Below are positions 1 through 57,033 of a stretch of 57,033 nucleotides of DNA, piece by piece. The notes beneath the pieces are model-generated. The model was not told the DNA's origin and ran no database searches. It was given only the letters and a program-made list of their open reading frames with translations. Source of the DNA: a virus. A program made the translations under genes and the position numbers. The stretch spans positions 1-57,033 of the IMG/VR virus record IMGVR_UViG_3300031785_000002; one strand, written 5' to 3'. Within the stretch, counting starts at the first letter, position 1, and each line of letters opens with the position of its first letter.

Positions 1-2
1 AT

Positions 3-242
3 TGGGAAAAGGCGGGAATAACATGGGGTACGGTTAAAATAAAACTAGCCGACCTTAATGACAAAGAGCCTATAAAATTACTGCGTGAAGAACGAAATAG
101 ACTTATTGCTGAAACAGATTGGTGGGCGTCATCAGATTTAGATATGCCTTTGGAAAGAGCAACGTACAGACAGCAATTAAGGGATATAACTAAAACCTAC
201 ACATCGCTTGATGATGTCGTGTGGCCTGATAAACCGGAGTAA
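3..242 (+). CDS. Tail fibre assembly chaperone-like protein, C-terminal part
   Basis: Open from the window edge to a TAA at 240-242, so the N-terminus is missing. The end reads as the phage tail assembly chaperone family: an LREERNRLIAETDWW segment followed by a YRQQLRDI segment and WPDKPE at the end. In such phages this small protein helps fold or trimerise tail fibres and is not in the virion. It lies directly upstream of fibre genes, which fits. The first 30 visible residues are not informative. Confidence 0.75.
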   Translation, partial: WEKAGITWGTVKIKLADLNDKEPIKLLREERNRLIAETDWWASSDLDMPLERATYRQQLRDITKTYTSLDDVVWPDKPE

Positions 243-245
243 GCT

Positions 246-830
246 ATGAGTAATGCCCGTAATCTTGCTAATCTGTTAGGCACAAGCACTACAGTTCCGT
301 CATCCAGTATAAGTGGCGGGGGTATTGTTAAAGAGCAGCTTGCTATGATATGTGATGGTCAAAATTACACTGTTTCTAGCGGAACCTACACCCCCACAAA
401 TGTGACAGCCGCACAAGCATTAACAACTAGTTATGCCACAGTTACTGGTTCTGAACTTTCATATACTCCTCCATCAGGAACAACTTGCGTAGTATATGAT
501 TTTCTCCTTCAGTTTACTTTCTATGATGCTCAAGGTATTGGTCATTTTAAGTTTTTTATTGATTCAGATGAAGTGACAAATCAAAGACTTAATTTAAGTG
601 GGCAATATCCAGAAATAATATCAACTTTAAGATATGTGATACCCATTGGCGGTTCAGCAAACACTGCAACTGGCAGGCAGGCTACATGGACATCAGCAAA
701 AACTCTCAAAATTACGTGTAGGGAAAATAGTTCATCAAATGAGGCTTTTCTTCATTCTACTACATATTGGGATGACGGTAGCACGGACACATTTCATCAG
801 CCTAATTTAACTATCACGGCGTTGGGTTAG
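246..830 (+). CDS. Putative tail fibre / virion surface protein
   Basis: 194 residues starting MSNARNLANLL, a leader seen on short fibre proteins of marine phages. The body is Ser/Thr/Gly rich with alternating hydrophobic residues, suggesting a beta-sandwich that displays on the tail (inference). No signal peptide or membrane segment. Starts 3 bases after the chaperone stop, so translation is probably coupled. No enzymatic motif was recognised. Confidence 0.55.
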   Translation: MSNARNLANLLGTSTTVPSSSISGGGIVKEQLAMICDGQNYTVSSGTYTPTNVTAAQALTTSYATVTGSELSYTPPSGTTCVVYDFLLQFTFYDAQGIGHFKFFIDSDEVTNQRLNLSGQYPEIISTLRYVIPIGGSANTATGRQATWTSAKTLKITCRENSSSNEAFLHSTTYWDDGSTDTFHQPNLTITALG

Positions 831-835
831 AGATA

Positions 836-1558
836 GTGTTCGGCTCTCAGGGATTTTCTGTAGATAGTTTTTCAAGTCAAGGAATAGTATTTCTTGGCAG
901 TGTAGACCTTGACGCTAATTTTACACAAGAGACTTCACAAAACTTCATATCCCCAGCATCTGCTGAAATTACATCTATATTTAAACAGGCGGCTGCTGCC
1001 GCAGGATTGCTAATAACAGAAGCTGATATGTCTGCTAATTTTACGCAGACATCAACTCAAACTCTGGTTCACCAAACTCCAGCGCAAATTAGTTCTCAAT
1101 TTAACCAAACAGGAACGTCAAATATAATAGCTTCTCTAGAAGCAACTCTTGACGCTAACTTTACACAAACCAGTGCGGCATCTTTAGTTGCGTCAGGCGT
1201 GGCCGAGATAAGCTCTAATTTTATACAGACAGTAAACGCCTTGACTGTGCTTTATTTGGTTTCAGAAAAAGATATAAATTTTGAACAAACTTCTTTAGGC
1301 GGACTGTTGACATTTGGCGAGTCTAGTATGGACTCGCAGTTTGATATTACTAAATCTCTGGGTGGTCTTTTAAAGTTTGCCTCACAAGAAATGAACAGTG
1401 TGTTCTTAAAAACAGCAAATGGTGATATACTGTGGGTACAGGTGGATTCTAATGGAAGCCCAGAAAGCTGGACAGAGATAACAAGCACTGGTAGCGGAAG
1501 CTGGACAGAGATAGACGCGAATACATCAGTAGAAACATGGACTAATAAGGTGGTATAA
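836..1558 (+). CDS. FxQT-repeat virion protein (tail/fibre region)
   Basis: 240 residues from a GTG start at 836; no in-frame ATG lies near the 5' end. The protein is built from about nine degenerate repeats of roughly 20 residues, each centred on a motif such as ANFTQTS, SQFNQTG or INFEQTS (about residues 24, 47, 67, 87, 106, 126, 147, 166, 187). The tail end has two SWTEI-like Trp repeats and ETWTNKVV. Its place between fibre genes and in the same operon suggests a structural or fibre role. The family is not recognised. Confidence 0.5.
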   Translation: MFGSQGFSVDSFSSQGIVFLGSVDLDANFTQETSQNFISPASAEITSIFKQAAAAAGLLITEADMSANFTQTSTQTLVHQTPAQISSQFNQTGTSNIIASLEATLDANFTQTSAASLVASGVAEISSNFIQTVNALTVLYLVSEKDINFEQTSLGGLLTFGESSMDSQFDITKSLGGLLKFASQEMNSVFLKTANGDILWVQVDSNGSPESWTEITSTGSGSWTEIDANTSVETWTNKVV

Positions 1559-2533
1559 ATGGCAAGTACCTATACAACTAATACAGGGATTGAGAAGCCG
1601 GGTACTGGTGACCAAGCGGGTACTTGGGGTACAACGACCAATACCAACTTTGACATCATTGACGCGGCTCTGCATGGACAGGCGGCTATAACCATAACTG
1701 GTAGCCAAGACCTAACAACAAATGATGGCTCTGTTTCAGATGGTCAAAAGACTGTTTTGGTTCTTTCTGGAACACCGGGGTCTACATTTGAACTTAGAGT
1801 AACCCCGACAGACCAGAAAAAGTTTTACACAATTAGAAACGAAACCGATGCGGCCTGTAGAATAATTTATAAAGGTAACACATACTCTACATCTAATGGC
1901 GTGGAGATTGCGTCTGGGGCAACTCAAGCTGTAACTGGAGATGGTGGGGGCGCTTCTAGCGGTAAATTTAAATCACTAACACCGCCAACAGACTTGGTTA
2001 ATGATGCAAGTCCACAGCTATCAGCAAACTTAGATGTAAATGGCAACAGCATTACATCAACCAGCAATGGCAATGTGGTAATATCTCCAAACGGAACAGG
2101 TGATGTTCAACTTGACGCTGACACAGTTAGGGTTGGGGATAACAATGCAGATGCTACAATAACAACAAACGGCACAGGCGACCTAACACTAAGCACAAAC
2201 AGTGGGACCAACTCTGGGACTATTGCCATAGCCGATGGTACAAATGGAAATATCAGTGTCACTCCTAATGGCACAGGCTCGGTTGTTCTTGACGGCTTAT
2301 CTTATCCGCAAGCAGACGGCACAAATGGTCAGTACTTACAAACAGACGGCTCCGGCAATTTAAGTTTTTCTACTGTACCGATTAGTGGCAGTACATTTAC
2401 GCTTGGTAGCTGGACTTTAAGTGTGGTTAGTAATGAGTTAGTTTTTAGTTACAATGGCACAGGAGTGGCTAAAATAAAAACTACAGGTGAAATTGTTTCT
2501 GCGGATGACATTACCGCTGAGGGAACTATTTAA
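1559..2533 (+). CDS. Tail fibre-like protein
   Basis: 324 residues; the ATG directly follows the upstream TAA. The N-terminus (STYTTNTGIEKPGTGDQAGTWG) is a recurrent head of marine/cyanophage fibre proteins. The middle carries repeated NGTGDVxL, NGTGDLTL and NGTGSVVL units, the glycine-turn beta repeats of phage fibres. The C-terminus reads GxWTLSVVSNELVFSYNG. It probably forms part of an adhesin that touches the host surface. Confidence 0.65.
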   Translation: MASTYTTNTGIEKPGTGDQAGTWGTTTNTNFDIIDAALHGQAAITITGSQDLTTNDGSVSDGQKTVLVLSGTPGSTFELRVTPTDQKKFYTIRNETDAACRIIYKGNTYSTSNGVEIASGATQAVTGDGGGASSGKFKSLTPPTDLVNDASPQLSANLDVNGNSITSTSNGNVVISPNGTGDVQLDADTVRVGDNNADATITTNGTGDLTLSTNSGTNSGTIAIADGTNGNISVTPNGTGSVVLDGLSYPQADGTNGQYLQTDGSGNLSFSTVPISGSTFTLGSWTLSVVSNELVFSYNGTGVAKIKTTGEIVSADDITAEGTI

Positions 2534-2535
2534 TT

Positions 2536-3276
2536 ATGGCACTACCTGATTCCGGTGAAATTAAATTAAGCCAACTGGCTACAAATTTTGGTGGCTCTGC
2601 ACCTCATGGCCTTAAAGAATACTATCGAGGCGGGGGTAGTGTGTCTGACAATGCTGTCAACAGTACCGTCCCACAGTCCGGGGAGCTTAGCCTTAAAGAC
2701 TTCTACTCTTCAGCAGGAACCTCATCGAGGGACTTAAGAGTTTGGATGGCTTATCAATTTGCGGCGGGGGGCTACACTTCTGGATTTGGAGTTACCTCAC
2801 AAAGCAGCACAGCCGCCCCCTCTACCATTTCTAATGGTGCAAATGCTGTGGCTTGGCAACCTGTGTTTCATGCAGGAAGCGGCTTTATTACTAGCGCAAG
2901 CATCACAATTTCACAAAACGAAGACGTAACAGCATACAATAACAATGTGGTTTTGTACGGTGGTACAACTAGCAGCACTGTAACTAATGTTGTGGCTGCA
3001 TGGAATGCTGGGTATAACGGAAGCACTGGTGGGGCAAGAGGATACAGTATTTCTTGGAACGCTGATGGAACTATAAATTCCATTACCAATACATCTAACA
3101 CTTACAATTATGCTATTATTACATGGGCCACAGATAATGTAAGTGCCGCAAACAGCGCTGGCTATAAGTGGTTTGGATTTAAAGCCACTAATCCACCCAG
3201 TTGGAGTAAGGGCGCTCTCGTTTTGGGCGGAACTTTTACCGCAAGTAGCTCAGCATCCATAACACAACCATCGTAG
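2536..3276 (+). CDS. Virion structural protein, cyanophage tail-type N-terminus
   Basis: 246 residues. The start (ALPDSGEIKLSQLATNFGG, then SAPHGLKEYYRGGG and LSLKDFY) matches a module used at the N-terminus of cyanophage-like tail/neck fibre proteins. The remaining 180 residues are Ser/Gly/Thr rich with a beta character and end in a Thr/Ser tail. Its position just before the large 636-residue tail protein supports a tail location. The exact role is unknown. Confidence 0.55.
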   Translation: MALPDSGEIKLSQLATNFGGSAPHGLKEYYRGGGSVSDNAVNSTVPQSGELSLKDFYSSAGTSSRDLRVWMAYQFAAGGYTSGFGVTSQSSTAAPSTISNGANAVAWQPVFHAGSGFITSASITISQNEDVTAYNNNVVLYGGTTSSTVTNVVAAWNAGYNGSTGGARGYSISWNADGTINSITNTSNTYNYAIITWATDNVSAANSAGYKWFGFKATNPPSWSKGALVLGGTFTASSSASITQPS

Positions 3277-3283
3277 GTGTGTC

Positions 3284-5194
3284 ATGCCGTTACAAAAACT
3301 ACAATTTAAAGCTGGCATTAACAAAGATGTTACCCCTTACTCAAACGAGGGAGGTTGGGTTGATGGTGATAAAATTAGATTTCGCCTTGGCTACCCAGAA
3401 AAAATTGGTGGCTGGTTAAAGTATTCTGCAAATACTTTTCAGGGCGTTTGTCGTGCTTTACATAACTGGATAGCGCTGGACGGCTCTAACTTTCTTGGTC
3501 TAGGCACACATTTAAAATATTATATTGAGGAGGGCGGGGCGTTCAATGATATTACGCCACTTAGGGACACAACAGCCGCTGGTGATGTCACCTTTAGCGC
3601 AAGCAATGGGTCGTCTTCAATAACAGTGTCAGACACAAATCATGGCGCTAACATAAATGATTTTGTTACATTTAGCGGGGCCGCAACTCTTGGCGGTCTT
3701 ATTACAGCGGATGTGCTAAATCAAGAATATCAAATTGATTCAGTAACAAGCTCTGGCGTTTATGTGATAACAGCCAAAGACCCAACTACTGGAAATGCCG
3801 TAACTGCAAACTCATCAGATTCTGGCAACGGAGGCAGTTCTGTTGTTGGTGCGTATCAGATAAATGCGGGATTAAACTCGCAGGTTGGTGGCACGGGTTG
3901 GGGTGCTGGAACATGGGGGTCAGGAGGCTGGGGTTTGGCTTCTGCTATTACGACATCTACAGAGATAAGGCTATGGTCGCACGATAATTTTGGCGAAGAC
4001 CTTATTATAAACGCCAGAGATTCTAATTTGTACTATTGGGATAAATCCGGCGGTCTTAGCGCCAGAGCGGTAGAGGTTTCAACAAAGGCTGGAGCCAAGT
4101 CTGTTCCCACGGTGGCTAAACAGGTGCTTGTGTCTGACCAAGATAGACACGTTATAGCTTTTGGTTGTGATGCTATTAACTCAAGTTCATCTGCGGCTCA
4201 GGGCAATGGAACGCAAGACCCTTTATTAATTAGATTTTCATCTCAAGAAAACGCAGTGGATTGGTTTCCATCAACATCTAATACTGCTGGCGATTTGATT
4301 TTAGGTTCTGGCTCGGAGTTTGTTCAGGCTGTTGAGACAAAGCGTGAGATTTTAGTCTGGACAGATACATCACTTCACTCAATGAGGTTTATCGGACCGC
4401 CGTTTACATTTGGCTTACAGCAGTTGGCATCAAACATTACCATCATGGGTCCAAACGCCGCCGTTGCCACTGAAGACGTTGTGTACTGGATGGGTATAGA
4501 TAATTTCTATGTTTACTCAGGGCAAACACAGCAACTAGAATGCACTGTAAAAGACCATGTGTTTGCAGATTTTAATTTGAGCCAAACAGACAAAGTGTAC
4601 GGTGGTGTAAATTCAGAGTTCTCTGAAGTCATATGGCTATATTGCTCTGATACAAATTCAGTAGCCAATGGCGGTGACGGAGAAAACGACAGATACGTTA
4701 TATATAATTACAAAGACACCATATGGTATTACGGAACTCTTAGCCGCTCTGCTTGGCTGGATAGAGGGACCAGAGCATACCCGATAGCGGCACAGGGTGC
4801 GTATTTATACAATCATGAATACGAGTATGATGATGACGGCTCTGCTATGAATTCTTATATTGAGTCAGCGCCAATGGACATACAGGATGGTGATAATTTT
4901 AGCTTGGTGACAAAGGTAATACCTGACCTAACCTTTGTAGGTTCAACTTCTTTAGCAAGCCCACAAGCGACATTTACATTAAAATCTAGGACAGAGCCGG
5001 GGGCTGCCTATTCTAATACTTCGTCTGGCACTGCTGTTAGAACTGCGTCATCTCCTGTAGAAACATTTACAGAACAATTAAATCTAAGGACAAGAGGGCG
5101 CTCATTCTCTGTTCGAGTTGAGTCAGCCGCTTTGGGTACAAAATGGAAACTAGGTTCACCAAGGGTAAATATTAGGCCTGACGGGAAAAGATAA
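3284..5194 (+). CDS. Large tail/stabilisation structural protein
   Basis: 636 residues starting MPLQKLQFKAGINKDVT, then NEGGWVDGDKIRFRLGYPEKIGGW. This start is typical of a conserved marine podovirus/siphovirus structural protein sometimes called tail or packaged-DNA stabilisation protein. It contains Gly/Trp-rich beta segments (about residues 200-225) and a C-terminal domain ending in KWKLGSPRVNIRPDGKR. No enzyme motif was seen. Its TAA overlaps the next ATG (TAATG), showing translational coupling. Confidence 0.6.
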   Translation: MPLQKLQFKAGINKDVTPYSNEGGWVDGDKIRFRLGYPEKIGGWLKYSANTFQGVCRALHNWIALDGSNFLGLGTHLKYYIEEGGAFNDITPLRDTTAAGDVTFSASNGSSSITVSDTNHGANINDFVTFSGAATLGGLITADVLNQEYQIDSVTSSGVYVITAKDPTTGNAVTANSSDSGNGGSSVVGAYQINAGLNSQVGGTGWGAGTWGSGGWGLASAITTSTEIRLWSHDNFGEDLIINARDSNLYYWDKSGGLSARAVEVSTKAGAKSVPTVAKQVLVSDQDRHVIAFGCDAINSSSSAAQGNGTQDPLLIRFSSQENAVDWFPSTSNTAGDLILGSGSEFVQAVETKREILVWTDTSLHSMRFIGPPFTFGLQQLASNITIMGPNAAVATEDVVYWMGIDNFYVYSGQTQQLECTVKDHVFADFNLSQTDKVYGGVNSEFSEVIWLYCSDTNSVANGGDGENDRYVIYNYKDTIWYYGTLSRSAWLDRGTRAYPIAAQGAYLYNHEYEYDDDGSAMNSYIESAPMDIQDGDNFSLVTKVIPDLTFVGSTSLASPQATFTLKSRTEPGAAYSNTSSGTAVRTASSPVETFTEQLNLRTRGRSFSVRVESAALGTKWKLGSPRVNIRPDGKR

Positions 5195-5424
5195 TGGCAT
5201 TAACCAATTTACCAGCACCTAGATTACCTGAGCCAACATCAGAATATTCTCTGACTTATATGCAAGATTTGCTTAGAGCATTAGAGATATTTATCGAGCA
5301 GGAAAGAACTGCTGGAGACATACGGGCGACAACAATTACTTTAACTGCATTGCCTACATCCGCAACAGGGCTTGAGTCCGGTGCGCTGTACAATGACTCA
5401 GGAACGGTAAAAATTGTACCGTAG
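5194..5424 (+). CDS. Small structural protein
   Basis: 76 residues, start overlapping the previous stop by one base. It has a helical N-terminal half (YMQDLLRALEIFIEQERTAG) and ends in SGALYNDSGTVKIVP, a short C-terminal beta motif that caps several phage tail proteins. Its last codons and stop form the left half of a perfect TTGTAC dyad (5414-5429). Function is unknown; a tail accessory role is inferred. Confidence 0.5.
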   Translation: MALTNLPAPRLPEPTSEYSLTYMQDLLRALEIFIEQERTAGDIRATTITLTALPTSATGLESGALYNDSGTVKIVP

Positions 5425-5429
5425 TACAA
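5414..5429. promoter_or_regulatory. TTGTAC-N4-GTACAA dyad (operator-like site)
   Basis: Perfect dyad TTGTAC CGTA GTACAA overlapping the end of one gene and touching the ATG of the next. It matches intergenic copies at 21081, 34545, 35440 and 45395, which makes chance less likely. Confidence 0.5.
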
Positions 5430-5645
5430 ATGGACTATATAAAAAAAATAATCGAATATAACGCGGTCGCTCGCCTAACAATGATTTGCAGTATAGCTAT
5501 GTCTTGGCGTTGTGCAGAATGGTTTATGAATTTAGAAGACCCAACCATGCAACAAAGTGCGTTTGTATCTGTTATAATGGGTGTTATGACAGGTATATTC
5601 GGTATATGGATGGGGCAAGAGTCTAAGGGAAGAAGAAATGATTAG
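5430..5645 (+). CDS. Small membrane protein, holin-like
   Basis: 71 residues with two predicted membrane helices, about residues 13-32 (TMICSIAMSWRCAEWF) and 43-62 (SAFVSVIMGVMTGIFGIWMG), followed by a charged tail KGRRND. Size, charge and position just before a second holin and 1.5 kb before an amidase suggest a holin or antiholin. The family itself is not recognised. Confidence 0.5.
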   Translation: MDYIKKIIEYNAVARLTMICSIAMSWRCAEWFMNLEDPTMQQSAFVSVIMGVMTGIFGIWMGQESKGRRND

Positions 5646-5733
5646 ATGGCTGTTAAAATTGTGGAGAGTAAGGCATGGGGATTTGTCCGGTCACAGACTT
5701 CACACAATCAAATATGACGATTTATGTATGTAG
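5638..5733 (+). CDS. Small 31-residue ORF between the holin genes
   Basis: An ATG at 5638 inside the end of the preceding gene opens a 31-codon frame, MIRWLLKLWRVRHG to a TAG at 5731. A purine-rich AAGGGAAG lies upstream. Small amphipathic cationic proteins often sit in this position in related lysis cassettes, but the frame is short and could be incidental. Confidence 0.35.
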   Translation: MIRWLLKLWRVRHGDLSGHRLHTIKYDDLCM

Positions 5734-5742
5734 GAGACAAAA

Positions 5743-6138
5743 GTGATACAGGCGCTTATAGGTCCGGTAACAGGGCTACTAGACAAATTTATTGAAGACA
5801 AAGACCAAAAAGCAAAGTTGGCTCACGAAATTGCCACTATGTCAGAGCGGCATATGCAAGAACAAATCATGGGTCAGTTAGAAATAAATAAAGCAGAAGC
5901 ACAACATAAGTCTATTTTTGTGGCTGGCTGGCGACCCTTTCTCGGCTGGTGTCTGTCTTTTGCCATGGCTTGGCACTTTGTTTTAGCGCCAGTGACCATG
6001 TTTGTGTGTTCCTATCTTGGAGTAGAAATACCAGAGCTACCTACGTTTGATATGGATTCTCTAATGACTGTTTTGCTGGGAATGCTTGGCTTAGGCGGAC
6101 TCAGAACCTTTGAAAAAGTTAAAAAGGTTACAAAATAG
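5743..6138 (+). CDS. Holin of the GTA/3TM type
   Basis: 131 residues from a GTG with a TAGGAG ribosome site six bases upstream. An N-terminal amphipathic helix (about residues 1-57, KDQKAKLAHEIATMSERHMQ) precedes the diagnostic block FVAGWRPFLGWCLSFAMAWHF at 59-79 and a second hydrophobic segment at 105-122. This is the three-helix holin family found beside gene-transfer-agent and phage endolysins. It would permeabilise the inner membrane for the downstream amidase. Confidence 0.75.
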   Translation: MIQALIGPVTGLLDKFIEDKDQKAKLAHEIATMSERHMQEQIMGQLEINKAEAQHKSIFVAGWRPFLGWCLSFAMAWHFVLAPVTMFVCSYLGVEIPELPTFDMDSLMTVLLGMLGLGGLRTFEKVKKVTK

Positions 6139-6156
6139 GCTTGTAAATGATATAAT
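6128..6156 (+). promoter_or_regulatory. Possible sigma-70 promoter before the phosphoesterase
   Basis: TTACAA at 6128-6133 and a perfect TATAAT at 6151-6156 are separated by 17 bases, 29 bases upstream of the ATG at 6185. The -35 matches consensus at only three positions. Confidence 0.4.
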
Positions 6157-6184
6157 TCGCATAATGATTTAATTGAGGCGTATT

Positions 6185-7192
6185 ATGTCAAGACCCCCTT
6201 TAAGCGAAGAAAAAGCAAACGAAGTAGTCGTTGCTTTTCACAAACACTTCTGCAATGCAACTAAGGCCGCTAAAGATTTAGGTTTAACATACGCAACTTT
6301 TATATCTAGACTCGGCATAGCAAAGCGCAGAGGGCTTTTATCTAAGCCAAAAGTGGTAGAGTCAAAAGTAGTTGTAAAGCCTGTTTACAGAATACAGCAA
6401 AGAAAATCTAGGCCAGACGAAACAAAGCACGTTTTAGCCATAGGTGATTGCCACGATAGCCCTAGACTGCCTGATAAACGGCGGTTTTATGCCATGGGTA
6501 GATATGCCAAAGAAAACAAAGTGGACCAGATTGTACAGATAGGTGACTTTGCGAGCATAGAATCTCTTAATAGATTTGATGGCAATGAAACAACAAAGGG
6601 CAGAGAAAAGCCTACATTTAAAGAAGATATGCGTAGCTTCCAGCAGGCCATACGATATTTTCATAAGGGGTTGGCTGGGTATGACATTCCAAAACACGTT
6701 ACTCTTGGTAACCATGAAGACAGGATATGGTCTTTTACTAATAAAAATCCAGAGGTCATTGAATTGCTTGACCAAATATTGTTCGCAACTTTGGATGATT
6801 ATAACTGGACATACTCTCCATACGGAGACTTTTATTTTATAGGTGATGTGGGCTTTACACACTCGCCATTAAACACGATGGGTAAGCCATATGGCGGTAT
6901 GTATGCGGAAAATCAAATAGCGAGAGACTCGTTGCATGATGTGGTTTTTGGGCATACTCACAAACGAGTTGACAAGACGTATCCAAAAATGGGTAATCAG
7001 CTTTTAAATGTGATGAATTTGGGTACAAGTCTACCGCAAGGCCACTTAGAGGAGTATGCTAAACATACATTAACAGGATGGTCATATGGGGTCTACGACA
7101 TCCGAATAAAAGATGGTAAAATAGACGAAAGAACTTGGATACCTATTAATAACCTTATTGAGCGCTATGGTGATGGATATGCGGGAGATTAA
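6185..7192 (+). CDS. Calcineurin-like metallophosphoesterase with N-terminal HTH
   Basis: 335 residues from ATG 6185, chosen over the in-frame TTG at 6173 because GAGG lies six bases upstream. The first 45 residues look like a helix-turn-helix (ATKAAKDLGLTYATFISRLG). The catalytic domain has the metal motifs GDCHD (87-91), GDF (120-122), GNHED (175-179), a TH at about 225 and GHTH (256-259). It should hydrolyse a phosphoester; substrate unknown. It stands between the holin and the endolysin and overlaps the latter by 26 bases. Confidence 0.8.
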   Translation: MSRPPLSEEKANEVVVAFHKHFCNATKAAKDLGLTYATFISRLGIAKRRGLLSKPKVVESKVVVKPVYRIQQRKSRPDETKHVLAIGDCHDSPRLPDKRRFYAMGRYAKENKVDQIVQIGDFASIESLNRFDGNETTKGREKPTFKEDMRSFQQAIRYFHKGLAGYDIPKHVTLGNHEDRIWSFTNKNPEVIELLDQILFATLDDYNWTYSPYGDFYFIGDVGFTHSPLNTMGKPYGGMYAENQIARDSLHDVVFGHTHKRVDKTYPKMGNQLLNVMNLGTSLPQGHLEEYAKHTLTGWSYGVYDIRIKDGKIDERTWIPINNLIERYGDGYAGD

Positions 7193-7589
7193 TAAAATAA
7201 TTGTACACTGCGCTGACACTCCCGAAGGAAGGGATGTCAAAACAGAGGAAATAAAGCGCTGGCACACTGAAGAGAGGGGCTGGAGCGATATTGGCTATCA
7301 CTGGGTTGTGGAACTTGATGGTTCGGTTCACGCTGGGCGTGATGAGTCTATCAATGGCGCTCACTGTAGGGGTCATAATAGCGACAGCATCGGTATCTGC
7401 TACGTTGGTGGGGCTGACTCTGAGGGAAATCCTAAAGACACACGAACCCAAGAACAGAAGGATTCTCTTGTCACACTTATCACAGAGATACTTGAAAGAC
7501 ATCAAGAGGCACAGGTCTACGGACACAGAGACTTTTCAGAAAAAGCCTGCCCATCATACGATGCAAAAACAGAATACGCAGGGCTATAA
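7167..7589 (+). CDS. N-acetylmuramoyl-L-alanine amidase (T7 lysozyme-like endolysin)
   Basis: 140 residues from ATG 7167; TTG 7158 and ATGs at 7173 or 7179 are alternatives. It aligns by motif with T7 lysozyme: IIVHCADTP with zinc ligand H14, GYHWVVELDG with Y44, HNSDSIGICYVGG, then YGHRDF with H120 and K126-A-C128 as the last ligands. It cleaves the amide bond between muramic acid and L-alanine at lysis. No signal peptide, so it needs the upstream holin. Whether it binds the host RNA polymerase like T7 lysozyme cannot be told. Confidence 0.9.
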   Translation: MVMDMREINKIIVHCADTPEGRDVKTEEIKRWHTEERGWSDIGYHWVVELDGSVHAGRDESINGAHCRGHNSDSIGICYVGGADSEGNPKDTRTQEQKDSLVTLITEILERHQEAQVYGHRDFSEKACPSYDAKTEYAGL

Positions 7590-7599
7590 GGAGTAAACT

Positions 7600-8649
7600 A
7601 TGTTACCACTTTTGTTTGGACTGGGGGGTTCTGCGCTAGCTGGCGCTGGATTGCTTGGTGGAATGGGTGCATTAACCGCTGGCGCTCTTGGCTCAGGCTT
7701 AGGCTCTCTGGCACAAGGTGATGACATAGGAACAGCTATCGGCACTGGCCTGATGTCTTATATGGGCGGTAAGGCTCTTGGTGGTTTAGGTGGTGCTGGA
7801 GCCGCTGGCGCTGGTGATGCGGCAAATTTAGCAAGCAATCTTCCAGCGGGAACTGCGCCTGCTGGTTATATGGGCGCTGGAACAGCGCAAAGTGCCGCAA
7901 ACTTCACTGATTTTATGCCAAGTCCTGCTGGCGGGTTAAGTGGCGCTGGCGCACAAGGCGCAATGAACGCACTCACCGGAAATCTAGGTCAGACTGCTGG
8001 CATAGCACTGCCCGGTTTAGCATCTCTTGGCGCACCTCAAGCAGGGGCGTTTGATTCAGAGTTTGATGAAGGTGGAGATATACCAGAGGCGGAATCGCCA
8101 AACAGAATTGCAAAAATGCCACCACTGGGATACAGGCCCGGATTTGACCCAGAGTTTAGATACTTTAATGAAGGCGGTATAGCGTCTTTGGCATATCAAG
8201 AGGGCGGAGATATGGATATGTCAGAAGCCCCCAACGACAAAGAGCTTATATCTAGGGCTGTAGAGGCGATTCAAGGCCGCTCAGATAACCCTGAGATAGT
8301 CTTGGGTCAGTTTGTAGCCAGATATGGAGAAGACGCATTACGCGACCTTGTGGGGCGTGTTCAGAGCGGTGAGTTTGATATGAATGCAATGGTCACCGAA
8401 GGTCAAGTCAATGGCATTGGTGACGGCATGGATGACATGATTCCAGCAACATTAGAAGGAGAGCAAGATGTGGTGCTATCCGATGGAGAGTTTATTGTAC
8501 CTGCGGATGTGGTTAGCGGGCTGGGCAACGGCTCGACTGACGCAGGCTCGAAGGCTCTATATGAAATGATGGACAGGGTTCGTGAGATGCGAACTGGCAT
8601 GACAAAACAACCTGAGCAAGTGCCGCAAGGAATGATGCTACCAGCATGA
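7600..8649 (+). CDS. Internal virion / structural protein, Gly-Ala rich
   Basis: 349 residues with an AAGGAG site seven bases before the ATG. Residues 1-145 are Gly/Ala-rich and hydrophobic (GLGGSALAGAGLLGGMGALT), followed by FNEGGIASL-type turns and a C-terminal block VVLSDGEFIVPADVVSGLG then KALYEMMDRVREMR. That C-terminal block recurs in proteins just upstream of internal core genes in marine podoviruses. It may be a membrane-inserting ejection protein (inference). Confidence 0.5.
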   Translation: MLPLLFGLGGSALAGAGLLGGMGALTAGALGSGLGSLAQGDDIGTAIGTGLMSYMGGKALGGLGGAGAAGAGDAANLASNLPAGTAPAGYMGAGTAQSAANFTDFMPSPAGGLSGAGAQGAMNALTGNLGQTAGIALPGLASLGAPQAGAFDSEFDEGGDIPEAESPNRIAKMPPLGYRPGFDPEFRYFNEGGIASLAYQEGGDMDMSEAPNDKELISRAVEAIQGRSDNPEIVLGQFVARYGEDALRDLVGRVQSGEFDMNAMVTEGQVNGIGDGMDDMIPATLEGEQDVVLSDGEFIVPADVVSGLGNGSTDAGSKALYEMMDRVREMRTGMTKQPEQVPQGMMLPA

Positions 8650-9077
8650 TGATTACAGCAGTTCCCAGAGAGGCTCTGGGTATCGTCTGGGGAGACGTAG
8701 CAAAAGTTTTAATTAAGTCAGTAGAAACATCAAAGGGCAAGTTTCATATTGACGATGTTTATAAAGACGTTGAGAGCGGTATGTACGGATTGTGGTTAAT
8801 AATTGACGATGAAAAAGAAGGTATGAATGTCATTGCCGCTATAACAACAAGAATAATTCAATATCCAAGTAGGAAAGCATTGGCTATGGATTGGCTTGGG
8901 GGAAGCAGAATGGGTGAGTGGTTGCCGATGGCACAGAAAACCCTTGAAGGATACGCTAAAGAGTGTGGATGTAGTCATTTAGAAAGCTACGGAAGAAAGG
9001 CTTGGAAGCGTTGGTTAGGCAAGTATGGCTGGGAGCCAGAGTACATTGCTTATAGAATGGAGTTAGGAAATGGGTAA
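8646..9077 (+). CDS. T7 gp13-like internal virion protein
   Basis: 143 residues overlapping the previous gene by four bases. The pattern IVWGDVAKVL, DVYKDVESGMYGLWLI, AAITTRIIQYPSRKAL, LEGYAKECGCSHLESYGR and WKRWLGKYGWEP matches the gp13 internal-virion family, which has a GNAT-like fold. In T7 this protein is needed for core assembly rather than acetylation. It leads a run of core genes (9070-21052). Confidence 0.7.
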   Translation: MMITAVPREALGIVWGDVAKVLIKSVETSKGKFHIDDVYKDVESGMYGLWLIIDDEKEGMNVIAAITTRIIQYPSRKALAMDWLGGSRMGEWLPMAQKTLEGYAKECGCSHLESYGRKAWKRWLGKYGWEPEYIAYRMELGNG

Positions 9078-9993
9078 AGGTTCTAAGCAACCGCAAGAAC
9101 AAACGGTTGTCCAGTCCAATCTTCCAAAGTATGTAAGACCATACTTTGAACGTCTTCTGCAACGCACGGAAGCAGAATCCAAACAGGAGTATAATCCCTA
9201 CACTGGTCAGCGTTTAGCCGATGAGGCCGCTGACACTTTGCAGGCTAGACAAGACATTAGAAATCTAGGACCGATTGCAGGCATAGGTGACGCACAAACT
9301 GCGACTAAAGATGCTATAGGCCGCGCACAGAGGGGCATGGGCTATGAGGCAGAGGCGTTTGGATTGGATTCCATACGCTCAAAAATGACTCCATTTATGC
9401 AACAGGTAGTAGATGTTCAAAAAGCAAAGGCCATTCAAGATTTTCAAGACCAAAACGCCGCTAGGTCGGCTCAGGCAGTTCAAGCTGGGGCATTCGGAGG
9501 CTCCCGTCAAGCAATCGCGCAAGGCATGGCTCAAAACGAACTTTCGCGCCAGCTTGCAGAGATACAGGCTCAGGGGCAACAGAAAGCATTTGAGCAGGCA
9601 TCAGGACAACTTACCGCTGATAGACAGGCGATGGCAGATGCAGAAAGAATAGGGCTTCGCGCTGGAGAAATGGCTGGCGCACAGGGTTCTCAATTAGCGC
9701 AACTTGGTCAATTAGCAAGAGAGGGCGATGTGCAAGCAGCAACTCTTCTAGAGCAAATTGGCAAAGACCAAATGGCCAGAGAGCAAGCTGGATTGGATAT
9801 GGCTTATGAAGATTTTGTTCGTCAAAGGGATTACCCGCGTGAACAGTTGCAGTTCTTGTCATCCATACTTAGAGGTGTCCCAGTACAACCATCTACGGAA
9901 ACGACTAAGTTCGGTACTTATAATCCTCTTCAACAACTCCTTGGAACTGGCGTTTCCGCGCTAGGGTTGTATAAAGGAATACAAGGTCTATGA
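9070..9993 (+). CDS. Internal virion / DNA ejection protein
   Basis: 307 residues starting MGKGSKQPQEQTVV. The middle is a long Gln/Ala-rich helical region (about residues 120-250, with AGAFGGSRQAIA and AEIQAQGQQKAFEQ). It ends with DYPREQLQFLSSILRGVPV and a hydrophobic Gly-rich tail GTGVSALGLYKGIQGL. That architecture is common for podoviral ejection proteins. It overlaps the neighbours on both sides by 4-8 bases. Confidence 0.55.
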   Translation: MGKGSKQPQEQTVVQSNLPKYVRPYFERLLQRTEAESKQEYNPYTGQRLADEAADTLQARQDIRNLGPIAGIGDAQTATKDAIGRAQRGMGYEAEAFGLDSIRSKMTPFMQQVVDVQKAKAIQDFQDQNAARSAQAVQAGAFGGSRQAIAQGMAQNELSRQLAEIQAQGQQKAFEQASGQLTADRQAMADAERIGLRAGEMAGAQGSQLAQLGQLAREGDVQAATLLEQIGKDQMAREQAGLDMAYEDFVRQRDYPREQLQFLSSILRGVPVQPSTETTKFGTYNPLQQLLGTGVSALGLYKGIQGL

Positions 9994-11969
9994 ATATTAT
10001 TGACATCCAAGACCAGCTTAAAAACTTCTCTGAAGATCAGCTTATTAATGAGATGCAAATGCCGTCTGGCAATGCGCCTCAGTTTCTTGTTTTAAGTGAG
10101 ATTCAGCGCCGTAAACGTGTAAGAGATGACTTTTCAAAGCGTAAGGCCGCTCAACAGCCTACGGTGGCTGAGGAGGCAATCGCCGCCGCTGGTGTGCCGC
10201 AGTCTGGTATTGCTGGTATGTCAGAGGCCATGGCCCCGAAAAGTACCATGGTACAAAATGCTGTAGGCTCTGCAATGCCAGAGGCCATGAGGTCTGGTGG
10301 CTTGATGCAGTTTGGAAATGACATTCAAAAAAGCATTAGCTCACAAGAGGTAGACCCCTTCCTTGATGAGGTCGAGGACATGGCTGAGTCACGCTTCGGG
10401 GTAGACTTTAATGAGTCGCCTAGATTTGGCCTAAATATAGATCAGCGTCTAAGGCCAGCCATTGGGCTTCCATTTATTAATGACCCAATGCCTTACATAG
10501 ACGCCCCTTTTGAAAGGGAAAGCCGAAGAATGCCAGTTAAGGGTGGCCCACGGAACGCTTTACAGCCGCCTGAGTTTACAAACTATTTGACATCACCCAT
10601 GATAGCTTTTGAAGAGGGTGGGTTGATACGCGCTCAAGACGGTATTCCTCGCGGCTTACGGCTAAACAATCCCGGAAACATTAGGCCGGGTGCTGGCTTC
10701 TTTGGTGAAATAGGCGATGATGGCGGATACGCTAAGTTTGACTCAGATGCTGCTGGCATAAGAGCCATACAACGTCTTCTTAGAACTTACGGAAATCAGT
10801 ACGGCATAAACACGCTAAGAGGATTGGCGAATAGATATGCCCCACCGTCAGATAATAACCCTACAGATAACTATATAGAGTTTCTTTCTCAGAAAACTGG
10901 CATAGACCCAGATGAGCCAATAAATCTTGCTGAACGTGGCGCTGATATTATCCCTGCTATTATTGGTTTTGAGCAAGGTCAACAGCCCTTCTCCCAAGAC
11001 ATGATTAATAAGGCGATTGGCGCGGCACAGTTTGATGAAGAAGAAGACATAAAAAGCGCTCTTTTCCCTCAAGAGCTTATAGATGCTGGTGTTTCACCGT
11101 CTGATTTAGCTCAAGCTGACCAAAGTCCGGGTCTTATGTCTGCGATGGCGGCAACAAGTGGCTCAAGCCCAACGCCCCAACAAGACTATCTAGCAGGTCA
11201 GTTGTCAGATGGGCCATTTGACGCAGAGGGCAGAAAACGAAGACAGGCTCCAAACCGTGTAGAAACAGACCCCAAAGGTTCGGGCGGAAGAAATGACCCT
11301 AAACGCGAAGCTCCAGACCCGAACAGGCCACCAGTGATTCTAGAACCGGGCGATACTACAAAAGGGCGCAATATAGGTAGAAAAGACTCTCGCATAGAAG
11401 ATTTAAAAGCTGCAAGAAAACTGGCAGAAGACAGAGCAGCAGCGGCTGCGAAAGCGGCGGAAGAAGAGGTTACTGAAGAACCAACAACAACAGACCCAGA
11501 GCCTCCCAAAGAGCCAGATGCTCCCAAGACATCAGGGCTGTCTTCTATTGAAGAAGAAATAATTGCCCTTCAAAAACAAATGCAGAAAGACAGAGAGTCA
11601 GATAAGTGGCTTGCTATCGCACAGGCTGGTCTAGCGTTAATGTCCTCTAACAATCCTACACTTCTTGGTGCGGCTGGAGAAGCTGGCATTGAAGGGCTAA
11701 AGGCTTTCCGTGAGGCTAACGATAGATATCAAGAAGGCGTGATAGACTTGCTTAATGCCCGCTCTAAACTTGCCAAAAACAAAACAGGCTTGACTCAAAA
11801 TCAAGCAAATAAGTTGGCAGTTGATTATGAGAAAATTGCAAACGATATGTCGGTTGATGAGCAAACTAGAATCCGCGCCAGAATACTGGCAGAACAGTTA
11901 AGAATGCAAGGCGGTCTTGGTATGGGCTTGATGGCAGGTAACTATGATATAGCCACACCTAGTTCCTAG
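9990..11969 (+). CDS. Virion protein with lytic transglycosylase/lysozyme-like domain
   Basis: 659 residues. A central domain (about 220-345) has GLRLNNPGNIRPG, then GYAKFDSDAAGIRAIQRLL, YGINTLRGLANRYAPP and YIEFLSQKTGIDP. This is the structural-protein P5-type murein-degrading domain of tailed phages. The C-terminal third is a coiled coil rich in Lys/Glu/Ala with a Pro-rich linker (TDPEPPKEPDAPK). It likely makes a local hole in peptidoglycan during DNA entry, analogous to the transglycosylase of T7 gp16. Starts on ATGA overlap with the previous stop. Confidence 0.65.
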   Translation: MNIIDIQDQLKNFSEDQLINEMQMPSGNAPQFLVLSEIQRRKRVRDDFSKRKAAQQPTVAEEAIAAAGVPQSGIAGMSEAMAPKSTMVQNAVGSAMPEAMRSGGLMQFGNDIQKSISSQEVDPFLDEVEDMAESRFGVDFNESPRFGLNIDQRLRPAIGLPFINDPMPYIDAPFERESRRMPVKGGPRNALQPPEFTNYLTSPMIAFEEGGLIRAQDGIPRGLRLNNPGNIRPGAGFFGEIGDDGGYAKFDSDAAGIRAIQRLLRTYGNQYGINTLRGLANRYAPPSDNNPTDNYIEFLSQKTGIDPDEPINLAERGADIIPAIIGFEQGQQPFSQDMINKAIGAAQFDEEEDIKSALFPQELIDAGVSPSDLAQADQSPGLMSAMAATSGSSPTPQQDYLAGQLSDGPFDAEGRKRRQAPNRVETDPKGSGGRNDPKREAPDPNRPPVILEPGDTTKGRNIGRKDSRIEDLKAARKLAEDRAAAAAKAAEEEVTEEPTTTDPEPPKEPDAPKTSGLSSIEEEIIALQKQMQKDRESDKWLAIAQAGLALMSSNNPTLLGAAGEAGIEGLKAFREANDRYQEGVIDLLNARSKLAKNKTGLTQNQANKLAVDYEKIANDMSVDEQTRIRARILAEQLRMQGGLGMGLMAGNYDIATPSS

Positions 11970-11980
11970 AGGAGTTTTAG

Positions 11981-14900
11981 ATGGGGCAATATTACGTTCA
12001 GGGTAGCTCTGGTAAATACTACTCTTTTAATATATCTGGTCAGTCTCCTAATGATGCCGAGCAAGGCAAGATTCAGCAGATTCTTCAGCAAAACAATGAT
12101 TCATTGATTGGTGGTCAGCCCACCTCTGAAGAGAAGGGCGGGTTTGGCGCGGCTCTTTCTGGCGGCATAGACACGCTACAGCTTGGCTTTGGCTCTGCTA
12201 TAGAAGGTCTTGGAGAGTCAACTGACATAGACTTTCTGAAAGAATATGGCAAAGAAGTTGTAGAAACAAACAAACAACAACTTGCCGACAATGAACAGTA
12301 TCGAACCAGAATAGATGACATAACTGGCGTTGGCAGTGCATTGTCATTTGCTGGTCAAGCCATAGTTGAGCAAGTTCCCCAGATAGGCTCAACGCTTGCT
12401 GGTGCATATGCTGGCGCTAAAGTAGGCGCGGCTCTTGGCCCAAAGGGGGCAATAGTTGGCGGTATAGCTGGCGGTGTAAGTGCAAACCTTCCATTCTTTT
12501 ATGGCATGAACCGTGAGGCTCAAAAAGATGTAAGCCCTGTAGTTGATGAAGGTATTGCGGCCCTTACAGCCATTCCTCAATCTATATTAGATTTTATTGC
12601 TGACCGGATTGTGGTTGGCGCAATATTTACGCCAAAGTTTATAAATGGTGGGGGAATATTTAGCAGGATTGCAAAAGGCGCTGGCGCTGGTGCGGCGGCT
12701 GAAGTTCCAACAGAGCTTGGTCAACAAGTTCTTGAGAGACTTCAGGCTGGCAAAGAACTTGCAAGCGAAGAGGCAATTAAAGAATATCGTGATGTAGCAA
12801 TCACCGCTGGCCTTGTCGGCGGAAGTATTCGCGGTACATCAAACCTTATCGCAGGGGACAGAAACAAGAAAGACCATGCGGAAAAAACACGCCAGCTAGA
12901 TGAGGATTTCAGAGAGCTTCAACAAGAAGTTCACGGTAATGCCGCGCTTGGCCTGAAGAAGAAAAACGAATTAGCCCCAGACCCATCTGTTAAATCAGAA
13001 GTTATTAAGCAGGGCAATCAAGTAGAGGCACAGCAACAGGCAATTTTAAAAGCTCAAGAGGCCGCTGTTGCTGGAACATCAAGGCTGAATTTAAAAAGAC
13101 TCTCTGAAGAAGAGCAGTCTACATTGGGTCAGTACAGGCAGGCGATTGGCTCATCACAACGCCCCTTTACAACTGTTGCAGAACTCAGAGATGCTGGCCT
13201 TACTGATAGAGCGGATTCAATACAGGAACAGCAACTTGGCGTTCTCAACGCTAAGATGGAGGATAGGGCCACAGTAAAACATAAATTTACTCAGGCTCAA
13301 TATGACGCGGCTGTAGAAAGAGTGAAGAGGGATGGGGTGGCAGAAGTTGCCAACATCAGAGACGCCGCCAAAACAGAAAAGGGAAACAAGCCAGCAGAGT
13401 CAGTTGCGGAATCAATTCGTGATGAGATGATTGCCAATAGGGTTATTAAAAAAATAAACAACTCTGAGTACGTTCCCCTGTCGGAAGAGGACGTAGCGGC
13501 AGACCCAGCCACTGAGCTTAGAGCGTTGCTATCAAGAGAGCAGAAGAAGCTAGAGTCTAAAAGAAAAGCAAAAGAAGATATGAAGGAGCGCCAACGCGCC
13601 CTGCTTCAGTCTTGGGATGGCTCGTCACCACAAGAATCGGCTTTGGAAGTTACACAGAAAGAAGACGCTCGCATAGACAGTGATATTGCTGTTTCTGAAA
13701 AGACAGTAAAGAACATACAAAGACAGATTGACTCTATAGACGCAAGAAGTGGTGCGGCTGGTCAACTTGCTAAACAAACCTTTACTGCCGAAGACTCTAT
13801 GCTTGCTTTACGAGCCGCTCAAGAAGCATCTAAAGCAAAGCCACGGGCAGAATACGAGACTCGCAAAAAAGAAATAGCAAAAAAGATAGAGAGCTATGCA
13901 AAGAAAGACCTTGGGCTAAAGGGCTTCAAGTTTTCTTTTGAAGACGAGCTTGGCGGTTCAAGGCCGGGAACTGTAGGGCAGGGTTACTATGACCCTAAGC
14001 AAAAGCTGATTGCTATTGCTGTCGGAATATACGACCCGAATATGAGTGACGCTGATTACATAGCTCGCTTAAAGGGTGTGATGAACCATGAGGTTATCCA
14101 TGCACTGCGCGATGCCCGACTGTTTACAGATGCAGAGTTCCAAACTTTAGTCAACGCCGCAAATAAAAGAAAAGTGACCGTTGTTCGCAATGGCGAGAAC
14201 GTACAGCGTGATTATAACTTTGTGGACAGAGCGCTTAAATTAAACAGAAGAAGAGATGGGGAAACAGATGCTCAGTTCACAGCTAGGGTAAACGAAGAAG
14301 CTGTAGCGGAAATGTTTAGGTCATACGCTGACGGCAGACTGAAGGTGGCTGGCAAGCCCCTGTCTCTGTTCAAGAGGATTATTAATTTCTTCTTAGGTGT
14401 AAAGTCTGCACATATTGACACAGGCTTTGATAGCGTTGATGCAATATTTGAAGACATCAAGACAGGAAAGATTGGGAGCAGAAGTCAAACAGACCTAGAA
14501 GGGCGTGTACGCAGAAGAGGTGACCCTGTGCAAGAGGCCGTAGATGAGTTGGCTATAGAGTCAGCATATACTGCCTTTGATGCAGATGACCCAGAAGACT
14601 ATGTTGCAATGTCCGTGGCTGACAGAGACTTCTCAGAGGTTGGCGATGTCAGTATTTTGCCAGATGAAGCCCTGCAAAACGCACAATTCATCAGGGCAAA
14701 CAAGCAAAAATCCACCGACCAAAAGAAAATCATGGGCAAGCTGTTTGCCAATAGAGATTTAGACGATGGTACAATAGTTTCTATTAGACCAAATCTAAAT
14801 GGATTTATAGAGGGCGATAATGGGCGTTTGCAAATGACCCAAACCGTCCATGAAGGGCGTAACTACAGCACGGCACTTGGCTATGACATATTTGCGACTG

Positions 14901-17900
14901 TGAGCAATCCTGAGATGCTGGTAAGCCCAGCAAAAAGAAGAGATATCTATAACGGAGAAACACCTAAAGGGGCAAAGCAAGACAAAGTTCCAATGGCTAG
15001 TGGCTCTGGTGGCTATGTCAACATGACAAGGGGTGAGGCTGAGTTAATTATCAACAACCCAGACCATGTTCTTTCTTTCAACCCCGGAAGCAAGAAGCGT
15101 GAAGTTGTAGGACATCACCTATTCGTTGACGAGAAGGGCTATGCTGTAGAGAAAGTTGACGGCGTTGGCGTACACTTTGGCGGGAAGATATTTGTTAAGG
15201 GCAAGCTCGTACATTACACAAGCGAGAACGCTCCTCAACCTCTTGATGGCCTGCCCACATCTGTAAAATATATAGACAATTCTGAGAAAGACTTTTCGGA
15301 AGTCTTCTCACCTGAACTGCCAATGGCACAAACAGACAAAGTTGGTGTAATAGCTCACAAGCTACCAAAAGAACTCTTGGTGCAAGGCACTGGAGAAAAG
15401 GCAACCATTCCTGTGCCGCAGGCATTTACGCCAAACAACAAAGGCACTGTGTTTAACAACATTGACAGGCTAAAAGAAAAGCATCCAGATGCCATGTCAT
15501 CTGCACAGGCGTTTATGAGAATGCAACAAGATGCCATGGGTGGAGAGTTCGTACCCCTGCCGCCACTAAACGCAATTAATTATGCCAACGACCCAATGCG
15601 TATGGCGGCTAAGTTACGTCAGCTTACTCCAGAACTTAAAGCTGGGGTTGACGAAGGATTTTCATACGTTAGTCAAATTAAATCTTTGTACGACTCAGGC
15701 CAAGCAACGCCGGAGATGACCCTAAAGTTATTCTTGTGGGGTATTCTTTCTCGTGGCGCAGGCCCAGTACAGCAAGAGGCCGCTTATATTGACATTGTTG
15801 AGGATGCCACGCCCCTTATTAAAAAAGCTGGGCGAGGTTTTTTTACACAGGATGACATAGACACTTGGAAAAGAACCGTTAAAAAATATCTTCCTGCTGG
15901 CTCTCCGGGCCGTCAGGTTACAATGAATGTAAACGCCGCTGGAAAGCTCATGTTTGAGATGTCCAAGCGCTCTCCACAAAACAATAATATTACCGTTGGT
16001 GAAGAAATACATCAGCTTATGCTGAACAACAATGTCAGTGGGCGTGCAGTGCGTAGAGCGTTTTTATCTCTGACCAATAAAGCTGGCATTGACAACAAGG
16101 TTGTCTCCTTTGTTCTTTTAGTCGGCGGCAAGACCGACCTTCTTATCATGGACAGGATTCAAACTAGCAATATGTTTGATGATGGGCGATTTGGTGGGGC
16201 TAATTTGTACGATGGTATATTCTTAGGAACATACAATCAGAAAAACGGCAAGCCATATAACGATGGACTTGCAAAGCTCTTAATAGGCCCACGCGGCTCT
16301 CTTGTGACTGAGTTTATGGAAGATGGCATAAGGCCAAATGTTGAACTTGCATACGGCATAGTGGGTAGGCCAGAGGACGCAAGCCTTGGTAGATTTCACT
16401 GGGAAAGCTGGGTGATTGAGGGTGAACAGGTAGTTAATCACTCTACCCTTGCCGCAATAGCAGAGAACAATCCTGTTGGTCATGCTGTTACAGAAGGCAA
16501 GCCGTTTACGTTTAGTTCTGGAATGACATACAGAAGAGCGCCTAGTGGTGCAGTTGTAGAGTATCCGTTAAGTGATGGCTCTCCTGTATTTATGACCCCA
16601 ACAAGATTTAAAGCATTTACAAAAAGACTATCCGATAAAGGAGTAAAAGACGGCATATATCCACAAGGGTTCAAGGTTAGTGACGCAACTGCACAGCCGT
16701 GGTACACTCTTCCAGAGGTTAACAGGAGTAAGTTAGATGAAATCGCAAAACAATTCGAGAACGCAAGACCCAATGGAAGTCTTCGTGACGGCACTGAGAG
16801 GGCTGGAAAAGACACCGTTACCATTAAGCGAGGCGACGGAAGAAAGCCTGAACGAACAGACGGAAGAGACTTCTCCTCAGTCCCAGCAGTCGAGGGACTA
16901 AATACCCTCAAAGACTTTATCAGAAATAATCCTGATGGCTACACATTAAACTCTCAAGGTGTTCTTATTCCACCGGGAACTCCTGACTCAGGAATTGCCG
17001 TAGCACCTATTAAAGCGGCAGAACTAATTGTTGGGCCAGATATACCATTAGAGGTTTTGAGAGAGTACGTTGAAAACGCTAAGTCAGTTTCGGAAGTATT
17101 AGACCAAGAAGTCTTTTTAGGCGGATGGCTTAATGAAGCGGATAATCAGTATTATCTTGACAATGCGATTTTAGTGAGGGATAAGGTAGAAGCGTTATAT
17201 ATTGCTGAAGCGGCAGAGCAAGAAGCTATTTATGATTTGACAGTGCCGCCATACGGACAGGAGATAGTCACCAATGAAGGAATCAAACAACTCCAAGAAA
17301 CCGGAATTTATCGGGATAACATCGCAGAGCGATACAGACGAGGTATTGACGAAGCTAGTCGCCTCTTTAGAAAGTCAAGGCTTTCGAATCCAGAACAAGG
17401 AAGAGTTGAAAGAGCAAGAGACGCAGACCTCTTAGACATCTTTTCTCAAGACGATGCGTTTACAGAGCGTCTGTCTCAGGACGACTTGCAACAACTGCAA
17501 GAAGTTCAAGAATTATTTTCCTCTATTAATGAATCTCCTCGCGACTTTATGGAAGTGCCGAGCAACCCATCGGCTCCAATCGCTAACCCTGTAGCTGTCA
17601 GGGCAAGGAATCGTGGGGAAACCGTAGCCAACCCATATTTATTTGGTGTTATTGAAGACGGCGGCAGAAAGTATGCCGTGTCTTTACTTGCTGGTCAACA
17701 CGCCGAAGGTCAGTCAAGGGAGGAGCGCCCTGTTCCTACCATGGGTAGCTTTGGGCTTTATCACATCCACCAAAGAGGTCATGACAAAGAGCTTACAGAT
17801 AACAGTAAGTTCCCATCTGTAGAGGAGGCTATATACGCCACACTCCGTCAATGGGATAGACAGGGAAGGTCAGATGGAGAAGTGATTGTCATACCAGATG

Positions 17901-20900
17901 GCGGTGACTTCAACATGGACTTGCGTATGGAATGGAAAAGCCCATCACACAAATCCCCACCTCTTGTCCTGTCACTTCAGTACATAGCAAACAGAAAAAA
18001 TCCCTTTTACACTGTACGCACATTCTACCCTGAACTTTCTGACACTTCCTACAAGGGGTTGATGAAGGAAAAGAAGGTGGGCAGATTTGACGAAATGTCA
18101 GTTCCGCTTGCACCAGAAACAGTCAGGCTTGGTCAGCAGATAACAGAGAATCAGCATCACATAGTCTACTCAAAGTCCTATGATGTTTTGTCAAAGGCTA
18201 TGAAAATGATTCCGCTTGTTAGTGACCAGAAAGCGGAGGACATAACAAAAGAATTTATTATGCGCTTCCAAGACAGGATGTTGCCTGTCGGACAGATTAT
18301 AGATGAGTTGCGCTCTAAAGGGGCAAACATCACAGACGCCTTGGACACATACCAAAAAGAAAGTTTGTACCATGGTATAACTGGTGAGCGTATCAACACA
18401 GCAACTGACGGTCTTTACAAGCCAACAGCAGAGCTAGTGTCAACCTTAGATGTAGACGCAGATTTTGATGCGCTTGATTCTGAGTTTGCTAAATATTCTT
18501 TTGAGACAACTGGCAGTAAGAAGGTTGCCGCCATAGAGGCATATCTATATGCGCTACACGCAAAAGAAAGAAACGAATACATACGAACTATAGACCCAAG
18601 CAATGACTCAGGGTCTGGTATGGATGATGCACAAGCTGACAGAATATTGAACTGGGAGCGCTCACTTAACGAAACAGAAAGAGCAAAGTTTTTTGAAATT
18701 AGAAGCCGTGTTCGTGACATAATAGCCGACACAAATAAAATTAGAAGAGATGCCGGGTTAATACCAGAAAACTTTGAGGAAGACCCAGCCGCTATTGACG
18801 AAGAGGGTAAAGAATTTAAACCGCCCCCTGTTTATTCTGATTATGTTCCGCTTAGAGGAATACTAGACCCGATGGGAGAGGCAAATGAAGATGCTTCTTT
18901 CGCTGGCACTGGTGGGGCTTCTTATTCAGTGAGGGGAAGAGAAGATAAAAGAGCGCTTGGTAGAGATACATACCCAACAAACCTACTTGCTGGGGTTTTT
19001 ATGCAACATCAAAACTCAATCATACGCTCTGAAAAGAATGAAGTTGCCAAGTCGTTCTTAAATTTGCTGAAGGCCAATAGAGACGGCATGGCAGATTACG
19101 CTATAGAACTAAAGACAATGCCGATGAAAAGAGGCATAGTTAATGGTACAGTTCGAGTGATACCAGACTTAACAGCTTCACAAGACCCAAGCATTTTGCA
19201 GGTTAAGCAAAATGGTAATGTTACTCGAATTAGACTAAAAGACGCACGTTTGGCTAGGGCGTTGAACGGAAGTGTGGGAGTAAGCCCGCAAACATCAAAT
19301 GCACTTACTCGTAGCTTGGGTGTACTTAACAGATATCTTTCAAACATCAATACATCTTTTAACCCTGAGTTTCTTGTCACCAATATGTTCCGTGACATAC
19401 AAACCGCTGGCGTAAACGTCAATCAATATGAACGCGCTGGTTTAACCAAAGAGGTAATGAAGAACTTTAAACAAGCCTTTAAAGGTGTAAGGGATGTTGT
19501 TCGTACTGAGGGTCAAGCATCAAACATAACAAGAGAAATGGCAGAGAAGGCTGACTTTGATATAGATAAAATATCAAATGCAGATTTGTTTAGGCTGTTC
19601 CAGATATATGGTGGACAGAACGCAACAAACATGATGTCTGACCTTGCAGACCAAGTTAATAATGTAAACAGCTTAGTTGGTGATATAGCTGAGTCTGGCG
19701 CTAGAGGCCAATGGAATAAAATTAAAAATAGTTTTGTTGGAGAGAAGACGGGTTCACTTTTAAAACTTCTTGAAGATTACAACACTGTCGTGGAAAACGC
19801 TATCCGTGTCGCAACCTTCAAAGCCCTTGCCCCTAAGATTGGCTTTCAAAAGGCCGCATTTGCCGCGAGAAACGTAACCGTTGATTTCGCAAAGGGTGGT
19901 GAGTACAAGAACGCAATGAACTCTGCGTATCTGTTCTACAACGCATCACTGCAAGGCTCGTTTGCCCTTTTGAATGCCGCAACACGTTCAGCAAAGGTTC
20001 GTAAGATTTGGGCTGGGTTGATTGTGTTTGGAATTGTACAAGACCAGCTTAACGCCGCGTTCTCAGAAGAGGATGAGGATGGTGAGTTGGTGTACGATAA
20101 AACACCTCAATACATCTTAGAACACAATATGATATTCCCAATGTTTGGATTAGGGCCGACAGAGCGCTCTGAACTTGCGATACCTATGCCGTATGGCCTG
20201 AACATGGCTGTAAACTTTGGGCGCTCACTTAGCAGATACGCCAGAGGAGCTTACACCGTTGGGGAGGCTGGCAGTAGCATAATCGGTACAGCAGTGGACA
20301 CGATTAATCCTTTGGGCGGCACAAACAACTTCTTTAACTTTGTAGCGCCAACAATATTTGACCCATTCATTGATATCTACAGCAATGAGGAAGAGTTTTC
20401 TGGTAGGCCTATTACAAAAGAGACATCGCCATTTGACCCAACTCCACCACCTGACAGTCAGCTATACTGGTCTACAACAAGTCCATCAGCCAAGTGGATA
20501 GCGGCAAACCTTAACTCTCTTACTGGCGGCAATGCCATTCAAAGCGGCATCGTTGATGTGTCACCAGACCTTTTGGAATATTGGGTTGGCTTTTTAACTG
20601 GTGGCGCTGGTATGTTTGCACAGCGCTCCGTTGACCTTGCAACTGAAACAATCCCGACCGCTCTTACAGAGGGATTTGAAGATGAAATGGTTAGGCAGAT
20701 ACCGTTTGCCAGAAAGGTATTTTATAGTGTCTCTGAAAGAGAAGACCTGAGCGGCTTTATAGAAAACAGAAACAAAGTTCTACAGGCACAAGAGTTACTT
20801 AAATCCGCTCTTGAGGCTGGTGACCCTGCACAGGCAAGAAGTGTAAGGCAAAGGTATGCAACAGAGTTGCGTATATCTGGTCAGGTAAAGGCGCTCAACA

Positions 20901-21052
20901 ATGCGAGAAACAGACTTCTGCGTAAGATGAGACAGGTCAAAGACAATCCAAGATTACCAGAAGAGCAAAAGGACAAAATTATCAAAAGACTTGGCGATCA
21001 GCTTCAGACTGTTATCACCAGAGCAAACAAGCTGATGAACGAAAACCTATAA
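11981..21052 (+). CDS. Giant polyvalent internal virion protein (3,023 residues)
   Basis: Start ATG has GAGGAG upstream. Visible parts: Gly/Ala-rich hydrophobic stretch 115-175; coiled coils about 300-660; a zincin-like peptidase core with MNHEVIHAL (H703-E704-x-x-H707) and a candidate third ligand in NEEAVAE (771-777); several unassigned globular regions, including 1880-2040 with GSFGLYHIHQRGHDKELT; an LPD38-like C-terminal region with FNPEFLVTNMFRDIQ (from 2460); a basic coiled C-terminus. It belongs to the 'large polyvalent protein' class of phages, which are thought to be injected with DNA. The last gene of the late operon, it ends at a strong terminator. Confidence 0.7.
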   Translation: MGQYYVQGSSGKYYSFNISGQSPNDAEQGKIQQILQQNNDSLIGGQPTSEEKGGFGAALSGGIDTLQLGFGSAIEGLGESTDIDFLKEYGKEVVETNKQQLADNEQYRTRIDDITGVGSALSFAGQAIVEQVPQIGSTLAGAYAGAKVGAALGPKGAIVGGIAGGVSANLPFFYGMNREAQKDVSPVVDEGIAALTAIPQSILDFIADRIVVGAIFTPKFINGGGIFSRIAKGAGAGAAAEVPTELGQQVLERLQAGKELASEEAIKEYRDVAITAGLVGGSIRGTSNLIAGDRNKKDHAEKTRQLDEDFRELQQEVHGNAALGLKKKNELAPDPSVKSEVIKQGNQVEAQQQAILKAQEAAVAGTSRLNLKRLSEEEQSTLGQYRQAIGSSQRPFTTVAELRDAGLTDRADSIQEQQLGVLNAKMEDRATVKHKFTQAQYDAAVERVKRDGVAEVANIRDAAKTEKGNKPAESVAESIRDEMIANRVIKKINNSEYVPLSEEDVAADPATELRALLSREQKKLESKRKAKEDMKERQRALLQSWDGSSPQESALEVTQKEDARIDSDIAVSEKTVKNIQRQIDSIDARSGAAGQLAKQTFTAEDSMLALRAAQEASKAKPRAEYETRKKEIAKKIESYAKKDLGLKGFKFSFEDELGGSRPGTVGQGYYDPKQKLIAIAVGIYDPNMSDADYIARLKGVMNHEVIHALRDARLFTDAEFQTLVNAANKRKVTVVRNGENVQRDYNFVDRALKLNRRRDGETDAQFTARVNEEAVAEMFRSYADGRLKVAGKPLSLFKRIINFFLGVKSAHIDTGFDSVDAIFEDIKTGKIGSRSQTDLEGRVRRRGDPVQEAVDELAIESAYTAFDADDPEDYVAMSVADRDFSEVGDVSILPDEALQNAQFIRANKQKSTDQKKIMGKLFANRDLDDGTIVSIRPNLNGFIEGDNGRLQMTQTVHEGRNYSTALGYDIFATVSNPEMLVSPAKRRDIYNGETPKGAKQDKVPMASGSGGYVNMTRGEAELIINNPDHVLSFNPGSKKREVVGHHLFVDEKGYAVEKVDGVGVHFGGKIFVKGKLVHYTSENAPQPLDGLPTSVKYIDNSEKDFSEVFSPELPMAQTDKVGVIAHKLPKELLVQGTGEKATIPVPQAFTPNNKGTVFNNIDRLKEKHPDAMSSAQAFMRMQQDAMGGEFVPLPPLNAINYANDPMRMAAKLRQLTPELKAGVDEGFSYVSQIKSLYDSGQATPEMTLKLFLWGILSRGAGPVQQEAAYIDIVEDATPLIKKAGRGFFTQDDIDTWKRTVKKYLPAGSPGRQVTMNVNAAGKLMFEMSKRSPQNNNITVGEEIHQLMLNNNVSGRAVRRAFLSLTNKAGIDNKVVSFVLLVGGKTDLLIMDRIQTSNMFDDGRFGGANLYDGIFLGTYNQKNGKPYNDGLAKLLIGPRGSLVTEFMEDGIRPNVELAYGIVGRPEDASLGRFHWESWVIEGEQVVNHSTLAAIAENNPVGHAVTEGKPFTFSSGMTYRRAPSGAVVEYPLSDGSPVFMTPTRFKAFTKRLSDKGVKDGIYPQGFKVSDATAQPWYTLPEVNRSKLDEIAKQFENARPNGSLRDGTERAGKDTVTIKRGDGRKPERTDGRDFSSVPAVEGLNTLKDFIRNNPDGYTLNSQGVLIPPGTPDSGIAVAPIKAAELIVGPDIPLEVLREYVENAKSVSEVLDQEVFLGGWLNEADNQYYLDNAILVRDKVEALYIAEAAEQEAIYDLTVPPYGQEIVTNEGIKQLQETGIYRDNIAERYRRGIDEASRLFRKSRLSNPEQGRVERARDADLLDIFSQDDAFTERLSQDDLQQLQEVQELFSSINESPRDFMEVPSNPSAPIANPVAVRARNRGETVANPYLFGVIEDGGRKYAVSLLAGQHAEGQSREERPVPTMGSFGLYHIHQRGHDKELTDNSKFPSVEEAIYATLRQWDRQGRSDGEVIVIPDGGDFNMDLRMEWKSPSHKSPPLVLSLQYIANRKNPFYTVRTFYPELSDTSYKGLMKEKKVGRFDEMSVPLAPETVRLGQQITENQHHIVYSKSYDVLSKAMKMIPLVSDQKAEDITKEFIMRFQDRMLPVGQIIDELRSKGANITDALDTYQKESLYHGITGERINTATDGLYKPTAELVSTLDVDADFDALDSEFAKYSFETTGSKKVAAIEAYLYALHAKERNEYIRTIDPSNDSGSGMDDAQADRILNWERSLNETERAKFFEIRSRVRDIIADTNKIRRDAGLIPENFEEDPAAIDEEGKEFKPPPVYSDYVPLRGILDPMGEANEDASFAGTGGASYSVRGREDKRALGRDTYPTNLLAGVFMQHQNSIIRSEKNEVAKSFLNLLKANRDGMADYAIELKTMPMKRGIVNGTVRVIPDLTASQDPSILQVKQNGNVTRIRLKDARLARALNGSVGVSPQTSNALTRSLGVLNRYLSNINTSFNPEFLVTNMFRDIQTAGVNVNQYERAGLTKEVMKNFKQAFKGVRDVVRTEGQASNITREMAEKADFDIDKISNADLFRLFQIYGGQNATNMMSDLADQVNNVNSLVGDIAESGARGQWNKIKNSFVGEKTGSLLKLLEDYNTVVENAIRVATFKALAPKIGFQKAAFAARNVTVDFAKGGEYKNAMNSAYLFYNASLQGSFALLNAATRSAKVRKIWAGLIVFGIVQDQLNAAFSEEDEDGELVYDKTPQYILEHNMIFPMFGLGPTERSELAIPMPYGLNMAVNFGRSLSRYARGAYTVGEAGSSIIGTAVDTINPLGGTNNFFNFVAPTIFDPFIDIYSNEEEFSGRPITKETSPFDPTPPPDSQLYWSTTSPSAKWIAANLNSLTGGNAIQSGIVDVSPDLLEYWVGFLTGGAGMFAQRSVDLATETIPTALTEGFEDEMVRQIPFARKVFYSVSEREDLSGFIENRNKVLQAQELLKSALEAGDPAQARSVRQRYATELRISGQVKALNNARNRLLRKMRQVKDNPRLPEEQKDKIIKRLGDQLQTVITRANKLMNENL

Positions 21053-21080
21053 AAAAGGGCGCTGTAAAGCGCCCCTTTAT
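21051..21080. terminator. Bidirectional intrinsic terminator
   Basis: Stem GGGCGC/GCGCCC with loop TGTAAA, preceded by six A (T-tract for minus transcripts) and followed by CTTTAT on plus. It separates the convergent giant gene and the HTH gene at 21097. Stronger for minus transcription. Confidence 0.8.
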
Positions 21081-21096
21081 TTGTACGATGGTACAA
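21081..21096. promoter_or_regulatory. TTGTAC-N4-GTACAA dyad between convergent genes
   Basis: Perfect TTGTAC GATG GTACAA, directly between the terminator and the stop of the 21097 gene. Not placed where a promoter is needed, which supports a stoperator-like or roadblock role. Confidence 0.55.
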
Positions 21097-21300
21097 TTAC
21101 TCGCCCATCTTTTTCTGCAACCAGTCCTCTACCTCTTGCCGCTTCCATCTTTTTATTCTAGGCGAAAAAGAAATAGGTCTTGGAAACCTCTCGTCACTTT
21201 CCATTACATACTGGATTGACTTCGGCTTAATTGACAGCATATCAGCTATTGCCTTTGCGTCTATAAAATCTGTCTTCATTGTGAACGCCCTTGCTTCCAT
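21097..21300 (-). CDS. Small HTH DNA-binding protein (AlpA/excisionase-like)
   Basis: 67 residues with GAGGAG eight bases before the ATG. Motif order IDAKAIADMLSIKPKSIQYV, FPRPISFSPRIKRWKRQEVEDWL is that of the AlpA/MerR-like winged HTH family used as transcription regulators or excisionases. No integrase is seen, so a regulator is more likely. It is the last gene of the leftward operon, overlaps the upstream gene by 25 bases, and is a candidate to bind the TTGTAC dyad beside it (inference). Confidence 0.65.
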   Translation of the reverse strand: MEARAFTMKTDFIDAKAIADMLSIKPKSIQYVMESDERFPRPISFSPRIKRWKRQEVEDWLQKKMGE

Positions 21301-21749
21301 TTTGTAAACTCCTCAGATAGAGATTTAAATTTCTCCCTTGCTTGGGAGTTCGTTTTCATATCAGCCCTGCTGGTTACCTCCAAATAGTTTCGCAACGCTT
21401 CCGCAACACCATTTTCATCTGGAGTAAGTGTTGGGTATTTTCCTGTTGGGTCATACGTTGTGATATTCTTTGCATGAAGAAACTCAACAAAGCTGGGGTT
21501 TCTGCACAACATACCAGCACTGGCAATTAGCTTATCAACCTCACGTTGCTCAACAGATATCTCTGGTTCATCTTGCTCGTTTAGCTTTACCATAGCAACC
21601 ATATATCGAGAGCCTACCCAATCTGTGTGTAGATTAGCTGGAACTTCGTTAGGGTGTATAGCCAACCTAAGTATCGTGCCAGCCTTACTTTGTGACATTG
21701 ATGTTTTTACCGCCTCAAAATGCACTGCGGCATCTTTTATGTTATCCAT
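21276..21749 (-). CDS. Conserved phage protein of unknown function
   Basis: 157 residues. Distinct block AVHFEAVKTSMSQSKAGTILRLAIHP followed by DWVGSRYMVAMVKL suggests a small beta-rich domain, and the C-terminal 40 residues are basic and helical. Sits in a tight run of minus genes with HNH, SSB-like and annealing proteins, so a DNA-metabolism role is guessed from context only. Confidence 0.5.
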   Translation of the reverse strand: MDNIKDAAVHFEAVKTSMSQSKAGTILRLAIHPNEVPANLHTDWVGSRYMVAMVKLNEQDEPEISVEQREVDKLIASAGMLCRNPSFVEFLHAKNITTYDPTGKYPTLTPDENGVAEALRNYLEVTSRADMKTNSQAREKFKSLSEEFTKWKQGRSQ

Positions 21750-21981
21750 GCTTACCTCTATGTATTCTAGACATTCTGTCTTTTTTAACCCTCACAGTAC
21801 GCAAGAAGTTACCGTTACCGTGAAAGTTGCCTCTCTTTTGATTGTTGTACCGCCTGTCCAGTTTTGTTCCCACAACAGAACCGCCGTACTCTTTAAAGTT
21901 TATGACCCTATCGTTCATCATCTTTAGATGGTCTTCAAACTCCTCAACCGTCATCCCAAGGGGGATTTTTTCTTTGCTCAT
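21742..21981 (-). CDS. Small unknown protein
   Basis: 79 residues, MSKEKIPLGMTVEEFEDHL then a basic Arg/Lys/Gly-rich C-terminus (NNQKRGNFHGNGNFLRTVRVKKDR). Overlaps its neighbours by a few bases, so it is part of the same operon. No family recognised. Confidence 0.45.
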   Translation of the reverse strand: MSKEKIPLGMTVEEFEDHLKMMNDRVINFKEYGGSVVGTKLDRRYNNQKRGNFHGNGNFLRTVRVKKDRMSRIHRGKHG

Positions 21982-22148
21982 TTTATGTCCTTTCCATGTG
22001 CCTCAAGAGCATGAACAACTATCGCCACTTTTGACATCATATCGTGGTCAGTCTCCGCTCCATCCACAATTTTGCTTCGCTTAACTTCATCAGGCAAACT
22101 TTCAATTTGATGCTTCAATTCATAAGCTATGCAAAGACTTTCATCCAT
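21978..22148 (-). CDS. Small 56-residue protein
   Basis: ATG at 22148 with GGGAG seven bases upstream; the frame runs MDESLCIAYELKHQIESLP to IVVHALEAHGKDIK and ends in an ATGA overlap with the next gene. Two helices are predicted. Overlaps at both ends and the ribosome site make it very likely real. Function unknown. Confidence 0.6.
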   Translation of the reverse strand: MDESLCIAYELKHQIESLPDEVKRSKIVDGAETDHDMMSKVAIVVHALEAHGKDIK

Positions 22149-22419
22149 TGAACTTCTCCCAATTAACTCTAGCCCATTTCAGCGGGTCTATGCCTTGCAA
22201 ATCCCACCAAGTTCTTTCGTCACCGAATGCGTGTAGCTTCATGTGACAGGAGTGGCACAGAGGAACACACCAATTATCTCCCACTTTCATGCTCATGGCA
22301 TTTGGCTCCGCAAACATGATGTGGTGTGCCTCTGCGCCATACCCACAGACCAAGCAGGGCGAACCTCTTAAGGTCTGTAGATACTTCTTAGACCTAACCC
22401 GCTTAGAACGGTGGGTCAT
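22141..22419 (-). CDS. HNH endonuclease (Ref/DUF968-like)
   Basis: 92 residues from ATG 22419, which overlaps the upstream stop; a longer TTG form from 22452 is possible. Motifs: PCLVCGYGAEAHHI, then NWCVPLCHSCHMKLHAFG and WWDLQGIDPLKWA. The CxxC/HH/CHxCH arrangement is a zinc-finger HNH fold as in recombination-associated nucleases of phages (P1 Ref-like). It probably nicks DNA intermediates beside the annealing and exonuclease genes of this operon. Confidence 0.75.
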   Translation of the reverse strand: MTHRSKRVRSKKYLQTLRGSPCLVCGYGAEAHHIMFAEPNAMSMKVGDNWCVPLCHSCHMKLHAFGDERTWWDLQGIDPLKWARVNWEKFNG

Positions 22420-22717
22420 CTGCAACAGCCGCTTGCGCTCTAGGTGGTGCAAATCCGTCTGCGTTTTCTTTCTTCTGATTGCTTTCCTGATACATACTAC
22501 CAGTTAAAGAAACAAAAGTTGCGCCAGTCTTTTTGCTGGTTTTTTTCCAACCAGCTAGACGTAGCTTAGGCTTAGGGTTGCCTCTAGACATCTGTTCAAC
22601 AAGGTCATTGATGACCTCATCAGACAACTCCAAGTCACCTGTGTAGTCAGGCTGATTAGGTGTCTTTTTATTGTTATTTGTAAACAAGACTCCTGATGGT
22701 GGGTATTGATTGCTCAT
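22403..22717 (-). CDS. Putative SSB-like / DUF736-like protein
   Basis: 104 residues with PPSGVLFTNNNKKTPNQPDYTG, KLRLAGWKKTSKKTGATFVSL and an acidic-aromatic end DDPPF. The small OB-like pattern and the acidic C-terminal tip are reminiscent of single-strand-binding proteins, which recruit partners through such a tip. It lies next to the annealing protein and a nuclease. The assignment is tentative. Confidence 0.45.
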   Translation of the reverse strand: MSNQYPPSGVLFTNNNKKTPNQPDYTGDLELSDEVINDLVEQMSRGNPKPKLRLAGWKKTSKKTGATFVSLTGSMYQESNQKKENADGFAPPRAQAAVADDPPF

Positions 22718-23367
22718 GCGGCTTCTCCCTTTTCGGATTCAAATTTCTTGGCATGGTTCTGGAAGTTATCTAAAACCTCTTCGTACAGCTTATTGTCACC
22801 CTTCTTTAAGGTTTCGATAGCACCCTTGTTGATGCCCCAAAAGCCGCGCAAAGTTTGCAAGTCTTTACACTCAGGAATGAAAGTATTGAATACAGCGGCA
22901 ACTGTATCCATTCCCTGTATATCCTTCTTCTCACCAGTAGAACTCTCTACGGTGACTGTTGGCTCTACACCCTCTGGCAAGTCTTCACCAGCATAGATGT
23001 AATGCCCAAGGCCATGCATTGCACAGCACTTAGCGAGACAGCGCTGAAGCGCAGTATTTACTTGAAAGCTGTCTGGCTGTGACACAGCATTGTTTGCGTG
23101 ATTGAGAACAGGCAGAACTTCAGTCTGGCTCTCCCCATCAATATCAACTGTAACCGATACAAACGCATACCCTGCTGGGTCAATCATGTACGGCAAGGTG
23201 CAATCATTATTTGCACTAGAGTACAAATTTTTAGTAAACGTGGCCTTGGGATAATGTTTTTTCACTATCCCCCAAGCCCAAGCCCAAGACAGGTAAACTA
23301 ATTCACCTTTCTTTTCGGTATGTTCTGACACATCAATGCCAGATAAAGTTTCCCATACACTACTCAT
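22714..23367 (-). CDS. Single-strand annealing protein, Sak-type (DUF1071)
   Basis: 217 residues from ATG 23367 with AAAGGA upstream; a longer N-terminal extension is unlikely. Motifs VYLSWAWAWGIVKKHYP, PYMIDPAGYAFVSVTV, VLPVLNHANNAV and ALQRCLAKCCAMHGLGHYIYAGEDLPE define the Sak/DUF1071 family, which anneals single strands in phage recombination. Directly upstream is the PD-(D/E)XK nuclease that would make the single strands, a Red-like pair. Confidence 0.85.
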   Translation of the reverse strand: MSSVWETLSGIDVSEHTEKKGELVYLSWAWAWGIVKKHYPKATFTKNLYSSANNDCTLPYMIDPAGYAFVSVTVDIDGESQTEVLPVLNHANNAVSQPDSFQVNTALQRCLAKCCAMHGLGHYIYAGEDLPEGVEPTVTVESSTGEKKDIQGMDTVAAVFNTFIPECKDLQTLRGFWGINKGAIETLKKGDNKLYEEVLDNFQNHAKKFESEKGEAA

Positions 23368-23368
23368 C

Positions 23369-24235
23369 TCAATTTCCTTTATACTGTGAGCAAAATTCAG
23401 CGACACCGCAGTAGTCGCCATTACACCGCACATATTCACCAATGCGATGTTCTATCTCAGTTGACACGTCCTGTGCCTCAGAGAATTTCTTGGCCTCGTC
23501 TTCGTTATCAAAGACGCGCATGGCCCTCTTTAATCCCTTTTTCTTTACCGCCCATGCATCGTCACGCTTCCAGCGCTCTTCATCTGAGCATGGTGTAAAT
23601 GACCCTTCCATGTCGTACAGAACCTGTGCGTTCTGATGGTAGTTTATGCGGTCATGTATGTAGCGGATGCGTTTCATTTCATCCCACATTGGGATATCAA
23701 CAATTACGATAGGAGACTGGGGGTAATTAGGTTTGTTTTGTGCATCACGCCTGTTCCAGTCTCTAAGAACCGCACAAATGGACAGCTTCTTTACTTTCTT
23801 GCCTTTGTTCTTCTGAACCAAATAAGCATACACGTTTAGCTGTCTCTCCCAGTCTATCTTGCCATGAATGACAGACCATACACTGGTAACTTTGTAGTCT
23901 GTAATCTCTACCGTCTGACCCTTAATCACCTGATGGTCAACAGCACCAGACAAAACCCAGCCATTTATTTTTGTGAATAAACGCTCTTCAATAACCACGT
24001 CATCGGACGGCTCAGTGCTTTCTAAAACGTGATGCACAGCAGTGCCAAACAAAGCCCAGATGTTGTCAACGACATCCACTACACGCTCATTGTGGTAGTG
24101 GTCACGCATAACCCTGACCCTTGCGCTATCAATCAGCGTTGTAACTGAGATGTCTGCATGACCCTTGCTATATTTGTCGTTTCTGGCAAAATCAACAAAA
24201 GACTGTGGCAGATTGTGGTTGTTGGTAACTTTCAT
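23369..24235 (-). CDS. PD-(D/E)XK nuclease (RecB/Cas4-like exonuclease)
   Basis: 288 residues, GGGAG six bases before the ATG. Core: GTAVHH (64-69), SGAVD (D100), ITDYK with D113 and K115, and RQLNVYAYL after it, as in RecB-family nucleases. A C-terminal RCNGDYCGVAEFC suggests a metal or Fe-S cluster as in AddB/Cas4 types. Probable 5' or 3' exonuclease partner of the adjacent Sak protein. Confidence 0.8.
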   Translation of the reverse strand: MKVTNNHNLPQSFVDFARNDKYSKGHADISVTTLIDSARVRVMRDHYHNERVVDVVDNIWALFGTAVHHVLESTEPSDDVVIEERLFTKINGWVLSGAVDHQVIKGQTVEITDYKVTSVWSVIHGKIDWERQLNVYAYLVQKNKGKKVKKLSICAVLRDWNRRDAQNKPNYPQSPIVIVDIPMWDEMKRIRYIHDRINYHQNAQVLYDMEGSFTPCSDEERWKRDDAWAVKKKGLKRAMRVFDNEDEAKKFSEAQDVSTEIEHRIGEYVRCNGDYCGVAEFCSQYKGN

Positions 24236-24256
24236 TGCGTTCTCCCTTCACAGTTT

Positions 24257-24285
24257 GTTGTATCACTAGGGCATATACAAGTCAA
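24257..24285 (-). promoter_or_regulatory. Probable promoter of the leftward recombination operon
   Basis: On minus, TTGACT at 24285-24280, spacer 17, TACAAC at 24262-24257, 22 bases before the nuclease ATG. It sits in the divergent gap before RusA. Confidence 0.5.
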
Positions 24286-24299
24286 CAGGATATTTTAGT

Positions 24300-24692
24300 A
24301 TGAAAGAGCATATATTCCAGATACTTGGCGAACCAGCATCAAAGGCCAATAGTCGAAAGATAGTGATGATAAGGGGGCGTCCTGCCTCGATTAAATCGGA
24401 AAAGGCTCGTAACTATGCTGTGAGGTTTTTGGCACAGTGTCAAACTCTTGACCTGCTTTTTGAAAACGATGTAAAAGTTGAAATGTTAATTTACTATGCT
24501 TCTAGGAGGCCAGACCTTGATGAAAGTCTGATACTAGACCTAATGCAAGGGGTAATTTATAAAAATGACCGACAGGTTAAGCAGAAGAATATTTACTGGG
24601 GGCTTGATAGGGAAAGGCCTAGAACAATCATCAGAGTGTCACCTTTGGAGAGCGGTGATATCCCAAGCTATCTCAGATGCCTACCTGAATGA
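24300..24692 (+). CDS. RusA-like Holliday junction resolvase
   Basis: 130 residues. The family signature RRPDLDESLILDLMQGVIYKNDRQV supplies acidic residues D72, D74, D80 and D90 expected of the dimeric active site, and RPRTIIRVSP ends the fold. It resolves branched DNA before packaging. It heads a short plus-strand island, divergent from the exonuclease, with a promoter gap of 64 bases between. Confidence 0.8.
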   Translation: MKEHIFQILGEPASKANSRKIVMIRGRPASIKSEKARNYAVRFLAQCQTLDLLFENDVKVEMLIYYASRRPDLDESLILDLMQGVIYKNDRQVKQKNIYWGLDRERPRTIIRVSPLESGDIPSYLRCLPE

Positions 24693-24873
24693 ACCCAAAG
24701 AACGCGAAATAATAGAGATGTGGATTCACACAGAGGACTTCATAACGGTGTGTGATTTAGCTGACATAGACTACGACAAAATGAAAAATAATTTTCTACA
24801 CATTCTACAATCCAAGCCAGCGATTGCCAGATACGAGGGTCGTAAATTAAAAGACTTGATAGACAGAAAATAG
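24565..24873 (+). CDS. Small helical protein overlapping RusA
   Basis: 102 residues, start uncertain: ATG 24565 gives a 128-base overlap with rusA; a later TTG (24604) is possible. Visible core HLWRAVISQAISDAYL, MWIHTEDFITVCDLADIDYDKM suggests a small helical domain seen in phage and plasmid early genes. Ends at a TAG immediately next to a degenerate GTAC site. Function unknown. Confidence 0.5.
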   Translation: MTDRLSRRIFTGGLIGKGLEQSSECHLWRAVISQAISDAYLNEPKEREIIEMWIHTEDFITVCDLADIDYDKMKNNFLHILQSKPAIARYEGRKLKDLIDRK

Positions 24874-24957
24874 CACCATAGTACAAATGTATTTTAATTG
24901 TATATATAATATATAATACATTATGTACTTTATAGTACATAGTGTACTTATACCGAA
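24871..24957 (-). repeat. AT-rich GTAC-palindrome element, copy B (inverted)
   Basis: Read on minus, this stretch matches the element at 37104-37196: TATGTACTATA-A-AGTACATA, GTATTATATATTATATA, then TTAAAATACAT and TGTACTATGG, with a few short gaps. It contains the dyad ATGTAC TTTATA GTACAT (24923-24940) and lies between the RusA and primase genes. Confidence 0.65.
24923..24940. promoter_or_regulatory. ATGTAC-N6-GTACAT dyad
   Basis: Perfect 18-base dyad ATGTAC TTTATA GTACAT inside repeat copy B. A degenerate partner (TAGCAC CATA GTACAA, 24871-24886) lies 50 bases to the left. Confidence 0.5.
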
Positions 24958-24975
24958 CTTACTCCAAAATTGATA

Positions 24976-25004
24976 TTGACAGTATTCGACCATCGGCATA
25001 TCGT
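24976..25004 (+). promoter_or_regulatory. Promoter of primase-helicase
   Basis: Consensus TTGACA at 24976-24981, spacer 17, TATCGT at 24999-25004; the expected start is just before the GGAG ribosome site of ATG 25027. It supports that start rather than one at 24970. Confidence 0.55.
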
Positions 25005-25026
25005 TATGGTGTCGTGGAGAAATACA

Positions 25027-26787
25027 ATGCAAACAGAACACCTAATTCGCGGAGAGGCACTCCGTAAGGGCGAGGGTCAGCACAAAGTCGTCTGCCCGAT
25101 ATGCTCACCCCAAAGAAAGAAAAAGAGGGAGCGCACACTTTCACTGAAGGTGAGCGAGGAAGGTATCTTGTACAACTGCTGGCACTGCAATGCCAACGGT
25201 GTCGTTGCCTTAGAAGAAAGATATATGCCAGCAAGGAGGAGCAATAAAGTGTCACTAGCCGTTCAACATAACTGGGATGACCTAAACGATAAAACAATAA
25301 ACTGGCTCAAAGGGCGCGGCATATCTGAGGACACAGCTAGAAAAGCAAAGGTAAAATCTGGTGTGCATTACATCGGTGCGGTACAGAACCAAACTGACTG
25401 CGTTGTCTTTCCCTATACTAACCAAGGCCAAACATATGCCGCAAAAATCAGAGCGATAACCGACAAGGGTTTTGCTTGTAACGGCTCACCAGCATCATTT
25501 TTTAATCTCGACTCCGTTGTGGCAGGAGATGACCTCTTTATCTGCGAGGGCGAGATGGACGTGCTGGCATTCATGGAAGCTGGCTTTGAAAGCTGTGTGT
25601 CTGTGCCGAATGGCGCGGTGATGAAGGTTGTGGATGGTAGAATTGACCCACAAGAGGACAGTAAGTTTAAGTTTCTGTGGGATGCAAAGAAGAAGATAGA
25701 GAAAGCAAACAGAATAATAATTGCGACAGACTCTGACAGCGCTGGTCAAGCTATGGCTGAGGAGATAGCGCGGAGAATTGGCAAGGACAAATGCTGGAAG
25801 GTTGAGTTCCCAGAAGACTGTAAAGATGCCAATGATGTTTTGCTGAAGCATGGAAGCAAAGGTCTGGATAAAGTTGTCTCAAAGATAATTCCGTGGCCTG
25901 TCGCTGGACTTTATGATGCCTCGCATTTTTATGATGAATTGGATGAGATTTATGAAAAGGGAATGGGTAGCGGTGCGTCCACTGGCTACGTCAATGTTGA
26001 TGAATACTACACGATTGTAGAGGGTCAGTTGACCGTTGTTACAGGTCACCCATCATCAGGCAAATCAGAATTTATTGACCAGATTATGGTTAACTTGGCA
26101 GAAGAAAAGGGCTGGAAGTTTGCTATTTGTTCTTTCGAGAATGAGCCTCGACTGCACATTGCCAAGTTAATTAGTAAGCACTTTGCCAAGCCGTTTTTTA
26201 CTGGTGTAACCCCACGTCTCACGCCTGATGAATTAGATAGAGGCAAGGACTTTGTGCGGGAACACTTCAGCTTTTTGTATCAGAACGATGGCTCACTAGC
26301 TACGATAGAAGGAATCATAGAGAGATTAAAGATAGCTGTGATGAGACACGGCATTCGTGGGGCTATCATCGACCCATACAATTACATTCAAAAAAATGGC
26401 GATATGAGCGAGACGGATTGGATTAGTGAGATGCTGACCCAGCTTCGGGTCTTCGCTCAGTCTCACGGCATTCACCTCTGGTTTGTCGCGCACCCAACAA
26501 AAATGATGCGCGGCACAGATGGGAAAGTGCCAGCGCCCAAGGGATATGATATTTCTGGGAGCGCGGCTTGGTTTGCAAAAGCGGATGTGGGGCTGTCTGT
26601 ACACAGGCCAGACCCAGTGGATAATGCAATTAGTGAGGTTCACGTTTGGAAATGTCGTTTTAGTTGGGTGGGCAAACAGGGCGTTGCTGAACTGTTTTTT
26701 AATCCAGTAACGTCTCGCTATTCGATTGGTGGTGAGGATAATTTTCCAGATGTACCATCGTACAATTTTGAAGACGTGCCATTTTAG
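25027..26787 (+). CDS. Primase-helicase (T7 gp4-like)
   Basis: 586 residues from ATG 25027 (GGAG seven bases upstream). Zinc site CPIC (C23, C26) and CWHC (C51, C54); TOPRIM motifs FICEGEMDVL (171-180) and ATDSDSAG (233-240); a linker, then a DnaB-type ATPase with Walker A GHPSSGKS (340-347), Walker B AIIDPYN (446-452) and VAHPTKM. It primes and unwinds at the fork; no phage polymerase is visible, so it would load the host replisome. The C-terminus EDVPF is acidic-aromatic, as in T7 gp4. An operator-like dyad lies within its last codons. Confidence 0.9.
   Translation: MQTEHLIRGEALRKGEGQHKVVCPICSPQRKKKRERTLSLKVSEEGILYNCWHCNANGVVALEERYMPARRSNKVSLAVQHNWDDLNDKTINWLKGRGISEDTARKAKVKSGVHYIGAVQNQTDCVVFPYTNQGQTYAAKIRAITDKGFACNGSPASFFNLDSVVAGDDLFICEGEMDVLAFMEAGFESCVSVPNGAVMKVVDGRIDPQEDSKFKFLWDAKKKIEKANRIIIATDSDSAGQAMAEEIARRIGKDKCWKVEFPEDCKDANDVLLKHGSKGLDKVVSKIIPWPVAGLYDASHFYDELDEIYEKGMGSGASTGYVNVDEYYTIVEGQLTVVTGHPSSGKSEFIDQIMVNLAEEKGWKFAICSFENEPRLHIAKLISKHFAKPFFTGVTPRLTPDELDRGKDFVREHFSFLYQNDGSLATIEGIIERLKIAVMRHGIRGAIIDPYNYIQKNGDMSETDWISEMLTQLRVFAQSHGIHLWFVAHPTKMMRGTDGKVPAPKGYDISGSAAWFAKADVGLSVHRPDPVDNAISEVHVWKCRFSWVGKQGVAELFFNPVTSRYSIGGEDNFPDVPSYNFEDVPF
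26750..26765. promoter_or_regulatory. GTAC dyad inside the primase 3' end
   Basis: ATGTAC CATC GTACAA, spacer 4, within the codons for DVPSYN about 20 bases from the stop. It is the only clear dyad in this search that falls fully inside a coding region. Confidence 0.35.
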
Positions 26788-26795
26788 GAAGAGAT

Positions 26796-27092
26796 ATGGA
26801 AAGAAAAGGTAAAATTTTATTGGAAGAGGCAAAGTCAATTATAGATGCGCGTGGTGACCATTACGGTTCGCCTTTAGAAAACTGGACACGCATTGCTAAT
26901 TTATGGACTGCTTACTTAGGTCACAAACTTAAAGATGGGGAAGAGATAACTCCGCTTGACCATGGCCTGATGATGGACTTGGTAAAGACAGCTAGACTTA
27001 TAGAAAGCCCTGAGCATTGGGATAGTTATCTTGATAAGGCAGGATATGCGGCGGCAGGGGTTGAGTGTTTTAATGTTGACCTTAAAGATTAG
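26796..27092 (+). CDS. DUF6378-like small phage protein
   Basis: 98 residues, GGAAGAG site before the ATG. Pattern ILLEEAKSIIDARGDHYGSPLENW, LTPLDHGLMMDLVKTARLIESPEHWDSYLDKAGYAA is the phage family DUF6378, of unknown function. It follows the primase by 8 bases in the same transcript and ends before a strong terminator. Confidence 0.65.
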   Translation: MERKGKILLEEAKSIIDARGDHYGSPLENWTRIANLWTAYLGHKLKDGEEITPLDHGLMMDLVKTARLIESPEHWDSYLDKAGYAAAGVECFNVDLKD

Positions 27093-27154
27093 ATGGTCTA
27101 ACGTCATAAGTGTAGCGGTTTATTGCCTTAGCCGCTCATCCTCCCGACACTACA

Positions 27155-27188
27155 GGGGGCGGCGTGTAAACGCCGCTCCCTCTTTTTT
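27155..27188 (+). terminator. Intrinsic terminator after the primase operon
   Basis: Ten-pair stem GGGGGCGGCG/CGCCGCTCCC (one G-U) with loop TGTAAA, then TC and six T at 27183-27188. A second stem-loop (AGTGT.AGCGG/CCGCT.ACACT) precedes it at about 27107-27150. Confidence 0.85.
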
Positions 27189-27204
27189 GGCATGAATTTT
27201 GCAA

Positions 27205-28110
27205 TTACATAGATGTATCGATTGGTAGGGTGTCATCGAGTGTCACTTTCATATCTGACACCTTTGACGCTCTGCCATGTAAGTAATTATTCCATGAACG
27301 TGCAAGCATAATTGCATACATATGGGTGGTAATCCTAGCAAACCTATCCATACGCAAGCGAGACACGGTTGAAAGCAAAAGACGGACAGGAGAACGAGGA
27401 CCGTTACCGTACCCTGCAATTAAGTCGTCCATAAACTTCTTAACCTTTTCAGAATGACCCTGCTTCCATGCAAAATACATCAAAGCAGTGACGTGTGGAT
27501 CAGGATAAGCAGTGTGCTTTTTTACGGCCTTGGCTTTTTTGATGCAAAGTTCAAGAACTGATTTATCGATTACGTTGTTGTATAATTCCAACATCTCACG
27601 CAAATCGATTTCCATTCCTCTTGCATCGGTATTGCCAGACTTCCATGCCATAATCATGCGAATACCCTTGCCAGTTTCAAGTGGATAAGGAACACCCTCT
27701 CCGTGAAACAAGTCGTGGTTATTACGCACTTTACCAACGTCCATATGCACACGACTTGAGGCTTCAATTCCAAATGCCACATGGGTGACAAAAGGAACGC
27801 CAGCCCTGACGCAAGCAAACAGGCGATTCTGACCATTCATCAAGACACCATTTTTTGAAAACTGAATTGTGTCTCCGGTCAAAGACCAATTTCCAGAAGA
27901 CATATCTTTAGCATAGCGTCTGATATTCTTTTTCTTTTTAGTCCTGTTATTGACGTTGAGGTTCTCAAGAACATACGATGCGAGTTTTGGTGAAAACTCA
28001 ATAATACGTGTGTTCTCAGGTGGGTTTGAAATTAACGAGGATAAACTAGATTTCTGCTCGTCAATATTCATGTCGGCACTTACGCGCCTCTTTTTTGATA
28101 CCTTATCCAT
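27205..28110 (-). CDS. ParB-like / sulfiredoxin-fold phage protein
   Basis: 301 residues from ATG 28110 with AAGGTG six bases upstream; the 5' extension to 28278 is rejected. The N-terminal third has NRTKKKKNIRRYAKDMSSGNWSL, IQFSKNGVLMNGQNRLFACVRAG and HMDVGKVRNNHDLF, the ParB-type 'NGQNRL' signature common in phage proteins. The rest is helical and unassigned. In this family the role is not settled (DNA binding or nucleotide hydrolysis). Regulated possibly by the dyad at 28213. Confidence 0.6.
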   Translation of the reverse strand: MDKVSKKRRVSADMNIDEQKSSLSSLISNPPENTRIIEFSPKLASYVLENLNVNNRTKKKKNIRRYAKDMSSGNWSLTGDTIQFSKNGVLMNGQNRLFACVRAGVPFVTHVAFGIEASSRVHMDVGKVRNNHDLFHGEGVPYPLETGKGIRMIMAWKSGNTDARGMEIDLREMLELYNNVIDKSVLELCIKKAKAVKKHTAYPDPHVTALMYFAWKQGHSEKVKKFMDDLIAGYGNGPRSPVRLLLSTVSRLRMDRFARITTHMYAIMLARSWNNYLHGRASKVSDMKVTLDDTLPIDTSM

Positions 28111-28212
28111 AGGTATCACCTTGCCTTTCTCCCCAGTCCGTTTGTATGGGGGATTAGGTTGCCTTGCCCAAGGGCGTTCATGTCTCCCAGTGGTGGGCAA
28201 TCCACAGGAAAT

Positions 28213-28229
28213 TTGTACTAATAGTATAA
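28213..28229. promoter_or_regulatory. TTGTAC-N5-GTATAA dyad upstream of ParB-like gene
   Basis: TTGTAC TAATA GTATAA; the right half deviates by one base. Placed 103 bases before the minus ATG at 28110 and next to a GGGGCGG hairpin. Confidence 0.5.
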
Positions 28230-28243
28230 ATAAAAAATAAGTA

Positions 28244-28384
28244 GAGAGGGGCGGCACATGACAAACCGCCCCCCTCAAGTTGTTGTGGTGTGCTGTGAGG
28301 TCGGAGAACAGTCACCCTAGTGTGGTAACCTCACAACTTTCTCCAGACGCACCACGCGCCTGTCAACAACAACCCACACTAGGT
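28244..28384. ncRNA. Candidate structured RNA / pseudoknotted intergenic element
   Basis: Hairpin GGGGCGG/CCGCCCC (about 28247-28273), then five perfect complementary arms: GTTGTTG (28279)/CAACAAC (28364), GTGGTG (28285)/CACCAC (28350), TGTGAGGT (28294)/ACCTCACA (28328), GGAGAA (28303)/TTCTCC (28339), CCTAGTGTGG (28316)/CCACACTAGG (28374). Some arms interleave, so they imply pseudoknots or alternative folds. Nothing in coding terms explains it. Strand is unresolved, but surrounding transcripts are minus. Confidence 0.5.
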
Positions 28385-28389
28385 AACTG

Positions 28390-28569
28390 TTATCGTTTTT
28401 TCCTGACCAGTTGAATAGTTGCTACTATCATCATTCCACATCCAGTGTACATAACAACAACACCAGCAACCACATGACCATTTGGATTTTCTACTGCACC
28501 AGTGCCAGCCATCATTACAACAAGGCCAAGCACCCAAGTGTAGCACCACATCATAAACCTAGTCATCAT
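28390..28569 (-). CDS. Small membrane protein
   Basis: 59 residues from the ATG-ATG at 28569, after GAGGGGG. Two hydrophobic segments: WVLGLVVMMAGTGAV (about 11-26) and HVVAGVVVMYTGCGMMIVATIQLV (about 33-56), ending RKKR. Could act at the host membrane early in infection. No family recognised. Confidence 0.5.
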   Translation of the reverse strand: MMTRFMMWCYTWVLGLVVMMAGTGAVENPNGHVVAGVVVMYTGCGMMIVATIQLVRKKR

Positions 28570-28813
28570 ATACATTCCCCCTCATCATATCCACATGATA
28601 AGTGAACTCATCATATGTTAGCCACCTGTAAGGTGATGCGTCAATAGTGAAATCAGGCAACACAGGGTGTTGGGCATCTTTGTTTGGGTCAATGTCCTCG
28701 ACCTTGTAAACATTGTGCCATGCCTTGCGTATACCCTCGTCATCCTCATCTATATCAGGAACATACCGATAGCCGTTATATCGGTAGTTTGGTGCATTAT
28801 GCCAACTAATCAT
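28559..28813 (-). CDS. Small acidic protein
   Basis: 84 residues from ATG 28813 with GGAG seven bases upstream. Aromatic/acidic: NYRYNGYRYVPDIDEDDEG, YKVEDIDPNKD and YRWLTYDEFTYHVDMM. Overlaps the downstream gene start and the upstream gene end. Possible DNA-mimic or inhibitor by charge, but that is only a guess. Confidence 0.45.
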   Translation of the reverse strand: MISWHNAPNYRYNGYRYVPDIDEDDEGIRKAWHNVYKVEDIDPNKDAQHPVLPDFTIDASPYRWLTYDEFTYHVDMMRGNVYDD

Positions 28814-29006
28814 TATGGTTCTCCACATACCACTGTTTGAATTTTTGATACGCTAGAAGTTGATACGCATGGAAATGTATAAGTTCCCAATCTGCTATAG
28901 GGTCAATGCGCTCTTCAAAAATTGTTTGCATCTCAGCGTCTAGCATTACCATAATAGCGTTAGCCTCTAATGGGGATAACTTTAACGGCGCTTTATTGTT
29001 ATTCAT
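28806..29006 (-). CDS. Small helical protein
   Basis: 66 residues from ATG 29006 with AGGAG upstream; an earlier ATG at 29012 leaves too short a spacing. Sequence KLSPLEANAIMVMLDAEMQTIFEER then aromatic AYQLLAYQKFKQWYVEN. Mostly helical. Overlaps the next gene by 8 bases. Function unknown. Confidence 0.45.
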   Translation of the reverse strand: MNNNKAPLKLSPLEANAIMVMLDAEMQTIFEERIDPIADWELIHFHAYQLLAYQKFKQWYVENHND

Positions 29007-29021
29007 TTTCATCTCTCCTTA

Positions 29022-29834
29022 TCAAAGTTGCTTGGTTAGGTGTGCAACAGTACGCCGTTGCAACAGTTTGTGAGCCTTGCCCAGATTGACACCGAAAGCG
29101 TGTGGAATGTCCATGCTACCAGTATACTTGCAGACTAGTGGCAACTCAGCGCTATGGTCACTGGACTGATGGGTCACCAGCCAGCCGTTCATGTCGTAGC
29201 ACTTGCCATGCTTGAACCCGACAGCTTGAACTTCAAAGGCGTTCATGCCATCTTCGTCTACATACTTAACAGAACGAGGCTTGCACCTAAGAACAAACAG
29301 TGTACCCTCTGGCGCTTTTATCAGGCCAAAGCCACGCTTACCAACAGACTTGAACCACGCTACGCCGACTGTTACGTCATTGCGTAAATTCCATTTCGTG
29401 CTTGCGTCATTGTGTTCTGCCCCAACTTCATAACCAGCGCCAATATGCAGGTCTATGCTTGTGCGTGGAAATGCGTTAGATAGCAAGTCATCAGCACGTC
29501 TTTTAGCGTATTTCCCTGCACGTTTTACAGGGGCATACTCTTCAACGCCGCCTCGCAACTCACTTCGCACATGGGCTATGCTATTGCGTAGTTCTTTTAA
29601 ATAACAGGCAAGCCCATCCCAAACATCCCTGCTACCAGTTTCCTGTCGTAGCCTTTCTTCTACTTGTGACATTTTTTCCATGAGGCCATGCTTTGCGCGA
29701 GAACTGTATTGGCCTGTTTCGCAAATCTGCCCAGCCACATCTTTTGGCATTATATCTTTCCACTGACGCTGACACTCAGCAATCTGCTGTTTAATAAATT
29801 GCATACGTCTGTGCATTTCGATTGTGTATTTCAT
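29022..29834 (-). CDS. Unknown early protein
   Basis: 270 residues. N-terminal 110 residues are helical (HRRMQFIKQQIAECQRQW, MEKMSQVEERLRQ); the rest is mixed beta with WNLRNDVTVGVAWFKSVG and GTLFVLRCKPRSVK. No catalytic motif seen. Part of a minus operon between small membrane/acidic proteins and the VWA gene. Confidence 0.5.
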   Translation of the reverse strand: MKYTIEMHRRMQFIKQQIAECQRQWKDIMPKDVAGQICETGQYSSRAKHGLMEKMSQVEERLRQETGSRDVWDGLACYLKELRNSIAHVRSELRGGVEEYAPVKRAGKYAKRRADDLLSNAFPRTSIDLHIGAGYEVGAEHNDASTKWNLRNDVTVGVAWFKSVGKRGFGLIKAPEGTLFVLRCKPRSVKYVDEDGMNAFEVQAVGFKHGKCYDMNGWLVTHQSSDHSAELPLVCKYTGSMDIPHAFGVNLGKAHKLLQRRTVAHLTKQL

Positions 29835-29835
29835 A

Positions 29836-30174
29836 CTATTTCTCCCAGTCTGAAAATTTTGGATACAATGAAATCAAAAGTTCTCTAAATGATTTCATAG
29901 TCACTCCCTTGGGCAACCATTTTGGGCGGCGCTTTCGGAATATAAAAATATCTATTGCACCAAATAAAGGAATGACTTTGCCGTCTATAAAAACTCTTTC
30001 TCTAATATCGCCACCGTTATCAATCACACTTTCTCCCCAACCCATGGGAGTGCCATAGTCAAATGTCTCTACGGTAACTGTGTAATTTTTTATAGAGCCA
30101 GTGAATGTCTCTATTGTTGGCGCGGTTTTAATAACGTGCGCGGCAAGGCCGTGGTCAATGAAATACTGTGTCAT
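29836..30174 (-). CDS. Unknown protein next to the VWA gene
   Basis: 112 residues from ATG 30174 with GGAG seven bases upstream; longer frames upstream are noise. Contains NYTVTVETFDYGTPMGWGESV and VFIDGKVIPLFGAID. Beta-rich with a basic C-terminal half (FRKRRPKWLPKG). Function unknown. Confidence 0.45.
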   Translation of the reverse strand: MTQYFIDHGLAAHVIKTAPTIETFTGSIKNYTVTVETFDYGTPMGWGESVIDNGGDIRERVFIDGKVIPLFGAIDIFIFRKRRPKWLPKGVTMKSFRELLISLYPKFSDWEK

Positions 30175-30208
30175 ATTTTGTCTCCTATTAGATGAAAGGG
30201 TGACGGCA

Positions 30209-31339
30209 CTATGCCGCCACCTCAATGCGTGTTGTCTCACCAAAAGGTGCGTCACTACACTGTGGGTCTGTTGATACCCACAGCACAGGATAGTCGGGCG
30301 TGTTGTCTGGAAAATCCCAGATACCCATGTCTGTCAGGTAGACCATGTTGTCTACTGGTAAATCATTCTCGCGAATGTATCTGAAGACAGGCTCTACCCT
30401 AGTGCCGCCCCTGCCATTGCACTCAATAGTGTCGATGATATCGCCCTGTTCATAGCGAACAACAGACTTGATATCAGCGTCACAAGTGATGACAGTGACA
30501 GACCGTGGCTTGTGGTCATCGGTGATATTGTTCAACTCGCCAAGGAACTGCTGTAACTCAGCGGTGCTGACAGACCCCGATGTATCAACAGCAACTACGA
30601 CATCACCCACACCAATCTTGTCAATGCTGGGCGTGTATATGCCCTGCGTATACCAGACTTTTTTGTTGGGCTTGCGAAACGTGTAGTCATCAGGCTGGTC
30701 ACCGCCAATGAAGCGATTGAACACGTCACGCCAATCAACCTTAGAGCGCCGCATTTGCTCGACTAACTCAGCGATAGCGGCTGGCAGTTTACCCATACCC
30801 TTGGCACTGGCGGCGGCAAGCATAACCCTTTGGTCAATGGTAGCCTCTACCTGACTGGCCTGAGACTTAGACAACTTCTCACCGTCATCACCCAAGCAAT
30901 CCCTCACATCACCCCATGGGCATGGTGTGGGTTGCTCAGGCTGTTCTGCAGCCAGTTGGTCATAGATGCGCTCTGCCGTCATACCCTTGAACTGCGGGTC
31001 AAACAGACCACCTTCTGGCAACTCAAAGTTACCATCCAACAGTATGTGATTGATAGCGTGGTCACAGGCAATGTTCCAGCGCTCAGGGTCACGTTCACCG
31101 CGCCGTAACATATGCTTGAATGCAACGTGCAAAACCTCATGGGCAACAACGCCGATGATTTCTTTGTCGGTGTGCTGGTCAACAAAGTCACCGTTCCATT
31201 TGATGAAGCGACCGTCAGTACACATAGTCGGCACACTGTCATCACGGTGAATATTGAGGCCAAGTGCAAGTGAGCCAAAGAATGGATTGTCTAGCACAAG
31301 GCGTGTTCTGGCTCTCGCCATTTTGGTATCTGCGTCCAT
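30209..31339 (-). CDS. VWA / DUF2201-type protein with zincin-like motif
   Basis: 376 residues, GGAG seven bases before the ATG. N-terminal domain carries VVAHEVLHVAFKHML (H67-E68-x-x-H71), the DUF2201 predicted metallopeptidase motif. C-terminal VWA domain has MIDAS residues DTSGSVS (252-258), GGTRVEP (T313) and YLTDMG (D337). Such proteins pair with MoxR-type AAA ATPases; the partner is next in the operon. In bacteria such pairs load metals or act as chaperones; the phage substrate is unknown. Confidence 0.8.
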   Translation of the reverse strand: MDADTKMARARTRLVLDNPFFGSLALGLNIHRDDSVPTMCTDGRFIKWNGDFVDQHTDKEIIGVVAHEVLHVAFKHMLRRGERDPERWNIACDHAINHILLDGNFELPEGGLFDPQFKGMTAERIYDQLAAEQPEQPTPCPWGDVRDCLGDDGEKLSKSQASQVEATIDQRVMLAAASAKGMGKLPAAIAELVEQMRRSKVDWRDVFNRFIGGDQPDDYTFRKPNKKVWYTQGIYTPSIDKIGVGDVVVAVDTSGSVSTAELQQFLGELNNITDDHKPRSVTVITCDADIKSVVRYEQGDIIDTIECNGRGGTRVEPVFRYIRENDLPVDNMVYLTDMGIWDFPDNTPDYPVLWVSTDPQCSDAPFGETTRIEVAA

Positions 31340-31358
31340 GTTGGAACTCCAAAAAAAT

Positions 31359-31374
31359 TTGTACGATGGTATAG
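31359..31374. promoter_or_regulatory. TTGTAC-N4-GTATAG dyad
   Basis: TTGTAC GATG GTATAG, between the AAA ATPase stop and the VWA start on the minus operon. Shares its GATG spacer with the site at 21081. Confidence 0.5.
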
Positions 31375-31375
31375 G

Positions 31376-31395
31376 TGGGGCGGCGTGAACCGCCC
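31376..31395. other. GGGGCGG hairpin beside the dyad
   Basis: Perfect stem GGGGCGG/CCGCCCC with loop CGTGAA and no T-tract. The same dyad-plus-GGGGCGG-hairpin layout occurs at 28213-28273. Confidence 0.45.
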
Positions 31396-31404
31396 CATCA
31401 GATG

Positions 31405-32418
31405 TTAGAGCATCAACTCTTTGCCATGCGACAACAGGAACTGGCGAAACGCCTGTGTCTGTTTGATGGCAGGGTTGCGGTTGTATGCGTCTTTGACAGC
31501 GAACACCGCGAACTCTTTGTGCGGTAGGCGTGTCAGGTATTTAATGACGTTGCCAATGTTCTTGTCATTAGCCTTGTGAGCCAAGGCGGCAGACACTGCA
31601 TAACATACAGCAGGGTCTTCACTGATAGCCGCACCGTCAGGGTCAGCAATCACTGCGTCAATGTCAGGGCAAGTATCGTGTATCCCCTTGTACCCCATGA
31701 ACTCAGCGCAAGCGCCACGTCCAACCTGACCAGCGACAGCCTCTTGTTCGTTCATTGCATCCAGACCCCATTTCATCATGGTGTCCACACGCTCCCATGA
31801 GCGAGGTGATGGGCAGGAATTGGCATCACGGTCAAACTTGTGCAGCAACTCTGGGCGAAAGCGCAGGAAGCCAGTGACCAACGGTGATACGCCAACACTG
31901 TTCATATAAGCAACAGTGTCCTCTAGGTCAGCCTCGACCTCGACAAACAACAGCCTGTCTTTGAGGTGGCTTGGCATATTGTTAGTGCCAGCCCTGTCAC
32001 TGGTACGGTTGCCAGCGCATACGATTGACCAGCCGTCAGGCAAACGATGCTCACCGATACGGCGCTCATTGACCAACTGTGCGGCAATGTTCTGATTAGC
32101 TACAGGCGCTTGCGGCAACTCATCTAAAAACAGTATGCCCTCGCCATCGGCTGGCATCCAGTCAGGCCGTAGTCGCTTCATACTGTCACCGTCAGCGACA
32201 AGCCAGCCAGCCAACTCGCCAGCATCATATTGGGCAAGTGACAGAATGTTGAGGCCAACCTCGCGCTCATTAGCGATAGTCTGAACGACTGAAGTTTTAC
32301 CCAGACCAGCACCACCGACAAGGTAGGCGATAGGGCGTTGGGCATCACGTCCATTGACGTGCTGAAGTTGGCTGTCGATTGAAGCCTCGACAATAGCTTT
32401 TGCTTGTGAAATACGCAT
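31405..32418 (-). CDS. MoxR-type AAA+ ATPase
   Basis: 337 residues from ATG 32418 with GGGAG seven bases upstream; the 16-residue extension is rejected. Walker A GGAGLGKTS (35-43), Walker B ILFLDE (95-100), sensor I VCAGN (133-137). It is the ATPase half of a MoxR/VWA pair with the downstream gene at 30209 and probably remodels a target held by the VWA partner. Confidence 0.8.
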   Translation of the reverse strand: MRISQAKAIVEASIDSQLQHVNGRDAQRPIAYLVGGAGLGKTSVVQTIANEREVGLNILSLAQYDAGELAGWLVADGDSMKRLRPDWMPADGEGILFLDELPQAPVANQNIAAQLVNERRIGEHRLPDGWSIVCAGNRTSDRAGTNNMPSHLKDRLLFVEVEADLEDTVAYMNSVGVSPLVTGFLRFRPELLHKFDRDANSCPSPRSWERVDTMMKWGLDAMNEQEAVAGQVGRGACAEFMGYKGIHDTCPDIDAVIADPDGAAISEDPAVCYAVSAALAHKANDKNIGNVIKYLTRLPHKEFAVFAVKDAYNRNPAIKQTQAFRQFLLSHGKELML

Positions 32419-32465
32419 AATAAAACTCCCGATGCGTTGTTGAAAAAAGGGGGGGGTAGGCCGCA

Positions 32466-33149
32466 CTAAGCGGCCTGACCTTCAAGTTGGGCAGTCATCT
32501 CATTGACTGCATCATTCTCAGCCTGAGCCTTGTCTGCCGCCTCTTGTGCGGCGGCTTCAGCCTCACGCCTTACACGCAGTGCATCTTCAAGAGCATTCTT
32601 GAACTCTTCAAGTTGGGCTTCATCAAATTCATTGGTCTTTTTACCATCTGCGTTTGTCTTCACCAGACCGCCAATGTATGCTTTGCCAGTCTTTGACGGC
32701 TTACCGACAATTTGCTGAACCAGCTTTTGTATTTTGGTCTGCTTTTTCTGACCGCCAACCAGCTTAATCAGCTTGGCTTCTGATGTAATGCCAGCGCCAG
32801 CAAAAACTTCTGCCACCATTTCTGGGGTGACATTGTTGCCGCCAATCTCCAATTCACGTCTAGCGCCGACTGCATTCTTGTGCATTTTTTCAGCCATGCT
32901 GTCAGTAAGGCCAACGTAGTTGGTCAGCATTTCTTTTACACCCTTTGATATGGTGGTTGGCAGATGACCCTTGGCGGTAAGTTTGTGATGGGCAATGCCA
33001 GCAATTAACTGACAATAGCTGTCCATCTTCAGCGCTTGGCGCTGTTCGTTTATACCCTTTGCCTCACCAGTAAGGGCTTCGTTTTGCATTTCGTTGCTTG
33101 CCATTGCGTCAAGAACGGTATCGGAAACAGTTACGATTTGATTAGTCAT
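32466..33149 (-). CDS. Helical protein of the MoxR/VWA operon
   Basis: 227 residues from ATG 33149 with GGAG six bases upstream. Central helical part (KGVKEMLTNYVGLTDSMAEKMH), then a basic GGQKKQTKIQKLVQQIVG and a long Ala/Glu coiled coil (LRVRREAEAAAQEAADKAQAEN) before the end. Immediately upstream of the ATPase; probably an adaptor or substrate of it (inference). No family recognised. Confidence 0.55.
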   Translation of the reverse strand: MTNQIVTVSDTVLDAMASNEMQNEALTGEAKGINEQRQALKMDSYCQLIAGIAHHKLTAKGHLPTTISKGVKEMLTNYVGLTDSMAEKMHKNAVGARRELEIGGNNVTPEMVAEVFAGAGITSEAKLIKLVGGQKKQTKIQKLVQQIVGKPSKTGKAYIGGLVKTNADGKKTNEFDEAQLEEFKNALEDALRVRREAEAAAQEAADKAQAENDAVNEMTAQLEGQAA

Positions 33150-33173
33150 TTGGTACTCCAAAAGATTGTTGAT

Positions 33174-33235
33174 AAAAAGTAGCAGGACGCTACGACACCG
33201 CAGGGCGCGGTGTTTCGGGCGTGTCCTACGCGCCC
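33174..33235. other. Three tandem intercistronic hairpins
   Basis: GTAGC/GCTAC (33179-33193) with five A next to it (a T-tract on minus), ACACCGC/GCGGTGT (33195-33213) and GGGCGTG/CGCGCCC (33217-33235, one G-U). Also AGGAC can pair with GTCCT across them. A possible attenuator before the MoxR operon. Confidence 0.5.
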
Positions 33236-33256
33236 ATCATCAGGTAGCTTTAAAAA

Positions 33257-33544
33257 TCAGTCATCTGGAAACTCCTTATCCAAGTGATTGATAATATCGT
33301 TTGGCAGATAATTACGGGCATCGTCATAGCCGATTGAAAGGTCATCTCCTGCATAGACAGACTTGCCGTCCTTTTTGATGTCAAAGATCATGTAATTGTG
33401 ACAGCCCCAGCTATCCGTCTCGACCTCATAGCCAAGGCTCTCAATAGCATCCACAACTAAATGTGTGCCGTTCCAACCATCCCCATCATCAAAGCCAAAC
33501 TTGTCGAACGCCTCTTGCCACGTCCATTCTACAATCGTTTTCAT
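33257..33544 (-). CDS. Unknown small acidic protein
   Basis: 95 residues, GGAG eight bases before the ATG. EWTWQEAFDKFGFDDGDGW and GYEVETDSWGCHNYMIFDI are conserved-looking; it ends in LDKEFPDD. Small, acidic, soluble. Function unknown. Confidence 0.5.
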   Translation of the reverse strand: MKTIVEWTWQEAFDKFGFDDGDGWNGTHLVVDAIESLGYEVETDSWGCHNYMIFDIKKDGKSVYAGDDLSIGYDDARNYLPNDIINHLDKEFPDD

Positions 33545-33546
33545 CT

Positions 33547-33747
33547 TTATATCTCCACTTGGCCGTAGCGTTCATCATCATACGATTGTGACATTGCCTC
33601 AAGTACGGCAGGGTCAAGCATATAAGACTTCATTACTGGCTTGTTGCCATCAGCCTTTAACTTGTCCATGACCTGTACGGCCTGAGATAAAACCAGCCCA
33701 ACATATGTCAGGCCGCCATTTACATAGATGTGGAAGTATTCAGTCAT
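33547..33747 (-). CDS. Unknown small protein
   Basis: 66 residues, MTEYFHIYVNGGLTYVG, then AVQVMDKLKADGNKPVMKS. Overlaps the upstream gene by one base. Shows an alternating beta/helix pattern. No family recognised. Confidence 0.45.
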   Translation of the reverse strand: MTEYFHIYVNGGLTYVGLVLSQAVQVMDKLKADGNKPVMKSYMLDPAVLEAMSQSYDDERYGQVEI

Positions 33748-33929
33748 TATTTATTTCCCTTTTCTTTAAGCATTGCCTTAACCTCAAGTGCGTCACTGTG
33801 GTCAGGGTCATAGTAAGTTGAACTGATAAACTTGCCGTTATGCTTTACCAGCAAAGGATGTTCATCACCGTATGTTGGGTGTTCATAAAATGAAACGCCA
33901 GCAATTGAGTAAAGATAAGTGGGTTGCAT
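33747..33929 (-). CDS. Unknown small protein
   Basis: 60 residues from ATG 33929 with CAGGAG eight bases upstream; MQPTYLYSIAGVSFYEHP. The frame stays open another 411 bases upstream, but that region is better explained as a structured RNA. It heads this leftward group of small genes. Confidence 0.45.
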   Translation of the reverse strand: MQPTYLYSIAGVSFYEHPTYGDEHPLLVKHNGKFISSTYYDPDHSDALEVKAMLKEKGNK

Positions 33930-33961
33930 CTGATATTCTCCTGTTTCGTTTGGTGTCTCTT

Positions 33962-34181
33962 CATAACTGGCTACCAATGCCAGCGACAGGAAAACACTTG
34001 TCCCTCTTAACGCTACTGCGCCAGTGTTGGGGTTCGTGTTGAGAGCCTTGCCAGTCGTGCCGCGATAAATCGCGCTGTTCGCCAGAACAGGTGCTGGGAC
34101 GTTTAACCCTAGAGGGTACTCAATCCGTGCGTCCTGAAGGAGGGGCGGCAGAGCCGCGCTTGCTACCAGCAGGCTCCTTTT
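33962..34181 (+). ncRNA. Candidate structured non-coding RNA
   Basis: A dense series of helices: CTGGC/GCCAG (33967/33979), GACAGG/CTTGTC (33985/33997), CTCTTAAC/GTTGAGAG (34004/34038), CGCGAT/ATCGCG (34061/34069), CTGTTC/GAACAG (34075/34085), GGGACG/CGTCCT (34096/34130) enclosing ACCCT/AGGGT, and AAGGAG/CTCCTT (34137/34174) enclosing GCGGC/GCCGC, ending in TTTT. Three pairs are G-U on plus but A-C mismatches on minus, which favours the plus strand. No promoter was pinned down. Confidence 0.5.
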
Positions 34182-34209
34182 AAATAAACCATCTAAAATG
34201 TATTGTAAA
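34181..34209 (-). promoter_or_regulatory. Possible leftward promoter
   Basis: On minus, TTTACA at 34209-34204 (5 of 6 to consensus), spacer 17, TATTTA at 34186-34181. Could drive the small genes from 33929. Confidence 0.3.
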
Positions 34210-34216
34210 CCCCTAA

Positions 34217-34233
34217 ATGTACTATTAGTACAA
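34217..34233. promoter_or_regulatory. ATGTAC-N5-GTACAA dyad
   Basis: ATGTAC TATTA GTACAA. On minus it reads TTGTAC TAATA GTACAT, sharing the TTGTACTAATAGTA core with the site at 28213. Confidence 0.5.
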
Positions 34234-34617
34234 AATAATTTAAAATAATTATGGGGCTTATCGACACTATATATATGCAGAAAACCCTTTTTTGGGGGTG
34301 TCGGATTATTGACGCTTAAAATGCTTAAAAATGTTGACAAAACCTAAAACGCTCACTGAGCGCTATCAGCGGCTAACCGTGTATCATTCCAAGCAAAAAT
34401 ACCTAAAACCTCTCAGTGGGGCTTAAAACGCCATTAAACGGCATGAACAAAACAAGAACATTGCCTGTTTAACTAAAAATAGGTTAATGAGAACGAAACA
34501 GGAACAAAGTGCTGGGTGGTGGTAGCGTGTCTGGGCTGTTATATTTGTACTGGTAGTACAATTTCAAAAAGCCCGACCAAGCGATAGCGCATAGTTGCGG
34601 CACATAGGGATAGAGAG
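34234..34617. other. Non-coding gap before small terminase
   Basis: About 380 bases without a convincing gene. It holds a stem CGACAC/GTGTCG (34262/34298) around CCC/GGG, a stem CGCTC/GAGCG (about 34350), repeated CTTAAAA and CCTAAAAC stretches, and the perfect dyad at 34545. A candidate control or origin region; no iterons are clear enough to claim one. Confidence 0.4.
34545..34561. promoter_or_regulatory. TTGTAC-N5-GTACAA dyad upstream of small terminase
   Basis: Perfect TTGTAC TGGTA GTACAA, 57 bases before the terminase ATG. It is enclosed by GGGCT/AGCCC, so the site could sit in a hairpin loop. Confidence 0.55.
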
Positions 34618-35094
34618 ATGAGTAAAGATAAAGACAAACATCCACACCTGACAATAGTGTCAGATGAAGGTGACAAGTTAACGGCTAAACAGGAACACTT
34701 CTGTCAGCTAGTCGCACAAGGTCAGACACTGACTGATGCCTATAAAACGGCATATAACGTCAAGGAAGGCACAAAGCCTTCTACAGTATGGGTAAACGCC
34801 TCAAACCTAGCGACAAAGAACACTAAGGTTACAAGTAGGATAAAGGCCATTACTGAGGAAATCACCGCACGAAAGCGGACAGACGAGGACCGCCTCAGAA
34901 TATGGGTGACTGACAGGCTCAAGGAAGAGGCAGTGTCCGGCAGTGATACGTCACGGGTCTCAGCCCTCACCCAGTTGGGAAGGTCCATAGGTATGTTTTC
35001 AGATAATGTGGTGACAGATGAAAATTCAAACAGGTCAGCGTCTGAGATTGAGGCCGATTTGCAGAGGCGTTTGGCGTTGCTAATGGGCGAGTGA
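34618..35094 (+). CDS. terS: Terminase small subunit
   Basis: 158 residues. LTAKQEHFCQLVAQGQTLTDAYKTAYNV is the small-terminase HTH motif that binds packaging DNA; NASNLATKNTKVTSRIKAI follows, and the C-terminal half (LKEEAVSGSDTSRVSALTQLGRSIGMF) is the oligomerisation region. It recognises phage DNA for TerL, whose gene lies 2.6 kb downstream, separated by four minus genes, an unusual split. Confidence 0.8.
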   Translation: MSKDKDKHPHLTIVSDEGDKLTAKQEHFCQLVAQGQTLTDAYKTAYNVKEGTKPSTVWVNASNLATKNTKVTSRIKAITEEITARKRTDEDRLRIWVTDRLKEEAVSGSDTSRVSALTQLGRSIGMFSDNVVTDENSNRSASEIEADLQRRLALLMGE

Positions 35095-35110
35095 CCGCCC
35101 CCTGACGAAT

Positions 35111-35147
35111 TTGTACGAGGGTGTGACCCCACCCTACCCCCACACCC
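35111..35147. promoter_or_regulatory. Degenerate TTGTAC site plus hairpin after terS
   Basis: TTGTAC GAGG GTGTGA at 35111-35126 has only a weak right half. It overlaps a stem GGGTGTG/CACACCC (35119/35141) with a 15-base loop and no T-tract. Confidence 0.35.
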
Positions 35148-35180
35148 GTGATAGATGCCTGTGCTAGGCTCGTTATATAC

Positions 35181-35423
35181 ATGATGTTTTACACAACCGA
35201 TTACACTATGAATTACAAACCCTGCAAAGGGGAGTGCTACTACAGAGGCCCAAGGAAGCCCGAAGAGAGCCTTTGTCTAAAATGTGGTATGACGGAGCGT
35301 GAGAAGCAGGAATGGCGCTCTATGAGCCTTGAAGCGCGTCTAGCGCTGTCGTTTGAGGTCAATGATAGGATGAACTATGCGTGGATGATGTGGGAGATAA
35401 TGGAACAGCCCACAAAACACTGA
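35181..35423 (+). CDS. DUF1289-like cysteine protein
   Basis: 80 residues from ATG 35181; ATG 35208 is an alternative. Motif PCKGECYYRG, LCLKCGMTEREKQEWRSM with four spaced Cys then a helical stretch is the DUF1289-like pattern, probably metal binding. It stands alone on plus between terS and a convergent minus gene. Function unknown. Confidence 0.55.
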   Translation: MMFYTTDYTMNYKPCKGECYYRGPRKPEESLCLKCGMTEREKQEWRSMSLEARLALSFEVNDRMNYAWMMWEIMEQPTKH

Positions 35424-35439
35424 CCCCCACCCCCTTAAT

Positions 35440-35455
35440 TTGTACTAGGATACAA
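35440..35455. promoter_or_regulatory. TTGTAC-N4-ATACAA dyad between convergent genes
   Basis: TTGTAC TAGG ATACAA, preceded by AA and followed by TTT. A single right half-site GTACAAAT lies at 35513-35520, before the 35528 stop. No promoter is expected here. Confidence 0.45.
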
Positions 35456-35527
35456 TTTATCTGAAACTAGCCGGGTGTTTTTCAGGATAAGTTACCTAGG
35501 ATTCCTAACCCCGTACAAATTTTACTA

Positions 35528-36160
35528 CTATTTTTCGTAAAAGTACTCTTCTGTATCCCCTAGCCTGTACTTATTGCCAGATTCTACCTGATAATATTCG
35601 GTAGATACCTTGAAATCGGGCATTGATGGGTTCTCTGGCGTTAGGGAGTTGTCATATACCCGCATTCTGTTGTTCGGGTACAGTGCATATTGCCCGTTCT
35701 CTAGCTCTATCAGGTTAAATGACTTGTGTTCCTCTGGAATTTCGGAGGTTGAGTAGTCTATTTCGTCTGCCTGTGCGTGATAATTGTCTAACGTACAGAT
35801 ATATGTGCCGTAAAAGTTGCCCTCATCGCGTGTTCGGACCTCAAAATCCATAGAACCGATAAATTGCTTGTAAATAGACGTGACACCATAGTCCATACAG
35901 TTCCAGAATTGCAGATTGGGTAGGGACAGGTCGGGTTCTGGCGTTTTAGGCTCTGACACAAAGGCGCTAATCGGTAGTTTGTCGTACAGAGCGCCGTAAT
36001 GAGGTAGGTAAGTCTCAAAGTAAAAGGCTCTGCCGGGAATGGACTTCGCTGTTACCCAATGCCCCTCAACAAATTCACCATGTCCCTCTTGATGGTCCAT
36101 GAGATATTCTTTGCGAACATAGACTTTAGCGTTTGGAATATTGGTCAGTAGTGTTGACAT
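35528..36160 (-). CDS. Conserved marine-phage protein of unknown function
   Basis: 210 residues from ATG 36160 (weak site GGA, nine bases upstream). LLTNIPNAKVYVRKEYL, HQEGHGEFVEGHWV, SIPGRAFYFETYLP and LQFWNCMDYGVTSIYKQF are highly distinctive, and I recall similar proteins in uncultured marine phages. No catalytic motif is obvious; rich in aromatic and acidic residues. Overlaps the upstream gene by 35 bases. Confidence 0.5.
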   Translation of the reverse strand: MSTLLTNIPNAKVYVRKEYLMDHQEGHGEFVEGHWVTAKSIPGRAFYFETYLPHYGALYDKLPISAFVSEPKTPEPDLSLPNLQFWNCMDYGVTSIYKQFIGSMDFEVRTRDEGNFYGTYICTLDNYHAQADEIDYSTSEIPEEHKSFNLIELENGQYALYPNNRMRVYDNSLTPENPSMPDFKVSTEYYQVESGNKYRLGDTEEYFYEK

Positions 36161-36374
36161 TTGTAAATTCCATATCGTCTGGGTGTACACAGCTTGTTAG
36201 CTTAAATATCATGGGAACTTGTATCATTCTGAATACATCTATCGAATCTTCAATCATTTCCACAATACGAGTCTTGCATTCTTCCTCAGTATCATAAGGA
36301 CCACGATCATCACTTATGAGTATGCAGTCAGCGGGGTTTGCTATATGACAAGCTACAATGAAGGCTTTAAACAT
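36126..36374 (-). CDS. Small cysteine-containing protein
   Basis: 82 residues. FKAFIVACHIANPADCILISD then GPYDTEEECKTRIVEMIE, with paired Cys. The N-terminus is hydrophobic but weak as a signal peptide. Overlaps the downstream gene by 35 bases and abuts the upstream stop. Confidence 0.45.
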   Translation of the reverse strand: MFKAFIVACHIANPADCILISDDRGPYDTEEECKTRIVEMIEDSIDVFRMIQVPMIFKLTSCVHPDDMEFTNVNTTDQYSKR

Positions 36375-36587
36375 TCAACACATCTCCTTATCGGTACAGG
36401 AAACAGGATAGCATTGAATAGTTACATTTAGATACTTATTTCCGTTGTTTTTATCACTCACCTCTTCATAAGAAGAAAATTCGCAATGTTCATGATGATA
36501 ATCTTCTTTTAACACATCCTGTCTACTTAAAACCCATTCTGTGCCTGTGTGAGTCCACATACTTAATACAAGGGCAAACTCTTTCAT
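36375..36587 (-). CDS. Small unknown protein
   Basis: 70 residues, MKEFALVLSMWTHTG, ending CYPVSCTDKEMC with three Cys. Start overlaps the stop of the upstream gene by one base, and its end abuts the next. Probably a host-takeover small protein, by position only. Confidence 0.4.
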   Translation of the reverse strand: MKEFALVLSMWTHTGTEWVLSRQDVLKEDYHHEHCEFSSYEEVSDKNNGNKYLNVTIQCYPVSCTDKEMC

Positions 36588-36805
36588 CAGAAAAGTATCC
36601 CATGCTTTTTAATTTTGTTCAGGTCTTTCAGATGCTCAAGTCCGTGTTTGGCACATAAAGTTTTGCCGTAAGTTTTAATAAGTGCTGGTTCGCCGCATCT
36701 AGTGGTACGATTCTCTTTAGTAACAAAGGCCTCACAAACTTCCTGCATTTGAGATACATTCTTCGATGATGCACTCTTCAAGGTCGATTTGTTCTGCGTC
36801 ATCAT
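36587..36805 (-). CDS. Small Cys/His protein, first of a leftward run
   Basis: 72 residues from ATG 36805, with GGGGAGAGG upstream; an upstream extension to 36859 is rejected. VCEAFVTKENRTTRCGEPALIKTYGKTLCAKHG shows C..C..C..H, a possible zinc knuckle. First gene of the leftward run after the divergent control region. Confidence 0.45.
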   Translation of the reverse strand: MMTQNKSTLKSASSKNVSQMQEVCEAFVTKENRTTRCGEPALIKTYGKTLCAKHGLEHLKDLNKIKKHGILF

Positions 36806-36902
36806 TGCCTCTCCCCTTTTTGTCAGAAGGGTTCTGCGGCTCTGGCCTTTCCGATTCATGATGACTATATGCTGTAGGTTTTTTTTCTACAATAAAAGCC
36901 AA

Positions 36903-37044
36903 AGCCGCTTTCCCCTACCATGCTTCCAGAGTTGTCTGGTCCGGTAAAACGCCTAGCCATCTCTAAATGCCCGAAAGCGGGATGGAGTGGTCCCCATCCG
37001 AATAGGATGCGCTAGGCCAATGCACCCGTCCTAGATCAGCGGCT
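36903..37044. ncRNA. Candidate structured RNA, nested multi-branch fold
   Basis: Perfectly nested helices: outer AGCCGCT (36903)/AGCGGCT (37038); branch CCAGA/TCTGG (36926/36935, loop GTTG); branch GCCTAGC (36951)/GCTAGGC (37011), which itself encloses CCCG/CGGG (36970/36978) and CATCC/GGATG (36995/37005). No mismatch in any arm and no crossing pairs. It could be the 5' leader of the minus genes at 36805 or an independent RNA; strand unresolved. Confidence 0.5.
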
Positions 37045-37103
37045 CTATATACTGCGTGTGTCAAATGACTGCGCGGCGAGTTCCGGTCACTAGGACGTTT
37101 GCT

Positions 37104-37196
37104 AATGTACTATAGTACATATGTACTATATAGTACATACTAGTATTATATATTATATACATATCTAGTTAAAGTACATAATGTACTATATACTAA
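37104..37196 (+). repeat. AT-rich GTAC-palindrome element, copy A
   Basis: Contains full palindromes ATGTAC TATA GTACAT (37105-37120) and ATGTAC TATATA GTACAT (37121-37138), GTATTATATATTATATAC, then GTACAT A ATGTAC (37174-37186). About 85 bases match copy B (24871-24957) in inverted orientation. Located in the divergent gap before the late operon, so it is a candidate switch or origin element. Confidence 0.65.
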
Positions 37197-37289
37197 AATT
37201 TGAAGCGCAACGTCTCCCGGCGCTTCCGGTGGGGTAGAGCATCCTCCCTTGCTCCCCCACCGTCATTTTTTAGGGAGAGGGAGTTTTTT

Positions 37290-37514
37290 ATGAGAGAAGA
37301 TATAATTCGTGCCTTGATTGCTCAAGCCCATGGTAATATCCAACTGCACAAAACAAACATAAAAGTCTATCTATCCAACCCAGCGGGAATAGGAGAGCAT
37401 TCTGATATTCTTGAGGCTATTCAGGGTGAACTTGATAAGATATCAATTCACAGAGACAGAATAGAGATATTGGAAGAAATTGACGATGACCAATATAATA
37501 CAGTTTCCGGGTAA
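37290..37514 (+). CDS. Small protein at the head of the late operon
   Basis: 74 residues from ATG 37290 with GGGAG about seven bases upstream; the longer frame from 37200 is unlikely. Helical, MREDIIRALIAQAHGNIQLHKTNI, then EAIQGELDKISIHRDRIEIL. Small helical proteins of this type often precede TerL. Function unknown. Confidence 0.5.
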   Translation: MREDIIRALIAQAHGNIQLHKTNIKVYLSNPAGIGEHSDILEAIQGELDKISIHRDRIEILEEIDDDQYNTVSG

Positions 37515-37725
37515 CCCATCTATACATGAAGACCCTGATTTAGACCCAAAAGAAATGTTAGGGGTTCTTCGAGAAGAAGTAACCATGACTGAGGCTATGG
37601 TTATTGGATGGACAGACGAAGGAAATCTGTTTATGGCTACATCTCATGGCAAGGCGGCTGATATGGTGTTTCTGTTAGAGCTTGCCAAATCAGTTTTACT
37701 AAACAGATGCGTGTCTGATGAATAA
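37486..37725 (+). CDS. Small protein preceding terminase
   Basis: 79 residues from ATG 37486, with an in-frame TTG at 37480. MTNIIQFPGNPSIHED then MLGVLREEVTMTEAMVIGWTDEGNLFMATS, LLELAKSVLL. A recurrent phage small protein, with FL/AT-rich beta hairpin and a C-terminal helix. Overlaps TerL by eight bases. Function unknown. Confidence 0.5.
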   Translation: MTNIIQFPGNPSIHEDPDLDPKEMLGVLREEVTMTEAMVIGWTDEGNLFMATSHGKAADMVFLLELAKSVLLNRCVSDE

Positions 37726-39226
37726 CACTGCGTTAGTTATGAACAAGATATCTCAGTTGCCTGTGCAACAAAGGCAAGAGATTATTGGTCTATTAGAGGA
37801 ACTGGAAGAGGCAAAAGCCAAAGAGTCGTCCAGAACAGACTTCATAACCTTTGTCAAAAGAATGTGGCCCTCTTTTATTGCTGGGCGTCATCACAGCATT
37901 ATGTCTGATGCGTTTGAGCGTGTGGCAAACGGAGAGCTAAAGCGACTAATCATCAATATGCCGCCACGACATACCAAGTCAGAGTTCGCATCGTATCTGT
38001 TTCCCGCATGGTTTCTTGGCAGATATCCAGAAAAAAAGATTATTCAGACGGCACATACTGCGGAGCTTGCTGTAGGCTTTGGCCGTAAGGTAAGAAACCT
38101 AATCAATCAAGAGGACTTTCAGGAAGTGTTTCCCGGAATATCCCTTTCCGCAGACTCAAAGGCCGCTGGTCGTTGGAATACAAATAAAAAAGGAGACTAC
38201 TTTGCGATTGGTGTCGGCGGTGCAGTTACTGGTAAAGGTGCTGACGTTCTCATTATTGACGACCCACATTCGGAACAGGAAGCGGCACTGGGGGCTTACA
38301 ACCCAGATGTCTATGACAAAGTTTACGAGTGGTACACGTCAGGGCCAAGACAAAGACTCCAGCCCGGAGGAGCGATAATAATTGTTATGACCCGTTGGTC
38401 AACACGCGATTTGACAGGGCAGATAATTAAATCAGCTACACAAAGAGAGGGCGCGGACGAGTGGGAGGTAATTGAGCTTCCTGCAATCCTTCCGTCAGAA
38501 GAGCCACTATGGCCTGAGTTTTGGCCTTTGGACCAGTTACAGGCACTAAAGGCAGAATTGCCTATGTCGAAGTGGTCTGCACAGTATCAGCAAGACCCCA
38601 CAGCAGAAGAAGGAGCGTTGATTAAGCGAGAATGGTGGCAAGAATGGGAATATGATAGCCCGCCACCGTGCGAAGCAATTATACAAAGTTGGGACACAGC
38701 GTTTTTGAAAACGCAACGAGCGGACTACTCTGCCTGTACTACATGGGGTGTGTTTCATCATCCTAATGAAGATGGCGAAACAGTGCCTAATCTAATTTTG
38801 TTAGATGCTTATAAAGAAAAGCTAGAGTTTCCAGAATTAAAACGTGCCGCGTATGATAAATACTGGGAATACGAACCTGACCAAATGGTTGTAGAGAAAA
38901 AGGCCTCTGGTGCGCCTTTAATTTTTGAACTTAGGGCCATGGGCATTCCTGTTACAGAGTTTACACCATCCCGTGGACAGGATAAAATAGCAAGAGTTAA
39001 CGCCGTCAGTGACCTTTTTGCTTCTGGTGTAGTATGGTGTCCAGCCACAAGATGGGCCGAAGAAGTTATTGAGGAGTGCGCGGCGTTTCCTGCGGGAGAG
39101 AATGATGACTTGGTTGACTCTACAACACAAGCATTGCTGAGATTCCGTCAGGGTGGTTGGATTAGAAGCTCTATGGATGACTGGGATGACGAACCAACAT
39201 ACAGAAGACCAGTCGAATATTATTAA
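37718..39226 (+). CDS. terL: Terminase large subunit
   Basis: 502 residues. ATPase: Walker-A-like PPRHTKSE (82-89), Walker B VLIIDDPH (177-184), coupling motif MTRW (224-227). Nuclease: SWDTAF with D326, VVEKKASG with E393, and ENDDLVDSTTQAL with D463/D464 and D467. All catalytic elements are present. It powers DNA packaging and cuts the concatemer. It overlaps a small upstream gene by 8 bases and stands 2.6 kb after terS. Confidence 0.95.
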   Translation: MNNTALVMNKISQLPVQQRQEIIGLLEELEEAKAKESSRTDFITFVKRMWPSFIAGRHHSIMSDAFERVANGELKRLIINMPPRHTKSEFASYLFPAWFLGRYPEKKIIQTAHTAELAVGFGRKVRNLINQEDFQEVFPGISLSADSKAAGRWNTNKKGDYFAIGVGGAVTGKGADVLIIDDPHSEQEAALGAYNPDVYDKVYEWYTSGPRQRLQPGGAIIIVMTRWSTRDLTGQIIKSATQREGADEWEVIELPAILPSEEPLWPEFWPLDQLQALKAELPMSKWSAQYQQDPTAEEGALIKREWWQEWEYDSPPPCEAIIQSWDTAFLKTQRADYSACTTWGVFHHPNEDGETVPNLILLDAYKEKLEFPELKRAAYDKYWEYEPDQMVVEKKASGAPLIFELRAMGIPVTEFTPSRGQDKIARVNAVSDLFASGVVWCPATRWAEEVIEECAAFPAGENDDLVDSTTQALLRFRQGGWIRSSMDDWDDEPTYRRPVEYY

Positions 39227-39356
39227 AAGCTGTACATTGAGATATGTTTCTCATAATGAGGTGAAAAAATATCAAGAAAAGGGCTGGAGGGTAGTCTCAG
39301 ACTTTGCAGGCTCCCATCACGCTAGGTATTCTGTTATTATGCAGAAGGACGACTAA
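39186..39356 (+). CDS. Small protein overlapping the terL end
   Basis: 56 residues from ATG 39186, or 39 residues from TTG 39237 (LRYVSHNEVKKYQEKGWRVV, SHHARYSVIMQKD). The latter core resembles short conserved phage proteins of the form YVPHxxVxxYxxKGW, so it is likely real, but its start is uncertain. Function unknown. Confidence 0.5.
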   Translation: MTNQHTEDQSNIIKSCTLRYVSHNEVKKYQEKGWRVVSDFAGSHHARYSVIMQKDD

Positions 39357-39370
39357 CTCAGGAATTTATT

Positions 39371-41818
39371 ATGGCTGTAGAAAAACAAATGTTTCCTGCT
39401 GAATTAGAGATGGCAGGCACAGGTGAGATTGAGGTTGAGGTTGTAAATCCAGACGCCGTTGGCATATCCACTGAGGGCGAGTCAATGGTTATCGACTTTA
39501 CTGGCGAAATGGCTGAAGAGATTATGGGGCCAGAGCATGACGGTAACCTAGCTGAATTTATTGAAGATGCTGACCTACAATCATTAGCGTCTGAAATGGT
39601 TGATGATTTTGTAGCAGATAGGCAGTCTCGTAAAGAGTGGGCGAGGTCTTATGTTAAGGGACTGGACCTACTTGGCATGAAAATAGAGGAGCGCACACAG
39701 CCTTGGGCTGGTGCGGCTGGTGTGTTTCACCCTGTTCTGACTGAAGCAGTTGTCCGTTTTCAGGCTCAGGCCATGGGAGAAATATTCCCTGCATCTGGAC
39801 CTGTAAGAACAAAGGTTGTTGGTAAACGCGACCCAGAAAAAATGGAGCAGGCCACTCGCGTTGAAAACGAAATGAATTATCTTCTGACTGAGGAGATGAG
39901 TGAGTATCGTGATGAAACAGAGCAAATGCTGTTTCGTCTGCCTTTAGCAGGCTCTGCTTTCAAAAAAGTTTACTATGACCCAATAAATGAGCGTCCTGCG
40001 GCAATGTTTGTCCCTGCGGAAGACTTTGTTGTTTCTTATGGTGCGGCTGATTTATCCACCGCCCCTCGTTACACTCACGTTATGAAGAAGACGCCAAATG
40101 AGATTATCGAGCTTCAGGTTAATGGTTTTTACCTTGATGTTGAATTACCTGACCCAGAGCCAGACTATTCAGACATCCAAGAAAAGTATGATGAGATTGA
40201 TGGCGAAACCGCCGTTTTGGAGGACGATGACAGACACACCATCCTTGAGGTTCACGCTGACTTAAACTTGCCAGAGCCTTTCGATGACCCAGATGGCATA
40301 GCTCGTCCGTATGTTGTAACTGTTGATAAATCCAGTTTGACAATTCTGTCCATAAGGAGGAACTGGTATGAAAAAGATATTAAGAAGCGTAAAAGAGCGC
40401 ACTTTGTTCACTACCGATACTTACCGGGACTTGGATTCTACGGAACAGGCCTTATTCATCTTATTGGTGGTCTTGCTAAAAGTGCCACAAGTATTTTGCG
40501 CCAACTTATTGATGCGGGTACACTCTCTAATCTCCCCGCTGGTCTTAAAGCTCGCGGATTGCGTATTAAAGGTGACGATTCGCCTCTCATGCCGGGTGAG
40601 TTCCGTGACGTGGACGTGCCGGGGGGTGCGATTAGGGACTCGATTGCATTCCTTCCTTACAAGGAGCCATCATCAGTATTATACCAACTTCTCGGAAATA
40701 TCGTGGAAGAGGGGAGAAGGATTGGCTCCGTTGCTGATGTACAAGTTGGAAACCTCAACCCGCAAGCTCCGGTCGGAACTACGCTCGCGCTGATGGAGCG
40801 CTCTATGAAGGTAATGTCTGGTGTACAGGCCCGCCTTCACGCCGCCCTCAAAAAAGAACTAAGAATATTGGGCAAAGTAATTAAAGACTACATGGGTCCA
40901 AAATACTCATATGAATTAGATGGTGACTTTAATCGTCAGGAGGATTTCGATGATAGGGTTGATATTATCCCGGTTTCAGACCCCAATGCCGCAACCATGT
41001 CGCAAAGAGTCGTGCAATATCAAGCGGCTATGCAACTTGCTCAACAGGCTCCCAATCTTTACAACATGGGTCAGCTACATCGTCAGATGCTCGAAGTGCT
41101 TGGAATCAAAGACGCCGACCAAATCGTAAAATTGCCAGAGGATGTTGCGCCGTCTGACCCAGTTACAGAAAACATGGCTATCTTAAAACAAGAGCCTGTA
41201 AAGGCATTTAAGTATCAGGACCATGAAGCACACATTCAGGTTCACATTGCCGCCGCACAAGACCCCAAGCTACAGGAAATTGTAGGGCAGTCTCCTTTTG
41301 CTGGCGCAATACAAGCCGCTCTTTCAGCGCATATAACAGAACACGTTGCGTTTCAGTATCGCAAAGAAATCGAGAAAAATCTTGGAGTTGGTATGCCTGA
41401 TGAGGACAAGCCTCTTCCAGAAGATGTTGAGATTGAAATTTCTCGCTTGGCGGCGCAGGCGGCAGACAAACTGCTTAATAAGAATCAGGCAGAGGCCGCA
41501 CAAGAACAGGCCATGCAACAACAGCAAGACCCACTTACACAAATTCAACAGCGTGAGATTGCTCTTAAAGAGGCTGAGTTCCAGCACAAACAACAGCTTG
41601 ACATAGCCAAGCTACAAGCAGATATGGATAAGTCAAAGGCAAATGTTGCTGTTCAAGAGGAAAGAATTGAATCTGAAGAGCGGCGTGATGGCGCAAGGCT
41701 TGGTGTTGATTTAGCTAAGACTCGCTATCAGGGACAGCGCGAAGATTTAAAATACGGCATTGAGCTTGGCAAAGAGCTAACAGAGGAGATTAATGATGCT
41801 GGAAGTGATAAAGGATAA
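39371..41818 (+). CDS. Portal protein
   Basis: 815 residues. An N-terminal acidic region precedes QSRKEWARSYVKGLDLLGM, RTQPWAGAAGVFHPVLTEAVVRFQAQAMGEIFP and the RYLPGLGFYGTGLIHLIGGLAKSATSILRQLIDAGTL block typical of long P22-like portals of marine phages. The C-terminal 150 residues are a Gln/Ala/Glu coiled coil (QQQQDPLTQIQQREIALKEAEF). It forms the dodecameric DNA entry vertex. Followed by overlapping small gene at 41793. Confidence 0.85.
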   Translation: MAVEKQMFPAELEMAGTGEIEVEVVNPDAVGISTEGESMVIDFTGEMAEEIMGPEHDGNLAEFIEDADLQSLASEMVDDFVADRQSRKEWARSYVKGLDLLGMKIEERTQPWAGAAGVFHPVLTEAVVRFQAQAMGEIFPASGPVRTKVVGKRDPEKMEQATRVENEMNYLLTEEMSEYRDETEQMLFRLPLAGSAFKKVYYDPINERPAAMFVPAEDFVVSYGAADLSTAPRYTHVMKKTPNEIIELQVNGFYLDVELPDPEPDYSDIQEKYDEIDGETAVLEDDDRHTILEVHADLNLPEPFDDPDGIARPYVVTVDKSSLTILSIRRNWYEKDIKKRKRAHFVHYRYLPGLGFYGTGLIHLIGGLAKSATSILRQLIDAGTLSNLPAGLKARGLRIKGDDSPLMPGEFRDVDVPGGAIRDSIAFLPYKEPSSVLYQLLGNIVEEGRRIGSVADVQVGNLNPQAPVGTTLALMERSMKVMSGVQARLHAALKKELRILGKVIKDYMGPKYSYELDGDFNRQEDFDDRVDIIPVSDPNAATMSQRVVQYQAAMQLAQQAPNLYNMGQLHRQMLEVLGIKDADQIVKLPEDVAPSDPVTENMAILKQEPVKAFKYQDHEAHIQVHIAAAQDPKLQEIVGQSPFAGAIQAALSAHITEHVAFQYRKEIEKNLGVGMPDEDKPLPEDVEIEISRLAAQAADKLLNKNQAEAAQEQAMQQQQDPLTQIQQREIALKEAEFQHKQQLDIAKLQADMDKSKANVAVQEERIESEERRDGARLGVDLAKTRYQGQREDLKYGIELGKELTEEINDAGSDKG

Positions 41819-41972
41819 AATTCGAGTTTATATGAATGACATAGCTGACCACATGGCTGGTGGGGGATGTCAAGACCATGAAGAGTATATACGCCTTGTC
41901 GGCAAAGTTGAGGCTTTAGCCTTAATAGAGCGTGATATTCTTGATTTGGAAAAAAGACTAGAAGAGGCGTAA
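41793..41972 (+). CDS. Small head-region protein
   Basis: 59 residues from ATG 41793 or 58 from 41796; AGAGGAG lies just upstream, inside the portal 3' end. MLEVIKDKIRVYMNDIADHMAGGGCQDHEEY, then VEALALIERDILDLEKRL, a conserved helical phage miniprotein. It overlaps the portal by 26 bases. Confidence 0.6.
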   Translation: MMLEVIKDKIRVYMNDIADHMAGGGCQDHEEYIRLVGKVEALALIERDILDLEKRLEEA

Positions 41973-42072
41973 GGGTTCCGTAAAGCGATTTCTTACGCTA
42001 TATTGTTTTGTGGAGACTTTCAGGGATAACCTGCAAGGTACTGTGAACCTAAATCACTGCAAAGGAACAGAA

Positions 42073-42441
42073 ATGTATTCTGCTGAAAAAACGGTTGACG
42101 AAGATGTCGCCCGCAAGATACCAGAACCCACTGGTTACAAACTCTTAATAAAGCCACTTGAGGTTAAAGAAAAAACAGAAGCCGGTATTTATATGCCAGA
42201 CGCACTGAAGCAAGCGGAACAAACCGCATCAGTCATTGGTTTTGTGGTAAAGGCTGGGCCAGACGCATATAAGGACACAGATAAGTTCCCTAATGGCCCG
42301 TACTGTAAGGAAGGTGACTTCGTAATTTTTCGTTCGTATTCCGGCACACGGTTTAAGATTGAAAAACAGGAGTTCCGTCTGATTAATGATGACACCGTTG
42401 AGGCTGTTGTCGATGACCCAAGGGGATATACAAGAGCATGA
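42073..42441 (+). CDS. GroES-like co-chaperonin
   Basis: 122 residues from ATG 42073 with AGGA six bases upstream; a GTG extension to 42010 lacks support. PTGYKLLIKPLEVKEKTEAGIYMPD contains the GroES-type mobile loop region, followed by ASVIGFVVKAGPDAY and CKEGDFVIFRSYSGTRFKIE. In T4 and relatives a phage co-chaperonin (gp31-like) lets GroEL fold the capsid protein. Here it lies between portal and scaffold, supporting that role. Confidence 0.8.
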   Translation: MYSAEKTVDEDVARKIPEPTGYKLLIKPLEVKEKTEAGIYMPDALKQAEQTASVIGFVVKAGPDAYKDTDKFPNGPYCKEGDFVIFRSYSGTRFKIEKQEFRLINDDTVEAVVDDPRGYTRA

Positions 42442-43382
42442 ATAATAATATAGCCGAAAAACAAGAAGAAGATTTCACTGAGGTGGAGTTGGAATCAAAC
42501 AATGAGCTTGAGGTTGATGTCGTTGACGATACACCTGAAGCAGATAAGGGCAAGCCTCGCCGTGCGGAAGATGCTGAACCGCAAATTCCGGAAGATGATG
42601 AGATTGCAAACTACAGTGAAAATGTGCAGAAGCGCATTAAGCAACTGAAGTATGAGTTTCACGAAGAGCGCCGCCGCAAAGAAGAGGCGTCAAGACTTCA
42701 AGAAGAGGCCGTTAATTACGCCCGAAAAGTTTATGAGGAGAATCAAAAACTTCGTAAAACCCTTGAAGAGGGTGAGGGAGTTTTGGTTGAGCAAGCTAAG
42801 GACCGTGTTGCGGCACAGTTAGACCGTGCAAAATCTGAGTACAAGGAAGCCTATGAGACAGGTGACCCTGACAAGTTAATTGAGGCACAGGAAAAACTTA
42901 CTGCACTCCAGAATGAAAAATTTAGGGTTGAGTCTTACAAGCCAAAGCCTCAGCCAGAGGTTAAGGAAGCTCCAGAGCCACTGGCACAAAAGGCTAAAGT
43001 TCCAGAGCCAGACGCAAAAACAAAAGCGTGGGCCGCTAAGAATGAATGGTTTGGCAATGACACAGCCATGACAGGATTTGCTTTTGGGGTACACGAAAGC
43101 CTCGTAAAAGAGGGTATTAACCCCCAAACACAAGCAGATGAGTATTATGACCGTATTGATGCAGAGATGCGTCAACGGTTCCCAGACAAGTTTGGTGAAC
43201 AGATAATTGAGGAAGAAGCACCTGTTCGTCAAACTGGCCCCGTGGTGGCCCCCGCACAGCGGAGTGCAAAGAAACCACGCAGAGTGCAATTAACCTCAAC
43301 ACAAGTCGCTCTCGCCAAGCGCCTTGGCCTTACGGCAGAACAATATGCGGCGCAACTCTTGAAGGAGGTATCTAATGTCTGA
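42438..43382 (+). CDS. Scaffolding protein
   Basis: 314 residues, acidic N-terminus (VELESNNELEVDVVDD), a long charged coiled coil (VQKRIKQLKYEFHEERRRKEEAS, LRKTLEEGEG, 55-150), and a basic C-terminal helix (VQLTSTQVALAKRLGLTAEQYAAQL), as in capsid scaffolds that bind the major capsid protein by a C-terminal tip. No protease motif is apparent. Start overlaps the GroES-like gene by 4 bases (ATGA). Confidence 0.75.
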   Translation: MNNNIAEKQEEDFTEVELESNNELEVDVVDDTPEADKGKPRRAEDAEPQIPEDDEIANYSENVQKRIKQLKYEFHEERRRKEEASRLQEEAVNYARKVYEENQKLRKTLEEGEGVLVEQAKDRVAAQLDRAKSEYKEAYETGDPDKLIEAQEKLTALQNEKFRVESYKPKPQPEVKEAPEPLAQKAKVPEPDAKTKAWAAKNEWFGNDTAMTGFAFGVHESLVKEGINPQTQADEYYDRIDAEMRQRFPDKFGEQIIEEEAPVRQTGPVVAPAQRSAKKPRRVQLTSTQVALAKRLGLTAEQYAAQLLKEVSNV

Positions 43383-43818
43383 CAGAACCCCACGCTCAAA
43401 CAAGTCTCGTGATAACGAGGCTCGTAAAAAAACTTGGCAAAGACCAACCATGTTACCTACCCCCGAACCCCGCGATGGTGTTGAATACCGCTGGGTACGC
43501 ACATCTACTTTAGGGCAGGCCGATAACACCAATGTGTCGTCTAAATTTCGTGAGGGCTGGACGCCAGTCAAGGCAGAGGACCATCCTGAATTACAAGTGT
43601 TGCCTGATATCGACTCTCGATTTGAAGGTAATGTTGAGGTTGGAGGCTTGCTACTCTGCGAGAACTCAACCGAATTTGCAGAATCTCGGCGTGAAGCGCA
43701 CGATGAGATGAATGCACAACAGATAGAATCTGTAGATAATAATTATCTACGTCAATCTGACCCTCGTATGCCTGTTCTACAACCAGAACGGTCTACGAAA
43801 ACTTCGTTTGGTAAGTAA
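43375..43818 (+). CDS. Head-associated protein of unknown role
   Basis: 147 residues. RWVRTSTLGQADNTNVSSKFREGWTPVKAEDHPEL and VEVGGLLLCENSTEF are highly specific and recur between scaffold and capsid genes in marine phages. Polar ends, no membrane segment. Could be a minor capsid or connector component. Confidence 0.55.
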   Translation: MSDRTPRSNKSRDNEARKKTWQRPTMLPTPEPRDGVEYRWVRTSTLGQADNTNVSSKFREGWTPVKAEDHPELQVLPDIDSRFEGNVEVGGLLLCENSTEFAESRREAHDEMNAQQIESVDNNYLRQSDPRMPVLQPERSTKTSFGK

Positions 43819-43875
43819 CTTTAATTAGGCGCTTACCGTTATGTTAATGGCTAGATAGAAGAGAGGAATAAGCAA

Positions 43876-44478
43876 ATGTCTTCAACTGCCGCTCCCTTCG
43901 GTCTGCGCCCGATTGGCCGTCTCGACAGTGGTTCTCTTGAGGTTTTCCGTCAGTATCCAATAGCTTCTGGCTATGGCACTGCGATTGCCACAGGGGATAT
44001 TGTTCACCTAGTTGACGGTGGTACAGCCACCACAATCGAAAAGCAGTCCGCTACTGGCGATGATTCGACTGAAATCGATATCGTTGGTATCTTCATGGGG
44101 TGTTCGTACACAGACCCGAACACCAACCAAAAGACGTTCAGCCAGCTATATCCAGCAAGCACTGCCGCTTCTGATATTATGGCGTATGTTGTAGATGACC
44201 CGAATGTGTTGTTTACTATCCAAGCGGATGGTGCGCCAACAAACACAGGCGACATCTATGGCAAGAACACCCTTCTTGTTCAAACTGCTCCAAACACTTC
44301 ACTGAAAATTAGCCGTGTAGCGTTGGACATTTCCGAACTCAGCACAGATGCTCAAAACCCAATTCGGGTTATTGATTATCTTGGTGGTGATCAAGGCGAT
44401 GAGAAAGGTACGTCTTTCCCAATTCTGGTATGTAAGTTCAACTATCACCAGCACGCACTTGCGACTGGTTCAGCGTAA
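43876..44478 (+). CDS. Capsid decoration / head structural protein
   Basis: 200 residues, SSTAAPFGLRPIGRLDSGS, then IATGDIVHLVDGGTATTIE and CKFNYHQHALATG. A beta-rich single domain with a GroES-like barrel pattern. Encoded ten bases before the capsid protein, so a decoration or stabilising role is inferred. A 58-base non-coding gap with GAGAGGAATAAG lies before the ATG. Confidence 0.6.
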   Translation: MSSTAAPFGLRPIGRLDSGSLEVFRQYPIASGYGTAIATGDIVHLVDGGTATTIEKQSATGDDSTEIDIVGIFMGCSYTDPNTNQKTFSQLYPASTAASDIMAYVVDDPNVLFTIQADGAPTNTGDIYGKNTLLVQTAPNTSLKISRVALDISELSTDAQNPIRVIDYLGGDQGDEKGTSFPILVCKFNYHQHALATGSA

Positions 44479-44488
44479 GGAGTAGAAA

Positions 44489-45394
44489 ATGGCTATAACA
44501 CGCGCACAACTCCTGAAGGAACTGTTACCGGGTCTTAACGCACTGTTCGGTTTGGAATACGAAAAGTATGAAAATGAACACGCAGAAATCTATGAAACTG
44601 AAACATCAGAGCGTAGCTTCGAGGAAGAAGTAAAGCTGTCTGGTTTCGGAGCCGCTCCCGTAAAACCGGAGGGGTCAGCGATTTCGTTTGACAGCGCTCA
44701 GGAATCCTTCACAGCCCGTTACAACCACGAAACTGTGGCAATGGGCTTTTCTGTAACTGAAGAAGCAATGGAAGATAATTTGTATGATGCGCTTTCAGCA
44801 CGTTATACAAAGTCTCTTGCCCGTGCGATGGCATATACCAAGCAGGTAAAAGCCGCCGCGCTGCTAAACAATGGTTTCACCACCTTTCAATCAGGTGATG
44901 GGGTAACATTGTTTAATGCTTCTCACCCGACTGTACAGGGTGGAACTAACTCAAATCGTCCAAGCACAAATGCTGACTTGAACGAGACTTCTTTGGAAGA
45001 AGCAGTTATTAATATTGCCGCATTCGTTGATGAGCGTGGCCTGTTGATTGCCGCTCGTCCACGTAAGTTGGTTATTCCACCAGCATTGATGTTTGTTGCA
45101 ACTCGTCTACTACAGACAGATTTGCGTGTCGGCACAGCCGATAACGACATCAACGCTATTCGGTCAAACGGTTCGATTCCAGAAGGATTCCGTGTCAATC
45201 ACTACCTGACTGACAACGATGCGTTCTTCCTGACAACCGATGTGCCGAACGGCATGAAGCATTTTGTCCGTACACCAATGTCAACATCTATGGATGGTGA
45301 CTTTGACACAGGCAATGTTCGCTACAAGGCCCGTGAGCGTTACAGCTTCGGTGTGTCCGACCCATTAGGCATTTATGGCTCACCCGGAGCGTAA
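44489..45394 (+). CDS. Major capsid protein (Mu gpT-like, HK97 fold)
   Basis: 301 residues, AITRAQLLKELLPGLNALFGLEYEKYENEHAEIYE followed by FDSAQESFTARYNHETVAMGFSVTEEAMEDNLYDALSARYTKSLARAMAYTKQ, VTLFNASHPT, and a C-terminal SFGVSDPLGIYG. These are the signatures of the Mu gpT-type HK97 shell protein. It is the highest-copy protein expected. Terminator and GTAC dyad follow directly. Confidence 0.85.
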   Translation: MAITRAQLLKELLPGLNALFGLEYEKYENEHAEIYETETSERSFEEEVKLSGFGAAPVKPEGSAISFDSAQESFTARYNHETVAMGFSVTEEAMEDNLYDALSARYTKSLARAMAYTKQVKAAALLNNGFTTFQSGDGVTLFNASHPTVQGGTNSNRPSTNADLNETSLEEAVINIAAFVDERGLLIAARPRKLVIPPALMFVATRLLQTDLRVGTADNDINAIRSNGSIPEGFRVNHYLTDNDAFFLTTDVPNGMKHFVRTPMSTSMDGDFDTGNVRYKARERYSFGVSDPLGIYGSPGA

Positions 45395-45410
45395 TTGTAC
45401 TATGGTATAA
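45395..45410. promoter_or_regulatory. TTGTAC-N4-GTATAA dyad after the capsid stop
   Basis: TTGTAC TATG GTATAA, immediately after the TAA (45392-45394) and 12 bases before a terminator hairpin, a layout like that at 21081. Confidence 0.5.
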
Positions 45411-45421
45411 ACTTTTAGATT

Positions 45422-45450
45422 GGGCGGCTTCCGGGTCGCCCTTTCTTTTT
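45422..45450 (+). terminator. Intrinsic terminator after the major capsid gene
   Basis: Stem GGGCGGC/GTCGCCC (one G-U), loop TTCCGG, then CTTTCTTTTT. It would limit readthrough to the tail genes; the 65 bases downstream hold CGCA/TGCG and a TTGACA without a good -10. Confidence 0.8.
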
Positions 45451-45516
45451 GTATAATGATTATGAACCTTGACAGTCGCATACTGCGGCTGACACTAGCC
45501 AAGACAAGGAGTTCCC

Positions 45517-45999
45517 ATGGCTAATACTACTTTTAGCGGTCCCGTCCGCTCAGAAAACGGTTTCAAGAATGTTATTAAAAGCGCGACAACTGGTGACCTT
45601 ACCAGTGAGATGACACTTTCTGTTTACACTGCTACTGTAACAGTTGCCAGTGGTGCTACTACAGGAAAAGAATCTGCTATTGGCATTCCATCAAACTTTA
45701 TTCCTCTGGCTGTTATGGTCGCCGTTACAGGCGCGGCGTCTAACAACGTAAACCTAGTTGATATCGGCACAGACGCAGACACAGATGGATTTGTTGACGG
45801 CATTGCCGCCGCAGTAAACTCAACTGGTTTCAAAGGCTTTTTCCCATGTAATGGTGTGTTGGGTATGTCTGGCGGCACAACAACAGCCGCTACAGAAACA
45901 GCAGATGAGGTTGAGATTGTTCTGTCCGGTGACCCCGGAGCAGACACAACTGTAGTTATGAAGTTTATGGGTATTTCTAGCTCATCAGACGCTTCGTAG
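45517..45999 (+). CDS. Structural protein downstream of capsid
   Basis: 160 residues, Thr/Val/Gly-rich (TTFSGPVRSENGFKNVI, VTVASGATTGKESAIGIP). The N-terminus resembles phage head or tail beta-proteins. No enzyme motif. Possible decoration protein. Confidence 0.55.
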   Translation: MANTTFSGPVRSENGFKNVIKSATTGDLTSEMTLSVYTATVTVASGATTGKESAIGIPSNFIPLAVMVAVTGAASNNVNLVDIGTDADTDGFVDGIAAAVNSTGFKGFFPCNGVLGMSGGTTTAATETADEVEIVLSGDPGADTTVVMKFMGISSSSDAS

Positions 46000-46008
46000 G
46001 AGGCTAAT

Positions 46009-46287
46009 ATGAGTAGGTCCGATGTATTTGCAGTCACCAAGACAGCAGATGCCACCGTGTATGCTGGACGCGCAAGAGTGCGTCAAATACAGGTGGTGAC
46101 CGCTGGCTCTGGTAGTCCGCAGGTTGTTTTAAAGGATGGTGGTTCTAGTGGGACCACTCTACTAGATGTAGCTTTTGGCACATCTAGCACATTCTCTGTA
46201 AACATTCCAGACAACGGCATTTTGTTTGAAACAGATGTTTATCTGGATTTAACTGCGTGTTCTAGTGTAACGGTGTTTATGTCATAG
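46009..46287 (+). CDS. Small structural protein
   Basis: 92 residues, VYAGRARVRQIQVVTAGSGSPQVVLKDGG, compact beta-domain, AGGAGG upstream. Often a companion of the 45517-type protein. Function unknown. Confidence 0.5.
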   Translation: MSRSDVFAVTKTADATVYAGRARVRQIQVVTAGSGSPQVVLKDGGSSGTTLLDVAFGTSSTFSVNIPDNGILFETDVYLDLTACSSVTVFMS

Positions 46288-46297
46288 GGGATGGGCT

Positions 46298-46588
46298 GTG
46301 CCTAGAAGAAAAGAAACCCCTATAAAAACATCTGTCAAGTCTGGTAATTTCCGTCCCACTAAAAGCGGGGCGGGGATGACCAAAAAAGGTGTTGCCGCTT
46401 ACAGAAAAGCAAATCCCGGAAGTAAGCTAAAGACTGCTGTAACTGGCAAAGTTAAGAAAGGAAGCAAGGACGCAAAGAGACGTAAGTCTTTCTGCGCTCG
46501 TTCTGCTGGTCAAATGAAGAAGTTTCCTAAAGCGGCAAAGAATCCAAACAGCCGTTTACGTCAAGCTAGAAGACGGTGGAAGTGTTAA
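46298..46588 (+). CDS. Very basic DUF6321-like protein
   Basis: 96 residues from GTG 46298. Core KSGAGMTKKGVAAYRKANPGSKL, then GSKDAKRRKSFCARSAGQMKKF matches the phage DUF6321 type (Gly-rich loop, 'RRKSFCAR'). About one third Lys+Arg. Begins a cluster of basic proteins that may bind DNA in the head (inference). Confidence 0.6.
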   Translation: MPRRKETPIKTSVKSGNFRPTKSGAGMTKKGVAAYRKANPGSKLKTAVTGKVKKGSKDAKRRKSFCARSAGQMKKFPKAAKNPNSRLRQARRRWKC

Positions 46589-47026
46589 ATGCCAATCTCA
46601 AGAGCCTCCATGAGGCAACAAATGAAAGGTAATAGGATGGCGAAGACAAGATTTATGCGCGATATGATGAAAGGAGTTAAGAAAATTCCTGAAGGCGCAA
46701 TAAAAACAAAGAAAAAACCAAAGCTAAAAAAGAAGGCTGGCGGCGGTAAAGTAATGAAAGCCAACATGGGTAAGCTGTTAGAGACAGTTTCTCCAGCGTA
46801 CAGCATTATGAAAGGCAAAGGCCCAATATCAGACGCTTTTAGCAGCGCTGGTGGAATGGGTTTAGGCGGTATTTTAGGTATGCTTGCCAAAGGTCAAAAG
46901 GGCAAAAGAAAAGGTATGCAAGCCGATCAAATGAAGCAAATGCAAAGAATGTATGGCGGCGGAGCCATGAAAAAACGGCGTGATGGCATTGCCTCCAAGG
47001 GCAAAACAAAAGGCACTATTAGGTAA
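46589..47026 (+). CDS. Basic protein with Gly-rich hydrophobic middle
   Basis: 145 residues: Arg/Lys-rich N-terminal part (KTKKKPKLKKKAGG), a hydrophobic stretch SSAGGMGLGGILGMLAKG (about 92-109), and the C-terminal MYGGGAMKKRRDGIASKGKTKG motif. The last motif recurs in marine phage basic proteins. Virion-associated by inference. Confidence 0.55.
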   Translation: MPISRASMRQQMKGNRMAKTRFMRDMMKGVKKIPEGAIKTKKKPKLKKKAGGGKVMKANMGKLLETVSPAYSIMKGKGPISDAFSSAGGMGLGGILGMLAKGQKGKRKGMQADQMKQMQRMYGGGAMKKRRDGIASKGKTKGTIR

Positions 47027-47178
47027 TGGAAAGAAAAAGCGTTACAGCACCAAAGGGGTTTCATTGGATGAAGCACGGCTCTGGGTATAAGTTAATGAAA
47101 AATCCCAAGGGTGGTTTTAAGGCTCATAAAGGTGCTAGTGTAAAAGCTATTTTCCCCGTGCAAAAGGTGCATAAATGA
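47026..47178 (+). CDS. 50-residue basic protein
   Basis: ATG overlaps the previous TAA by one base (TAATG), and the TGA overlaps the next ATG (ATGA), so the frame is well bounded. Sequence PKGFHWMKHGSGYKLMKNP then GFKAHKGASVKAIFPVQKVHK, highly basic. The tight overlaps argue it is real although short. Function unknown. Confidence 0.65.
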   Translation: MERKSVTAPKGFHWMKHGSGYKLMKNPKGGFKAHKGASVKAIFPVQKVHK

Positions 47179-47432
47179 AACGCAATTACAAAGGTGAGTA
47201 CAAAAAATATCACTCATCTACAGAGCAAAAGAAACGCCGTGCCAGTAGAAATACAGCCCGTAGAAGACTGACTGCGGCAGGCAAGGTAAAAAGAGGCGAC
47301 AAAAAGGATGTTGCTCATAAAAATGGTAACCCTAAAGACAACCGTAAAAGCAATCTTAGGGTAGTTGCTAGAAATCTTAACAGGTCTTTTCCAAGGACTA
47401 GAACAGCAAAGAAGGTAAGCAAGAGGTCGTAA
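47175..47432 (+). CDS. Basic HNH-like protein
   Basis: 85 residues, strongly basic. YHSSTEQKKRRASRNTARRRL then KKDVAHKNGNPKDNRKSNLRVVARNLNRS; the DVxHKNGNPxDNRxxNL pattern resembles an HNH fold lacking the Cys pairs. Could be a DNA-binding head protein or a small nuclease. Confidence 0.55.
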   Translation: MKRNYKGEYKKYHSSTEQKKRRASRNTARRRLTAAGKVKRGDKKDVAHKNGNPKDNRKSNLRVVARNLNRSFPRTRTAKKVSKRS

Positions 47433-47626
47433 TGTACGTTGGTAGCTCAAATGGATACGCTGTTCCTGTTTACAAAACTGGCGACAGCACAACTAGAACA
47501 AGGGTCCATTGCGGAAACTGCCCACGTTGTAACGAAAAACTTATCACTGTTTTTGTGCATGGACATGAACAGTGTTCTAAGTGTGGTTCTGTAATCCATG
47601 ATTGTTGCCAAGGAGAAAGAGGATGA
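47432..47626 (+). CDS. Zinc-ribbon small protein
   Basis: 64 residues with CGNCPRCN and CSKCGSVIHDCC, four to six Cys arranged as a zinc ribbon. Start overlaps the previous gene by one base; the end overlaps the next by four. The role in this basic-protein cluster is unknown. Confidence 0.6.
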   Translation: MYVGSSNGYAVPVYKTGDSTTRTRVHCGNCPRCNEKLITVFVHGHEQCSKCGSVIHDCCQGERG

Positions 47627-47979
47627 GAGCGGCAAAGATGATGTGCGCCAAGCGCAAAAAGCCAATAGCCATGAAGAGAGGTGGTAACCCAGTGGCTAAA
47701 AAATTATCTGACCCCAAGTTCAAGCCAAAGGTTGTAAAGCCAAAGAAAGGTAAGGGTTCTTACTCACGGAAGGGCAAAGCCCTTCCTATGAAGTCTGGGG
47801 GTAAAACAAAGTCAAGGGTAAACGAGGCTGGAAACTACACAAAGCCGGGTTTGAGAAAACGTATTTTTAATAGGATTAAAGCAGGTGGAAAGGGCGGCGC
47901 TCCGGGACAGTGGTCAGCAAGAAAAGCGCAAATGATGGCCGCTGCTTATAAAAAAGCAGGGGGCGGCTATAAAGACTAA
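47623..47979 (+). CDS. Basic virion-type protein
   Basis: 118 residues from ATG 47623 with GGAG seven bases upstream. SRVNEAGNYTKPGLRKRIFNRIKAGGKGGAPGQWSARKAQMMAAAYKKAGGGYKD is a recurrent phage block also known from cyanophages. More than a quarter Lys/Arg. Function unproven. Confidence 0.6.
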   Translation: MRAAKMMCAKRKKPIAMKRGGNPVAKKLSDPKFKPKVVKPKKGKGSYSRKGKALPMKSGGKTKSRVNEAGNYTKPGLRKRIFNRIKAGGKGGAPGQWSARKAQMMAAAYKKAGGGYKD

Positions 47980-48293
47980 TGGCAAAGAAACCAGACCCAA
48001 AAGTAGGAACAGGTAAAAAGCCAAAGGGAAGTGGTCGCAGGCTTTATACAGATGAGAATCCGAAAGATACTGTCGGTATAAAGTTTGCTACGCCTGCTGA
48101 TGCTAGGGCAACTGTAGCCAAAGTTAAAAAGGTTAATAAGCCTTACGCTAGAAAGATACAGATATTAACAGTTGGCGAACAAAGAGCCAAAGTTATGGGA
48201 AAGTCAGAGGTCGCCAGAATATTTAAACAGGGTAAAGAGGCGATTAGACGGTCTAATAAAAAGGGAACAGGGAGAGTTAAACGAACCAGATAA
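47979..48293 (+). CDS. Basic conserved protein
   Basis: 104 residues, KKPKGSGRRLYTDENPKDTVGIKFATPADARATVAKV, then ARKIQILTVGEQRAKVMGK, basic tail. Starts one base into the preceding stop. Recurrent in marine phage head regions; function unknown. Confidence 0.55.
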   Translation: MAKKPDPKVGTGKKPKGSGRRLYTDENPKDTVGIKFATPADARATVAKVKKVNKPYARKIQILTVGEQRAKVMGKSEVARIFKQGKEAIRRSNKKGTGRVKRTR

Positions 48294-48308
48294 TGAGGTT
48301 GCATAAAA

Positions 48309-48782
48309 ATGGTTGTCGCAGAAGCTCTCGCAGGAATTGCATTAGTTAAAAGCGCCGTTGATGGTATTAAGTCTGCCATCTCAACAACAAACGACATAGG
48401 TCAAATAGCTGGCTATGTAGATAAATTGTTACAAGGTCGCGATGAGGCAAACAAAGCGAAGCGTGAAGCATCAAGTGACTCGTTTAGCGTTAAGTCTATA
48501 GCTGAGGAAACCATTAATGCAAAGCTGGCAGAAGAACACCTTGATGAAATGCGTAGCCTTATTGACATGAGGTTTGGTCATGGTACTTGGGCTGGTATAA
48601 TAAACGAAAGAGCCAAAAGAATTAGAGAGGCAAAAGAAGCAGAAGAAGAAGCAAAAAGAGAAAAGATGAAAAAGAAATTAGAGTTTGAACAAATGGTGGA
48701 GACATCTGTAACAGCTTTTCTTGCATTGGGCTTTATGGCGGTGGCTCTGTTATCTGTGATATACTTCGCTACAAGGGGATAA
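48309..48782 (+). CDS. Structural protein with C-terminal membrane segment
   Basis: 157 residues; LAGIALVKSAVDGIKSAISTTNDIGQIAG in the N-terminus, a charged helical centre (INERAKRIREAKEAEEEAKREKMKKKLEFEQ), then a hydrophobic ATVTAFLALGFMAVALLSVIYFATRG tail (about 133-155). Might insert in the inner membrane or sit in the virion. Function unknown. Confidence 0.5.
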   Translation: MVVAEALAGIALVKSAVDGIKSAISTTNDIGQIAGYVDKLLQGRDEANKAKREASSDSFSVKSIAEETINAKLAEEHLDEMRSLIDMRFGHGTWAGIINERAKRIREAKEAEEEAKREKMKKKLEFEQMVETSVTAFLALGFMAVALLSVIYFATRG

Positions 48783-48784
48783 AT

Positions 48785-49045
48785 ATGCCGTTAAAGAAAT
48801 CGCAAAGAAGTTTAAAGGCTTGGACGAAACAAAAATGGAGAACTAAAAGTGGGAAACCATCGACACAGGGTCCAAAAGCAACCGGGGAGAGATATCTACC
48901 TTCAAGTGCCATCAAGTCCCTATCGCCCCAAGAGTACGCGGCAACAACCCGTGCTAAACGAAAAGCAACTAAGGCTGGTAAGCAATTCTCAAAACAGCCT
49001 AAAAAAATACGAGCTAAAGTGAAGCCGCACAGAAAGGTCAAATAA
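48785..49045 (+). CDS. Basic DUF5872-like protein
   Basis: 86 residues, SLKAWTKQKWRTKSGKPSTQG, GERYLPSSAIKSLSPQEYAATTRAKRKATKAGKQF, resembles a DUF5872-type pattern (tentative). Lys-rich. GGGGAT precedes the ATG. Confidence 0.5.
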   Translation: MPLKKSQRSLKAWTKQKWRTKSGKPSTQGPKATGERYLPSSAIKSLSPQEYAATTRAKRKATKAGKQFSKQPKKIRAKVKPHRKVK

Positions 49046-49722
49046 TGTCTGTAGTAACACCAGACCTACCAGAACTATTTGATGAAGCGTTTGAACGCGC
49101 AGGGCTTCAAATGACAACTGGCTATGACCTTAAAACAGTTAGACGTAGCCTTAACCTATTAACATTGGAGTGGCAGAACCGTGGGCTTAATCTCTGGACC
49201 ATTGACGGGGGTACTTTATCTCTTACGTCAGGCACAGCAACTTATGCTATGCCTACAGACACTATTGACCTCATTGAACATCAAATTAGAACGGGAACGG
49301 GTACGAGTCAGGTGGATACGAATTTGGACCGTATCAGCGTCTCAACGTATGCTCAACAATCTTCAAAAAACACTCAGGGACGCCCCTCTCAAATATTTAT
49401 TGACCGTCAAGCAACGGCTGTCAATGTTACTCTCTGGCCTGTTCCGGACGATAGCACATATACTCTCTCGTATTACCGCCTTCGTGGAATCTCTGGCGTC
49501 TCGTCTGGGATAGGAACAAGTGCAGATGTGCCGCCACGGTTTATTCCGTGTCTGGTATCAGGTTTGGCCTATTACATTGCTATGAAAAGGCCAGAAGTGG
49601 CGGCGCGTGTGGCTCCGCTTAAACAAGAGTATGAGTTTCAATTTGAGCTTGCCGCAGGGGAAGACTCGGACTCATCATCAATTAAGTTCGTGCCATACGA
49701 CACGTTTTACTTAGGAGGCTGA
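49045..49722 (+). CDS. Head-tail connector / neck protein
   Basis: 225 residues; PDLPELFDEAFERAGLQMTTGYDLKTVRRSLNLLTLEWQNRGLNLWTI defines a conserved neck/adaptor-type protein of marine phages. Beta-rich body (TYAMPTDTIDLIEHQIR) and an acidic end. Sits just before tail proteins. Confidence 0.65.
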   Translation: MSVVTPDLPELFDEAFERAGLQMTTGYDLKTVRRSLNLLTLEWQNRGLNLWTIDGGTLSLTSGTATYAMPTDTIDLIEHQIRTGTGTSQVDTNLDRISVSTYAQQSSKNTQGRPSQIFIDRQATAVNVTLWPVPDDSTYTLSYYRLRGISGVSSGIGTSADVPPRFIPCLVSGLAYYIAMKRPEVAARVAPLKQEYEFQFELAAGEDSDSSSIKFVPYDTFYLGG

Positions 49723-49723
49723 T

Positions 49724-50731
49724 ATGCCAATGAAATACAATCCAAAGAGTGAAAAGAAAAAGAAGAAGTTGCCGAAGGCTCCCCCTTCACGCCCTCGTCA
49801 CGCAAACCCAAAGCACCCAATGAACGCAGAGCGTACAGGCCCACTTCGCAAAAGAAGAGGTGGTACAGCAAAAAAGAAAGTGACGCCACCCAAGCCAAGG
49901 CCAACTAAAGCTCAAAGAGACAAGGCAAAAAGAACAAGCACTCTTATTGGGCAAATAGATGAGGTAATGAACCCCGGCGGTCGCGCACAGAGAACAAGAA
50001 GAGGGGAGGGTTCCAGAAATGTTCCCGCTCTTAGTGAGGTGCTTCAAGGCACATATAGATACGGAAAGAGAAAGGTGAAAGACATGGCCTCTCGGATGAA
50101 AAAAGGCGGCAAGCTAAAGATGGTGGAAAAGGACGGTAAGAAGGTTCCGTTCTTTGCCGCAGATGGTATTGGCAAGATGAATAAGGGTGGTCCTGTAGAA
50201 GTAAAGAAGGGCATGACCTTATCTCAAATTGCAAAGAACAATAACACCTCAATACAAGCTCTTCTTGCGGCCAATCCTAGCATTAAAAATGCTAATCAAA
50301 TTCGCATAGGCCAAAAGATTAAAATGCCTAAAGCAGGAAGCGTTCCGGGCAATACTAAAACTAAAAATCCATACGCCCGTATGTCTAAAACTCAAATGAA
50401 CATGATGAGGTCTAAGGACAAAGGACAGCAACGCGCAGTAACTAGCGCTATGCGTAATGAGGCTAAGAATACTGGCGCTCAAACTACTCCAACGCCTAAG
50501 AAGGCGGCAACGGTAAAAGACGCTCGTTCCGCTGTGCCAAAGGCAAAAAAGGACGCGTTAATTGCTCAAATGAAGGCAGCTAATAAGAAGAAGCCAACTA
50601 AGATTTCTCGGCGGGTCGGCAGAAAAGGAGCAGGCGGCATGATGAAAAAAGGACTAGGGTACAAATCTGGTGGTATGGTTCGTGGCGCTGGTGCGGCCAC
50701 AAAGGGCAAGCGATTTACTCGCGCAGGATAA
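49724..50731 (+). CDS. Basic protein with LysM domain
   Basis: 335 residues. N-terminal 140 residues are very Lys/Arg/Pro-rich (KSEKKKKKLPKAPPSRPRHAN). One LysM peptidoglycan-binding domain at about 158-203: VKKGMTLSQIAKNNNTSIQALLAANPSIKN then IRIGQKIKMPKAG. The rest is basic with RRVGRKGAGGMMKKGLGYKSGG. LysM suggests contact with the cell wall in the virion or during entry. Confidence 0.7.
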   Translation: MPMKYNPKSEKKKKKLPKAPPSRPRHANPKHPMNAERTGPLRKRRGGTAKKKVTPPKPRPTKAQRDKAKRTSTLIGQIDEVMNPGGRAQRTRRGEGSRNVPALSEVLQGTYRYGKRKVKDMASRMKKGGKLKMVEKDGKKVPFFAADGIGKMNKGGPVEVKKGMTLSQIAKNNNTSIQALLAANPSIKNANQIRIGQKIKMPKAGSVPGNTKTKNPYARMSKTQMNMMRSKDKGQQRAVTSAMRNEAKNTGAQTTPTPKKAATVKDARSAVPKAKKDALIAQMKAANKKKPTKISRRVGRKGAGGMMKKGLGYKSGGMVRGAGAATKGKRFTRAG

Positions 50732-50734
50732 TAA

Positions 50735-51205
50735 ATGCCGTTAGCTAGAGGAAAATACGCGTTTGGCTTTTGCGATAAAACAGGGTTTAGGTATAAATTA
50801 TCAGACCTTGTTTTTGAGTTTCGTAATGGCGTTAAAACTGGTCTAAGGGTCGGCAATGATGTTGCTGACCCAGACCACCCCCAAAACTTTCTTGGGCGGA
50901 TTAGAATTAACGACCCTCAATCATTGTCCAATGCAAGGCCAGATAGATTCTCAGATTCGGTTACAGTTACGTTTCCGACATTTGATGTATCTACTTTAAC
51001 GCAAGTTAATGTTGGATTCGGCATTGGAAGGGTTGGCGAAGTAACAACAAGTGGAGCGCCCGTTCCTGCACAGAATGTTTCCTTGCAGCTTAGTGCAGTA
51101 TTTGGTGTGGGTAGTGCTGGTAATATGTCAATAGGCCCAGCATCGACCTATGACTCTACAAGTGTTACACTTGACTCTACAAACAAAACCTTTGACGAGG
51201 GGTAA
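50735..51205 (+). CDS. Virion structural protein
   Basis: 156 residues, MPLARGKYAFGFCDKTGFRYKLSDLVFEFRNGVKTGLRVGNDVADPDHPQNFLGRIR, a conserved marine phage structural N-terminus with a Cys; beta-rich C-terminus. No enzyme motif. Likely a neck or tail component. Confidence 0.6.
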   Translation: MPLARGKYAFGFCDKTGFRYKLSDLVFEFRNGVKTGLRVGNDVADPDHPQNFLGRIRINDPQSLSNARPDRFSDSVTVTFPTFDVSTLTQVNVGFGIGRVGEVTTSGAPVPAQNVSLQLSAVFGVGSAGNMSIGPASTYDSTSVTLDSTNKTFDEG

Positions 51206-51859
51206 ATGGCAAAGCAAACAGTAGGAATTGGCTCAAGCGCAAATGATGGAAGTGGCGATACACTTCGTGTTGGGGCAGATAAAATAAATGATAACTTCAA
51301 TGAGATTTATGCGGCATTGGGAAACAGTTCCAGTGTGCTAACTGATATTATAGATGCTAATGGCCTCTTTGATGTTAGCTCTGGCGCAAATAAGATTGTT
51401 TTCTATTATGCTGCTTTAAGTGACTTACCAAGCGCATCAACTTATCATGGGGCTGTAGCTCATGTTCACGCTACAGGGGGTTTGTACTTTGCTCATGGCG
51501 GTAATTGGATACGATTAAATGATGAAACTACTGGACCTGTAACAAAATATACAACGACAGCAGCAACAGGCTCTGCTTATCAGTTTTCTGGACCCGGCGC
51601 TACATCTGGAAACAATCCCAATTTTACCTTTTATAAAGGTCACACATATTTAATTGACAACACCTCGTATGTTGGCAGTCATCCTTTGCAGATACGAACA
51701 GCTGCTGGTGGGTCTGCTTTTACAACAGGGGTTACAGATAATTACAACAGCACTACTGGGCTAACTCAGTTTATTGTGCCGCATGAGCCAAGTGACACTT
51801 CCTTAGTGTACCAATGCACCGTTCACAGCAGTATGGTTGGTAACATAACAATAGTATGA
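51206..51859 (+). CDS. Tail fibre protein with cupredoxin-like C-terminus
   Basis: 217 residues. N-terminus: VGIGSSANDGSGDTLRVGADKINDNFNEIYAAL, a fibre leader. C-terminal part: GHTYLIDNTSYVGSHPLQIRTAAG and the ending YQCTVHSSMVGNITIV, with C-x2-H-x2-M after an upstream His, the type-1 copper ligand pattern of cupredoxins. Copper binding in a fibre is unproven but the pattern is clear. Confidence 0.65.
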   Translation: MAKQTVGIGSSANDGSGDTLRVGADKINDNFNEIYAALGNSSSVLTDIIDANGLFDVSSGANKIVFYYAALSDLPSASTYHGAVAHVHATGGLYFAHGGNWIRLNDETTGPVTKYTTTAATGSAYQFSGPGATSGNNPNFTFYKGHTYLIDNTSYVGSHPLQIRTAAGGSAFTTGVTDNYNSTTGLTQFIVPHEPSDTSLVYQCTVHSSMVGNITIV

Positions 51860-51871
51860 TGAGATTTTAAA

Positions 51872-52291
51872 ATGGCTATAACTACAGCAATGTGTACAAG
51901 TTTTAAAAAAGAGCTTTTTGAAGCGACACATGATTTTACATCAGATACATTTAAGATTGCTCTGTTTACCAGCAGTGCGAGTCTAGGAGCCTCTACCACA
52001 GCTTACTCCACATCCAACGAGATTTCCGGTTCAGGGTATAGCGCTGGCGGGGTTGCGTTGACCGTAGTTGCGCCAACTACAGACGGAACATCTGCTTTTG
52101 TGGATTTTAATGACCCCTCTTGGACAAGCGCTTCATTTACTGCAAATGGCGCACTTATTTATAACTCTAGCAAATCAAACAAAGCAGTGGCAGCTTTTGC
52201 TTTTGGCGGCGACCAAACAGTATCATCTGGTACTTTTGCAATAACAATACCCGCAGCGGCGTCAGGAACAGCGGTAGTCAGGATTGATTAA
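51872..52291 (+). CDS. Tail/structural protein
   Basis: 139 residues, AITTAMCTSFKKELFEATHDFTSDTFKIALFTSSA, then GGVALTVVAPTTDG, a conserved beta-sandwich protein of phage tails. No catalytic motif. Its end overlaps the next ATG by one base. Confidence 0.55.
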   Translation: MAITTAMCTSFKKELFEATHDFTSDTFKIALFTSSASLGASTTAYSTSNEISGSGYSAGGVALTVVAPTTDGTSAFVDFNDPSWTSASFTANGALIYNSSKSNKAVAAFAFGGDQTVSSGTFAITIPAAASGTAVVRID

Positions 52292-52965
52292 TGTCTTATT
52301 CGTATTCAGAGCTAAAGCAGGCTATACAAGATTTTACTGAGAATGACGAAACAGGTTTTGTAACAAACCTGCCTGTGTTTATTCGCTCTGCCGAAGACCG
52401 CATTTTTTCAAATGTAGATTTAGAAAACTTTAGAAAGAACGCCACATCTGCACTTACACAAAACAACGAGTACCTTTCTACCCCAGCAGACTTTCTCGCT
52501 CCGTTTTCTTTATTCATAACCACTGCAAGCAGTGAAAACTTTTTAATAGAAAAAGACGTTAATTTTATTAGAGAGGCGTATCCCAACAGGGCCACAACAG
52601 GCGTTCCTAAATATTACGCTTTCTTTGATGCCACCGCGACATCTTCAGGTCAGGTTCAGGCAAACTTCATACTGGGTCCAACGCCGGACCAAGCATATAC
52701 TGTGGAGTTGCATTATTACTATCGACCAGCAAGCCTGACTGCTGGCGCAAACAGTGAGTATACATGGTTAAGCAAAAACGCTTCCAATGCCCTTCTTTAC
52801 GGTTCTTTGATAGAGGCGTATATTTACATGAAGGGTGAGCAGGATGTTATATCCATGTATGAGGGTCGTTTCCAAGAGGCAATGACAAGATTAAAAGACC
52901 TTGCTGAGGCAAGAGAAAATGATGACGCATATAGGCAGGGATTGCCAAAGCGTCCTCGCACATAA
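52291..52965 (+). CDS. Adaptor / head completion-type protein
   Basis: 224 residues, SYSYSELKQAIQDFTENDETGF, LPVFIRSAEDRIFSNVDLENFRKNATSAL, EYLSTPADFLAPFSLF, and YTVELHYYYRPASL. It resembles the phage neck/adaptor group related to the 49045 protein, helix-rich around a small beta domain. Probably joins portal and tail. Confidence 0.6.
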   Translation: MSYSYSELKQAIQDFTENDETGFVTNLPVFIRSAEDRIFSNVDLENFRKNATSALTQNNEYLSTPADFLAPFSLFITTASSENFLIEKDVNFIREAYPNRATTGVPKYYAFFDATATSSGQVQANFILGPTPDQAYTVELHYYYRPASLTAGANSEYTWLSKNASNALLYGSLIEAYIYMKGEQDVISMYEGRFQEAMTRLKDLAEARENDDAYRQGLPKRPRT

Positions 52966-52975
52966 GGAGTAAGAA

Positions 52976-53449
52976 ATGGCAACGAGTAACGCGGCAACCA
53001 CGTTTCTTGAGAATAAGTTACTTAACTTTTTGTTCAAGAATAACGCTGGTTCCTTTTCAACCCCCGGTGACAGCATATATGTTGGGCTGGCAACAGCGGT
53101 ATCTAACTTTAATAATACCTCTGGTGAAACAGACGCTCCTGTAATTACAGAGGCCACCTTCACAAACTATGCCCGATTGCAAGTTACAGCGGCAAACTGG
53201 ACCGTAACGTCAGATACCACTGAAGCACAAAAAGCTACAAACACTAACAATATAGAGTTTGCAGCATCAGGCGGAACAAGCAATACGGTCACACACGCAT
53301 TTATAGCGACTCATGCAAGCGCCAGTTTGGTGACAGAAGGCAGTGGCGGCAATGTCCTGTTTATCGGTGCATTAGATGCGTCAAAAACTATCGCTACGGG
53401 CGATATCTTCCGTATCAACGCTGGGAATCTTGAAATTGAGTTAAAGTAA
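52976..53449 (+). CDS. Tail structural protein
   Basis: 157 residues, ATTFLENKLLNFLFKNNAGSF, SIYVGLATAVSNFN, then INAGNLEIEL. It shares the 'YVGLATAV' beta pattern with phage tail proteins. Ser/Thr/Ala-rich, no membrane part. Confidence 0.5.
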   Translation: MATSNAATTFLENKLLNFLFKNNAGSFSTPGDSIYVGLATAVSNFNNTSGETDAPVITEATFTNYARLQVTAANWTVTSDTTEAQKATNTNNIEFAASGGTSNTVTHAFIATHASASLVTEGSGGNVLFIGALDASKTIATGDIFRINAGNLEIELK

Positions 53450-53829
53450 TGGCGCTTGTTCTTAAAGACAGAATAAAAGAAACTACTACCACCACCGGAA
53501 CAGGCACTTATACGCTTGCTGGTGCGGTAACTGGTTTTGAGGCGTTTAGTCAAATAGGTAATAGTAACACTACCTATTATGCCTGCACGGACGGAACTGA
53601 CTTTGAGATTGGCATTGGAACCTACACTGCATCTGGTACACTCTTGGCCCGTACCACAATATTGCAGTCCAGTAACTCTGATAGCGCTGTTAATTGGACA
53701 TCAGGAACTCGCACTATTTTCTGCACGTTGCCAGCAGAAAAGGCTGTGTTCTTGGATGCAAGTAATGCGGTGCAAGGTTTTACAGAACAAGACCCGAATG
53801 CATTGGCATTCGCAATAGCATTGGGATAG
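53449..53829 (+). CDS. Fibre/tail N-terminal adaptor-type protein
   Basis: 126 residues, LVLKDRIKETTTTTGTGTYTLAGAVTGFEAFSQIG, EIGIGTYTASGTLLARTTI. This is a recurrent adaptor module at the base of marine phage fibres. Ends with a helix NALAFAIALG. Confidence 0.6.
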   Translation: MALVLKDRIKETTTTTGTGTYTLAGAVTGFEAFSQIGNSNTTYYACTDGTDFEIGIGTYTASGTLLARTTILQSSNSDSAVNWTSGTRTIFCTLPAEKAVFLDASNAVQGFTEQDPNALAFAIALG

Positions 53830-53833
53830 AAAA

Positions 53834-54163
53834 ATGGCTAACGCATTTAAAACATTCACAGACACCGCAGTAGGGACATCCAACGCAGATGTTTACACCT
53901 GCCCCAGCGCGACAGAAACAACGATTATCGGCTTAAACATTGCTAACATATTGACAGTTTCAATCACGGTAAATGTACAATTAATCAATAATGATGGCGA
54001 CAATGTACACATTGTAAAGTCAGCTATTGTTCCTGTTGGTTCATCATTAGTAGCAGTTGGCGGCGACCAAAAGATTGTGATGAATGCTTCTGACATCTTG
54101 AGGATAACAGCAAGCCAAGCATCAGCGGCGGACGTTACACTGTCTGTACTGGAGATTACCTGA
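53834..54163 (+). CDS. Small tail-fibre cluster protein
   Basis: 109 residues of compact beta-domain: KTFTDTAVGTSNADVYTCPSATETTIIGLNIAN and LRITASQASAADVTLSVLEI. Overlaps the next gene by one base. Function unknown. Confidence 0.5.
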   Translation: MANAFKTFTDTAVGTSNADVYTCPSATETTIIGLNIANILTVSITVNVQLINNDGDNVHIVKSAIVPVGSSLVAVGGDQKIVMNASDILRITASQASAADVTLSVLEIT

Positions 54164-54762
54164 TGGCATTAAGTACAATAGGCGCAAATCAAATAGCCTC
54201 TTTACCCGCTAGTTCCGTAGGTTCGAGTCAGTTAGCAAGCGGTGCAATCACCTCTGCTTCCATGCCTGCTGGCACTGTGTTGCAAATACAACGCACACAG
54301 TACACGGACACAACCTCTACTACTTGTGCAACTCAAACAGATGTAGCATTTAGTCATTTAACGGTAAATATCACTCCCACATCAACCAGTAGCATTATAA
54401 GAATCGATGCAATGGTAAACGGTGAGTGGGCGGCGGACTCTCCTAAATATAATTCAGTTTGGTTTTTTTATAGAGATTCAACAAAGTTAAGTGCGCCAGC
54501 GGCTAGCGGCAGAGCAGTAGGTGTTCTTATGGGTACAGGTATAACTATTGAAGTTGCCAATGCGGGTTCTACGCCAGAACACGTAATTTACAGCTATTTT
54601 GATACACCTTCAACGACTTCTCAAGTGACGTATAAAGTAGGGGTTTATCAAGGAAGCGGTACAAATTATGCATGGTACACTAATAGAACTGTATCAGATT
54701 CGGATGGTTATCAATATGAAAGAGGCACATCTTTTATTAGTGTAACAGAAATAGCAGTATAA
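54163..54762 (+). CDS. Tail fibre protein
   Basis: 199 residues. N-terminal STIGANQIASLPASSVGSSQLASGAITSASMPAG is a collagen-like triple-strand leader used by phage fibres. C-terminal domain SVWFFYRDSTKLSAP and YGVYQGSGTNYAWYTNR forms a globular tip. Host-binding role inferred. Confidence 0.6.
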   Translation: MALSTIGANQIASLPASSVGSSQLASGAITSASMPAGTVLQIQRTQYTDTTSTTCATQTDVAFSHLTVNITPTSTSSIIRIDAMVNGEWAADSPKYNSVWFFYRDSTKLSAPAASGRAVGVLMGTGITIEVANAGSTPEHVIYSYFDTPSTTSQVTYKVGVYQGSGTNYAWYTNRTVSDSDGYQYERGTSFISVTEIAV

Positions 54763-55598
54763 TGGCATACATCGGCGCACAACCAAACAAAACATTGACA
54801 AAAACAACGAGTCAGTCTTTCAACGGCACAGGTTCGGCAACCGCGTTTACTCTTAACCGCGCTGTAAACACTGGTGAAGAGCTAGAGGTATTCGTTGACA
54901 ACGTGCAGCAGGAACCCGGCTCTGGTAAGTCATACACAGCCACAGGAACTACCCTGACGTTTGATGAAGCACCGCCCTCTGGCACAGGTAACGTGTACGT
55001 TATCTATCGCGGTCAGGCAGAAGTAACAACACGGCTGGAGCATGACCCTAATCAGGCATTGTCCGCTACCACAGGTACGTTTACTAGTTTGAATGTTCCA
55101 ACGATAAAGGACAGTAGCGGCACTAATACAGCCATGACGATTGATAGCAGTGGTCGTGTATTATTTCCACAAATACCTTGTGCTTGTGTGACTTTAACAA
55201 CATCTAACACACAAGATACATCCAATCCTTATACAACAACTGGGACAGCTATACTGTTTGATAAGGTATCAGTAAATCAGGGTTCTGTTTACAACTCATC
55301 AAACGGAAGATTTACTGCGCCTGTGGCTGGAATATACGAATTTGCTTATAGTTATCTAAAAGATGACGATAGTTCCGGAAATAGTACTTATCTAACTTTA
55401 TATAAGAACGGTAGTGTTTATTTGGGGGCTGGTGGGACCGCTTATGACGAAAATCCCACTGATTATGCACAGGTATCGCAGAAATTACTGATTGATTTAG
55501 CGGCAAATGATTATCTAACACTGCAATTAGGTGCTGGTACAATTCATATAAATGCCAGTGGGCAATATCATTCAATAGTTTTTAAGCTGGTAGGGTAG
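54762..55598 (+). CDS. Tail fibre protein with C1q-like head
   Basis: 278 residues. N-terminal adaptor QSFNGTGSATAFTLNRAVNTGEELEVFVDNVQQEPG, a linker with SSGTNTAMTIDSSGRV, then a C-terminal beta head FDKVSVNQGSVYNSSNGRFTAPVAGIYEFAYSY of C1q/TNF-like pattern that ends HSIVFKLVG. Such heads bind ligands. The N-terminal adaptor is shared with the 56190 protein. Confidence 0.65.
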   Translation: MAYIGAQPNKTLTKTTSQSFNGTGSATAFTLNRAVNTGEELEVFVDNVQQEPGSGKSYTATGTTLTFDEAPPSGTGNVYVIYRGQAEVTTRLEHDPNQALSATTGTFTSLNVPTIKDSSGTNTAMTIDSSGRVLFPQIPCACVTLTTSNTQDTSNPYTTTGTAILFDKVSVNQGSVYNSSNGRFTAPVAGIYEFAYSYLKDDDSSGNSTYLTLYKNGSVYLGAGGTAYDENPTDYAQVSQKLLIDLAANDYLTLQLGAGTIHINASGQYHSIVFKLVG

Positions 55599-55607
55599 GA
55601 GCTTGAA

Positions 55608-56180
55608 ATGCCATTAAGCAAAATACGGTCTCAAAGCATCAACCTTGCTGATACTTTTGCATTTACTGGTACTGTAACAGGAACTGATGGGGGATTTACG
55701 GTTCCTGCAATTCAATCACTAAATGGTCAAAGTTCAGTAGATTTTACGGGAATACCTAGCGGTACAAACATCATTAAGTTTTCTATATATAGAGCAAGCG
55801 GTTCAGTGAATGGTGTTCCTGCTATCCAAATTGGGGATAGCGGTGGCATTGAAACGTCGGGTTATTCATCCCAAGATACATTTGTAGGTTTAAGTGCGGC
55901 TTCTTATTACGGGGGTAGTTCTGCTACTGCCTCATCTTGGAGTGCAAGCCAGTGGACAAGTGCTAGTGCTGTTTTAACTTTTGCTGGTGAAATATTTAGA
56001 ATGACTGGCAACATATGGTTTTGCCAAGCGGCTTTTATACAAAATGATGCCGACCCAAATTATTTAAATAATTTACGAGGCTTCAAAGAACTTTCTGCGG
56101 AACTAACACAAGTAAGGTTTACAAGAACGGCTGGTACTTATGATGATGCTAACAGTTATGTCCGCATTGGATACCAATAG
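55608..56180 (+). CDS. Tail fibre protein
   Basis: 190 residues; PLSKIRSQSINLADTFAFTGTVTG leader, then IPSGTNIIKFSIYRASGSVNGVPAIQIGDSGG and IRMTGNIWFCQAAF. Beta-rich adhesin-like. Its leader 'SKIRSQSINLADTF' is common in marine phage fibre genes. Confidence 0.6.
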   Translation: MPLSKIRSQSINLADTFAFTGTVTGTDGGFTVPAIQSLNGQSSVDFTGIPSGTNIIKFSIYRASGSVNGVPAIQIGDSGGIETSGYSSQDTFVGLSAASYYGGSSATASSWSASQWTSASAVLTFAGEIFRMTGNIWFCQAAFIQNDADPNYLNNLRGFKELSAELTQVRFTRTAGTYDDANSYVRIGYQ

Positions 56181-56189
56181 GAAAAGTAA

Positions 56190-56918
56190 ATGGCGTATAT
56201 AGGTATTGACCCAAATGTAGGCGACATAACCTTTCAAAGGTTTACTGGTAACGGAAATGACACAGCGTTTACGTTAGCGCAAAGTGTTGTTAGTGGTGAG
56301 GCACTAATTGTAACGATTGGTAACGTAGTGCAAGAGCCGGGAATAGGCAAAGCGTACACAGCGTCAGGAACAACTCTTACCTTCTCTGCTGCGCCAGCTA
56401 ACGGTGATGTAATTACCGTGCGCTTTTTTGGTCGTGCCGTAGACCAGCCTACCAGCTTTGCAATGCAGTTGTTTAAGTATACAGCAACAGCAAGTCAGAC
56501 CGCATTTACAGGTGCGGACGCTAATGGTGCGATACTAGCCTTCTCTGGTAACGATGTAGACGTATATCTAAACGGTGTACATCTTGACAGCACAGATTTC
56601 ACGCCAAGTAACGGAGACACAATTACACTAGCATCTGGTGCGGCTGTTAACGATGAGTTAGTCATCCGTGCCTTTCGTGCTTTTACTGTGACTGATACAG
56701 TCAGCAAGTCTAGCGGTGGTACATTTGCGGCTGAGATTACTGCGCCACAATTTCAGACTACTAACACCACAGTTGATACCGCTGTGTTTCGCACCAATGG
56801 ACAAAGTGTAAGTGAAAATACTACAATAGCCTCAACTAAAAATGCATTGGCGATTGGTCCATTGACTATAGGTTCATCAACTACAATTACCGTCAACGGT
56901 AATTTGACAATACTGTGA
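56190..56918 (+). CDS. Tail fibre protein with duplicated adaptor domain
   Basis: 242 residues. Two related beta units: QRFTGNGNDTAFTLAQSVVSGEALIVTIGNVVQEPG (11-90) and KYTATASQTAFTGADANG, VDVYLNGVHLDSTDF (96-165). The C-terminal quarter (TTNTTVDTAVFRTNGQSVSENTTI) is a fibre shaft. The first unit is shared with the 54762 protein, suggesting gene duplication. Confidence 0.6.
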   Translation: MAYIGIDPNVGDITFQRFTGNGNDTAFTLAQSVVSGEALIVTIGNVVQEPGIGKAYTASGTTLTFSAAPANGDVITVRFFGRAVDQPTSFAMQLFKYTATASQTAFTGADANGAILAFSGNDVDVYLNGVHLDSTDFTPSNGDTITLASGAAVNDELVIRAFRAFTVTDTVSKSSGGTFAAEITAPQFQTTNTTVDTAVFRTNGQSVSENTTIASTKNALAIGPLTIGSSTTITVNGNLTIL

Positions 56919-56925
56919 GGCACAG

Positions 56926-57033
56926 ATGGCTTCGATACTGAATGTAGATAAAATCAGGGCGGCAAGTGGGACAACGAATGTCATAGATATTGATAGTTCA
57001 TGCAATACAACTGCGCTGACGATTGACAGCAGT
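56926..57033 (+). CDS. Tail fibre protein, N-terminal fragment
   Basis: 36 residues before the window end: ASILNVDKIRAASGTTNVIDIDSS. This is a marine phage fibre leader; the rest of the gene is outside. It carries a TALTIDSS motif also present in the 54762 protein. Confidence 0.55.
   Translation, partial: MASILNVDKIRAASGTTNVIDIDSSCNTTALTIDSS

What the first reader, a model, noticed from the sequence alone, without database searches (positions are those of the whole stretch)
28244..28384. Interleaved perfect arms suggest pseudoknot or switching RNA
Five pairs of 6-10 base complementary arms lie in about 110 bases and interleave, including a ten-base CCTAGTGTGG/CCACACTAGG and an eight-base TGTGAGGT/ACCTCACA. 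They cannot all form at once without pseudoknots, so alternate folds are possible. It stands directly before the ParB-like gene on the minus strand.
Basis: partly seen in the sequence, partly recalled or inferred. Interest (0 to 1): 0.65.

Follow-up and report, generated by a model that had tools for sequence, protein, structure and literature searches.

The report
New double-pseudoknot RNA in marine phages
The interleaved arms are the window's copy of an undescribed, strongly conserved knotted RNA, present once per genome in a group of uncultivated, mostly marine phages, usually just ahead of a transcription stop; dozens of versions keep the fold although their sequences differ almost completely.

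Summary
The arms are real, on the minus strand, and four of the pairs are conserved. In 37 distinct homologous RNAs (17 clusters with under 70% identity in the 5' arms), found mainly through neighbouring phage genes, the same fold recurs: P1 and P4 (each mostly 10-12 bp) form an H-type pseudoknot with essentially no linker. A hairpin (P3) sits in its first loop, and the hairpin's apical loop pairs with the strand just after P4 (P2). All 570 paired cells are standard pairs, most P1/P4 positions show 3-4 Watson-Crick types, and 60 G-U pairs fix the RNA strand. Conserved unpaired bits are GUUGA, AA and a CU-rich third loop (UCUCC). No Rfam family matches. The RNA follows the last gene's stop codon and, in 31 of 37, precedes an intrinsic terminator. 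It persists where the ParB-like gene is absent, and in one sub-clade it has moved to another operon end. So it is not a ParB leader, and nothing supports a switch: the competing arms are not conserved. Best reading: an independent structured RNA made as the 3' end of an operon transcript, probably trans-acting. The function is inferred; ribozyme or mRNA-protection roles remain open. Undescribed as far as Rfam and the searched open-access papers show.

The parts
28374..28383 (-). P1 5' arm CCUAGUGUGG, starting 6 nt after the stop codon of the preceding gene
28363..28373 (-). J1/3 GUUGUUGUUGA; its 3' end GUUGA is the conserved part
28356..28362 (-). P3 hairpin 5' arm CAGGCGC
28351..28355 (-). 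P3 apical loop GUGGU = P2 5' strand (pairs with 28285-28289)
28344..28350 (-). P3 hairpin 3' arm GCGUCUG
28338..28343 (-). J3/4 GAGAAA; its 3' AA is conserved
28327..28337 (-). P4 5' arm GUUGUGAGGUU
28316..28325 (-). P1 3' arm CCACACUAGG (1 unpaired nt, 28326, between P4 and P1 here)
28303..28315 (-). L3 loop GUGACUGUUCUCC; UCUCC conserved across arm families
   Evidence: CUC in 19 of 20 L3 loops, 7.3 expected from composition, 0/20000 shuffles
28292..28302 (-). P4 3' arm GACCUCACAGC
28285..28289 (-). P2 3' strand ACCAC, right after P4
   Evidence: compensatory GUGGU/ACCAC to GUGAU/AUCAC in L020/L033
28242..28278 (-). terminator-like GC hairpin with T-rich tract to about 28227
28390..28575 (-). 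last gene of the minus-strand operon upstream of the RNA (61-aa small protein, rich in hydrophobic residues)
27205..28110 (-).

Best explanation
Shown: 28244-28384 (minus strand) encodes one member of a conserved RNA family with a double-pseudoknot fold: P1 x P4 H-type pseudoknot with essentially no linker, a P3 hairpin inside its first loop, and the P3 loop paired (P2) to the strand directly after P4. There is one copy in each genome where the model matched, placed between a stop codon and, usually, an intrinsic terminator. Inferred: it is the product that matters, not a switch for a neighbour. The RNA is transcribed as the 3' end of an operon mRNA (about 105 nt plus terminator), is left as a compact nuclease-resistant small RNA after the mRNA decays or is processed, and acts in trans during infection. 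The conserved unpaired core (GUUGA, AA, UCUCC loop) is its working surface; the UCUCC loop is complementary to GGAGA-type Shine-Dalgarno sequences common in this phage and could alternatively be a protein-binding site. Confidence that the fold is real and conserved is about 0.97; confidence in the trans-acting small-RNA mechanism is the figure given below.
For: Fold: a scan for P1/P4 alone finds the same architecture at the same syntenic place in most divergent relatives. In 18 of 18 tested families 0/150 local shuffles reach the full score. P3+P2 given P1/P4 beats 96.6-100% of shuffles. 570/570 cells are standard pairs in 17 clusters, with 60 G-U. On A9 the covariation score is 1.25 against 0.26 shuffled and at most 0.21 slid. 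In sequence-only alignments of the families with valid indexing, 49 changed cells keep pairing and 7 break it. Independence: the upstream gene varies (61-aa hydrophobic gene, 67-aa gene, AlpA-like gene, others) and the downstream gene varies or is missing. Empty site at the usual place but RNA present once at another operon end in G001/G002. One match per genome in all 7 records matched by the model. Terminator in 31 of 37, within 14 nt in 30. Strand: G-U pairs would be mismatches on the other strand. Ribosome-binding context: 15 of 39 window genes have GGAG within 20 nt upstream, 1.3 expected.
Against: No expression data; transcription, processing and stability are not shown. Six of 37 RNAs have no recognisable terminator within about 100 nt, and one family (L133) has a gene start right behind the RNA. 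The L3 loop may be buried in the pseudoknot groove rather than free to pair. L101 lacks the CUC motif. One group (L120/L194 type) carries two mismatches inside P4. Most members were selected by a structure scan, which inflates the pooled 100% pairing figure; in three clusters one junction nucleotide is counted in both P1 and P4.
Confidence: 0.45

Rival explanations
1. Cis-acting 3'-end element: the knot, together with the terminator, protects the operon mRNA or its 3' fragment from exonucleases (an exonuclease-resistant RNA used at an mRNA 3' end), without a trans role.
For: Position between stop codon and terminator at two different operon ends; very stable interlocked fold; arm sequence free to drift while geometry stays fixed.
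Against: Intrinsic terminators already protect 3' ends; related phages lack the element at the usual site and end that operon with a bare terminator (L044, L045, L050). Conserved unpaired nucleotides suggest more than a mechanical block.
Confidence: 0.22
2. A new class of self-cleaving ribozyme: the conserved GUUGA, AA and UCUCC segments around the P1/P4 junction form the active site.
For: Small conserved core, freely variable arms and a double pseudoknot are typical of HDV, twister and pistol ribozymes (own knowledge); location near phage genes and terminators fits.
Against: No match to any Rfam ribozyme; strand order differs from HDV; no cleavage data; conserved residues are mostly pyrimidine loop and AA, with exceptions such as L101.
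Confidence: 0.13
3. Regulatory leader, riboswitch or antiterminator for the downstream gene.
For: In the window a ParB-like gene follows on the same strand; alternative arms exist in this copy.
Against: No downstream same-strand gene was found in 10 of 22 representatives; the ParB-like gene is absent in the L035, L046 and L054 groups; a terminator separates RNA and gene; competing arms are not conserved. The ParB-like gene has its own conserved leader.
Confidence: 0.06
4. A DNA-level element (cruciform, replication or packaging site) rather than an RNA.
For: Inverted repeats at a convergent gene junction, near a dispersed palindrome.
Against: 60 of 570 conserved pairs are G-U in the minus-strand RNA, which are not pairs on the other strand; crossing helices cannot all extrude as cruciforms.
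Confidence: 0.03

Closest known systems
H-type pseudoknots (for example viral frameshift pseudoknots, SAM-II and preQ1 riboswitches)
   Same: Two helices (P1, P4) in H-type order, apparently coaxial, with little or no linker
   Different: First loop holds a full hairpin whose loop makes a second pseudoknot with the 3' strand; lies 3' of genes, not in a frameshift site or 5' leader
HDV-like and other double-pseudoknot ribozymes
   Same: Two interlocked pseudoknots, small conserved core, freely drifting arms
   Different: Strand order is P1 P3 P2 P3' P4 P1' P4' P2', unlike HDV (P1 P2 P3 P3' P1' P4 P4' P2'); no Rfam hit; cleavage untested
3' UTR-derived, terminator-ended bacterial and phage small RNAs
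   Same: Follows the last stop codon and ends in an intrinsic terminator in 31 of 37
   Different: Rigid conserved double pseudoknot instead of simple stem-loops; no known seed or Hfq site; expression unproven
manA and wcaG RNAs of marine metagenomes and cyanophages (PMC2864571)
   Same: Structured RNA motifs of marine phages found by comparison
   Different: Those lie in 5' UTRs; both are in Rfam, which gives no match here
L17 downstream element (PMC2864571)
   Same: Structured RNA in a 3' UTR
   Different: Tied to one ribosomal-protein gene; here the upstream gene varies

Membership tests
H-type pseudoknot | Order S1 5', S2 5', S1 3', S2 3' with both helices conserved by covariation | tested here: met
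Any family of Rfam 15 | Score at or above the gathering cut-off in the window or in homologues | tested here: not met
   none at this element in the window or 8 related loci; only an 11.7-bit snoRNA chance match, not at the element
HDV-like ribozyme | Strand order P1 P2 P3 P3' P1' P4 P4' P2' | tested here: not met
   Order here is P1 P3 P2 P3' P4 P1' P4' P2' in all 37
HDV-like ribozyme | Self-cleavage | not testable with these tools
   needs in vitro transcription
Riboswitch / cis leader | Lies in the 5' UTR of a regulated gene of constant type | tested here: not met
   downstream gene absent or variable
Type III antitoxin RNA (ToxI-like) | Tandem short pseudoknot repeats next to a ToxN-like nuclease gene | tested here: not met
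   no tandem copies at the element; flanking proteins have no toxin family in Pfam
Terminator-ended small RNA | Intrinsic terminator directly downstream | tested here: met
   31 of 37, 30 within 0-14 nt
Terminator-ended small RNA | Detected transcript with own 5' end | not testable with these tools
   no transcriptome of these uncultivated phages available here
Exonuclease-resistant RNA (xrRNA) | Blocks an exoribonuclease | not testable with these tools
   only absence of Rfam matches was tested

The most novel reading that the evidence does not exclude
A new functional class of RNA, possibly catalytic: the invariant geometry (P1 and P4 joined without linker, P2 starting about one nucleotide after P4) positions the conserved GUUGA, AA and UCUCC segments as an active or ligand/protein-binding site, so that this phage group carries an undescribed self-cleaving ribozyme or RNP scaffold.
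Probability: 0.2. Interest if true: 0.9.

Novelty: new variant of a known kind. Interest (0 to 1): 0.72.

Why it matters
Conserved pseudoknotted RNAs with this much covariation are uncommon, and past ones often turned out to be ribozymes, riboswitches or key small RNAs. This one recurs across an uncultured phage group, has no counterpart in Rfam, stays at one copy per genome while its sequence changes almost completely, and can move between operon ends. That makes it a well-defined target for testing what phages do with structured RNAs: its fold, cleavage, nuclease resistance and partners can all be assayed in vitro from short synthetic templates.

Tried and rejected
Rfam at gathering and permissive thresholds: nothing at the element. 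tRNA/tmRNA: none. DNA similarity to isolate phages: none. Nested minimum-energy fold: uses GUUGUUGU/ACAACAAC, which relatives outside the window's group do not keep, so it is not taken as the structure. Outer P1 extension AACAGUUA/UGACUGUU: 5 one-sided changes, 3 broken, not conserved. Antisense-strand RNA: rejected by G-U pairs. Wider distribution: 5 weak hits in 369 genomes of the class of G019 (the genome behind the Porticoccaceae MAG contig) are at chance level and show no P1/P2 at the place; the related isolate Synechococcus phage MinM2 (33% primase identity, similar gene order) gives no model hit, and its scanner hits are GC-driven noise; two sequence-pattern scans of 2.9 million viral contigs returned validated copies only in contigs of this phage group. 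MAFFT on N-padded rows and on whole cores misaligned the arms and was not used for counting. The L039 rows are invalid (one-base overlap between P4 and P1 in the segment table) and were left out of the quoted sums.

Full report
OBSERVATION. The minus-strand region folds better than all 200 dinucleotide shuffles even without pseudoknots (z -3.0), and so does the plus strand, as expected for inverted repeats. Rfam 15 has no family here, and there is no tRNA or tmRNA. The window is a 57-kb virus record carrying phage terminase, portal and primase-helicase genes.

HOMOLOGUES. Close relatives (88-99% protein identity in the ParB-like gene) carry the element. In them the eight-base arm changes from UGUGAGGU/ACCUCACA to UGUGAAGU/ACUUCACA, a compensatory change, and one relative (L005/L033) carries two changes in the P1 3' arm that become G-U pairs. 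Distant relatives (L007, L024; 63-68% protein identity) have quite different sequence at the same place but the same strand order. Written out, the order is P1 5', hairpin P3, P4 5', P1 3', a loop, P4 3', and then a strand that pairs with the apical loop of P3 (P2). A scanner that requires only an H-type P1/P4 pseudoknot found this as top hit in L007, L024 and the window, and then in most loci fetched through a neighbouring gene. Shuffled sequence of 438 kb reached at best -35.8, against -36.4 to -47.2 for the members found there. Eighty loci fetched through the primase gave many more.

STRUCTURE. 37 distinct RNAs fall in 17 clusters with under 70% identity in the 5' arms; several clusters are loosely related, and about a dozen have no recognisable similarity. 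P1 is 6-15 bp (mostly 10-12), P4 8-13 bp (mostly 10-12), P3 about 5-7, P2 4-8. Counting one representative per cluster, 570 of 570 paired cells are standard and 60 are G-U; most positions of P1 and P4 show three or four Watson-Crick types. Because members were picked by a structure scan, three checks matter more. (i) Local dinucleotide shuffles: 0 of 150 reach the full score in each of 18 families tested. (ii) P3 and P2 given P1/P4 beat 96.6-100% of shuffles of loop and tail. (iii) In alignments made by sequence alone, using the structure of one member, changes keep pairing in 49 cells and break it in 7 (without the wrongly indexed L039 set); four of the seven are the L024/L007 P2 strand, where L007 pairs in another register. 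On a gapless trimmed alignment (A9) P3 and P4 give a covariation score of 1.25 against 0.26 +/- 0.03 for shuffles and at most 0.21 for slid partners. Exceptions: two mismatches within P4 in one group (L194 type), an indel in P4 of L145, and three clusters where one junction nucleotide could pair in either helix and was counted twice.

CONSERVED UNPAIRED POSITIONS. Before P3: A (17 of 20) preceded by G (15 of 20) within GUUGA-like sequence. Before P4: AA. Third loop: CU-rich, CUC in 19 of 20 (7.3 expected from composition; 0 of 20,000 shuffles). One nucleotide, usually A, between P4 and P2. These are the best candidates for the working surface.

CONTEXT. The RNA starts within -7 to +10 nt of the stop codon of the preceding gene in 20 of 22 representatives. 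That gene differs: the 61-aa gene of the window group, a 67-aa gene, others. An intrinsic terminator follows in 31 of 37, within 14 nt in 30. The ParB-like gene is absent, and the RNA present, in L035-37, L046/47/53 and L054-56; other genes take its place in L055 and L110 (same new gene), L006 and L133. Relatives L044, L045 and L050-52 end the same operon with a bare terminator. In two of those genomes (G001, G002) the covariance model finds one copy elsewhere, behind an AlpA-like gene and facing the giant polyvalent-protein gene, again just before a terminator. The model found one copy in each of seven records. So what is kept is the RNA, not its relation to a given neighbour.

DISTRIBUTION. 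The closest isolate, Synechococcus phage MinM2 (33% primase identity), shares much of the gene order but gave no model hit. The MAG-borne relative (L159) gave none. 369 genomes of its class gave 5 chance-level hits. Pattern scans of viral contigs with two subfamily signatures returned validated copies only in this phage group. Absence from a fragment proves little.

INTERPRETATION. Shown: the fold, its strand, its conservation, its place, its independence of neighbours. Inferred: it is made as the 3' end of an operon transcript and works as a separate, stable RNA in trans. The UCUCC loop could pair with GGAGA-type ribosome-binding sites, which are enriched in this phage (15 of 39 genes with GGAG, 1.3 expected), but a loop that crosses a helix may not be free, so a protein- or metal-binding role is equally possible. 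A protective 3' element and a new ribozyme are serious rivals. A switch for the ParB-like gene is not.

LITERATURE. Searches of the open-access library found no description of such an RNA. The 2010 survey of 104 candidate RNAs (PMC2864571) lists marine phage RNAs manA and wcaG in 5' UTRs and the L17 downstream element in a 3' UTR. Those entered in Rfam do not match. Most subscription papers could not be searched.

Noticed in passing
window 2952, 5413, 16204, 18364, 21080, 23210, 28212, 31358, 35439, 45394 and others: A dispersed palindrome TTTRTAC-N4/5-GTAYAAA: 10 copies with N4 and up to 2 mismatches, 1.0 expected, at gene junctions and inside genes; also next to the RNA/terminator in relatives. 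Could be an operator, stoperator or partition site.
   Followed up: partly
window 28108-28203, minus strand: A second, strongly sequence-conserved leader directly before the ParB-like gene (UGCYCACC..GGGAGACA..CCCUUGRGCAAGG) with a possible loop pseudoknot GCCCA/UGGGC that becomes GCUCA/UGAGC in L007 and L024; candidate cis-regulatory RNA, no Rfam match.
   Followed up: partly
L006 about 688-1275; L055 about 2841; L110; L133 about 281 (RNA-strand coordinates): The spot behind the RNA holds different cargo genes in different phages: ParB-like, a 242-245 aa protein with CxxC motifs, a 195-aa acidic protein, a 147-aa protein; only a sub-cut-off Pfam match.
   Followed up: partly
window 45467-45519: Rfam Mu-gpT-DE RNA just after the major capsid gene.
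   Followed up: no
window 11981-21052: A 3023-aa polyvalent-type protein gene, matching in position the 8.4-kb 'RelA/SpoT' gene of Synechococcus phage MinM2.
   Followed up: no
window 30209-32466: AAA/MoxR-like ATPase and DUF2201 (metallopeptidase plus VWA) gene pair in the operon that ends in the RNA; a MoxR and VWA pair is also present in MinM2.
   Followed up: no
L147, L146, L149, right after P2: Conserved further sequence CCAGUUUCGGUGGGUGCAA..GUGACCGG in place of a simple terminator; may be another structured extension.
   Followed up: no
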